IMG/VR virus record: IMGVR_UViG_3300032282_000877
Coordinates: 1 to 36,789 of that record
Direction: 5' to 3' (one strand)
DNA from: a virus
Length of the DNA stretch: 36,789 nucleotides
Made by a program: the position numbers and the translations under genes. This document shows positions 1-36,789 of the stretch, piece by piece (positions within the stretch are counted from its first letter, which is position 1; the number at the start of each line of letters is the position of its first letter). Under the pieces are notes generated by a model. The model worked only from the letters and a program-made list of their open reading frames with translations, made no database searches and was not told the DNA's origin.

Positions 1-913
1 GTGGAGTATTCATCTCACCACTTACTTCATCTAGCATGAGGTACACGCCGTCAACAAATACGATGTCTGGATTAGTCTGTGCAATCTTTGCAGCAAGTGC
101 GGAGACTGTAATTCCATTAACCGCATCTACAAGGTGGAAAGATTCTTCGTTTTCCATCTTGTTAAGTTCATCAATGTAACGGCTTTCTTCTGCTGGTAAC
201 AACTTTCCACGACGCAAACGACCGTGAGAAATGTGTGCACGCATTGCATCGTGACGTTGTTGTTGCTCATGATTGTTCATTTCAAAAGATTGAAACATCG
301 GAACTTTACCAAGTTGATGAACGTTAATAGCAATCTTCAAAGCAATCTGTGACTTACCAGTCTTTGGAGGTGCAATAATTGTAATAAGTTGTCCGCCTTG
401 CAAACCAGCAGTTGCTTCATCAATCTTTGCAAACCCCGTAGGTATTCCTAAGAACTTTTGGTTCTGTAATGCTTGATACTCCTTGTAACGTTCTTCTGTA
501 TTCTTAGTTAGATCTATTTCATGAGTGCCCAGTACGCCTTGTTCATTGACTTTGGTAATGGTTGCTTCCATAGCAAGAAGCGCTGCGTCATGATCATTGC
601 TTTGTAGTTGTTCAACGGCTGACTCAAGACCTTGACGAGTAAGCATACGACGACGGAAATCAACCATCGTGTCCAGTAAGTAATCAACGGAGTCTTGTAC
701 ATCTAAAACTTTATAGTTTGGGTAGTGATCTTTAACTGTTACAGCAGTTGGGACTTCGTTGTACTCCCCATAATGCTTACGAACAAATGACCAGACACGT
801 TTGTTATCGTCATCTAAAAACCAAGCGTCAGTAACTCCTCGTTGAAGCGCAGGAATTAAATCCCTGTCACGAATTACTTTACTGACCAGACGATGTTCGT
901 TGTCTGATGCCAT
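1..913 (-). CDS. DnaB-like replicative helicase (3' end cut by left window edge)
   Basis: About 304 codons are visible and the frame stays open to the left edge. The start is the ATG at 911-913, preceded by AGAGGGGA. After an N-terminal helical region there is a Walker A motif, APPKTGKS (Lys about residue 187). Further on is a Walker B-like stretch, DIVFVDG, followed by LMLDE. This order and spacing match RecA-fold DnaB-family helicases, which unwind DNA at the replication fork. The gene is last in an operon that also encodes an initiator-like protein and a DnaC-like loader, the usual phage replication trio. The C-terminal motifs (arginine finger and DNA loops) lie outside the window. A RadA/KaiC-like RecA-fold ATPase is the main alternative, but the context favours DnaB. 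Confidence 0.85.
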   Translation of the reverse strand, partial: MASDNEHRLVSKVIRDRDLIPALQRGVTDAWFLDDDNKRVWSFVRKHYGEYNEVPTAVTVKDHYPNYKVLDVQDSVDYLLDTMVDFRRRMLTRQGLESAVEQLQSNDHDAALLAMEATITKVNEQGVLGTHEIDLTKNTEERYKEYQALQNQKFLGIPTGFAKIDEATAGLQGGQLITIIAPPKTGKSQIALKIAINVHQLGKVPMFQSFEMNNHEQQQRHDAMRAHISHGRLRRGKLLPAEESRYIDELNKMENEESFHLVDAVNGITVSALAAKIAQTNPDIVFVDGVYLMLDEVSGEMNTP

Positions 914-926
914 TTAATGTCCCCTC

Positions 927-1343
927 TTACAGATTATCTATTTGTACTCCTGCTGACCCGTATCGTGCAACTCGTCCTGGGACATCGATCACACCCCGTA
1001 GATTAGCACGGTATGGAAGCCCTGCAACTAACTCATCTACACTCTCATAGAGTTGCCAATAGTTAAATGGATTAACAACTTGACGCTCTAACTTTTCAAA
1101 TGCTTTTTCAAGTAACTCTTCAGTCCAACCAAACTTTTCAAACCCAGCCAACTCTAAAGAGATGCCGTAGTTGTTTGCAAGTAGCCATAACTTATTTGTT
1201 TCCTGCAAATTTATCTTGCCAACCTTATTAACAATTTTTGTAGACAGAAGTTTTTTAGTCTCCTCCTCGACTAACCCAATGACTACATCGGTGACACAGA
1301 TTACTTGCGGAGAGGAGACGTTTGATATGTCTCCATTTTTCAT
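927..1343 (-). CDS. Hypothetical protein in the replication operon
   Basis: 138 residues, family not recognised. The N-terminus (about 1-30) is hydrophobic and polar without a clear membrane segment. The middle is helical and rich in Leu, Glu and Lys. The C-terminus carries a compact motif with LPYRANLRG and VDVPGRVARYG-like text that looks conserved rather than random. The start codon overlaps the stop of the SWIM-domain gene by 4 nt (ATGA), so the two are translationally coupled, and the helicase gene follows 13 nt downstream. Placement between loader and helicase genes suggests a DNA-replication accessory role, which is inference only. Confidence 0.6.
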   Translation of the reverse strand: MKNGDISNVSSPQVICVTDVVIGLVEEETKKLLSTKIVNKVGKINLQETNKLWLLANNYGISLELAGFEKFGWTEELLEKAFEKLERQVVNPFNYWQLYESVDELVAGLPYRANLRGVIDVPGRVARYGSAGVQIDNL

Positions 1344-1648
1344 AGTACCTCGACTTTAGCATACCTCACGACAAAGTCACGAAACTTACTTGGGTCATCG
1401 TTAGCGGTGAGTGCTAACTCCTCAGAGACATCGTTGGGAACGAGTATTGAGTAGTGACCTTTGTTGTACCGCATCTTGTTGTTGACAAAGTTAACGTGTT
1501 TACACTTAGCGCTCTTGCGCCACACAGGGCAGTTGCATCGAACTTTTCTTGTTCCAGTATCGACCTCAACCTCAAATATTCCTGCAGCCTGAGATGAGAT
1601 AAACAGTTGCACTGTACGCCATGGAGACTCCATGCTCATCCCTTTCAT
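1340..1648 (-). CDS. Small SWIM-type zinc-finger protein
   Basis: 102 residues. Residues 38-51 contain C-x-C-x8-C-x-H (C38, C40, C49, H51), the CxCx(n)CxH signature of SWIM zinc fingers, which bind DNA or protein partners. The rest shows no enzyme motif. The gene overlaps the DnaC-like gene upstream by 4 nt and the next gene downstream by 4 nt, so it is embedded in the replication operon. The annotated ATG at 1648 is favoured by the ATGA overlap; internal ATGs at codons 4 and 6 are alternatives, and the one at codon 6 has a better AAAGGG before it. A role in replication or recombination is likely by context but unproven. Confidence 0.7.
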   Translation of the reverse strand: MKGMSMESPWRTVQLFISSQAAGIFEVEVDTGTRKVRCNCPVWRKSAKCKHVNFVNNKMRYNKGHYSILVPNDVSEELALTANDDPSKFRDFVVRYAKVEVL

Positions 1649-2367
1649 TGCGCTGCTCTTAGGTCAGAACCAATGATAGGGACTCGAATGAACGCTTCGT
1701 GAGCGAAACTAGCCATCGCTTCTTTGTACTCTGCTTCCCAATTTTCTAGGCGCACATTTGTTGTAACAATTGTTGGTAGGGCTTTGTCATAACGCAACCG
1801 CAATATCTCATCAAAAGAAGTGTCGTCATACTTTGAGCCGTACTCTTTACCGAGATCATCAATAACAAGTACACGAACGTTTAGGAAGTCAAGAGTTGAT
1901 CGACCATGTAGCCCGTCTATCTCTGCAACTAATTTCTTTTTATCGTCAACGTCATTGTCAAATGTTGATTTCTTTTTAGAAAGGAACTCTGGATAGGTCA
2001 TGTAATACACAGGACGAGAACTTAATCCGTAGTCGCTAGGGCTCATGCCAAGTATCTTTGCTGCCTCTGCATCATTGTCGGGAAGGTTACGAACAAACTC
2101 CATTGCAGCAACTACTGCATGTGTCGTCTTACCTATGCCTGGACCGCCATCAAACAAAAGGCCAACACCGTTAGTTCCAATGTTGCCAATTTGTTTTATG
2201 ACGTGACCGTTAGATGCGTCATTGATCCACGTCGCTACTTCTTCAGGAAAGTTTCCAGAACGATTGATGATGTCCTGTGGCTCTAACCCTAAGAACCGAC
2301 GTGGGATGTTTGACGTGCGAAGTAGCCAGTGCTTTTTGATTGCTGACAGGCCGTTGATGTCGTACAT
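1645..2367 (-). CDS. DnaC/IstB-like AAA+ helicase loader
   Basis: 240 residues. Walker A is GGPGIGKT at residues 74-81 (catalytic Lys80) and Walker B is VRVLVIDD at 164-171. A sensor-like TIVTTN segment follows around residue 200. Size and motif order match DnaC/DnaA-type AAA+ ATPases that load the replicative helicase onto DNA. The gene lies between the winged-helix initiator and the DnaB-like helicase, the same order of functions as lambda O and P with host DnaB. The 3' end overlaps the SWIM gene by 4 nt. An IstB-like transposase helper has the same fold but no transposase is present. Confidence 0.85.
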   Translation of the reverse strand: MYDINGLSAIKKHWLLRTSNIPRRFLGLEPQDIINRSGNFPEEVATWINDASNGHVIKQIGNIGTNGVGLLFDGGPGIGKTTHAVVAAMEFVRNLPDNDAEAAKILGMSPSDYGLSSRPVYYMTYPEFLSKKKSTFDNDVDDKKKLVAEIDGLHGRSTLDFLNVRVLVIDDLGKEYGSKYDDTSFDEILRLRYDKALPTIVTTNVRLENWEAEYKEAMASFAHEAFIRVPIIGSDLRAAQ

Positions 2368-2385
2368 GATCCCCCAGTTAAATTA

Positions 2386-2667
2386 CTAAGCCTTGAAGGC
2401 TACTGCTCCAGCAAATGTTACTGGTTTATTTTTTGCGTCAAGTTTATCTGCTGCAACCATCTTGACACTCTTGCGAGGAGTAAGTGCTTGAACTTGCTCT
2501 TTGATCCAACGCTTACCTGCTGATGCGTTTGCCCATGCTGCCATGTTCAATACATCTGCACCATCAACGCCTTCTGTTGTCACTGTAACAACAGCCATCC
2601 ATGCGCCACCCTTGACGTCGTTCTTGTTAAGTGTCGCTGTAAATGTCTTGCTTACTTTCTTAGCCAT
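2386..2667 (-). CDS. Small hypothetical protein in the replication operon
   Basis: 93 residues from the ATG at 2665-2667. Another ATG lies two codons upstream (2671-2673), but the AAAGGAGA ribosome site is only about 1 nt from it and about 7 nt from the chosen one, so the second ATG is preferred. The protein is rich in Lys, Ala and Val, with alternating hydrophobic residues suggesting a small beta-rich domain. There is no recognisable motif. It overlaps the initiator gene by 8 nt and precedes the loader gene. A single-stranded-DNA-binding or other accessory role would fit, but nothing in the sequence proves it. Confidence 0.6.
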   Translation of the reverse strand: MAKKVSKTFTATLNKNDVKGGAWMAVVTVTTEGVDGADVLNMAAWANASAGKRWIKEQVQALTPRKSVKMVAADKLDAKNKPVTFAGAVAFKA

Positions 2668-3628
2668 TTGCATTCTCCTTTAATCGTTTTTCGTATCGTT
2701 CTAATTGTGCACGACCAGATAATGAGTTCTGGAATACACGACCATCGCTGGCGGTGAGTGTGCCCATCTTAACCACAGTATTTACTGGGGCGTTAACTTT
2801 GCCAAGTCCGAGGTTCTCTCGTGCTTGATTCATCTTCTTGCCAAATGATGCAAGGTATAACTTATAGAGGTTGGGTGCCTCATCGCCAACGTTCTGGAAG
2901 TTCCGCTCATCCGCCATGAATAGACGGAGCAACTCTAGTTCGAGGAGTGCGGTTGTTTCGTACTGCGTTCTGAATTTGCGGAGTGCTCCTGCAAGTTTAC
3001 CGACGTTAACCGTTCCTGGTAGTAAAGGATATCGGCGCCCGATTTGGTAACTAAACTCAGCAGCCACGTCCATAGCGGTCCACTCATGCTGTACTCGCTT
3101 CCCACGGGTCTTTGGATCGGTCTTTCGAACCTTTGCTGCTGGTGCGTCCCGCTCTTCGACAAGCCCAAAGCCTGCCAGATTGTCTCCATCATCCTCCCAT
3201 TTTCTCATAGGAACCTTTATCTCCTTAGTGAAAACACTTGTGTTTTCAGATTCTTTTAATTTATTACTATCTTGGCTATTAGGTACTAATGGCTTATTGA
3301 CTATATGGCTATCTGACCTATAGTCATGTGAGGTGCGGTAATTTTCTGCACTTACAGTGCGGTAATTTTCCGTCAGTATCTCGTACTTGTCCATGCCCTT
3401 AAATCCATTGGCTCTCTTGGTAGGTGTCCGAAAGATTAACCCATGTAACTCTAGGGCTTTGAGGGCCGTTCTGACAGTTCTGTCTGATGACTTGTTAGTC
3501 TGTCTACCAAGTTCTGCTACTGAAGCCTTAAAACCACCTTTGGAGCCCGCTAAATGGCACATGGTAACCAGCAGTCGGAACTGGTAATCGGTCAGTCCAG
3601 CCGTAAACGCCTCCTGCGGTACTCTCAC
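2660..3628 (-). CDS. Winged-helix replication initiator-like protein
   Basis: 322 residues. Residues about 10-85 look like a winged helix-turn-helix: a helix starting GLTDYQFRLL, a recognition-helix region with SSDRTVRTALKALELHGLI, then a basic wing. Residues about 86-150 are a polar linker containing two ENYRT words. The C-terminal domain (about 165-300) is helical and mixed in charge. This resembles lambda O and DnaD/RepA-type phage initiators, which bind the origin by the N-terminus and recruit the loader by the C-terminus. The next genes encode a small protein and a DnaC-like loader. The linker DNA itself is repeat-rich (see the origin candidate). It overlaps the upstream gene by 4 nt. 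Met141, with AAAGG before it, could give a separate C-terminal product. Confidence 0.7.
   Translation of the reverse strand: MRVPQEAFTAGLTDYQFRLLVTMCHLAGSKGGFKASVAELGRQTNKSSDRTVRTALKALELHGLIFRTPTKRANGFKGMDKYEILTENYRTVSAENYRTSHDYRSDSHIVNKPLVPNSQDSNKLKESENTSVFTKEIKVPMRKWEDDGDNLAGFGLVEERDAPAAKVRKTDPKTRGKRVQHEWTAMDVAAEFSYQIGRRYPLLPGTVNVGKLAGALRKFRTQYETTALLELELLRLFMADERNFQNVGDEAPNLYKLYLASFGKKMNQARENLGLGKVNAPVNTVVKMGTLTASDGRVFQNSLSGRAQLERYEKRLKENANG
3229..3370. other. Candidate replication origin inside the initiator gene
   Basis: Within the linker-coding part of the initiator gene there are two exact copies of GTGCGGTAATTTTC (3333-3346 and 3357-3370, 24 nt apart). Between them is an inverted repeat GCACT/AGTGC (3348-3360). 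An AT-rich stretch lies at about 3248-3330, with the word TGGCTAT occurring twice. At 3229-3248 there is a perfect 9-bp palindrome, TGAAAACAC/GTGTTTTCA, with a 2-nt loop. Lambda places its iterons and AT-rich origin in the same part of gene O. That this is the origin is inference; the repeats could also just encode the ENYRT duplication. Confidence 0.35.
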
Positions 3629-4206
3629 GCCTCATCGTCTCCAAACGGAGAGATGTCACGGCCTTCAGACTCTTGCAATCTTTCAGCAATTGATTCCGAT
3701 AAAGCATCCAACACGGATGAAGTAACAAATTCAGACATGGCGTGCACAAAAGCCATCATAGACACAGCCATGTTGTCATAGAGTTCATCGCTGGACTTGT
3801 CATCGTAATCAATCTCAATTGGGTCAAGGCCATCAGTCACGTCCCAGACGTCCACTCCAAAGTCTTCTACAGCAGACAAGATGTAGTGAGCCTGCGGAGA
3901 GTCATCCCACACCAAACCAATGGCATCATTGATACTTATCTGCCTAATGATTTCTTTGACTGGGTTATCCGTTATCACGATGTCTTCTGAGTCAATAAGT
4001 AGGTGATCTATGCCTATAGCGTTTGTTATAAAGCAAGTTACCTTTACGTCATAAGACTTACATATATCAATAACACTTTCAGCAAAGTGATTTTCTTTTC
4101 CCGTTACAGGAAGAAATACCTTAATGTCTTTGCCGTATTTTTCTATGAGTTTTTCAACGCCTTCTTCAATGCATATATCTTCAAAAGAGATTATTGCAAC
4201 GTTCAT
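3625..4206 (-). CDS. Hypothetical protein with Rossmann-like N-terminus
   Basis: 193 residues. The N-terminal 130 residues alternate hydrophobic strands and helices (NVAIISFED, KVFLPV, KVTCFI, AIGLVWDD), suggesting a Rossmann or SLOG-like nucleotide-binding fold, though no definite motif is seen. The C-terminal 60 residues are acidic and helical. It overlaps the initiator gene by 4 nt and is first or near-first in the replication operon, 8 nt after the small membrane-protein gene. The function is unknown; a regulatory or nucleotide-sensing role is a guess from fold appearance alone. Confidence 0.6.
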   Translation of the reverse strand: MNVAIISFEDICIEEGVEKLIEKYGKDIKVFLPVTGKENHFAESVIDICKSYDVKVTCFITNAIGIDHLLIDSEDIVITDNPVKEIIRQISINDAIGLVWDDSPQAHYILSAVEDFGVDVWDVTDGLDPIEIDYDDKSSDELYDNMAVSMMAFVHAMSEFVTSSVLDALSESIAERLQESEGRDISPFGDDEA

Positions 4207-4214
4207 TTATCCCC

Positions 4215-4490
4215 CTAATAAAGTCGTGGTAGTCGTGGCTGTTGTATTGCTGTCGGTCTGTTGATTAATACATTGATTGCTAGAGAAACAAATGTTGCGG
4301 CTGGAACTGTAACAATGAGTGTACGATCCCAGTACCCAAACAACCATAAACATCCAAGACTAAGCGGAGCCGAGACTACTAGATTCATAGTTGCTCTGCT
4401 AAAGAAGTTTTTATTGACTAAGTCAATTAGTTCAAGTGCGTAGAAAACTGCGCCCCCAGTCATGAGGGTAGAGATAAGTAGGTCAGTCAT
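4215..4490 (-). CDS. Small membrane protein (two to three TM segments)
   Basis: 91 residues with three hydrophobic segments at about 8-25, 36-54 and 57-75, then a short Pro/Arg-rich cytoplasmic-type tail. It lies at the end of the tail cluster, just before the replication genes. Size and topology are compatible with a holin, but no lysin gene is adjacent and holins have no diagnostic motif, so this is only a possibility. It starts 10 nt after the stop of the tail protein I-like gene, suggesting co-transcription with the tail. Confidence 0.55.
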   Translation of the reverse strand: MTDLLISTLMTGGAVFYALELIDLVNKNFFSRATMNLVVSAPLSLGCLWLFGYWDRTLIVTVPAATFVSLAINVLINRPTAIQQPRLPRLY

Positions 4491-4500
4491 GACCCAGAGC

Positions 4501-6465
4501 CTACACCGTTAAGTTGGTGTACTCAATTCCAGCGTAGGTACGAAGTCTCCAGAAGGTATTCATCGGTATCCAGTCCACAAGTGTCTTACCTAGTCTTGGG
4601 ACCTTAGTAGGTTTGTTTGGGTAGAGATGGCTATAGGAGTTGTCGTCAGTCCCTTCCCATACCGCACCAAAGTTAGATGGCAGAGATCCGTCAAAGTAAT
4701 CAGATGCCTTGTTACCTCTTTCAAACTGCACACAGTCCAAATAGAAGGTACCTGTATTACCAGAGATTTCAACTTGATAATAAGCAACCTCAGTTTCATC
4801 AACTGCATCAATTAAGTCAGTTACAGCAATCCTTGCCCAACCAGTCGACGCAGCAAACGTCGTTGTTTCACTGTGTCCAGTAGGATCTCCCGCAATATCT
4901 TTACCAATAAAAGTTACTGAGAATCCTGCTGTTGTCTTTACATAGGCTGAAAATGTGTAATAGTTTCCAAACAAAACAGGTATGTCATCCGTGCTATATG
5001 TCCACGCTCCAGTTGCAGTTATCTTTGCGCTACTACTTCCAGAATATGCTGCCTCTGATACGTCAATGTCTTGGGCTACTGTTGCGGATCCAGTCTTTGT
5101 CCAGCCATCTGTAACGTTTACTTCAAAGGATGGATTAACAATGTAGTTTGTTTTTGTTGGTTCTAAAAATAGGTCTACTGCACGAGCCTCGTCATATGCG
5201 ACTGTGTCACCTAGTTGCATACAGACTTGATCAATGTAGTACTGACCATCTGCATTGCTGTTAATCTCTAAGCCAGCATAAATAGATCCCGATGGAGATG
5301 TTGCGGTTGTGCTTACTGATTTCCAGGTGTTATTTGCTGATACAGATGTTCCTGTGTCCGAATCTAGTAGTGTTCCATTTCCGTCATACCAATTAATTGT
5401 TAAGGTAACACTGCCATCACTTGGTGGTGACTTAACCTTAAACGACGCAATATATTCTGTTTGTTCATTTACAGGAACACCTTTACGTATAGGGTCATCA
5501 TTACCTAGTGCCATAGTAAAGGAGTCTGTTGCTGTTACCTTGCATGTAAAGACTCCATCAATAACATTATCTCCAGTAGCAGGAACTTGATCCTCACTTG
5601 CTACAGCAGTTGCGTCTGTAAATATCCAGTTACCTGTTGAGTCATAGAAAGTTGAATCTTGAACAGTTAACAGAAGATTTTCAGAAACAGTTATTGTTGG
5701 AGAAAAACCAGTAAGTGATTCTGCATAGGTCCCTAATCCATCTGCAGTTCCCTTGTGACTGTACATGTAGAGTGCTTCTCTAATAAGACGTTTTTGATTT
5801 TTGGTTGGAAGACCTGGTTCAGCAGTAAGACCTACGTTACTTCTCTCAGGAAAGATTAATTGAACAGGAGTTTCTAACCCAGAGTGACGTGGTCTTAGCA
5901 GGTCAACAAGTGTATAAAACTCTTCCTGCGTAAAAGACATACCCCATAGAAAATCGTACAAAACAGACTGGTCATCTACAACACCTAATGGGCTCTGTTC
6001 TTTACTCGTAAAGACTCGTGGCAGAGAGTTCATGAGGTTTGCATGAGCATTGTGGTCACTAGGAATAATTGCAGCAATAGACCCAGCACTTATCCATACT
6101 TTTTCAGATGTAAATAGAAACACTCGGTAGTAGGTTTCACGGCCAGGTACTAGTGGGATATCTCCTGGGTTATCTTCGCCGTCAATAAAGTATGATCGAG
6201 ATACCGTTCCCTCAGTTGCAAACTCATCAAAGATAATAATTCCATCTTCGGCTGTTTCTGGGAAACCTACTTGACTTCTAACAAGTCTAAAACGTGTAAA
6301 AGATCCAGTTGGATTTTGCCATGTAACTCTTACTCGGCGAAATTCTGTTGCAAGGCTTGTAACGTCTGAGTACACCAATACAGACATTGGTTGTACTGAA
6401 TAAGCAAGAAGTGCCGCAGCACCGTAAGTTGATGAACCGTAATAATTTATACCATATTTAGCCAC
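4501..6465 (-). CDS. Tail protein I-like baseplate protein with two carbohydrate-binding-like modules
   Basis: 654 residues with a GTG start at 6463-6465 and AAGGAG upstream. The N-terminal part (about 1-260) contains SLPRVFTS and FLWGMSFTQEEFYTLVDLLRPRHSG, typical of P2 gpI-like tail proteins that join the wedge to fibres. Residues about 262-420 and 443-583 are two jelly-roll-like segments. The second begins NPSFE and ends FYLDCVQFERG, the pattern of CBM4/9-like carbohydrate-binding modules. A short C-terminal cap follows. The gene is the last structural gene of the tail operon, consistent with a peripheral baseplate or receptor-contact role. The binding modules are inferred from sequence pattern only. 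Confidence 0.75.
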   Translation of the reverse strand: MAKYGINYYGSSTYGAAALLAYSVQPMSVLVYSDVTSLATEFRRVRVTWQNPTGSFTRFRLVRSQVGFPETAEDGIIIFDEFATEGTVSRSYFIDGEDNPGDIPLVPGRETYYRVFLFTSEKVWISAGSIAAIIPSDHNAHANLMNSLPRVFTSKEQSPLGVVDDQSVLYDFLWGMSFTQEEFYTLVDLLRPRHSGLETPVQLIFPERSNVGLTAEPGLPTKNQKRLIREALYMYSHKGTADGLGTYAESLTGFSPTITVSENLLLTVQDSTFYDSTGNWIFTDATAVASEDQVPATGDNVIDGVFTCKVTATDSFTMALGNDDPIRKGVPVNEQTEYIASFKVKSPPSDGSVTLTINWYDGNGTLLDSDTGTSVSANNTWKSVSTTATSPSGSIYAGLEINSNADGQYYIDQVCMQLGDTVAYDEARAVDLFLEPTKTNYIVNPSFEVNVTDGWTKTGSATVAQDIDVSEAAYSGSSSAKITATGAWTYSTDDIPVLFGNYYTFSAYVKTTAGFSVTFIGKDIAGDPTGHSETTTFAASTGWARIAVTDLIDAVDETEVAYYQVEISGNTGTFYLDCVQFERGNKASDYFDGSLPSNFGAVWEGTDDNSYSHLYPNKPTKVPRLGKTLVDWIPMNTFWRLRTYAGIEYTNLTV

Positions 6466-6478
6466 GGCTTAGCGCTCC

Positions 6479-6931
6479 TTAGCAGCCAGCAAGTAAGAAC
6501 GAACTGATTGTCTCTCCACCTTGTGCAACTGTAGCCCAAGAGGCTGTTGAACCATCGGTTGTTAAATACTTTCCATCATTACCTGACTGTGATGGTAGGC
6601 CATCAAAGGTTGCCCACTCTACGTCGTAATCATCTCCTGTACTTTTTACAAGAACTTGACCAGTGCTTCCACCCGCTGGAAGTCTTTCTGTGTAAACTAA
6701 ATTTAAACCATATTCAATGTTGGCTAAACGGTCTTTAAGACTGTTCCAGTTTGTTGTGATTTGATCAAACTCACCAACCCAACCAGATCCAGTACTAATG
6801 TAGGTACCAAGGTTTACCTGTAGAGAGGCAACTTCTTCTTGGAGGGTGTTTACATGTTCGGCAAGGACAGTGTCAGTAAAGTCTACCTTGGTGGTAAACG
6901 ACTTTACGGCAGAGGGATACTGTGCGGTCAC
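6479..6931 (-). CDS. Small tail fibre or baseplate-associated structural protein
   Basis: 150 residues. The start is GTG at 6929-6931, preceded by AAAGGAAG. Residues about 20-80 are helical and could form a coiled coil. The second half holds two phage-fibre connector motifs, GQVLVKSTGDDYDVEWA and PSQSGNDGKYLTTDGS, the latter closely repeated near the N-terminus of the glycine-rich fibre encoded at 26385-27359. The C-terminus is a short hydrophobic tail ending in Cys. It lies between the gp5-like and tail protein I-like genes, so it probably sits at the baseplate edge. No enzyme motif is present. Confidence 0.6.
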   Translation of the reverse strand: MTAQYPSAVKSFTTKVDFTDTVLAEHVNTLQEEVASLQVNLGTYISTGSGWVGEFDQITTNWNSLKDRLANIEYGLNLVYTERLPAGGSTGQVLVKSTGDDYDVEWATFDGLPSQSGNDGKYLTTDGSTASWATVAQGGETISSFLLAGC

Positions 6932-6995
6932 TTATCTTCCTTTCAACCTACCAGGTCATTTTCTCGTCTTTGCCCTTTATTTACTGCCTGAACTT

Positions 6996-7439
6996 CTAGT
7001 GGGTATGGGCTTTACTTTCTAAAGTAGAGACCTTATTTTCAAGAGTTTTTACCTTGTTTGCTAATGCGACTAACGTTGCAGTAAGGTCTAATTCTGTTGT
7101 CCCATCTTTTTGTTTAACAGTAATAAGGTGTCCAGATAATCCAGTAAGGGATACTTTATTATCTAATGGTTTGACTAACATCTTTTTATTTTTTCCTTTG
7201 TTTTTTCCAAAGGAACCAAGCCATATTGGATAACCTAAATTTCCACCAATAAAAGCAACCCAAATTCCTTGACCAACTACAGGGAGATCAACCGTTATAT
7301 TTGAAGGCTCAACAGGCCACGCCCAATCAGTAATCTCACCACCTGTAAGTTGTTGCACAGAAACTTTAAGGCGTCTTTGATTTTGAGGATCTTTGTTATC
7401 CTTTACAATGCCTCGATAAACTCCATAGTATTCACTCAT
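6996..7439 (-). CDS. Gp5/gpV-like OB-fold baseplate spike protein
   Basis: 147 residues. The N-terminal 85 residues read as an OB-fold of the phage baseplate assembly V/gp5 N-terminal type: YYGVYRGIVKDNKDPQNQRRLKV, then PVVGQGIWVAFIGGN and PIWLGSF. The C-terminus is a coiled coil of Leu, Lys and Val heptads ending AHTH, which may trimerise and coordinate a metal as in spike tips. It shares TAATG with the baseplate J gene (1-nt overlap). The family forms the central spike at the end of the tail tube. No lysozyme domain is present here; that activity sits in the tape measure gene. Confidence 0.8.
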   Translation of the reverse strand: MSEYYGVYRGIVKDNKDPQNQRRLKVSVQQLTGGEITDWAWPVEPSNITVDLPVVGQGIWVAFIGGNLGYPIWLGSFGKNKGKNKKMLVKPLDNKVSLTGLSGHLITVKQKDGTTELDLTATLVALANKVKTLENKVSTLESKAHTH

Positions 7440-8995
7440 TAGATCTCACTAAGGCTTACGTTTTCTTCCTTAAAACGGAATATCTCGCCAGCACCACCGC
7501 TTAAAGTGTTGAGTCCAGAACCACCAAGTTCATGAAGAGCAAGCACCTTTACTGTTTTAATTCCAGCAGCCTGTTGCAAAACAAACTCAATATCTTGAGG
7601 ATAAATAGTGTCTTCAAAGTTCATACCTGTGTAGCCAAATCCTGTTAACAAAGAATTTTTTAAATTAATCTGCACTTCAGCAGTGGTGTACTGATCTAAT
7701 TTACTGTATTGAAGGTTTAAGACTGCATCAACATATGTTGGTGGTTGGATAGTAACTAATGTACCAATAATAACTTTATCTGCTAATGCCTCAGTTACGT
7801 TTGTATTAAGCCTATCAAATTCTGCTGTTGGATCTCCCAGATCGTCTAATCCAGGAGCAAGATCTGTATCCTGTGCGTTTCTGCTTGGAGCAATATAGAC
7901 AGTGACAGATGTCCATACCGCAGCAGTGGCGTTTGCTTTTCCAACACCGCTAACTCCAAGTGATATGTCTGCAAAGTCTTGCAAAGTAACTGCTCTATTT
8001 CCTGAACGCAAAGAAGCAGGTGCAGCAACCCTAATTTGATCATTGCTTTCTGGATCAGAACCGCCAACTCCTGTTGCACTATTTGTTACTGTAATTGCTC
8101 CTTGAATTGCATTAATTTGAGATTCTGATAATCCTTCAATATAATCAATTGTAGTAACAGTGTCAGAGAGAACGTTTCCAATAGCACCGCCACCTACTGT
8201 ATAGCGTGCTCTAATTTCTGAGTAGATAGTTGGTATTGCTCCCGATACTCCGTCACCAAATGTAATAGTCACAATGTCGTTTTGGTCTAAGAACGCACTG
8301 TAAACTAAATCACTTGGACCATAGTCAAGTAAGTGTTGAACCTGTGTCCATTTAGAGTAAAGATCTCCATCCTGTATGTATAGTTCAATAGAACCATCAA
8401 CAACAGGTGTCTCACCTAATTCAAATTCCATACTTGGAGTTCCATCAGATGTTCCGATTAACTCGCCATAAGCGTTTACATTTTCTGCAACAAGAATAAC
8501 TGACCGTCCTTCAGAAGCAGTAACGCTTTCTTCTCCTGGAACGTCATCTACTGCAGCAAGAACTAATGCATCTGCTTCTGTTGTAAAGTACAGTGTAGTA
8601 ACTGTGTCTCCTGAAACAACGTCACCAGTTAAAACAGTTCCAGCAGGAATTGTTACATCATCACCAGAATCATTGGTGAATGTAACGGTAACGCTTGCTT
8701 GACGATAACCTGCAGGAATATATCCATAGTTCTGTGCAATATTAAGAATGCTATCTCGTTGAACTGCTGTTTGAAGGAATGCTTCATTTGCTGTTCTGTC
8801 AATATAATAAGAAACTAAATCCCCTAGATAAGCAAAGGCTTCAACTAAAGCCACACCAAAGTCTGCTGGATCAGAGGCTGTCCACTCTGGTACTCGTGCT
8901 TGAATTCTAGCAATCAAGGCTTCACGTAAGGAATAATAATCACGACCAGTGTAATCAACTGCAACTGGGATATTAGATACTGGTGTTACGCTCAT
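7439..8995 (-). CDS. Baseplate J-like wedge protein
   Basis: 518 residues. The N-terminus has the family pattern DYTGRDYYSLREALIAR followed by PADFGVALVEAFAYLGDLVSYYIDR. A central beta-rich region and a C-terminal segment starting GRDPxS-like text and VTLQDFADISLGV match the T4 gp6/P2 gpJ family. These proteins form the wedge ring that triggers sheath contraction. It overlaps the gp25 gene by 4 nt upstream and the gp5-like gene by 1 nt downstream, the standard order in contractile systems. The length is normal for the family. Confidence 0.9.
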   Translation of the reverse strand: MSVTPVSNIPVAVDYTGRDYYSLREALIARIQARVPEWTASDPADFGVALVEAFAYLGDLVSYYIDRTANEAFLQTAVQRDSILNIAQNYGYIPAGYRQASVTVTFTNDSGDDVTIPAGTVLTGDVVSGDTVTTLYFTTEADALVLAAVDDVPGEESVTASEGRSVILVAENVNAYGELIGTSDGTPSMEFELGETPVVDGSIELYIQDGDLYSKWTQVQHLLDYGPSDLVYSAFLDQNDIVTITFGDGVSGAIPTIYSEIRARYTVGGGAIGNVLSDTVTTIDYIEGLSESQINAIQGAITVTNSATGVGGSDPESNDQIRVAAPASLRSGNRAVTLQDFADISLGVSGVGKANATAAVWTSVTVYIAPSRNAQDTDLAPGLDDLGDPTAEFDRLNTNVTEALADKVIIGTLVTIQPPTYVDAVLNLQYSKLDQYTTAEVQINLKNSLLTGFGYTGMNFEDTIYPQDIEFVLQQAAGIKTVKVLALHELGGSGLNTLSGGAGEIFRFKEENVSLSEI

Positions 8996-9393
8996 AGTGA
9001 CTCCTCGTATGGGGGATTAGCACCATTTACAAGAGCCAAACCAACGACGGTGCTTACTACTTCGTTGTTTGGTAATGAGTAAACTATTTCTGCAGTCATA
9101 AGATTGGTGTATTCATCGTGTGTAATGACCACATCATTAAGAGTTAAAAGTCTTAACTGAGAAGAAAATGCTTTTCCAATTTCGCTCTCTATCTGTGATT
9201 CCGCAGATTCTTCTGTATTAAAAATAGAAAATGAAATTAAAGTTCCAATTTCTGGATTCATAACACGTTCTCTTATGGTTGTACCAATGACTGAACGAAC
9301 ACGATCTGCCCAAATCTTTGATTGATCTGTAGCAACAGAGATCCCTCCATAAGCATTTATAGAAAAAGGAAGAGCAATAGTTTTTTCAATCAT
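8992..9393 (-). CDS. gp25/gpW-like baseplate wedge protein
   Basis: 133 residues from the ATG at 9391-9393. An upstream in-frame ATG at 9406-9408 exists, but the GGAAGGA ribosome site sits 5 nt before the chosen ATG, and that ATG forms TAATG with the stop of the hub gene. The sequence matches T4 gp25/P2 gpW: a helix with WADRVRSVIGTTIRERVMNPEIGT, then the strand-rich second half. The protein nucleates sheath polymerisation at the baseplate. It lies between the gpD-like hub and baseplate J, as in most contractile phages. Confidence 0.88.
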   Translation of the reverse strand: MIEKTIALPFSINAYGGISVATDQSKIWADRVRSVIGTTIRERVMNPEIGTLISFSIFNTEESAESQIESEIGKAFSSQLRLLTLNDVVITHDEYTNLMTAEIVYSLPNNEVVSTVVGLALVNGANPPYEESL

Positions 9394-10646
9394 TACATTC
9401 CTTCCCATCGTCTAGGGGTTACTATGTATCCACCAGACGTCTCTTTAATCATCGATGCTTTTGAACTTAGTTTAGTTGATGTTGGCTTCTTTTTGGTTGC
9501 AGCCAACTCATTAGCAACATTTCGAGAGGGTGTAAAGGATGCAGATGTAGGCCTAAACGCACTTCCCTTGTTTGCTCCTGTGCCATCTGATAGGCACGTA
9601 AATTCAACAGCATACCGACCATCGCCATGAATTACATGTTCCGCTTTTTTAACTACCCAAAATCCATCTGTTGTTGCTCCAGTACCTTTGACCTCTAGGG
9701 TTCTCCATGGAGAAATTCTGGGATCACCCTGCCCCTGACCATGAGCAACTATGGAAAAGCGTCCTAATTCCGCCCTAGCATTGGCAAGAGATTTTGCCAT
9801 AGCATTGCTTGCAACTACAGTTCTAGTTTCTACAGATGTAAACAAAGGATCTTTTATACTGCTTCGTAATTTTTTACTTACTTTACTTGATGAAGATTTT
9901 CCTAAATAAGTTTTTCCAGTAACAGGGTCTATTCCTCCTACTACTATATCGCTTCGAGAGTAATCTAATAGTTCGTTATGATCGCCAACACGTGGTTCAA
10001 ACAACTCTAAAGTTGGCCCAACGTACTGGCTGACTGGATGTTCAAGTGGGTTTTGAAAAGACATTATAGGAATAATTGTCATAAATTGGTTAATCATTTT
10101 ATCAATAGGATGAAAATGAAGTTCTGAACCAATAACCTGTACTCCGTATCCAATATTTAGTGCAAGTTCATTTAATTTTTCCCAATAAGAATGTCCTGAC
10201 AAAGACTGTTGAGAAAACCTAATTGAACTAGGTGTAATAACGGGTTGAAGTTTAAACTTCTTTGCAATTTCTGTAGCAATTTCAGTTGCAGTTTTATTTT
10301 TCCAAATTTTAACTGATCGTTCTTTTAGGGGATAAGAAGCACCGATACATACGACCTTAACACCACGCATAAACTGTTGAGCAGTTTGATGTGTTACTTC
10401 AACTGTATACCCAATAAATTTTCCAACAGCCTTATCTGTCTTCCATGTAATTTGTACAGGTACTCCTGTTTTAATTAATTTAAAAAATTTACTACTAAAC
10501 ATAGGGTAGTAAATTTCTACAATATCATGTTTTCCCATTTCTTGATGAATAACAATACTTCTTACAGTATTGGTAAGAGAAGGAAAGTCTGGGTAAGAAA
10601 CTTTAAATGAGTTTTGATATCTATTTTGACGTTGTGGATCACGCAT
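9393..10646 (-). CDS. gpD/gp27-like tail hub protein
   Basis: 417 residues. The N-terminal half shows the beta-rich pattern of late control gene D/VgrG gp27-like hubs: a VQITWK strand, FIGYTVEVTHQ, and a KIWKNKTATEIATEIAKKF segment typical of the second barrel. The C-terminal region (about 370-417) is Ser/Lys-rich. The hub forms the trimeric adaptor between tube and spike. It overlaps the LysM/gp53-like gene by 8 nt upstream. Assignment rests on fold pattern, length and order (hub, gp25, J). Confidence 0.8.
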   Translation of the reverse strand: MRDPQRQNRYQNSFKVSYPDFPSLTNTVRSIVIHQEMGKHDIVEIYYPMFSSKFFKLIKTGVPVQITWKTDKAVGKFIGYTVEVTHQTAQQFMRGVKVVCIGASYPLKERSVKIWKNKTATEIATEIAKKFKLQPVITPSSIRFSQQSLSGHSYWEKLNELALNIGYGVQVIGSELHFHPIDKMINQFMTIIPIMSFQNPLEHPVSQYVGPTLELFEPRVGDHNELLDYSRSDIVVGGIDPVTGKTYLGKSSSSKVSKKLRSSIKDPLFTSVETRTVVASNAMAKSLANARAELGRFSIVAHGQGQGDPRISPWRTLEVKGTGATTDGFWVVKKAEHVIHGDGRYAVEFTCLSDGTGANKGSAFRPTSASFTPSRNVANELAATKKKPTSTKLSSKASMIKETSGGYIVTPRRWEGM

Positions 10647-10914
10647 TTGGAATTCTTATTTCTGTTCCTGGGGATATGTTTGCGGGATTAATGATCTCTG
10701 GATTAAGGTCTAAAATTTCCCACCACAAAGATGGATTACCCAAATAAAAATTTGCAAGGTTATCTAATCTATCGGTTTCAACCCATCGATAAATAAAAAA
10801 TGATTGTGCATACAAAGGCCACTCTCGTGTTACACCTGTGTGGTATTCCTCTTTACCCGCATGCCAAGCCTTAACAAGAGTTCCATCTATGTATCTGCTG
10901 TCTGAATATATCAT
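10639..10914 (-). CDS. gp53/LysM-like baseplate protein
   Basis: 91 residues. It contains FIYRWVETDRLDNLANFYLGNPSLWWEILDLNPEI and ends SPGTEIRIPNA. The Asp-x-Leu-x2-Leu-Ala helix, the WW and the terminal PGTxIRIP are characteristic of LysM-like baseplate proteins related to T4 gp53, which clip neighbouring wedges together. It lies directly upstream of the hub gene (8-nt overlap) and 17 nt downstream of the CIS-tube-like gene. It is not expected to act as a peptidoglycan-binding enzyme despite the LysM fold. Confidence 0.8.
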   Translation of the reverse strand: MIYSDSRYIDGTLVKAWHAGKEEYHTGVTREWPLYAQSFFIYRWVETDRLDNLANFYLGNPSLWWEILDLNPEIINPANISPGTEIRIPNA

Positions 10915-10931
10915 TTTATTATTTCCTTAAC

Positions 10932-12203
10932 CTATGACAGATCATTAAATCGTGAACAAGAGATATTTACATAAGATAAAATTGGAACCATTCTGTCATT
11001 AAACATTGCATGATTTATATCTAATGAATTTATACGAACAAGATAACGTAATCCATCACCTAAATGAAGTTCTACCTGAGTACCTTGCAACCAACCAACA
11101 TCAGATGTCTCAATGTTAAAACGATTAGTTCTTTTACTATTGAAACCTTTTATAGTTCTAAAAAGATATTCCATATCATACATAGTTCCTTTTTTATAAA
11201 TTTCTGCAAATTCTTTGTTTGGATCATTGTTTGGTGTATCAAATGTGGGATACGGTTGTCCCACACCTTCTTTTAACCCATAAGCATTTATAACAGCCAT
11301 ATCACCAATACGGTTTAAAAGAAGAGAAAAATTAATGGTGCTGTATTTAAGTCCAAGAGTAATAGGCGAAAAGGGATCCATATTTGCAGCAACGCCTTCC
11401 CAGTTTAAGCCTTCCGCAACTCCCCAAGTCATTGACACTTCTTTTGGATTGTATAAAAATTTAAAACCATAAAGGTTTTTATCTAAATTTAAGTTATCTG
11501 CACTAACACTATTTGCATAAGATAAAGCCTTTTTACTATCCATCTGTATAACGCCTTTTGCTCCTAAGGCATTATTCCAAGCCTCAAGTCCTGATGTAAA
11601 ATTTCCAGGATTATCAATTGCAATTGTTGAATACTGATCTTGAGTTGAATCAACCTTAAAGTATGCTGTCTTTATCATGGGAGCGTTATAGTAGTAGATA
11701 GGAGGAGTTGGGTTATTTGCCCCATCCTCAATGCTTGCATTGCCAATTCCTTTATCTTTATTTTTTGTATTTTTACTTCTCTTAAACTTATTTAAAATGG
11801 TTTTAGGAGCAGCAACGTATACCTGTTCAAGACTACGTTCTAATGCAATTCTTCTACTGTATGCATCCGTATATGCACCCATATAGTCATCTTTTAATTT
11901 TCTTTTATCAACAACTTCTTTTGCTAATATTTCAAGAGTTCCAGAACTTGCTCCAGCCTTAACCGCATCATCGTATGCTTTATTGGCAGTAGCAAATTCT
12001 TTATTGGCAGTAATCATTTGAATTTTTATATTTGCTTCAATTTCTTTACTGGTTTCAAGTTGACGACTTGTTTTTGCGGTATCTGATTTCTTTTTGTTAG
12101 CAGCAGCCTTTCGGCTCCTTTCATTTTTTTGTTGTTTTAAAAAATCTTCAGGACTTAATTTTGGACGTTTACTTGAGTCTGGGCTGTTATACGTTGTAGC
12201 CAT
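10932..12203 (-). CDS. CIS tube-like tail connector protein with coiled-coil N-terminus
   Basis: 423 residues. Residues 1-130 are Lys/Ala/Glu-rich and predicted coiled coil. Residues 247-258 carry FKFLYNPKEVSM, the YNPxE motif of the contractile injection system tube family (Afp7-type), and the C-terminus ends in strands LSYVNISCSRF. The homologous domain connects the tail tube to the hub in extracellular injection systems. The long basic N-terminal extension is unusual for the family and could contact the tape measure protein. It lies between the tape measure and gp53-like genes, which fits a tube-to-baseplate connector. Confidence 0.7.
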   Translation of the reverse strand: MATTYNSPDSSKRPKLSPEDFLKQQKNERSRKAAANKKKSDTAKTSRQLETSKEIEANIKIQMITANKEFATANKAYDDAVKAGASSGTLEILAKEVVDKRKLKDDYMGAYTDAYSRRIALERSLEQVYVAAPKTILNKFKRSKNTKNKDKGIGNASIEDGANNPTPPIYYYNAPMIKTAYFKVDSTQDQYSTIAIDNPGNFTSGLEAWNNALGAKGVIQMDSKKALSYANSVSADNLNLDKNLYGFKFLYNPKEVSMTWGVAEGLNWEGVAANMDPFSPITLGLKYSTINFSLLLNRIGDMAVINAYGLKEGVGQPYPTFDTPNNDPNKEFAEIYKKGTMYDMEYLFRTIKGFNSKRTNRFNIETSDVGWLQGTQVELHLGDGLRYLVRINSLDINHAMFNDRMVPILSYVNISCSRFNDLS

Positions 12204-12205
12204 AG

Positions 12206-14299
12206 TTATTTAACTCCCATTGCATTAAGCGACTTGTCTTGAAGTAAAAGTTCTTTAATTCTTTTAGCAAAAGCAATTGCTTCGGTTTCTGATGCTTTGC
12301 TAATTGTTAAACTAATATTAACATTGTTTGTATTGTTGGAACTGCTACCCATGTCAGTTCCCCCAGGAGTTAACTGATTTTGGTATTTACCACTAGTATA
12401 TGTAGCCCATGGTTTAAAGTTTGTACCTTGTGTAGAAATATCATATGCAATTCGTGCATTAATATTTGGATCTTTTAAACTTTCTGGTCCAGTATATCCA
12501 ATTGATGCATACGTTTTTAGGTACGCTTTATTACGTCTATTACCCATACCAGGATCATTTGGATCATTGTTTTCCATATTAATCTGGAATAACCCGTAAG
12601 AATCATCTCTACCTTTTGGGTTATATGCATTTGCCCTTCCACCAGATTCTGCTTTTGCAACTCCATATGCAGTCACTAAACCCTGACCACTAAAGCCAGC
12701 AGCCTGAAGAGTACTTACGAGGTTTTGATCTGCATTTGCAGGAAGTCCCATTGCTGGTTGTGGTACGTAACCTGTTGTTGGTTCGGCAGCATTTGCAGAT
12801 GTTGCAAACATAGATTTAATTGCTTTAGCACCAAGCCAACCAAGAGCAGACAACCCACCTGCAGCCAGTGCTCCCATTGGTCCACCAAAGACACCACCAA
12901 CAGCCGCAGATGTACCAACACTAGTTATAAAAGAACCCAATCCTCCGCTACCAAATCCAGATACCGCACCACCAATGATTGGTACTGCTTTACCTAATCC
13001 AGTTAACCCAACTTTTGCAACCATTCCCCCTGCCGCCGCTGTGGCTGCAGTTGCTGCAGTTGCTGCAGTTGCTGCACCTTTTGTAACAACTTGGCCACCA
13101 ACTCGTCCCATTAATGCTCTAACACCAGCCGCTGTTGCTAACGTAGTAACTGCACCAGCAGCACCTGTTAAAAACGAACTACCAGCAGCACCAACATTTG
13201 ACCCACTTAAACCCTGTGTAAATCCTTTAGCGGCATACATGAAGTTTGGAGTAAGTCGTTCAAGGGCTGCGTTAAAAGCAACAATAGTATCTGTTGCCTT
13301 TTCAAATCCAGCAATCATTCCTGGAGTTGCAGTATCAGTTAGTTTTGCTTGTGACTCTGCTTGTTTATAGAGAGTATCTACGTAAGGATTATTGGCGCCC
13401 TTTTCATTTAGTAATTCCGCTTCTTGTCCCAACGCAATTTTTGTAATCATTGGACGAAGAATTCGTTGCTGCTGTTGATCAAAACCAAGATCATTTAAAG
13501 TAGCATTTAAACCGCCTTCACGGAAAGAAAAATCAAGTTGTTCTTTTGTTACCTTTTGACCCGTTCCACCAACTGCTTTGTAAATTTGTCTAGCAATTTC
13601 AGCAGTAGTTCTTAAACGACCAGTCTTTACATCTAACGTACTAATTCCATATTGATAGAGATTGCCACTCATTGCACCTGTGTGCATACTACCAATTGCT
13701 GCAGCAGCCTCTGGATTTGACATGCCGTAGGCTCGTGCAGCACCAGCAACTTCACCCATAGATTGCATAAGGTTTCGACTACCTGTTATGTTAAATCCTT
13801 GTGTTAAGATGTTTACTGCTGCCATTTGATCTTGGACACCAGTAATTCCACCTCGCATTGAGGTCATTGCCATAGACTTTAGTTGAGCGCTACTGACTCC
13901 TGGCATACGTGTTGTGGCTTGGTAGAAGCCCATGGCACGAGGCATGACGTCATTAAGAGAAGGCAATGCAGCATAAGCAGCACCTGCAACTCCAAGCCCT
14001 AGTTGTACGCCTGCAATCTTTGCAGCGCCACTCTTGGAGTAGGCCCATGGCATAACATTTGCGCCACCACCATCTGCCGATGCAGAAGATGCTCCACCAA
14101 ACTGGGCATTACTTGTGCCCAATGACATAGTGTTTCCAAAGCCAACACTGGTAGTAAGGATGTTGCTAACACTTCTAAATGTGTTACCAGCAATTCCACC
14201 AATGCGTTTAATGGCAGATTCAATACCAGTTAACTTCTTTTGGGTAGCGTCGAGTTGGGAGTTGACAGACGACAACTGGCTTAGTGGATCATTAGCCAT
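12206..14299 (-). CDS. Tail tape measure protein with lysozyme-like transglycosylase domain
   Basis: 697 residues. The N-terminus is helical and Ala/Gly-rich. The middle has hydrophobic Gly/Ala stretches, including a three-fold AAT repeat encoded by tandem 9-nt units at 13044-13079. Residues about 520-650 form a lysozyme-like domain: VAKAESGGRANAYNP with likely catalytic Glu551, then DSYGLFQINM and a later NARIAYDIS segment. The protein sets tail length and its enzymatic part opens peptidoglycan during DNA entry. It follows the tail assembly chaperone, as usual. The start has AAGGAG 8-9 nt upstream. The protein is shorter than many tape measures, implying a short tail. Confidence 0.88.
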   Translation of the reverse strand: MANDPLSQLSSVNSQLDATQKKLTGIESAIKRIGGIAGNTFRSVSNILTTSVGFGNTMSLGTSNAQFGGASSASADGGGANVMPWAYSKSGAAKIAGVQLGLGVAGAAYAALPSLNDVMPRAMGFYQATTRMPGVSSAQLKSMAMTSMRGGITGVQDQMAAVNILTQGFNITGSRNLMQSMGEVAGAARAYGMSNPEAAAAIGSMHTGAMSGNLYQYGISTLDVKTGRLRTTAEIARQIYKAVGGTGQKVTKEQLDFSFREGGLNATLNDLGFDQQQQRILRPMITKIALGQEAELLNEKGANNPYVDTLYKQAESQAKLTDTATPGMIAGFEKATDTIVAFNAALERLTPNFMYAAKGFTQGLSGSNVGAAGSSFLTGAAGAVTTLATAAGVRALMGRVGGQVVTKGAATAATAATAATAAAGGMVAKVGLTGLGKAVPIIGGAVSGFGSGGLGSFITSVGTSAAVGGVFGGPMGALAAGGLSALGWLGAKAIKSMFATSANAAEPTTGYVPQPAMGLPANADQNLVSTLQAAGFSGQGLVTAYGVAKAESGGRANAYNPKGRDDSYGLFQINMENNDPNDPGMGNRRNKAYLKTYASIGYTGPESLKDPNINARIAYDISTQGTNFKPWATYTSGKYQNQLTPGGTDMGSSSNNTNNVNISLTISKASETEAIAFAKRIKELLLQDKSLNAMGVK
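13044..13079 (-). repeat. Tandem 9-nt repeat in the tape measure gene
   Basis: Three copies of GCTGCAGTT (plus-strand reading) and a partial fourth encode the Ala-Ala-Thr run in the hydrophobic segment of the tape measure protein. The repeat is in frame, so slippage would change length by three residues without breaking the gene. Confidence 0.85.
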
Positions 14300-14460
14300 T
14301 GCTTGAACTCCTTCCGAATCTACTGTTGGCTACTTCTAGCCAATTCTTTCTTTCTCGTCTAGACAACTCTTTAATGTCGCCTAGTGTCCAACCTTCATAC
14401 GCTTGAGTTAATGCAGCCCATTGAGCAAATAATTCTACATAACCAGTAACGCTAGAGCCG
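14292..14460 (-). CDS. Predicted +1 frameshift extension of the tail assembly chaperone
   Basis: A 55-codon frame runs from just before the stop of the upstream gene to a TAA overlapping the first codons of the tape measure gene. It has no ATG, GTG or TTG before codon 32, so it cannot easily start on its own. The encoded text, with FAQWAALTQAYEGWTLGDI and KELSRRERKNWLEVA, looks like a real helical tail-chaperone C-terminus. Entry is best explained by +1 slippage at TTG_TTT_CGG_CTC_TAG (14452-14466): tRNA-Phe can move from TTT to TTC. A -2 shift would reach the same frame. The fused product would be about 323 residues. Position before the tape measure gene is where G/GT-type frameshifts occur. 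Confidence 0.6.
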
Positions 14461-15264
14461 AAACAAGGTACCTAAATTAATAGGAACCAATACCTCGCCT
14501 TCACAGTCTGGGCAGTTAACAGTAACGTCAGCAAACTGTGGTCCTGGCGCTCTGGTGTTAATCTCTTCAATAATTTTTTGACGATCAGATACACTGAGGT
14601 TTTGAACCTGCATAGCACTGTAGACAGGTGTCTCACCAATTTTTACTACTGTTCCTTCCAACACAAGGGTGGTTAGTTCAGCAGAGTTCTTATCCATATT
14701 GTCAATCATCTTTTTTTGAACGACACCATTTGGAAGCCGAACCGTATATTCGGCGCCTTTTCCTTTTACAGTAAAGACACGATCGTTTAACGGGTCTACA
14801 AGTACTTTTGATTTAATGTCTTTATCAACATCAATTTCAACTGTCTTGTACTCTGCACAACCACTGCAGAATGACTGAATTTTTACTTGTGATCCAAAAG
14901 TTGTCTTAAGAATTCCCAACAGAATTTGATCACGATCACCAATAAGTAGTTGATCTAGAATTGCGTCTGTGGCTTTTTCTTCTCCGACTTTGACAGTTCC
15001 TCGTTGAAGGATTGTCATAAGGACCTTTCCTAAGTCAGAAGATCGTGCAATTATCTCTTCATCCTTACCGTTAAGTTCACGTACCTCTGCGGTACGGGTA
15101 ACCTCCCCAGCGGCGTTGATATAGCCACCAGGAAGGTTAACCGCAGTATCCGAAGGAAGGATAATGTCAGGATTAAAATCCTGTTTTGGCTCTTCATTAA
15201 GAACCTTGTTTAACATTTGATTAGCCAATGCGGGATTAACCGCTGCATTAATTGTGTTCGTCAT
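14452..15264 (-). CDS. T4 gp26-like baseplate/tail assembly chaperone with zinc ribbon
   Basis: 270 residues, start preceded by AAAGGA. It carries two Cys pairs, FCSGCAEY (about residues 134-141) and NCPDCEGE near the C-terminus, probably one zinc ribbon. The protein resembles the T4 gp26/gp51 baseplate-hub assembly family in the pattern DLGKVLMTIL, DQLLIGDRDQILLGILKTTFG and the terminal LVPINLGTLFR. It sits between tube and tape measure genes, the position of tail assembly chaperones, and its last codons carry the predicted frameshift site. The exact role (hub assembly or tape measure chaperone) is inference from position and family. Confidence 0.7.
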   Translation of the reverse strand: MTNTINAAVNPALANQMLNKVLNEEPKQDFNPDIILPSDTAVNLPGGYINAAGEVTRTAEVRELNGKDEEIIARSSDLGKVLMTILQRGTVKVGEEKATDAILDQLLIGDRDQILLGILKTTFGSQVKIQSFCSGCAEYKTVEIDVDKDIKSKVLVDPLNDRVFTVKGKGAEYTVRLPNGVVQKKMIDNMDKNSAELTTLVLEGTVVKIGETPVYSAMQVQNLSVSDRQKIIEEINTRAPGPQFADVTVNCPDCEGEVLVPINLGTLFRL

Positions 15265-15282
15265 TGTTATCCTTTGGTTAGA

Positions 15283-15894
15283 TTATGCTGGGAACGCTGC
15301 TGCGTTAGTAGATAAGTCTGCTGCCCAGTTAACATCAAATCCTTCATGGACTAATGTCATCTGTTCAACAAATAGAGCGTTATCTCCAGCGTTTAGATCT
15401 GAGTATGCTACAGATGTAGGCCAGCAGTTATACACATTAAAGCGCATAGCGATATGGTCTGTCTGAGTAGCATTTGTATCTTCTGGGTTAGCGCCTGGAA
15501 TTGGATGTGATAGCACAGCAATTTCTAGATCGCAACGGAAGTTGTCTGTTACCTTACGTGTTCCTCCACCTTGAACTGTTGCAAATAAATTACGCATCCA
15601 GTCCCAGTTGTAGTTAGTTCCAAGAATGACACCACGCTGCAATGTGATTGGAGCAAAGGTTGTTTGTCCTGGGATCTGGTGAACGGTGGTGTTGTAACCG
15701 CCTTCACGGTAAGGGATTGAGTCGGTAGTTACCGCCATACCAGATACTGAAGTAAAGCCAAATGTTGCTGACTTTTCTTCAAGTTTACTAGTAGCAGTAC
15801 TTTTTGTTGGTATTGCTTTAAACGTAACTAAAAATCTAAAGTTACGTAATGGATCGGTGATTAAGTTCGACCGATTATTGATGATTGTAGGCAT
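15283..15894 (-). CDS. Tail tube protein (gp19-like)
   Basis: 203 residues. The N-terminus DPLRNFRFLVTF, then GFTSVSGMAVTTDSIPYREGG and a later TLQRGVI are hallmarks of T4 gp19-like tube proteins shared by phages and injection systems. Hexameric rings of this protein stack to form the inner tube. The gene lies 20 nt downstream of the sheath gene and upstream of the chaperone, in standard order. AAGGAG lies upstream of the ATG at 15892-15894. The length is slightly larger than the usual 150-170, with an extended C-terminal region. Confidence 0.9.
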   Translation of the reverse strand: MPTIINNRSNLITDPLRNFRFLVTFKAIPTKSTATSKLEEKSATFGFTSVSGMAVTTDSIPYREGGYNTTVHQIPGQTTFAPITLQRGVILGTNYNWDWMRNLFATVQGGGTRKVTDNFRCDLEIAVLSHPIPGANPEDTNATQTDHIAMRFNVYNCWPTSVAYSDLNAGDNALFVEQMTLVHEGFDVNWAADLSTNAAAFPA

Positions 15895-15914
15895 CTGTTT
15901 CTTTCTCCTTCGGA

Positions 15915-17420
15915 TTAGTTCAGCGTCTTTTGGCTGAGGTCGATGACGATGAACTCTGCTGGATACTGAAGTGCCACACCAACTTGGATGTGAACTTCAC
16001 CATTTGCGATTTGTGCGTCTGAGTTGTTCTCAGCATCGCACTTAACGAAGTAGGCCTGTGCGGATGTTGCACCACGAAGACCACCTTGGTTCTTGTACTC
16101 GTTAAGGAATGCGCCAAGAGTGGTGTTGATGCGAGCCCATAGACGCTCATCGTTGTTTTCAAAGATTGCAAACTCTGTGAGGTTCTTTAGGTTCTTCTTG
16201 ATATAAATCAAAGAACGACGCATGTTTACATACTTGTTTGCTGTTCCATCTTGCTTTAATGTGCGAGCACCCATAACAGAAAGTCCAGCGCCAGGAATCT
16301 GACGGATTGGGTTTACTGGTGATGTGCTTGCGTTCATTGAATCAAGTTCAGAAGAAGAGAAACTCTTCTCCATTGCTACAACATTTTGTAGCGCTGTGCC
16401 AATACCAGCAGGAGCCTTGAAGACTCCTCGGTTTGCATCAGTTGTGAGGTAGAGACCTGCAACTGCTCCTGATGGACCAATCTTGCGAAGGGCACCAGTT
16501 CCACGTCCTAGTGGATCTGCGATATAGGTCCATGGGAAGTAGACAGCAACGTTGCTTGAATCTGTAAGGCTTCCAGCAAATGAAATTGCATCTGCTGTTA
16601 TAAAGTCTGCTCCTGTTTCAGCAATAACAAATCCATCATTAGACTCTGACCAAGATGATGCAGCGTCATAAACACTAATGCTTCCTTCTGCAAGAGTTTC
16701 TACAATACCAGGAAGGAAGAACACAAGTGGACGAGCAAGTGGAGCAAACTCTTCAAATACTGAAGTGGCTCCACCCTTGTACTCTGTGTAATCTGTTTCT
16801 GTTGGAGTTGTTCCATTACTTCCACCAGTAAGTGGGTAAGTAGTAGACACAGGAATTCCACCAGCAGAATCGCTGATTGTGATATTTGGAGAGACTAAGT
16901 TAACAACAGTCTCTGCGTAGTCACTAGATGTGTCATCATCAAATACAACATTCTCGTAACGTTCAAGAAGAATGTCATCAGTGATATCTCCTGTAACACC
17001 TGACTCTTTGTACAAAGTAAGTGTGTATGTATCAACAACTGATCCTGCTGTAATTACAACACGAAGTTTGTTGCCATCTGTTCCTGCGTTTTTTGAAGTA
17101 ACAGTTGCAACAACTGCGCTTCCTGAGGTAAGTAAGTCAACAGATCCAGCAACTGAGTCATCAGCAAGAAGGCGCTTGACGTAGAGTTCACGTCCACCGT
17201 TTGCAAAGAATGATCCGACCTGGAATGTTGCTGGGTAGGAAGCGTTGTAGCCTCCAAAATTCTTAGTAAATTCATACCAAGATGAAACAAGTGTCACTGC
17301 CTCTGGGCCTTGTGCAAATGGGGCAACCACTGCACCTGCAGCATTAGCGGTAACACCGCCAGCAATAGTTGCTGGTAGTAGACGTTCAGTAATGTAAACG
17401 CCTGGACGGCTGTAAGCCAT
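15915..17420 (-). CDS. Tail sheath protein
   Basis: 501 residues. It begins MAYSRPGVYITERLLP, followed by AVVAPFAQGPEAVTLVSSWYEF and FFANGGRELYVKRL, the conserved start of contractile sheath subunits. The C-terminal third has RRSLIYIKKNLKNLTEFAIFENND and ends in a strand-rich domain with VHIQVGVALQYPAEFIVIDLSQ, which forms the interlocked C-terminal arm. The middle (about 100-220) is a variable surface domain. Contraction of the sheath drives the tube through the envelope. TTAGGAGAAAAA precedes the ATG. High confidence from motifs and from the adjacent tube gene. Confidence 0.95.
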   Translation of the reverse strand: MAYSRPGVYITERLLPATIAGGVTANAAGAVVAPFAQGPEAVTLVSSWYEFTKNFGGYNASYPATFQVGSFFANGGRELYVKRLLADDSVAGSVDLLTSGSAVVATVTSKNAGTDGNKLRVVITAGSVVDTYTLTLYKESGVTGDITDDILLERYENVVFDDDTSSDYAETVVNLVSPNITISDSAGGIPVSTTYPLTGGSNGTTPTETDYTEYKGGATSVFEEFAPLARPLVFFLPGIVETLAEGSISVYDAASSWSESNDGFVIAETGADFITADAISFAGSLTDSSNVAVYFPWTYIADPLGRGTGALRKIGPSGAVAGLYLTTDANRGVFKAPAGIGTALQNVVAMEKSFSSSELDSMNASTSPVNPIRQIPGAGLSVMGARTLKQDGTANKYVNMRRSLIYIKKNLKNLTEFAIFENNDERLWARINTTLGAFLNEYKNQGGLRGATSAQAYFVKCDAENNSDAQIANGEVHIQVGVALQYPAEFIVIDLSQKTLN

Positions 17421-17450
17421 TTTTTCTCCTAACTAGTTTGGGTGGGTTCC

Positions 17451-18113
17451 TTATGGTTGCTGAATGGTGTACGAGATTGGGGAGAACTGACCACGACCTA
17501 ATTGTTCGTTGTCAGTTGTACCTGTGGCGGTAACTTGCAACACTTTGTACATCTTGTTGAATGTTTCAGGCGCAATCTCGGATGAGATACGCACTGTGAT
17601 AGCGTTTACGAATAAACGCTTTCCTTGTTCAGTAACATCTCGTTTAGAGACATCAAGAACATCCAGACGACGTACTGTTCCATCATTAGTTTGAAGGACA
17701 GCAAATCGCAATGGAATCTTTGTGTAGAGCAGTTGAGCCAAGATCTCACGATCGTGGCGAGGTTGACGAGAGTAGGCAGTAATTTGATAATCAATGTTTA
17801 CTGGGACTGGATAGTTAATTTCCCAGTCATGTAAGTCAGAGTCATAGTCTGTATCTTCACCAATAGTTGTTGGATCATCAACATAAGATGGCTTTACCTT
17901 GCCACGCATTGCACGGCTAAAATCTTCTGCAATATCAATCATGTCAATAGTAATGTATGGATAAGTTTGATCACGAAGTTCTTGATCAGGTTGACCAAAG
18001 TATACTTTTACAGAACGAGTTGGTCCCGCACCATCTACAGATTTTTGATCTGTAACTACCATGTTCTTTAATAGATTACGAAGTGCTTCGTCTTCGGATA
18101 ATAAGAATGTCAT
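17451..18113 (-). CDS. Putative tail terminator / neck protein
   Basis: 220 residues. The pattern KVYFGQPDQELRDQTYPYITIDMIDI, then NYPVPVNIDYQITAYSRQPRHDREILAQLLY is what tail terminator proteins of contractile tails look like: an alpha/beta fold with a long helix after a strand. It overlaps the upstream neck gene by 4 nt and lies just before the sheath gene, the usual place for the cap that stops tube and sheath growth and joins the neck. No enzyme motif is seen. The call is from pattern and position rather than a diagnostic residue. Confidence 0.6.
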   Translation of the reverse strand: MTFLLSEDEALRNLLKNMVVTDQKSVDGAGPTRSVKVYFGQPDQELRDQTYPYITIDMIDIAEDFSRAMRGKVKPSYVDDPTTIGEDTDYDSDLHDWEINYPVPVNIDYQITAYSRQPRHDREILAQLLYTKIPLRFAVLQTNDGTVRRLDVLDVSKRDVTEQGKRLFVNAITVRISSEIAPETFNKMYKVLQVTATGTTDNEQLGRGQFSPISYTIQQP

Positions 18114-18430
18114 CGTGCACGTCCTAGGTGAGCCATAGTGCGCCCCATAAGAAACTTTTCTGCTTCACGAGTGCGATTACTAAACCGACGGATAGCCGCT
18201 GTTGGTTGTGTTCCAGGAGTTCCGTATTCAAGGTCCATAGTCTCTTTACGATGATCTGGGTGTCCATGCACAGAAAATTCACCATCTTGATGAGCAACAT
18301 GCAGGCTACGAACAATGTGATCAGGCCATCCAGAGGCACGGGCTTCGGAACGAAGGTGAGCAGACAGGATCTTTGTTGTATCCAGACTTGCTTTGTGAAG
18401 AGAAGACTTTACGTGTTTAAGGTAACTCAC
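18110..18430 (-). CDS. Putative neck / head-tail joining protein
   Basis: 106 residues, basic, rich in His and Arg. Residues about 48-106 include a DLEYGTPGTQPTAAIRRFSNR segment that resembles the HK97 gp10-like joining family (a conserved D-x-EYG-T-x-x-x-PP-x-A-x-x-RxF pattern). It overlaps the genes on both sides by 4 nt. Position between a membrane-type small protein and the terminator-like gene suits a neck component. The family assignment is tentative. Confidence 0.5.
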   Translation of the reverse strand: MSYLKHVKSSLHKASLDTTKILSAHLRSEARASGWPDHIVRSLHVAHQDGEFSVHGHPDHRKETMDLEYGTPGTQPTAAIRRFSNRTREAEKFLMGRTMAHLGRAR

Positions 18431-18621
18431 TTCTTTTTCTTCGCCTTCGACGCAACGTACAAGGCACCAGCGACATAGGCTGCGGATGTTCCTGCAATTA
18501 AGGCTGCGACGTTTGGGCGTTTTTCTTTAGGGCGGAATCCAAACACGCCCTTGATGAACTCTTCACGTTCATTTTGATTGTTCATTTCAGCGGCTTCTTG
18601 CCACCATGGAACATAGGCCAT
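18427..18621 (-). CDS. Small single-pass membrane protein
   Basis: 64 residues. Residues about 38-58 form one hydrophobic helix (VAALIAGTSAAYVAGALYVAS) followed by a Lys-only tail, so the C-terminus is probably cytoplasmic. The N-terminal half is polar with an acidic patch. It is the first gene after the terminator hairpin at 18703-18720 and opens the neck-tail block; it overlaps the next gene by 4 nt. No known family was recognised. A virion or envelope-contact role is possible, given its place among neck genes. Confidence 0.55.
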   Translation of the reverse strand: MAYVPWWQEAAEMNNQNEREEFIKGVFGFRPKEKRPNVAALIAGTSAAYVAGALYVASKAKKKK

Positions 18622-18702
18622 TACAATCCCCTTTATCGCAACCTGTGGGTACAGTAGTCAGTTACCGCAGCGGTAGTCTGATAGTGCAATGATAAAGAAG
18701 AA
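18622..18702 (-). promoter_or_regulatory. Leader region of the neck-tail operon
   Basis: This 81-nt gap lies between the strong hairpin and the first neck-tail gene. On the minus strand it has a TTGCAC word and a short inverted repeat ACCGC/GCGGT. A ribosome site AAAGGGG lies 8 nt before the ATG. A promoter that restarts transcription after the terminator is expected here, but no consensus pair with normal spacing is clear. Confidence 0.3.
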
Positions 18703-18720
18703 GGGGCCCTTTCGGGCCCC
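18703..18720 (-). terminator. Intrinsic terminator after the small-gene ladder
   Basis: A perfect hairpin, GGGGCCC-TTTC-GGGCCCC in plus-strand reading, lies 8 nt beyond the stop of the last ladder gene (18729). On the minus strand it is followed by TTCTTCTTTA, a moderately T-rich tract. It would end transcription from the fibre, neck and ladder genes before the tail block. Confidence 0.75.
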
Positions 18721-18728
18721 TAACTTAC

Positions 18729-18896
18729 TTACTTCTTTTTAATCTTCTTGGCTAGAGCCTTATCCATCTTCTCATCTGCTGAGCGAGATGGCTTCTTCTT
18801 ATCCATAGCCTTATCGGCTTTAGCAAACTTCTTCTTTTGTTCTGCATTCATGCCCTTCATAACCTTGGCATCTTGTTTTTTATCTGAAATTTTCAT
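18729..18896 (-). CDS. Lys-rich microprotein, last of the small-gene ladder
   Basis: 55 residues, of which 20 are Lys; there is only one Phe and no Cys. The sequence is highly charged with internal Lys/Asp/Ala repeats and ends KKIKKK, suggesting a disordered or helical basic peptide able to bind nucleic acid or an acidic partner. It begins at the ATG at 18894-18896, 8 nt after the stop of the preceding small gene. The SD is weak, so expression probably relies on reinitiation. The terminator follows directly. No family recognised. Confidence 0.55.
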   Translation of the reverse strand: MKISDKKQDAKVMKGMNAEQKKKFAKADKAMDKKKPSRSADEKMDKALAKKIKKK

Positions 18897-18904
18897 AGGA
18901 ATTA

Positions 18905-19045
18905 TTACATTCCCTTCTTCTTGTTCATAGTCATCTTGGCTGCCTTACCTTTTTTAAGGGCTTTAAAATCAGCGCCAGTGATCTTGTCTGTTGGCTTTGC
19001 AGCCCCAGCAATTTTCATCTGCTTAGTAGTAAGTGTCTTCTTCAT
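18905..19045 (-). CDS. Basic microprotein in the small-gene ladder
   Basis: 46 residues, starting at the ATG at 19043-19045, which overlaps the stop of the Cys-rich gene by 1 nt (TAATG). The protein is Lys/Thr/Met-rich and ends NKKKGM, with a KITGADFKALKKGK segment in the middle. It has no Cys. AAGGGAG lies about 13 nt upstream inside the preceding gene. This coupling and the clean frame support a real gene. Function unknown. Confidence 0.55.
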   Translation of the reverse strand: MKKTLTTKQMKIAGAAKPTDKITGADFKALKKGKAAKMTMNKKKGM

Positions 19046-19137
19046 TATTTCTTTGCTCCCTTACATGTTGAACAAGAGCACTTGCAGCCCTTAACTGGTT
19101 TTGCCTTAGTACATTTGCATCCACATTTAGCGCACAT
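19045..19137 (-). CDS. Metallothionein-like Cys-rich microprotein
   Basis: 30 residues with 8 Cys and 9 Lys. Cys lie at 2, 5, 7, 9, 18, 20, 22 and 25, giving C-x2-C-x-C-x-C then an 8-residue Lys/Pro linker, then C-x-C-x-C-x2-C: an exact mirror image. There is no aromatic residue. Small size, C-x-C clusters and absence of aromatics are the features of metallothioneins, which bind clusters of Zn, Cu or Cd. Start and stop both share TAATG with neighbours, so it is translationally coupled on both sides. It could instead be a zinc-stabilised structural peptide. It matches no metallothionein subfamily I can name. Confidence 0.6.
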   Translation of the reverse strand: MCAKCGCKCTKAKPVKGCKCSCSTCKGAKK

Positions 19138-19310
19138 TACTTGCCTGCTTTCTTGGCCTTTTTAGCCACTGCTGCATTATCCACAAGATTGGGATAAGGG
19201 CGTCCTGCTGCTTTGGCTCGTGCCTTTGCTGCAGACTTCTGAGATGAGGATAACTTCTTATCTTTGCCTGATGGGTCTTTAGTGTCCCAAAACTTTTTAC
19301 TAGCAGTCAC
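19137..19310 (-). CDS. Lys/Ala-rich microprotein with GRPYPNLVDN motif
   Basis: 57 residues from a GTG at 19308-19310, which overlaps the DUF6321-like gene by 11 nt. The N-terminus (KKFWDTKDPSGKDKK) is polar; the C-terminus is an Ala/Lys helix. In between is AGRPYPNLVDNAAVA, a motif that looks conserved in small actinophage proteins. The stop forms TAATG with the Cys-rich gene. Basic charge suggests DNA or nucleoprotein contact. Function unknown; the GTG start is chosen because no ATG precedes the conserved part. Confidence 0.5.
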   Translation of the reverse strand: MTASKKFWDTKDPSGKDKKLSSSQKSAAKARAKAAGRPYPNLVDNAAVAKKAKKAGK

Positions 19311-19560
19311 AATCCCACGCCCTTAATGACTTATTAATACGGCTATTGGGATCACGAGCAGTCTTGGCAGATGTGTTCTTTGCCTTCATGCCTTTCATTC
19401 TTTTACAAAATGCTTTATGGCGTTTGTTACCGTGATCTTTACTTGGGGCTTTTAAATCTGATCCAGGGTTAGCCTTCTCGTAAGACTTGCGACCCTTTTC
19501 ATTAAGTCCACCCTTTTTATTCTTGCCCTCTGAACGTTGCCACGCTGCTGTCTTAGCCAT
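19300..19560 (-). CDS. DUF6321-like small basic protein
   Basis: 86 residues. The pattern SEGKNKKGGLNEKGRKSYEKANPGSDLKAP, KAFCKRMKGMK and DPNSRINKSLRAWDC matches the DUF6321 family of small phage proteins, function unknown. It is strongly basic with three Cys, one in FCKRM and two in the terminal WDCDC. It overlaps the upstream gene by 8 nt and the downstream GTG-started gene by 11 nt. Being in the ladder before the neck-tail block suggests a late, possibly virion-packaged protein; that is inference. Confidence 0.75.
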   Translation of the reverse strand: MAKTAAWQRSEGKNKKGGLNEKGRKSYEKANPGSDLKAPSKDHGNKRHKAFCKRMKGMKAKNTSAKTARDPNSRINKSLRAWDCDC

Positions 19561-19786
19561 TCTTCTTATGCCAATCTTTAGTCGCTTTTACGCCTTGAGC
19601 AATTGTCTTTGCCCCAGCCTTCTTTGTCAGGTTAATCTTGTCGTAGGCACCGCCACGCTTTGCGTGGTCAACAATCACATCGCCCTGCTTGTTCTTCTTA
19701 ATGGTGTGAACTTCACGTGCTGGCTTACCAGGAACTTTAATGCCAATCTTTACTGGCTTCTCAACTGGCTTCTTCTTGTCAGCCAT
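19553..19786 (-). CDS. Small basic protein in the ladder
   Basis: 77 residues, Lys-rich, with a likely strand-rich core VKIGIKVPGKPAREVHTIKKN and a C-terminal helix. It has no Cys and no membrane segment. The start ATG (19784-19786) shares TAATG with the DUF6496-like gene upstream; the 3' end overlaps the DUF6321-like gene by 8 nt. Family not recognised. Coupling to its neighbours implies coordinated synthesis. Confidence 0.6.
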   Translation of the reverse strand: MADKKKPVEKPVKIGIKVPGKPAREVHTIKKNKQGDVIVDHAKRGGAYDKINLTKKAGAKTIAQGVKATKDWHKKNG

Positions 19787-19959
19787 TACTTCTTCTTAAC
19801 TTTCTTGGCTGCCTTTGCTTCGCTCAGAGCGATAGCGACTGCTTGAGATTTCTTAGTAACTACTGGTCCCTTTTTAGATCCGCTATGAAGTTTACCTTTT
19901 CCATACTCCTTCATTACTTTTTCAACTTTACCCTTAGTCACTGACTTTTTAACAGCCAT
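19786..19959 (-). CDS. DUF6496-like small basic protein
   Basis: 57 residues. KVEKVMKEYGKGKLHSGSKKGPVV followed by SQAVAIALSEA is the pattern of the DUF6496 family, a short phage and bacterial protein family without known function. It begins at the ATG at 19957-19959, sharing TAATG with the acidic gene upstream, and ends in TAATG with the next gene. The family often appears beside other tiny basic genes in phages. A DNA-associated role is possible from charge alone. Confidence 0.7.
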   Translation of the reverse strand: MAVKKSVTKGKVEKVMKEYGKGKLHSGSKKGPVVTKKSQAVAIALSEAKAAKKVKKK

Positions 19960-20075
19960 TACTTTTCCTCTTCTTCTAGTTCGTCCTCATCCCACGCATG
20001 ATCATCGTAGTCTTCTAATTCTACCGCTTCATCTTCGAAGAGCGAAGGGTCTAGTTCTTCTTCAAATTCGTTCAT
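19959..20075 (-). CDS. Very acidic microprotein, first of the small-gene ladder
   Basis: 38 residues, 21 of them Asp or Glu, with one Lys and one His. A good ribosome site, TAGGAG, precedes the ATG at 20073-20075, so this gene can lead translation of the coupled ladder that follows. The stop forms TAATG with the DUF6496-like gene. Extreme acidity could mimic nucleic acid or neutralise the basic partners encoded just downstream. The sequence includes three aromatic residues besides Trp28, so a short fold is possible. Family not recognised. Confidence 0.55.
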   Translation of the reverse strand: MNEFEEELDPSLFEDEAVELEDYDDHAWDEDELEEEEK

Positions 20076-20083
20076 GCTATCTC

Positions 20084-20617
20084 CTAGTTAGCGTAAGTTT
20101 GAAACTGTGGATCATTTACTAATTCTTCTGCATTTACCATGTTACAGTCAAGGGTAACTACTGAGTAGTTTTCCTTGTAAAGACCACGAGGAAGGACACG
20201 AGTAGGAACAAAGACCTCATTGTGAAATACAATACGATCCTTAATATGGGCATTAGGATCAGTCACCATAAATGGAATGAGGCGCTGGACATCAGCCACA
20301 GCCACAACGAGGCGAAGAGTATCTGTGACGTAGTAACCACGTTCATTCATTACGTTAGTACCACGTAGTTGTTGTGCCATGACTACAGGTAATTTGAATG
20401 GATCATTCCAGCGGCGACCTTTGCCATCTTCCTGATTGGATACGTCGTAGATGGGATCTACCCAGTTCTCATAATCAGCGGCTAGTGCGTTGGGATCCCA
20501 CGCCCACCAGTCAACTTCAGTTCCTACAGGATCACGGAGTTCGTCAATGATGCCTTCATCAATTGACTTATGTTCAAACTCGATCTTGAATCGACCCTGT
20601 ACCTGGTTACCACGCAT
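20084..20617 (-). CDS. Putative head-closure / neck protein
   Basis: 177 residues. The N-terminus has GRFKIEFEHKSIDEG; the middle has VDWWAWDPNA, VDPIYDV and RGYYVTDTLRLVVAV; the end has VFHNEVFVPTRVLPRG and VNDPQFQTYAN. This beta-rich pattern resembles head-to-tail stopper proteins of actinophages. The gene lies at the junction between the fibre genes and the neck-tail block. There is no enzyme motif. The neck call depends on pattern memory and position, so a minor structural protein is the alternative. Confidence 0.5.
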   Translation of the reverse strand: MRGNQVQGRFKIEFEHKSIDEGIIDELRDPVGTEVDWWAWDPNALAADYENWVDPIYDVSNQEDGKGRRWNDPFKLPVVMAQQLRGTNVMNERGYYVTDTLRLVVAVADVQRLIPFMVTDPNAHIKDRIVFHNEVFVPTRVLPRGLYKENYSVVTLDCNMVNAEELVNDPQFQTYAN

Positions 20618-20655
20618 GGTATGGATTATCCCCTATCGTTACTAGAAAGAAAGTA

Positions 20656-20925
20656 TTAAGGGGCGACTTCTATCCAAAGACAAGTCTCTTCGTTTAATTC
20701 AAAGTTACCATCTGGCTTTGGTGGAATAAATGCATCACGTTCTGCATCGTATGTAAATCCAATACCAGCAAAATTTTTGCGTATGTTTCCATTGTATGAA
20801 GTCTTAATCCAGGTACCACCGAGGTTATCAATTAACCATTGGTAACCTTCATCAGGTTCATCATTACTTCCAACAGTTACACGAAGAACAATGTTGTTCT
20901 CATTAACTTCAGCCCAATGCGCCAT
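20656..20925 (-). CDS. Small fibre-partner protein, paralogue 1
   Basis: 89 residues. It begins MAHWAEVNENNIVLRVTVG, then WIKTSYNGNIRKNFAGIGFTYD and ends in LNEETCLW. Two paralogues occur at 23924-24298 and 27359-27616, each directly after a glycine-rich fibre gene. Here the ATG shares TAATG with the stop of the fibre gene at 20925-22406. The NEETxLW ending is like tail fibre assembly chaperones, so it may help fold or cap the partner fibre. That function is inference; the family is a widespread small phage virion-associated protein of unknown role. Confidence 0.65.
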   Translation of the reverse strand: MAHWAEVNENNIVLRVTVGSNDEPDEGYQWLIDNLGGTWIKTSYNGNIRKNFAGIGFTYDAERDAFIPPKPDGNFELNEETCLWIEVAP

Positions 20926-22406
20926 TATGCCACCGCCGTCTTTAAATAACGAACAATTACAAGTCCTGAACCACCATTAGCATTATTTGCGCCGCCACCG
21001 CCGCCACCGCCTGTGTTAGCCGTACCAGCAAGACCACCGCCACCGCCTACACCGTTTCCACCACGTCCACCGCCACCAAGACCACCTGAGGCAAAAGTAC
21101 TAGAATTTGCAGCCTGACCACCAGTACCACCGCCTCCTCCTCCAGCATAATACCCTGAGTTTGCACCCGTACTAGTTGCAGAAGCCCAAGTGGAAAATAC
21201 AGAAGTTCCTACACCGCCAATTCCACCTAATTTGGTTCCAGTTGTAAAAGCAACACCAGCGCCTCCAGCACCGCCACCACCGCCACCTAATGCAGCAAAA
21301 GAAGGTGTTCCAACAGAACCAAGATTTGCGTAAAAAGTAGTTCCTGTAAGTGAACCACCAGCAGTACCTACCGCTCCAACATTTGTGCCACCGCTTTGTC
21401 CGCCACCACCGCCACTTGAACCACCATCGCCACTTTGTGAAGCACCACCACCACCGCCACCGCCTGATGCAGTTAGTAAAGCAGCAATAGAAGATGTAGT
21501 GCCTGTTGCGCCAACGGATGCACCATAAGAAGTAGCAACTGCTCCGCCTCCGCCAATTGTAATGGCAATTGTACTTGCGCTAAGGGTAGTTGAATTATAA
21601 GCAACTCCACCACCACCACCGCCGCCTGAATCAGCCAATCCGTATCCACCACCGCCGCCACCCGCTATAACTAATAAATCACAAGATAAAGATGAATTAG
21701 ATACCACTAATGAACCATTTGCTGTAAATGTTCGGTAATAGTAAGTTGCATCTGAAGCAAGTGTCCCACCAGTAACTGTTGGAAGAGGTAATGGGGTTAC
21801 TGCTGTAGATGCAGTACTTGCAGATGAAGTTCCGTTTGCATTAGTAGCAGTTAACGTAAACGTGTAAGCGGTGCCCGCAGCAAATGAACCAGTGACAGTT
21901 ACTGGAGAGGTAGTGCCCGTTACTGTTAATGCTATTGATGGACTTGATACAGCAGTAATGGCGCTAATATTTTTGCCGCCAGTATTAATAGTAAATGGAA
22001 TAGTAACTGATGTAGTACTTACAATGGTAGGAGTAGCAGTAATAACTGGTACATCAGGAACAGTAGTAGCAGTCACAGATCCAGAAGCAGAACTTGCCAC
22101 TGATGTTGCGGCGCTATTTGTTCCAGTAACAGTAAATGTATAAGCAGTCTGACTAGAAAGACCTGTTACTACTAGGGGCGAACTTGCACCAGTAGCAGTG
22201 AATGAGCCAGGGCTAGATGTAGCAGTAAAGGATGTAGCAGGCCAGTAAGTAGCATCAGGAGTAAAGGCAACGCTCACAGCGCCGTTGTTATAGGCACGGG
22301 CAGTACCGACATCTGTACCTGCAACAGATGTAGGAGCAATAGGGACATCGGCGATCTTGCCTATTGTGCCATCTACTGACTCTTCGTTGGCGTTACGGAT
22401 ACTCAT
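20925..22406 (-). CDS. Fibronectin-III and glycine-rich tail fibre
   Basis: 493 residues. Residues about 22-205 carry two fibronectin-III-like units (VTGLSSQTAYTFTVTGTNS, GTAYTFTLTATNANG). Residues about 235-485 are a glycine-rich domain opening with LLVIAGGGGGG and closing with GGSGLVIVRY, the signature of phage glycine-rich receptor-binding domains, thought to form polyglycine sheets. The start follows CTAGGAG. The gene sits after the oxygenase island and is coupled to the small partner gene. It is probably a fibre or adhesin of the virion; receptor unknown. Confidence 0.8.
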   Translation of the reverse strand: MSIRNANEESVDGTIGKIADVPIAPTSVAGTDVGTARAYNNGAVSVAFTPDATYWPATSFTATSSPGSFTATGASSPLVVTGLSSQTAYTFTVTGTNSAATSVASSASGSVTATTVPDVPVITATPTIVSTTSVTIPFTINTGGKNISAITAVSSPSIALTVTGTTSPVTVTGSFAAGTAYTFTLTATNANGTSSASTASTAVTPLPLPTVTGGTLASDATYYYRTFTANGSLVVSNSSLSCDLLVIAGGGGGGYGLADSGGGGGGGVAYNSTTLSASTIAITIGGGGAVATSYGASVGATGTTSSIAALLTASGGGGGGGASQSGDGGSSGGGGGQSGGTNVGAVGTAGGSLTGTTFYANLGSVGTPSFAALGGGGGGAGGAGVAFTTGTKLGGIGGVGTSVFSTWASATSTGANSGYYAGGGGGGTGGQAANSSTFASGGLGGGGRGGNGVGGGGGLAGTANTGGGGGGGANNANGGSGLVIVRYLKTAVA

Positions 22407-22446
22407 AAGACTCCTAGTTTATCAGTCAAACAGGTGTTATTACCCT

Positions 22447-22557
22447 TTAGTGATTGTACTTTGAGTAGACCTTGACCCTGTGTGACCAGCGTTTAGCCTG
22501 TGTAGAACTACTAAAAAACCTATGTAAAATTTGCCCAAAAGCATTCTTTAACTTCAT
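22447..22557 (-). CDS. Possible 36-residue basic peptide in the divergent spacer
   Basis: This short frame lies in the 206-nt gap between divergent genes. The ATG at 22555-22557 has AAAGGAG 5 nt upstream. The peptide is basic with Phe, Trp and Tyr and no clear motif. It ends 40 nt before the fibre gene. Support is only the ribosome site and the position, so a leader peptide or chance ORF are both possible. Confidence 0.3.
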   Translation of the reverse strand: MKLKNAFGQILHRFFSSSTQAKRWSHRVKVYSKYNH

Positions 22558-22612
22558 TAGGCTCCTTTCAAAACCTATGTTACGCTATTTCCAGCAATCC
22601 TAGGAGGTATAA
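22558..22612. promoter_or_regulatory. Divergent promoter region before the oxygenase island
   Basis: The 55 nt between the possible short minus gene and the plus-strand oxygenase gene hold CCTATGT (22574-22580) followed by TACGCT, a TAnnnT-type -10. The ribosome site TAGGAGG lies 6 nt before the ATG. TTAACT occurs upstream at 22548-22553. The TTAACT and CCTATGT words recur before the other plus-strand island. Promoter assignment is tentative. Confidence 0.35.
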
Positions 22613-23305
22613 ATGGCAACAAAGGCAGACTTCTTTACCAAGAACAAGTACGTCGTACATGAGAAAGCAATTAGCCAAGAGATAGCAAGACTAGGCGCTC
22701 AGTATGCAATCTTTGATGCACTTCAAAATTACCAGGACGAAGGCACCCTAGCCAATAATGCACAGGTTCCTAAATCACATAGTAAGTATGCTGATCCATT
22801 TATGGAGGCATTAGAGTTACTTTTATTGCCTACAGTAGAAGAAAGTACTGGGCTATCTTTATACCCAACGTATTCCTATTATAGACTTTATAAACCAGGT
22901 GATGATCTTCTTCCACATACAGACCGTCCAGCCTGTGAAATTTCTTTAACTATTAACCTTGGCTATTTTTATAACACAAACATTAAAGATTATTCTTGGG
23001 ACATCTGGGTAGAAGGTAAAGCATTTAAAACTGAACCTGGAGATATGATTATTTATCGAGGCCTTGAAATGAAACACTGGCGTGAACCGTTTGCCGCTGG
23101 TCGTGGCTCTTGGCAAGTTCAAGCATTTTTGCATTATGTAGATGCTAATGGGCCATATGCTATGTGCAAGTTTGATGGCCGTCCTATGCTTGGTTACCCA
23201 ATCTCTCATAAACAACCAGGATTAGACTCTCTTGCTGAGGGACTTGCAGCGACTAACTTTAATAAACCTGATTTATCAAATGCAGTTATTCACGTATCAC
23301 GATAG
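22613..23305 (+). CDS. 2-oxoglutarate/Fe(II)-dependent oxygenase
   Basis: 230 residues, with TAGGAGG before the start. Residues 88-120 read SYYRLYKPGDDLLPHTDRP and a strand SLTINLG; the HxD metal pair is H102 and D104. The distal ligand is probably H155 in MKHWREPF, followed by a strand WQVQAFLHYVD. This order is that of the double-stranded beta-helix oxygenases. They use O2 and 2-oxoglutarate to hydroxylate protein, sugar or nucleic acid. It is on the plus strand, opposite the flanking fibre genes, and paired with a second, different oxygenase 9 nt downstream. The substrate is not known; virion fibres are the obvious neighbours. Confidence 0.8.
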   Translation: MATKADFFTKNKYVVHEKAISQEIARLGAQYAIFDALQNYQDEGTLANNAQVPKSHSKYADPFMEALELLLLPTVEESTGLSLYPTYSYYRLYKPGDDLLPHTDRPACEISLTINLGYFYNTNIKDYSWDIWVEGKAFKTEPGDMIIYRGLEMKHWREPFAAGRGSWQVQAFLHYVDANGPYAMCKFDGRPMLGYPISHKQPGLDSLAEGLAATNFNKPDLSNAVIHVSR

Positions 23306-23314
23306 GGGATTACA

Positions 23315-23923
23315 ATGGAATATATTTTAGAAGCACCACTAGTACCAGATGATGTGGTAGCGGGTGCAATTCATATTTATAATAATGTATGGACAGATAC
23401 GGATGAAGTTATTGCTGCTATTGAAGAAGAGGTTTTAAAATCAGATAGCGGTCTTTTTTTTGATAAAGCAATGACTGTAGATCAAAATTGGAATGGTCCA
23501 CGCAGAAACCTTATTATGGGACTTACTTCTTCTGCTCGTCGAGGTAATATATTAGCCCAACAAATTCATAACCGTTATGGAATTACTCTTGATAGAGCAT
23601 TGACTGGATACGGTAAAAAGTTTGAAACTAATTATACATCTCATGAAGACTACGGATTACTTAAATACCGTGGTGAAAAAAAAGAACACTATGACGCCCA
23701 CTTTGATGGGGGCACCGACAGTGGTCGTTCAATTTCTGCTGTATTTTATTTAAATAATGATTATGAAGGTGGAGAAATTGAATTTGTTCATCATAACGTA
23801 AAAATTAAACCAGGTGCGGGAACACTAGTTTTGTTTCCAAGTAACTACGCTTACTCTCATATTGCTCACGAAGTAACTAGTGGAATTAAATACGCCATTG
23901 TTACCTGGGTACACGATAGATAG
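23315..23923 (+). CDS. Prolyl-4-hydroxylase-like 2OG/Fe(II) oxygenase
   Basis: 202 residues, with AGGGGA before the ATG. The C-terminal domain carries HYDAHFDGG (metal ligands H129 and D131), then ISAVFYLNNDYEGGEIEF, the P4H-type core, and SHIAHEVTSGIKYAIVTW with probable distal ligand H185 and 2-oxoglutarate-binding K192. All key residues are present, so it should be active. It is in one operon with the preceding oxygenase. Its stop abuts the stop of the minus-strand partner gene with no spacer. Prolyl hydroxylation is the family activity, but the nearby Gly-X-Y repeats have almost no proline, so other targets are likely. Confidence 0.85.
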   Translation: MEYILEAPLVPDDVVAGAIHIYNNVWTDTDEVIAAIEEEVLKSDSGLFFDKAMTVDQNWNGPRRNLIMGLTSSARRGNILAQQIHNRYGITLDRALTGYGKKFETNYTSHEDYGLLKYRGEKKEHYDAHFDGGTDSGRSISAVFYLNNDYEGGEIEFVHHNVKIKPGAGTLVLFPSNYAYSHIAHEVTSGIKYAIVTWVHDR

Positions 23924-24298
23924 TTAGTCAGTTACCTCAAAGTTAAGGGCTTTCCAACTAATAGTTTCTTCATCCCATTCATACATTAATTCATCTTCTG
24001 GATGAGCAACTGGTGGTTGCCACCACACGGTTTCTTCATTTAATATCCAAGATGGATAAGGTTGTATTGGAATAAAAGCATCAATATCTGGACTATAAGT
24101 AAACCCTATTCCTGCATAATTTTTTCTAAACGTTGCATTGTATGAAGTTTGAATCCAATTTCCACCATAAAGATTGTGACAAAATTCCTGTCCAATAGAT
24201 TCAACCTCATTACCATCTGCATCTGTAATATCAGAGTTATTAACTACAATGACTCTTAATACAATATTGTTGTTATCTAATTCAGCAAAGTGTGCCAT
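23924..24298 (-). CDS. Small fibre-partner protein, paralogue 2
   Basis: 124 residues, longer than its two paralogues. It shares MAHFAELDNNNIVLRVIVVN, WIQTSYNATFRKNYAGIGFTY and LNEETVWW with them, and adds a second WDEETISWKAL-like ending, which strengthens the likeness to tail fibre assembly proteins. The ATG shares TAATG with the stop of the fibre gene 24298-26073. It also has an insertion, ITDADGNEVESIGQEFC, in common with the copy at 27359-27616. A chaperone or cap of the preceding fibre is the most likely role, by inference. Confidence 0.65.
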   Translation of the reverse strand: MAHFAELDNNNIVLRVIVVNNSDITDADGNEVESIGQEFCHNLYGGNWIQTSYNATFRKNYAGIGFTYSPDIDAFIPIQPYPSWILNEETVWWQPPVAHPEDELMYEWDEETISWKALNFEVTD

Positions 24299-26073
24299 TA
24301 TGCTGGGTACCTTACAATTACAACACCTGAACCACCAGCAGATTGATTTGGAAATGATCCCGATAGAGGACCACTTGTTCCTGTACCTCCACCGCCACCG
24401 CCTGTGTTTGCTGTTGCTGATACGGGTGATCTACCAACATATGGACCGCCTGTTGGGGTAGGTCGAGACACAAGTATGCCACCTGTGCCACCGCCACCTG
24501 TGCCACCTACACCAGTAGTAGGAATACCTGATGAATTTGGAACTGACATATAAGTACCACCACCACCACCACCTGCATAAGTAGCACCAAAGTAAGGTAA
24601 CCCAACGCCACCATTAAAACCAATAAGTGCTGGAGAAATAGCATCTGCGCTTCTTCCACCAGCACCACCACCACCACCACCATTGTTTCTGTTGGTCCAG
24701 TCAGGTGCTCCTCCAGGATAACCTTGACCTGGTGTACCACTACCAAAGTTAGGACCATCTAAATAATTAGAGCCTGTTCCACCGCCAGAACCTCCAGGGT
24801 TTCCAGAGTTATTAGACCCACCAAAACCACCACCTATAGCAGTTGAATTTCCTTGGAAAGATGAAGGATTACCATTAGTTCCTGGATTAGACCCTGTACC
24901 GCCACCTCCAACAGTAACTGTATACACCCCTGATCCATTACCGCCTGTTGGTGTAAAGGCTGCTGGTTCGTAAACTAAACCACCAGCACCACCACCTCCA
25001 CGCTTTGATGTTTGAAGTGAAAGTGATTGATCAAATGAACCACCACCTCCACCTGCAACAACTAATACAACTCCCGCTGGTTGGCTACCTGATGTAACTG
25101 TAAATGATGAACTGCCAGTAAATGTGTGATAAACGTATCCATCACCTGGTGTTGTTTTAGTTCCGCCTGTTGCAATAAACGGTAGAGTTGGTGTTGCTGA
25201 AGTAGATGCGGAAGATGCGGCAGAAGTTCCATTAGCATTAGTTGCTGTAACTGTAAATGTATATGCAGTTCCGTTAGTTAAACCTGAAACTGTGATAGGA
25301 CTTGATGCACTTGTTCCCGTAAATCCTCCAGGTGATGATGTCGCAGTGTAAGTAGTTACTGCAGAACCACCAGTTGCATTACCTGTAAATGTTACAGAAA
25401 CCGCTCCACCAGTTAAGGCATCGGTAGCAGTTCCAATAGTTGGGGCTTGAGGAACAGATGACGGAGTTACAGCATTAGAAGAAGATGATGCTGTAGATGT
25501 TCCATTTGCATTTGTTGCGGTAACTGTATACGTACGAGAAGTTCCCGCCCCTGTTGTTTCAGAAACTACAATTGGACTAGCAGAACCCGTAGCCGTATTA
25601 CCTGATGAAGATGTAACTGTATACGTTGAAACTGTTGCTCCGCCAGATGCTCCCGCTGTAAATGGCACAGATACGTTAGCAGATCCAGTATAAGACTGAC
25701 CAGTAGCAACAGATGCAGTACCAATAGTTGGGTTTTGAGGAAGTGTTGTTGCTGTAAAAGATGCCGAGGTAGTAGCAGATCCCGTAGCACTCACGTTAGA
25801 CGGAGTGACAGTTACTGTGTACGAGGTGGCACTTGATAGGCCCGTTAATGTTACTGGGCTAGAACTAGCAATAGTTGTAGTCGTTGTAGGCGTTGTTGCA
25901 ATGGAATAAGAAGATGGAAGACCACCAGTAGGGCTAGAAAACGTTATGGTTGCTGCGGCGTTATTGTAGGCACGGGCAGTTCCTACGTTGACGGCAGATA
26001 CTGTAGGTGCATCAGGAACGTCAGGGATCTTATTGGCAAGGTTACTGACGCCACGACTCTTCTTATCTGGCAC
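24298..26073 (-). CDS. Fibronectin-III and glycine-rich tail fibre
   Basis: 591 residues. The start is GTG at 26071-26073 with AAAGGAG 8 nt upstream. Three fibronectin-III-like units fill residues about 20-300 (VTLTGLSSATSYTVTVTPS, TSRTYTVTATNANG, NGTAYTFTVTATNANG). The rest is a glycine-rich domain opening VVLVVAGGGGGS and ending GGSGVVIVRYPA. The first 50 residues resemble those of the fibre at 20925-22406 (DVGTARAYNN), so the two are paralogues by duplication and module gain. Probably a receptor-binding or decorative fibre. Confidence 0.8.
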   Translation of the reverse strand: MPDKKSRGVSNLANKIPDVPDAPTVSAVNVGTARAYNNAAATITFSSPTGGLPSSYSIATTPTTTTTIASSSPVTLTGLSSATSYTVTVTPSNVSATGSATTSASFTATTLPQNPTIGTASVATGQSYTGSANVSVPFTAGASGGATVSTYTVTSSSGNTATGSASPIVVSETTGAGTSRTYTVTATNANGTSTASSSSNAVTPSSVPQAPTIGTATDALTGGAVSVTFTGNATGGSAVTTYTATSSPGGFTGTSASSPITVSGLTNGTAYTFTVTATNANGTSAASSASTSATPTLPFIATGGTKTTPGDGYVYHTFTGSSSFTVTSGSQPAGVVLVVAGGGGGSFDQSLSLQTSKRGGGGAGGLVYEPAAFTPTGGNGSGVYTVTVGGGGTGSNPGTNGNPSSFQGNSTAIGGGFGGSNNSGNPGGSGGGTGSNYLDGPNFGSGTPGQGYPGGAPDWTNRNNGGGGGGAGGRSADAISPALIGFNGGVGLPYFGATYAGGGGGGTYMSVPNSSGIPTTGVGGTGGGGTGGILVSRPTPTGGPYVGRSPVSATANTGGGGGGTGTSGPLSGSFPNQSAGGSGVVIVRYPA

Positions 26074-26108
26074 TAGTTAATCTCCTTTAAATATTGAGGC
26101 GCAAAAAA

Positions 26109-26375
26109 TTATTCAGCAGGTGTTTCTTCAGTAAGTAATCCTATAGAAATAAGATACTCATTGTCTGCTGGAATAAAGGCAGTTCCATCCCACACACTAT
26201 GAAGTGGTGGAATTACGCCTGCATTGCATCCACATACTACGTACGTATCTCCTGGAACAAATCGGTTGATACCTTCAAGGTTATCTACGTCATGGTCAGC
26301 AAATGTTGTTACTTGTATAACACGATTATCTGATGTGCGTACGAATGCGTGTTCGTGTTCTGTTAAATGATTCAT
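26109..26375 (-). CDS. Small hypothetical virion-associated protein
   Basis: 88 residues, with AGGATAA upstream of the ATG. It contains FVRTSDNRVIQVTTF and FVPGDTYVVCGCNAGVIPPLHSVWDGTAFIPADNEY, a beta-rich small domain with two Cys. The WDGTAFI phrase is like the C-terminal ends of fibre-partner proteins. It lies between two glycine-rich fibre genes. It may be a third class of fibre partner for the fibre at 26385-27359. Family not recognised. Confidence 0.55.
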   Translation of the reverse strand: MNHLTEHEHAFVRTSDNRVIQVTTFADHDVDNLEGINRFVPGDTYVVCGCNAGVIPPLHSVWDGTAFIPADNEYLISIGLLTEETPAE

Positions 26376-26384
26376 TATTTATCC

Positions 26385-27359
26385 TTATCCTACATACCTA
26401 AGAACGACTAGACCTGAACCACCAACGCCGCCATTCTTAGTAGTTGCAGCAGTTGGCGAATAAGTTCTGCCCCCACCGCCACCGCTTCCAGTATTTGCTG
26501 TTGCCGCTACACCATTGGTGTAACCAACAGTATATCCAGCACCATAAGTAGTTACTGCAATGTCCCCGCTACTAAAAGAACCTCCTGCTGCTAAATATCT
26601 ATCAAAAGTTCTTGTTCCTAATCCACCAACAGTTTCATTAACTGTTCCACCTTTATATCCAGTTAATCCAGCAGTTGTTGCTGTTCCTCCAGAACTATTA
26701 TTTGTTCCAAAACCCGCACCACTTGAACTAGCAGAACCACCAGAACCTCCGCCACCACCAGATTCGTTTTGGTTTCCAGCGCCTCCATTTCCTCCACCTG
26801 ATGCTCCAGTTAATCCAGCAGTAGTTGATGGACAACCACCACCTCCACCGCCTGCAGCAGATGTATACGTTGTAGTTGATGTGTTTCCAACAATTGATGA
26901 TGTGCTTCCATTAGAACCTCGTGTATCACCAGTTCCACCACTACCACCAGCACCTACTGTAATATTTAAAGTTGTATCACCAGAAATAGTAATTAATTTT
27001 TCTACTACTTGACCAGCACCACCAGAACCTCCGCCAGTAGAAGTTGCTGGTGCACCGCCGCCACCACCACCACCGCCAACTACTAGCGCCCATATTTTTG
27101 TAACACCTGTTGGAATTGTGTACGTAGCATTAGATGATGTGAATACAACTTCTTGAAGTTGTACAGATGCAACGCTGCCCCATGATGTTGCAGAACCATT
27201 AGTAGTTAGGTACTTACCAGAGTTACCAGTCTGAGATGGAAGTGTTGCTTTGGCGTCTAACTGAGTCTGAATAGAAGAAGTAACACCATCTACATAGCCC
27301 AACTCCGTTGGACTTACTGTGGTCAGGGCGTTATCTGCCAGGTTTCTTGCTTTTGTCAT
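26385..27359 (-). CDS. Glycine-rich tail fibre
   Basis: 324 residues. The first 70 hold the connector text MTKARNLADNALTTVSPTE, a common phage fibre N-terminus, and LPSQTGNSGKYLTTNGS, which also occurs in the small structural protein at 6479-6931. From about residue 70 the glycine-rich domain begins: IPTGVTKIWALVVGGGGGGGG, and it ends GGVGGSGLVVLRYVG. No fibronectin unit is present. The ATG shares TAATG with the stop of the partner gene upstream. Likely a virion fibre attached by its N-terminal connector. Confidence 0.8.
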   Translation of the reverse strand: MTKARNLADNALTTVSPTELGYVDGVTSSIQTQLDAKATLPSQTGNSGKYLTTNGSATSWGSVASVQLQEVVFTSSNATYTIPTGVTKIWALVVGGGGGGGGAPATSTGGGSGGAGQVVEKLITISGDTTLNITVGAGGSGGTGDTRGSNGSTSSIVGNTSTTTYTSAAGGGGGGCPSTTAGLTGASGGGNGGAGNQNESGGGGGSGGSASSSGAGFGTNNSSGGTATTAGLTGYKGGTVNETVGGLGTRTFDRYLAAGGSFSSGDIAVTTYGAGYTVGYTNGVAATANTGSGGGGGRTYSPTAATTKNGGVGGSGLVVLRYVG

Positions 27360-27616
27360 TATTCAGTTACCTCTTCTGTTGATACTGGATAAATAAATTC
27401 ATCTAGTTGGGCGTCATAAATCATTCCTGGGCCCGCAAATCTTCCACGGAAAGTTGCATTGTATGAAGTCTGTTTCCACTCTCCACCAAATGTGTCAGCG
27501 CAGAATTGTGCGCCAATAGATTCTTGTTCAATGCCGTTCTCATCTTTAAGAACTTCATTGTTAATAACAATTACTTGACGGACTATTCCGTTTTCTAATT
27601 TTGCAAAGTGTGCCAT
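27359..27616 (-). CDS. Small fibre-partner protein, paralogue 3
   Basis: 85 residues. MAHFAKLENGIVRQVIVIN, ESIGAQFCADTFGGEWKQTSYNATF and FAGPGMIYDAQLDEFIYP align with the other two copies, but the C-terminal LNEET part is missing, so this copy is shorter. The gene begins 2 nt after the stop of the fibre gene 27619-28455 and ends in TAATG with the next fibre gene. Its place between two fibres supports the pairing of a fibre with the small gene that follows. Confidence 0.65.
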   Translation of the reverse strand: MAHFAKLENGIVRQVIVINNEVLKDENGIEQESIGAQFCADTFGGEWKQTSYNATFRGRFAGPGMIYDAQLDEFIYPVSTEEVTE

Positions 27617-27618
27617 AA

Positions 27619-28455
27619 CTATCCAATCACTACCACTACGTATCCAGAACCACCCGCACGTCCTGTAATGATGTTATTACCAGGTGCTCCACCACCACCA
27701 CCTCTATTGGCAGTTCCAGCAACACCATTGTTGTTTGCAGCGCCACCATTGCCGCCACCTCCAGAACCTCCAACACCACCAGGAGTTGAGGTACTTCCAG
27801 CACCTCCACCACCTGAATAAAATATTGCAGCGCCTCCAACAATTGTATTTGATAAACCTACTCCGCCATCTGGACTGGAGCCAGCGCCTCCAGCGCCACC
27901 ACCTCCGCCACCATTAGTTCCATTTCCAGTTGCTCCATCTGAACCTTGACCAGAAACACTAGTGCCACCTGCAACTGTGGCAGAAATAGAACCTCCACCT
28001 CCAGAACCACCGTGTTTTCCTCCAACTGTACCTGAACTAGTAACGGGTAAAGAACCACCTCCGCCACCAAAAGCGTAAATATTAGAAAGTGCTGAAGAAG
28101 TACCCTGTTGTGCTAACTGTACACTCCAAGAAACGGCACCACCTGCGGTGTCTGGAGCACCACCAGCACCAACAGTTACTGTAAGAGTTCCAGAAGGAAG
28201 AATTTGAGTAGCGTTGTAAACATACCCACCAGCACCACCGCCACCGCTAGATGTGCCTCCGCTACTTCCACCACCACCAACTACTAAAATTTCTGCAGTA
28301 CCAGCAGTACCTACAGTAATAGAACCAGAGCCAGTAAACTTATAAATAGTCTTACCAGCACGAGTTGAAGAGTCAATAGTAGGTGAGCCAGTAGAACCAG
28401 TTACTGTTGCTTTACCTATTCCACCTGCAGATACTGGAGAAAATAATGGTGACAT
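27619..28455 (-). CDS. Glycine-rich tail fibre
   Basis: 278 residues. A short N-terminus (MSPLFSPVSAGGIGKATVTG) leads into the glycine-rich domain: AEILVVGGGGSSGG, GGGGAGGYVYNA, and an end GGSGYVVVVIG. No fibronectin unit. The absence of a normal attachment domain means it must join another fibre protein, perhaps the product of the preceding gene (28470-29300). High glycine and alternating small residues suit a polyglycine sandwich fold. Confidence 0.75.
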   Translation of the reverse strand: MSPLFSPVSAGGIGKATVTGSTGSPTIDSSTRAGKTIYKFTGSGSITVGTAGTAEILVVGGGGSSGGTSSGGGGAGGYVYNATQILPSGTLTVTVGAGGAPDTAGGAVSWSVQLAQQGTSSALSNIYAFGGGGGSLPVTSSGTVGGKHGGSGGGGSISATVAGGTSVSGQGSDGATGNGTNGGGGGGAGGAGSSPDGGVGLSNTIVGGAAIFYSGGGGAGSTSTPGGVGGSGGGGNGGAANNNGVAGTANRGGGGGAPGNNIITGRAGGSGYVVVVIG

Positions 28456-28469
28456 TTATTGGGCCGCCT

Positions 28470-29300
28470 TTATGCGTACTTTACTGGGCCAGCACCGAAT
28501 ACGGTGTAGGTTGGAGTTGCCGCTGTCTTAACAATAGTAAATGTATACACGTCAACTGCTGATGCGTTTCCTGCTGCTGGAGCAGTACCACCAGAGTACT
28601 TGACTGTCTGAGCGTTTCCGTCAATTGTGAGGGCCGTCATGTAATAAGCCGTAGATCCTTGTGTTACTAAAAATGAAATTGTTAAAGAATCATTAGTTGC
28701 TAATTTAGAGGCCAAAGTAGTTGAGCCAGAACCACGGACGTTAAGAGTCCAGTTAGCAGAAGCAGATGTGGTGTAATACAAAACGCCTTGAGTATCTGCG
28801 TCATAGTTAACTGTTCCAGTAGCAGCCGTCGCAGATACCGTTGTGCGTTCTTCAGGTGATACCAAGATAGATGCAGTAAGCGCATCCGTCCATTTTACTC
28901 CTGCTGTTTGAGCAGAGTCAGCAACAAGCACTGTGTTATTAGCGCCAACAGCCACGTTTGTTACAACGTTATCTGCAGTAGCAACAATTAAATCGCCCTT
29001 GGTATTAACAAGGGTCTGATCTACAGCATTAGCAATAACAAACTCAGAAAAGGTAAGGATCTCTACCACGTCATTTGCTGCCAAGGCAGAGAGTGCTGTG
29101 ATGCTTGTTCCGCTTGTTCCTGTGTAATCTTGACCACGAACCATCAGAACGCCGTTGATGTATACCTGCTCTTTACCTGCTACGTAAGCAAGTACTGCGC
29201 CATTAGCGTCAACGCCTGATACAGATGTCTCAGAACCAACAGCAACAAAACGATAACGAGTAAGTGTTGCTACCTGTGGATTTGCTGTTGAGATTGACAT
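28470..29300 (-). CDS. Virion structural protein, fibre N-terminal type
   Basis: 276 residues. It opens with a beta-rich region containing KEQVYINGVLMVRGQDYTGTSGTSITALSALAANDVVEIL, the pattern of phage fibre neck domains, then LVNTKGDLIVATADNVVTNVAVGANNTVLVADS, a common fibre connector. The C-terminal half is a beta-sandwich-like region. The ATG shares TAATG with the upstream gene, and the next gene is a glycine-rich fibre. Probably a fibre stalk or adaptor. No enzyme residues seen. Confidence 0.7.
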   Translation of the reverse strand: MSISTANPQVATLTRYRFVAVGSETSVSGVDANGAVLAYVAGKEQVYINGVLMVRGQDYTGTSGTSITALSALAANDVVEILTFSEFVIANAVDQTLVNTKGDLIVATADNVVTNVAVGANNTVLVADSAQTAGVKWTDALTASILVSPEERTTVSATAATGTVNYDADTQGVLYYTTSASANWTLNVRGSGSTTLASKLATNDSLTISFLVTQGSTAYYMTALTIDGNAQTVKYSGGTAPAAGNASAVDVYTFTIVKTAATPTYTVFGAGPVKYA

Positions 29301-29662
29301 TAGGAGATTTCGCTCCCAAAGAGTGTAAAGGACATAGTTGCTGCGGAAGCGTACACAGTAACAATATCTGTTGTTGCTAACGTGATTCCAAGAGTAAGAG
29401 CAGTCGTATCAGAGGCTGCAACTGTAGCGCCATAAACAACGTAGTGTTGAGTAGCGATTGCGGCTCCAGCAGGACGAACTGCAATTCTGTAAGTACCAGC
29501 AGATGATGCCTGGTTACAGATTACGACAGTTGAAATAACGGTAGATGTTAATGCTGGGACTGTGTAGAGGTTGGTATTGGTGGTGGCTGTAAGGGTTGCG
29601 GATCCATTACCTGTACTACCAGAAGAACCTGTTTGTGCTAAGACTTTATAAACTGTAGGCAT
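29300..29662 (-). CDS. Small beta-rich virion structural protein
   Basis: 120 residues, Thr/Ala/Val-rich. It contains TLTATTNTNLYTVPALTSTVISTVVICNQ and RIAVRPAGAA, a pattern found in small phage virion proteins, likely a beta-sandwich. AAGGAG precedes the ATG at 29660-29662. It is first in the minus-strand fibre operon that follows the divergent spacer with the glycan island. Function is structural by context. Confidence 0.65.
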   Translation of the reverse strand: MPTVYKVLAQTGSSGSTGNGSATLTATTNTNLYTVPALTSTVISTVVICNQASSAGTYRIAVRPAGAAIATQHYVVYGATVAASDTTALTLGITLATTDIVTVYASAATMSFTLFGSEIS

Positions 29663-29730
29663 GAAACTCCTTCGAAGGGATAAGCATAGGTTAACTGGTG
29701 CATAAAGCCTATGTGGGCTAAAGTGTAGAC
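29663..29730. promoter_or_regulatory. Divergent promoter region between fibre operon and glycan island
   Basis: This 68-nt gap separates a minus-strand structural gene from the plus-strand island. On the plus strand it holds TTAACT (29691-29696), CCTATGT (29708-29714) and TAAAGT (29719-29724). TAAAGT ends 6 nt before the ATG and there is no clear SD, so a leaderless transcript is possible, as is common in actinobacteria. The minus gene has AAGGAG. Tentative. Confidence 0.35.
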
Positions 29731-30726
29731 ATGAATTTGGTGCATAAATCGGTTTCTAGAGGCGGAAAATTAGCCGCTCTCGTTATACCTCCAACCCTTA
29801 CATCTGGTACTGGGCAGTGTAACCCGTCCGTATTTATTGATGACGATGGCGACATTCTGGTCAACCTTCGTCACATTAATTATACCCTGTATCACGCAGA
29901 GAAAAATCAAAAGTTCCCAAGTCCTTGGGGCCCTCTTTCTTATCTGCATCCTGAGAAAGATCAACGTCTCGTTACTATTAATTATCTCTGCCGCCTTGAT
30001 GATGATTACAAAATCATTAATTACACAGAAGTTGATTATTCTGCCCTCAATGTCCCACCTATCTGGGAGTTTGTAGGAGAAGAAGATTGCCGAGTAGTGC
30101 GTTGGGATGGCGACCTGTACCTCATTGGAGTACGCAGAGATACCACCACTAATGGCGTTGGACGTATGGAGTACTCAAAGATTGAATTAGATAAAGACAA
30201 GTGGACTGCTACCGAAGTTCAACGAGTCCGTATTCCAGCGCCATTAAAAGATGAGTCTTACTGCGAAAAGAATTGGATGCCAGTTCTTGACATGCCGTAT
30301 CACTTTGTTAAGTGGACTATGCCTACTGAACTAGTTAAGTCTAATCCTAATAAGCCAGAGACTGAACAAGTCTTTATTAAAGAGACTAAGGCTGCTCCTA
30401 ATGACCAGCGTGGTGGATCTCAGATTCTTCCTTGGAAGGATTACTACATCACTGTTACCCATGAAGTTAAATTGTGGAAGAATTACCTTAATCAAAAAGA
30501 TGCAATCTATCGTCACCGTTTAATTGTCTGGGATAGAGACTTTAACTTCCTAGGACATAGCCCTGAAAACTTTTCATTCCTAGATGGGCAGATTGAGTTC
30601 TGTCCAGGTGGCGCTATCTATAAGGGAGATCTACTTCTTACTTTTGGTTTCCAAGATAACGCAGCATTCTTATTACGTGTACCTGGAGATCTTGTAGATG
30701 AAATGATTGCGGAGGCTATAGCGTGA
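29731..30726 (+). CDS. Beta-propeller protein resembling glycoside phosphorylase/hydrolase (GH130-like)
   Basis: 331 residues. Repeated blade patterns are visible: CNPSVFIDDDGDILVNLRHINY, EEDCRVVRWDGDLYLIGVRRD, EKNWMPV, QRGGSQILPWKDYYITVTHEV, and FCPGGAIYKGDLLLTFGFQDNAAFLLRVP. The order EDxR, then KNW, then HE resembles five-bladed propellers of the GH130/GH43-like clan, which act on glycans. It is first in the plus-strand island with an ATP-grasp enzyme and a glycosyltransferase, so glycan building or remodelling is likely. Catalytic residues cannot be fixed here, and a binding-only propeller is possible. Confidence 0.65.
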   Translation: MNLVHKSVSRGGKLAALVIPPTLTSGTGQCNPSVFIDDDGDILVNLRHINYTLYHAEKNQKFPSPWGPLSYLHPEKDQRLVTINYLCRLDDDYKIINYTEVDYSALNVPPIWEFVGEEDCRVVRWDGDLYLIGVRRDTTTNGVGRMEYSKIELDKDKWTATEVQRVRIPAPLKDESYCEKNWMPVLDMPYHFVKWTMPTELVKSNPNKPETEQVFIKETKAAPNDQRGGSQILPWKDYYITVTHEVKLWKNYLNQKDAIYRHRLIVWDRDFNFLGHSPENFSFLDGQIEFCPGGAIYKGDLLLTFGFQDNAAFLLRVPGDLVDEMIAEAIA

Positions 30727-30824
30727 ACGAGTGTTATTTCTGTCAGGGAGAAGGTTTACTGCAATCAGGAGAAGAATGCACTTGTGCTGTAGGCAAGTGT
30801 GAATGTATGGGGTGTCATGAATAA
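30723..30824 (+). CDS. Cys-rich 33-residue metal-binding microprotein
   Basis: The GTG start (30723-30725) overlaps the previous stop by 4 nt and has GGAGG 7 nt upstream. The peptide has 7 Cys: C4-x2-C7, then C19-x-C21, C26-x-C28-x2-C31 followed by His32. The first part, CYFCQGEG, fits the CxxCxGxG motif of DnaJ-type zinc-finger repeats. It probably binds one or two zinc ions. Its end overlaps the ATG of the next gene by 8 nt, so three genes are tightly coupled. Function unknown. Confidence 0.6.
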   Translation: MNECYFCQGEGLLQSGEECTCAVGKCECMGCHE

Positions 30825-31386
30825 ACTTGAATCTCTAGTTGTTGACCTATCAACGGATGCCTTTAATCCAGAAAAGAACTTTGAGTTAGCCGTTGAATAC
30901 GCAAACCTAAAGCAGACGGCATCTGCTGCATCCTTCTTTTTACGGGCCGCCGAATACGGCTATGAGACGCATCCACTCATTGTGTACGCCTCCCTATTAA
31001 AGATCTCACTATGTCTGTCTGATCAAAATGATAGAGATGCAACACTCTTAAACTCTCTGCATGAGGCTATTGGTTATTTACCTGGAAGACCAGAGGCGTA
31101 CTTCTTATTGTCTCGCTGGTATGAACGCCATGCTGATTGGCGTAAGTGCTACGCCTTTGCTGAGGTAGGACTTAATTTTGCCGCCTCAACTTATAACGTA
31201 CCTCTGCCTACATACGTAGAGTACGAAGGTCCCTATTGTTTACTCTTTGAAAAGGCTGTCTCTTCTTGGTGGCTTGGACGCAAAGAGGAGTGCAAGACGT
31301 TATTTGAACACCTATTAAATAATTACGAGATGGCCCCAGGGTATGTCAATAGTTCTTTAAGCAATTTGAAGTTGTTTAATAGATAG
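30817..31386 (+). CDS. TPR-like helical protein of glycosyltransferase islands
   Basis: 189 residues from the ATG at 30817-30819. A GTG at 30799 would add 6 residues, but the ATG overlaps the preceding stop and has GGGG upstream. Helical pairs such as NFELAVEYANLKQTASAASFFLRAAEYG, EAYFLLSRWYERHADWRKCYAFAEVGL and LFEKAVSSWWLGRKEECKTLFEHLLN are TPR-like. Such proteins are frequently linked to phage glycosyltransferases. It lies between the propeller and ATP-grasp genes. Role as a scaffold or as the non-catalytic part of a glycosyltransferase is inference. Confidence 0.65.
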   Translation: MNKLESLVVDLSTDAFNPEKNFELAVEYANLKQTASAASFFLRAAEYGYETHPLIVYASLLKISLCLSDQNDRDATLLNSLHEAIGYLPGRPEAYFLLSRWYERHADWRKCYAFAEVGLNFAASTYNVPLPTYVEYEGPYCLLFEKAVSSWWLGRKEECKTLFEHLLNNYEMAPGYVNSSLSNLKLFNR

Positions 31387-31387
31387 C

Positions 31388-32218
31388 ATGTTAGTAGTTC
31401 TGTATGGAAGCAGCCATGAGAATTGGAAGACAGCACTTTCTCATACATCAACAATCTGGGCTAATTTACCCTACGTTGAAACAGTGGTAATTGTTAATGA
31501 CTTAGAGTTTCCGTTAAAACAAATAGCCAGTAAATATTTAAGAACAGTTTTGATTCCTTTAAAAGAGTCAAATATCCTTAGTCATCCAGAAGGCTATTTG
31601 ACGTTAGTCCCACCTAAAGAAGTAGTACATATAGCATCTTATAAAGATAAGTTCTATAACTTTCTTATAGAGCAGGGGTTTCAAGAATATATCCCACAGA
31701 CATTAGATGCTCCTGATTTTAATACCCCATTTATAGTAAAACGATTACATGGAGAAGGTGGTTTAGGAATCTTTTTAGTGTGGGATAAAGACCGCTACAG
31801 CGAGGTGATGCAGCAACCCTCCCTTAAAAATGAACCCTACATATTAGAAGAGTACATTGAGGGAGATGATGAGTACGTCTTTTATGTTGTCTGTAAGAAT
31901 GGAGAGATCCTTTGGAACGCCAGTTTAGTTGGGCAAGCACCTACAGACTCACGAGTTCAAAAAGGATCGTTTGCCAACGCTTCTGAGGTAGAGATAAGTG
32001 CAGAGGTTCTTGATGTTTTTACGGCTATATTTAAAGCACTTAAATACACTGGTCCTGCAAACTTTAACTACAAATTAAAAAACAATAAACCAGTTATATT
32101 TGAAATGAACCCAAGAATGGGCGGAACACTAATGAACCCTCAATTTAGTCACTTGCTATCTGAGTGTGTAAAGGCCATTACATCCAATGCTTACCTACAG
32201 GACAAGGAAACTAACTAG
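31388..32218 (+). CDS. ATP-grasp family ligase
   Basis: 276 residues. The ATP-binding signatures are FIVKRLHGEGGLGIFLV (Lys118, glycine loop 122-127), YILEEYIEGDDEYVFYVV (154-167) and NFNYKLKNNKPVIFEMNPRMGG (225-246), where FEMNPR holds the Mg-binding Glu and Asn. The enzyme should join a carboxylate to an amine or other nucleophile using ATP. The N-terminal 100 residues may bind the acceptor. It is coupled to the glycosyltransferase gene by a 1-nt stop/start overlap. Substrate unknown; amide modification of a sugar or peptide on the virion is possible. Confidence 0.85.
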   Translation: MLVVLYGSSHENWKTALSHTSTIWANLPYVETVVIVNDLEFPLKQIASKYLRTVLIPLKESNILSHPEGYLTLVPPKEVVHIASYKDKFYNFLIEQGFQEYIPQTLDAPDFNTPFIVKRLHGEGGLGIFLVWDKDRYSEVMQQPSLKNEPYILEEYIEGDDEYVFYVVCKNGEILWNASLVGQAPTDSRVQKGSFANASEVEISAEVLDVFTAIFKALKYTGPANFNYKLKNNKPVIFEMNPRMGGTLMNPQFSHLLSECVKAITSNAYLQDKETN

Positions 32219-32946
32219 TGTTAAACGCTACCTATGAGGTGTTCCATACTGATACAGGAAATCCTCTCCGCAATAAAGTTTATGATGAGATTATTAGTAA
32301 GGTCTCATTCCTACCTAAACTTAACTCTCCTACCTACTACTTAAATACTTTTGAAAAAGTTGATGAGTTTATAAAAGACAACCCAGAGTTTAAAATACAG
32401 ACACTAGAGAAATACGATGCCAATGGAAAGACCTTCCCATCTAACTCTGGGATCTGTGGAATTTGGGCGAGTAATTACATTGCCTATAAAAACTTCCTTA
32501 AGTCAGATAAAGAGATACTTATTGTCTTTGAAGATGACGTTGCTATTAGCCCAAACTTTAAGACCGTTGCAGAGACCTACATAAAAGAACTTCCTGAAGA
32601 CTGGGAAGTCTTTTCTTTCTTTGTACCTAACGATTCATTGTTTGCTTATAGGTCTGATATTCATGATATACCAGGGGGCAATTTTATCTGTAAGTCCTAC
32701 CAGCAGTGGGCAATGTGCGGCTATGCAGTAAACAGAAAGAGCGCTCAAAAGATCATTGATGACATTGAAATTAAAGGAATAGAGGCGCCAATTGATTGGT
32801 ATTTATTTAACTTTAGAATGCATCCACGGTTTTTAAACATAACCTTTAATACGTACACCGTAAAGCCGCAGGCTTACAGACCGCTTAAGTTAGTGCCCCA
32901 GGTAGCAGATGTAAGTACGGTCCTTACAATGGACCAAAGGGACTAA
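32218..32946 (+). CDS. GT25-like glycosyltransferase
   Basis: 242 residues, GTG start at 32218-32220. Residues 77-110 have NSGICGIWASNYIAYKNFL and ILIVFEDDVAISPNF with an EDD motif at 105-107. MCGYAVNRKSAQKIIDD and APIDWYLFNF follow. This order is that of family GT25, which contains LOS galactosyltransferases and the animal collagen beta-galactosyltransferases. EDD probably holds the metal and UDP-sugar site. It ends the plus-strand island and overlaps the 3' end of the FkbM-like gene on the other strand by 23 nt. Its acceptor is unknown. Confidence 0.8.
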   Translation: MLNATYEVFHTDTGNPLRNKVYDEIISKVSFLPKLNSPTYYLNTFEKVDEFIKDNPEFKIQTLEKYDANGKTFPSNSGICGIWASNYIAYKNFLKSDKEILIVFEDDVAISPNFKTVAETYIKELPEDWEVFSFFVPNDSLFAYRSDIHDIPGGNFICKSYQQWAMCGYAVNRKSAQKIIDDIEIKGIEAPIDWYLFNFRMHPRFLNITFNTYTVKPQAYRPLKLVPQVADVSTVLTMDQRD

Positions 32947-33460
32947 CCCCTAAGTATTTATTACCAAAAACAACTGCTGGGTCAATCCACCAGTCTTCAA
33001 ATTCTCTATCAGGCCATCCTGGTACATAGACCTTTACGTTTTCAAAGGCTAGTACGTACCCTAAAGAAAGCAGTAGTTCTTTTTGCTCGTCTTTGACGTC
33101 TTGGTTTCCAGCATAAAGATCATGCTCAAATGTGATGGTTGAAAACCTATATTGATCTAGAGGTAATTGTTTTAATGAATTTAAAGTATCCCGTGGCGGG
33201 TCTATATCTACTTGAAGATAATCAATTTGTTTTGGAAAATTATTCTTAATAAAGTAATCAAGGTAATCAAAGGTTGTAGCATCTGCTTGTATGCAGGGGT
33301 TTTTTCTATACTGGTTATAGTCTCTGGCAGGCTCTTCAATCCATTCAAAAGCAACGCCAGTCCAATTAAATTCAGTTTCAAGCAGGTAAGTGTTATTAGT
33401 TCTTTGAGATTCAAAAGCGCCAATTTCTACATAGAAACCGTTTTGCTTTTCATCTAACAT
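32924..33460 (-). CDS. FkbM-like SAM-dependent methyltransferase
   Basis: 178 residues from ATG 33458-33460. GFYVEIGAFES (residues 8-18) is SAM motif I, then WTGVAFEWIEEPARDY, IQADATTFDY, and IDYLQVDIDPP with STITFEHDLY. These match FkbM-family O-methyltransferases. The sequence just upstream in frame (NSNSEAGQESFVLS) looks like the missing family N-terminus, so the true start may be near 33517. The gene follows the collagen-like fibre gene on the same strand. A methyl group on a sugar or fibre residue is the likely product. Confidence 0.75.
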   Translation of the reverse strand: MLDEKQNGFYVEIGAFESQRTNNTYLLETEFNWTGVAFEWIEEPARDYNQYRKNPCIQADATTFDYLDYFIKNNFPKQIDYLQVDIDPPRDTLNSLKQLPLDQYRFSTITFEHDLYAGNQDVKDEQKELLLSLGYVLAFENVKVYVPGWPDREFEDWWIDPAVVFGNKYLGVSPFGPL

Positions 33461-33519
33461 GCTAAGAACGAAAGACTCTTGCCCAGCCTCACTGTTACTG
33501 TTTAAGTAACGTTTGATAT

Positions 33520-35061
33520 TTACATTCCTCCAAAGAGTAGAACGGTAACTGTAGGATCTGCTGCCGTTGTTCCTGCTGTTCCTTGTACGCCTGTACCTAT
33601 TAGGCCTTGAGTACCAGTTAATCCCTGAGTACCAACAGTTCCTTGGGAACCTACAGTGCCCTGAGAACCAACAGTTCCTTGGCTACCAACAGTTCCCTGT
33701 GAGCCTACAGTACCTTGAGTGCCAAGTGTTCCTTGAGAACCAACTGTACCTTGGGAGCCTACAGTTCCTTGACTACCTGCTAATCCCTGAGAACCGACAG
33801 TGCCTTGAGCACCAGTTGTACCAAGAGTTCCCTGGCTACCAACTGTACCTTGACTGCCAACAGTTCCTTGAGTTCCAAGAGTACCCTGAGTTCCATTTGT
33901 ACCTTGGCTGCCGACTGCTCCTTGAGTTCCAAGAGTACCTTGGCTACCTACAGCACCTTGTGAGCCAACGGTGCCCTGTGAGCCTACAGTTCCTTGTGCA
34001 CCCGTAGCACCAACGTCACCTGTGCGGGCAAATGTAAGAAGTACTGCATCAGAGTTAGTAAGTGAACCAGAACCTGATAGGTACGTAACGTCAATATTAA
34101 AGTAAGTTAATTCATCAACCATGGAGTTAATGGCATATAGAGCAAATACATCACCATTAGACTTTTTAGATACCTTTACGTGTCCTTTTATTGTTGATGT
34201 TGAATCATCAATGCTTTGTAAAAATGTGTGAATATCTGCTGATGCAGAGTTAAGATCATCAACTAAAAGTTTAGTTGCACTTGCTAAAGTATCATTAAAG
34301 CGAATATATGTAGCGCCTGGATCAGCAATGGTTGTAGTTGAATCATAGACGTACTCAAATGTAGCACCACCAAATGAACCCTCTTTACCCTGAGCACCTG
34401 TAAGGCCCTGTGTTCCGTCAGTGCCTTGGCTACCTACAGTTCCTTGAATGCCTTGAGTACCATTAGCGCCCTGTGTACCTTGGGTACCGTTAGTGCCCTG
34501 TGAACCAACAGTTCCTTGGGCTCCATTAGAACCTACAAAGCCAGCAGTTCCTTGAGTACCGTCAGTACCTTGGCTACCTACAGTTCCTTGGGCTCCATTA
34601 GAACCTACAAAGCCAGCAGTTCCTTGAGTACCAAATGAACCTTGAATACCGCCTAAACCTTGTGTACCAGTAGTTCCTTGAATGGCTGAACCTTGTGTAC
34701 CTTGAGTTCCTTGAACAGTCGGTACTGAGACATCAATTGTTTGTGCGCCAGAATTATACGTAAAAGTAATGTTTGAACGTGTTCCGCTATTAAGCGCAGT
34801 TGCTACACGTTCATTTTCAAAATAAAGATTAGTTAAACCTTCTGAAAGATCATCTGTAGAAGTTAATGCAGCACCACTGACTGCTGAATTTACAGCATCA
34901 ATATCTACAAACTCAACAAGATCACGCCAACCAGTAGATCCATCACCAATTTTAAAAGTATTATTGGTTAAGTTGTACGCAACTTCGCCTTCACTAAGGA
35001 CCGTATTGGCGTCATACCAATGGGCTTGTGTGTCTCTACGTAATTGAATCTTTGTTGCCAT
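33520..35061 (-). CDS. Collagen-like (Gly-X-Y) tail fibre with Mtd-like N-terminus
   Basis: 513 residues. Residues 1-50 read TKIQLRRDTQAHWYDANTVLSEGEVAYNL and FKIGDGSTGWRDL, the N-terminal attachment domain of many phage fibres (major tropism determinant N-terminal type). Two Gly-X-Y blocks occupy about 115-230 and 346-499, mostly GTQ, GTV and GSQ triplets with Asp and Asn but almost no Pro. A globular spacer lies between them. The C-terminus is short, so trimer nucleation must come from elsewhere. The start overlaps the upstream gene (TGATG). Likely a trimeric extended fibre. Exact repeats in the DNA could allow length change. Confidence 0.85.
   Translation of the reverse strand: MATKIQLRRDTQAHWYDANTVLSEGEVAYNLTNNTFKIGDGSTGWRDLVEFVDIDAVNSAVSGAALTSTDDLSEGLTNLYFENERVATALNSGTRSNITFTYNSGAQTIDVSVPTVQGTQGTQGSAIQGTTGTQGLGGIQGSFGTQGTAGFVGSNGAQGTVGSQGTDGTQGTAGFVGSNGAQGTVGSQGTNGTQGTQGANGTQGIQGTVGSQGTDGTQGLTGAQGKEGSFGGATFEYVYDSTTTIADPGATYIRFNDTLASATKLLVDDLNSASADIHTFLQSIDDSTSTIKGHVKVSKKSNGDVFALYAINSMVDELTYFNIDVTYLSGSGSLTNSDAVLLTFARTGDVGATGAQGTVGSQGTVGSQGAVGSQGTLGTQGAVGSQGTNGTQGTLGTQGTVGSQGTVGSQGTLGTTGAQGTVGSQGLAGSQGTVGSQGTVGSQGTLGTQGTVGSQGTVGSQGTVGSQGTVGSQGTVGTQGLTGTQGLIGTGVQGTAGTTAADPTVTVLLFGGM
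34508..34632 (-). repeat. Pair of 53-nt direct repeats in the fibre gene
   Basis: 34508-34560 and 34580-34632 are identical over 53 nt, offset by 72 nt (24 codons), inside the first Gly-X-Y block. The shared part encodes the GFVGSNGAQGTV segment and flanks. A recombination or slippage event between them would delete or add 24 residues in frame. Confidence 0.85.
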
Positions 35062-35276
35062 CAGGCGCTTCCTCCGTTAATTCCTGTTATACCAGTGTAA
35101 TTTGTTGAGGCACTTCCACCATCAACATTCCCACCAGAAACTGCGGACCATATAGACCCAGTGTAGGTATAAAGAGCAATCTCATTAGTATTAAAGTACA
35201 AGTCACCAGCGTACTGGCCACTAGGCGCTGAGGCCTTGGCCAATACGTTTACTGGGACAAGTGCTTTTTTACTCAC
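35061..35276 (-). CDS. Small fibre-associated protein
   Basis: 71 residues, GTG start at 35274-35276. It carries APSGQYAGDLYFNTNEIALYTYTGSIWSAV, a beta-hairpin repeat common in phage fibre and baseplate proteins, then a short Gly/Ser-rich tail. Its stop overlaps the next start (TGATG) and it lies 4 nt after the stop of the larger fibre. No SD is clear, so coupling from the upstream gene is likely. Probably a connector between the two collagen-like fibres; inference. Confidence 0.6.
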   Translation of the reverse strand: MSKKALVPVNVLAKASAPSGQYAGDLYFNTNEIALYTYTGSIWSAVSGGNVDGGSASTNYTGITGINGGSA

Positions 35277-35280
35277 TTAG

Positions 35281-36789
35281 TTACTGCTTTACAACTACTC
35301 GGTAGGTCTCTCCTAATGCAGGGGCGACTGCAAAACCGATTGTAACGTAGTTAACGTTTGCCATTACTACATCTGTAACTACTTCGTTATCAGATGAGTC
35401 ACGTACTGTTACTAACACGTCTCTGGTATTGAAGTTGTGAGTGATATTAAAGGACGTTGCTGAGTATGGGCTCACTGGAGTAATTGTGGCTGAGAAGGTA
35501 TCTGCAGTTCCTGAAAGACCCTGTACACCAAGTGTTCCTTGGATACCTTGAGTACCGTCAAATCCTTGAGCACCTTCTAGTCCCTGAGTACCGTCAAGAC
35601 CCTGTGTACCGACAGTTCCCTGCGATCCAACTGTACCTTGAGTACCGTCTAGACCCTGAGTACCAACGGTACCTTGCGTACCGTCAAGTCCTTGAGAGCC
35701 TACGGTTCCTTGAGAACCAGTTACACCTTGAATACCGACTGCACCATCTAGGTTTACAGACCAGTACTGAGATGCACCACCAGCGTTTTTAGCGCCAGTT
35801 CCAAGTGAACGTGTGCGAACGAATGAGAGTACTCCATTTCCTGAGTTAAATCCAGAAACAATACCGTATTGAATTTCAGTTACATCGTGAGCAATAACAA
35901 TGTCTTGACCCACTGTGTAGTCAACATACAAGTCGTTAAGAGTAATTGTTGTTGCGCCAGAATCTCCAAGAGTTAATGCAGAGTTAGATGTTGTGGAGTA
36001 CTTATCTCCATCAAGACCATCTGTACCTTGGGCACCAATAGTTCCCTGTGTACCTTGGGCTCCGACAGCACCTTGAGTACCAACAGTTCCTTGGCTTCCA
36101 ACAGTTCCTTGGCTACCGACTGTACCCTGGGTACCATCTAAGCCTTGGCTTCCAACAGTTCCTTGAGAACCTGTTGTGCCTTGGATACCCTTGATACCAG
36201 ATAGGGACATGTACCAATCTATTTGGGCTCCACTACTTGTACCAGTGTAACCATCAACATAAACTTGGAATGTAGTTGTTCCAACACCAGGAGTTACACC
36301 TGAGATGTAACCTGTGTAAGAACATGACCCTCCAGAAACAATAAGAGTTACTCTGTTTGGAGATGTGTAGCCGTCTGGTCCACCATTAACAGTGAATGTT
36401 GCGGTTTGACTTACAAAACTTCCATCTGTTGCAATTCCGTATGGGTCATTAATTTCTGCAGAGTATGTTGGGAATGTGGCTCCAACAGTACCTTGTGAAC
36501 CTTGAGTACCATCTAGACCCTGTGAGCCTACAGTTCCCTGTGAACCTACGGTTCCTTGAGAACCTACTGCTCCCTGAGTTCCATCTAGACCCTGGCTACC
36601 TACAGTTCCTTGAGAACCTTGGCTACCTTCAATACCTTGTGTGCCGTCAGTTCCCTGGGTACCATCTAGACCTTGGCTACCAACGGTGCCTTGTGCACCT
36701 GTAGTTCCCTGGGTACCGTTTAAACCTTGAGTACCGTTAGCACCTTGAGCACCAGTAGCACCGATGTCACCAGTACGGGCAAATGTAAA
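35281..36789 (-). CDS. Collagen-like tail fibre, 5' end beyond the right edge
   Basis: The frame is open over 503 codons up to the right edge, so the gene starts outside the window; the ATG at 36208-36210 is internal. From the edge inward there are: text FTFARTGDIGATGAQG, also found in the other fibre; a Gly-X-Y block; a spacer with VTLIVSGGSCSYTGYIS; a second block; a spacer DLYVDYTVGQDIVIAHD; a third block; and a C-terminal beta domain with SFNITHNFNTRDVLVTVRD. The C-terminal domain probably nucleates or caps the trimer. Proline is nearly absent from the triplets. Confidence 0.85.
   Translation of the reverse strand, partial: FTFARTGDIGATGAQGANGTQGLNGTQGTTGAQGTVGSQGLDGTQGTDGTQGIEGSQGSQGTVGSQGLDGTQGAVGSQGTVGSQGTVGSQGLDGTQGSQGTVGATFPTYSAEINDPYGIATDGSFVSQTATFTVNGGPDGYTSPNRVTLIVSGGSCSYTGYISGVTPGVGTTTFQVYVDGYTGTSSGAQIDWYMSLSGIKGIQGTTGSQGTVGSQGLDGTQGTVGSQGTVGSQGTVGTQGAVGAQGTQGTIGAQGTDGLDGDKYSTTSNSALTLGDSGATTITLNDLYVDYTVGQDIVIAHDVTEIQYGIVSGFNSGNGVLSFVRTRSLGTGAKNAGGASQYWSVNLDGAVGIQGVTGSQGTVGSQGLDGTQGTVGTQGLDGTQGTVGSQGTVGTQGLDGTQGLEGAQGFDGTQGIQGTLGVQGLSGTADTFSATITPVSPYSATSFNITHNFNTRDVLVTVRDSSDNEVVTDVVMANVNYVTIGFAVAPALGETYRVVVKQ

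Follow-up and report, generated by a model that had tools for sequence, protein, structure and literature searches.

The microgene and its product

The window, that is, the whole 36,789-nucleotide stretch of viral DNA analyzed here (IMG/VR record IMGVR_UViG_3300032282_000877), carries on its minus strand, from bp 19137 to 19045, a 30-codon open reading frame plus stop codon whose product is MCAKCGCKCTKAKPVKGCKCSCSTCKGAKK; the plus strand of 19045–19137 is interrupted by a stop codon. Eight of the 30 residues are Cys (positions 2, 5, 7, 9 and 18, 20, 22, 25) in the order C-x2-C-x-C-x-C, x8, C-x-C-x-C-x2-C, the two halves of which mirror each other. There are nine Lys and neither acidic nor aromatic residues, and with a charge of +9 over 30 residues the peptide is strongly basic. 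The eight mirror-ordered Cys, nine Lys and lack of aromatic residues that a sequence-only reading had described are all present in this minus-strand frame.

The N-terminal half, MCAKCGCKC (bp 19111–19137), has the C-x2-C-x-C-x-C spacing and includes M-C-x-x-C-G-C, the string found at the Ni(II) site of Escherichia coli HypB (discussed below). It is followed by the linker TKAKPVKG (bp 19087–19110; family consensus K-x-G-K-P-x-K-G), which contains a Pro/Gly turn, and by the C-terminal half, CKCSCSTC (bp 19063–19086; C-x-C-x-C-x2-C), which recurs in 18–22 amino acid, 5-Cys peptides of related phages. An AlphaFold model of the peptide (pLDDT 85.7, pTM 0.44) contains no metal, and a Foldseek search with it returned no structural neighbors in the PDB, so the model was set aside for questions of metal geometry.

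Both ends of the gene lie in TAATG junctions. At the upstream one (bp 19135–19139) the stop codon of the 57 amino acid gene at 19137–19310 and the microgene ATG have one base in common, and at the downstream one (bp 19043–19047) the microgene stop codon shares a base in the same way with the ATG of the 46 amino acid gene at 18905–19045. The translational coupling proposed earlier from these 1-nt overlaps gains support from the family as a whole, in which 67 of 104 loci overlap the stop of the upstream gene by 1 nt.

A lysine-rich island among late genes

The microgene lies in an island of small minus-strand genes that encode Lys-rich proteins. Immediately downstream is the 46 amino acid ORF (18905–19045), which has no Cys and whose homolog in relatives (the ADFKAL domain) is fused behind an 8-Cys (loci L157 and L188), 6-Cys or 3-Cys module; the last two modules are fused to the same body types as the first. 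Beyond it lies a 55 amino acid ORF (18729–18896; QDAKVMKGM), which in relatives is fused behind the 8-Cys module to give proteins of 80–90 amino acids. Upstream are a 57 amino acid ORF (19137–19310; phrog_34011) that is a partner in the cassette across several phage groups, an 86 amino acid DUF6321 ORF (19300–19560), and two further cassette partners, a 77 amino acid member of the VIVDH family (19553–19786) and a 57 amino acid DUF6496 ORF (19786–19959). At the head of this basic island is a very acidic 38 amino acid ORF (19959–20075), whose product could act with the basic peptides and keep them in solution; similar acidic ORFs occupy the same place in relatives L241, L250, L274 and L278. HNH endonuclease-like proteins are inserted into the same small-gene island in L271, L274, L296 and L297.

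Larger minus-strand genes flank the island. Upstream is a 177 amino acid protein (20084–20617) related to gp83 of Streptomyces phage LuckySocke, whose gene lies between the major capsid and tail sheath genes; downstream are a 220 amino acid protein (17451–18113) and the tail sheath (15915–17420). The late-region setting proposed for the microgene is borne out, and it lies near head and tail genes. Two of the cassette partners hint at a virion role, but do not prove it: the DUF6321 protein is related to terminal parts of long phage proteins, among them a protein annotated as T4-like cyanophage structural, and the partner phrog_7595 weakly matches a minor head protein/DNA pilot family. Likewise, proximity to head genes falls short of proving that the peptide is packaged.

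Elsewhere in the window, a second Cys-rich microprotein, MNECYFCQGEGLLQSGEECTCAVGKCECMGCHE (33 amino acids, 7 Cys, zinc-ribbon-like), is encoded on the plus strand at 30723–30824; its gene start overlaps the stop of a 331 amino acid ORF, and it has no relative among the fetched loci. Three adjoining tail-fiber-like genes (24298–28455, minus strand), all phrog_2295, have ORFs of 85–89 amino acids between them, and similar small ORFs are present at 20656–20925; this arrangement looks like a repeated fiber-plus-partner duplication. Amid the minus-strand fiber region, two plus-strand genes (22613–23923) are assigned by PHROG to ferrochelatase and 2OG-Fe(II) oxygenase. Of these, the ferrochelatase label (22613–23305) is a PHROG name that lacks Pfam support, and it was excluded as evidence on metal biology.

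A conserved family of viral microproteins

Searching metagenomic viral DNA by Cys spacing, a check that had been suggested with the original claim, yielded homologs with conserved Cys, so the claim survives the homolog part of the refutation set for it. The DNA pattern for ATG-C-x2-C-x-C-x-C-x7-G-C-x-C-x-C-x2-C is present in at least 119 IMG/VR stretches, but in none of 84,980 GTDB bacterial and archaeal species genomes, where a looser Cys pattern likewise gave no match (both being scans run without a positive control). A first, still looser DNA pattern that required neither ATG nor Gly had matched mainly low-complexity poly-Cys frames and was dropped. From the pattern matches listed, 95 distinct proteins were read out, with the consensus MCAKCGCGCKAGKPAKGCKCTCATCKxARKKK, in which Met1, Gly17 and the eight Cys are imposed by the search. 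Beyond the pattern, and again among the matches listed (n = 94), Lys19 is conserved in 88, Ala3 in 85, Gly6 in 84, Lys13 in 81, Lys16 in 79 and Thr24 in 78. Over the 16 codons that the search leaves free, pN/pS is 0.17 (550 pairs of 2–20% divergence, uncorrected and non-independent). The family's Cys codons are nearly equally TGC (405) and TGT (379), which indicates that the DNA changes while the Cys residue stays. These observations show that the microgene is a real coding gene, as had been claimed, that it is conserved and under purifying selection, and that the Cys/Lys peptide represents a new, widespread and previously unnamed family of phage microproteins.

Because a Cys pattern defines this family, related loci were also gathered without it, using the 220 amino acid neighbor (17451–18113) as bait, which avoids circularity. 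Of the 80 loci obtained, 58 reach far enough upstream to be scored. The exact 8-Cys family is at the expected place in 15 of these, and by a looser filter 54 of the 58 have the 8-Cys form or a replacement Cys/Lys microprotein in the same late island. The remaining forms are peptides with 3, 5, 6 or 7 Cys, several of which frequently lie side by side. The 5-Cys form is 18–22 amino acids long (for example, MALSCKMKNCKCSCKVCKGK), the 6-Cys form begins MCKSCGCGCSKPNCKGACKK, the 7-Cys form reads MCAACGCGKKKGEPGFG...CTCGTCKACKAKKK, a single hybrid 8-Cys form is MTMCVGCGCSKAKCKGKACKCKCKKCK, and several 3-Cys peptides begin, for example, MCATCGCMKPKDKHG or MCATCGCGKKKGQPGFGKG; phmmer with one 3-Cys form gave chance zinc-finger matches only. 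Four of the 58 loci have no Cys/Lys microprotein, so some phages can do without it, and since another six have 3-Cys forms alone, the 8-Cys cluster is not required. The mirrored 8-Cys layout emphasized in the sequence-only reading thus recurs exactly, but it is one of several layouts found in this slot, where peptides with fewer Cys also occur.

Given its very short length, the microgene might be taken for a nonfunctional chance ORF within Lys-rich coding sequence. Its conservation and pN/pS refute this, as do the conserved non-Cys residues in so many viral stretches and the strand bias of the slot filter, which found 63 matches in sense (39 loci) versus none in antisense and 0.1 in shuffled DNA; the idea retains practically no credibility.

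Fusions, phage groups and host

The family occurs in several groups of phages. Of 125 family loci listed, 79 have contractile-tail markers, 12 form a group in which the module is fused to larger proteins, 14 have a PF13252 major capsid gene, for seven the assignment comes from a Dps-like gene, and the other 13 are too short or fall in no group. In the contractile group, wherever the genes are seen, the 220 amino acid gene lies about 1.0 kb and the sheath about 1.7 kb downstream of the module, and the 177 amino acid gene lies about 1.6 kb upstream. In the PF13252 group the module mostly follows the capsid gene and has the same Lys-rich partners. In the fusion group the module is the N-terminus of proteins of 138–352 amino acids, many with Gly-rich, mildly hydrophobic segments. 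At most loci a PF03864/phrog_1005 major capsid gene comes 0.9–3.2 kb ahead of the fused gene, and phrog_1732, a conserved gene of unknown function, follows it; at L161 the fused gene precedes the capsid gene. Capsid-E group proteins (L029, L113, L155, L226 and other fusion loci) have repeated [VI][SE]K[SAG] motifs, such as SVEKSF, which often directly follow the Cys module and are possible protease or sorting signals. The module is therefore found near head or head-tail genes in phages with unrelated capsids, and the Cys/Lys peptide is part of a mobile cassette of Lys-rich peptides.

In a structural reading, the fusions, whose genes in that one group mostly lie between the major capsid gene and the conserved gene that comes next, would clip or cement head or neck proteins and be stabilized by metal, the Cys module serving as a small zinc fold. 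The number and spacing of the Cys vary freely among close relatives, however, and the gene can be lost, which makes such a role very improbable.

A WhiB gene is present in 19 of 21 large related records (there is none in the 36.8-kb window), and among isolates the sheath has its best matches in Streptomyces phages; from these two observations the host is probably actinobacterial.

Constant charge and a HypB-like N-terminus

What these peptides keep most strictly is not the exact mirror but their basic charge, together with the N-terminal MCxxCGC in the majority of forms. The net charge per residue is 0.27–0.30 in every slot class, from 3 to 8 Cys, whereas by the same count Neurospora crassa copper metallothionein is at zero and SmtA at about zero (the latter for a sequence that differs from PDB 1jjd at one residue, Cys where 1jjd has Ser). 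The metallothionein-like composition claimed for the peptide thus stands for its richness in Cys and its CxC and CxxC motifs, but not for its charge, since those metallothioneins are near neutral. The M-C-x-x-C-G-C N-terminus is present in all 50 distinct slot proteins that start Met-Cys, the slot filter having demanded the Cys but not Gly6, and is absent from the 5-Cys class.

The E. coli HypB protein, as read from the K-12 genome, begins MCTTCGCG, and phage peptides begin MCATCGCG, MCAKCGCG and others, so that in both the string stands exactly at the N-terminus. At its N-terminal site, HypB coordinates Ni(II) by way of Cys2, Cys5, Cys7 and the N-terminal amine, with a Kd in the sub-picomolar range (PMC7055735). 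HypB is a GTPase that carries the motif as a short tail, whereas in the phage peptides it is joined to a Lys-rich body, often with more Cys, and there is no GTPase. The resemblance is a string of seven or eight residues and would be a functional analogy rather than homology.

This string, together with the metallothionein-like Cys content and the fact that the module is not bound to one capsid type, would suit a metal buffer or metallochaperone that is made late in infection, stays in the cytosol instead of being packaged, and delivers Zn, Ni or Cu for use by phage or host enzymes or takes these metals away. Against it are the head or tail genes nearby wherever the context is readable and the strong basic charge, unlike that of SmtA and the Neurospora protein, and we consider it unlikely, slightly more so than the DNA-condensing role considered next. 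No Ni-SOD was found in 20 related records, in a search whose control was silent.

The constant charge, on the other hand, draws attention to DNA. The product might be mainly a basic, protamine-like DNA-binding peptide, packaged with the genome and condensing it, with its Cys cross-linking the peptides via zinc or disulfides, as in Cys-rich sperm protamines. In favor of this, the charge of about +0.3 per residue is steadier than the Cys number, Lys-rich peptides are fused to the module or encoded around it, and eight loci (L208, L144, L079, L115, L143, L195, L224 and L216) have a Dps-like ferritin gene (PF00210, phrog_3636), of a class with known DNA binding, within about 1 kb of the microprotein gene. 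The CxxCxCxC and CxCxCxxC arrays, however, have the spacing of metal clusters, beyond what cross-linking needs, and MCxxCGC fixed exactly at the N-terminus points to a defined metal site; condensation as the main role is therefore unlikely.

Likely function

The best explanation, to which we assign a probability of roughly 0.55, is that the microgene encodes a metal-thiolate microprotein belonging to a late cassette of small basic peptides, which actinobacterial phages produce alongside their head and tail proteins. The Cys spacing and the terminus resembling that of HypB suggest metal binding; the constant charge, the Lys-rich partners, the head-tail location and the Dps neighbors suggest that the peptide is close to DNA or to parts of the virion. 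Methionine aminopeptidase is expected to remove Met before Cys, and this would leave a free amine on the N-terminal Cys. That amine and the thiols of Cys2, 5, 7 and 9 may then hold a thiophilic metal in the first half of the peptide, and the four thiols of the second half may hold one as well, either as one site per half or as a joint cluster closed by the Pro/Gly linker. In the cell the metal would most likely be Zn(II), with Ni(II) or Cu(I) possible. The Lys appear to be far more numerous than a metal cluster would need; more tentatively, they could retain the peptide at DNA or at acidic proteins of the virion, where it might buffer metal and oxidants beside the phage genome while the particle assembles or within it.

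A more ambitious proposal, possible but distinctly tentative, is that unrelated actinobacterial phages share a mobile cassette of Cys/Lys-rich microproteins that are packaged along with the genome, and that a metallothionein-like site combined with protamine-like DNA binding would protect or condense the viral DNA, the Cys module being often fused or replaced while the charge and, mostly, the nickel-site-like N-terminus are kept.

In one large phage group such peptides are widespread (54 of 58 sampled relatives), and they extend to phages with unrelated capsids. What was sampled of the IMG/VR contigs sets a lower bound on how prevalent they are. If the metal-thiolate role is confirmed, phages would bring their own thiol or metal chemistry within the head-tail module. 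The peptides are also a very small natural scaffold in which the Cys number varies from 3 to 8 while the basic character stays constant, so that tests should be able to separate metal binding from DNA binding.

Comparison with metallothioneins and other Cys-rich proteins

The family is absent both from the protein family libraries and from the collection of annotated phages that were searched. Twenty-seven family members matched no Pfam family up to an E value of 10, NCBIfam gave only a chance match to PhnP (E 0.88), PHROG gave no family up to E 1, and hmmsearch of the PDB with the family profile, solved metallothionein structures included, found nothing up to E 10. This agrees with the earlier statement that the mirror spacing matches no known bacterial metallothionein family. 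No match was found by tblastn of its 30, 83 and 203 amino acid forms against INPHARED, where the low-complexity filter may mask such Cys/Lys-rich queries, and full-text literature searches turned up no phage metallothioneins.

Besides HypB, three kinds of known protein are nonetheless close enough in character to be compared. The SmtA family (PDB 1jjd and relatives) is likewise small, Cys-rich and of bacterial setting, and a metal-thiolate cluster would be expected in both, but SmtA is 55 amino acids long, near neutral, and has His and aromatic residues, unlike the phage peptide. The Neurospora crassa copper metallothionein (PDB 1t2y) resembles it in its very short length (25 amino acids), seven Cys, Cys-x-Cys runs and lack of aromatic residues, but is neutral and eukaryotic, with a different spacing and no match to the family profile. 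Sperm protamines and other Cys-rich, DNA-packing peptides are basic and Cys-rich like the phage peptide, which would also be expected near packaged DNA, but protamines are Arg-rich and are not known to have CxxCxCxC clusters. By sequence, then, the phage peptide falls outside the known metallothionein families, and it probably works like a metallothionein.
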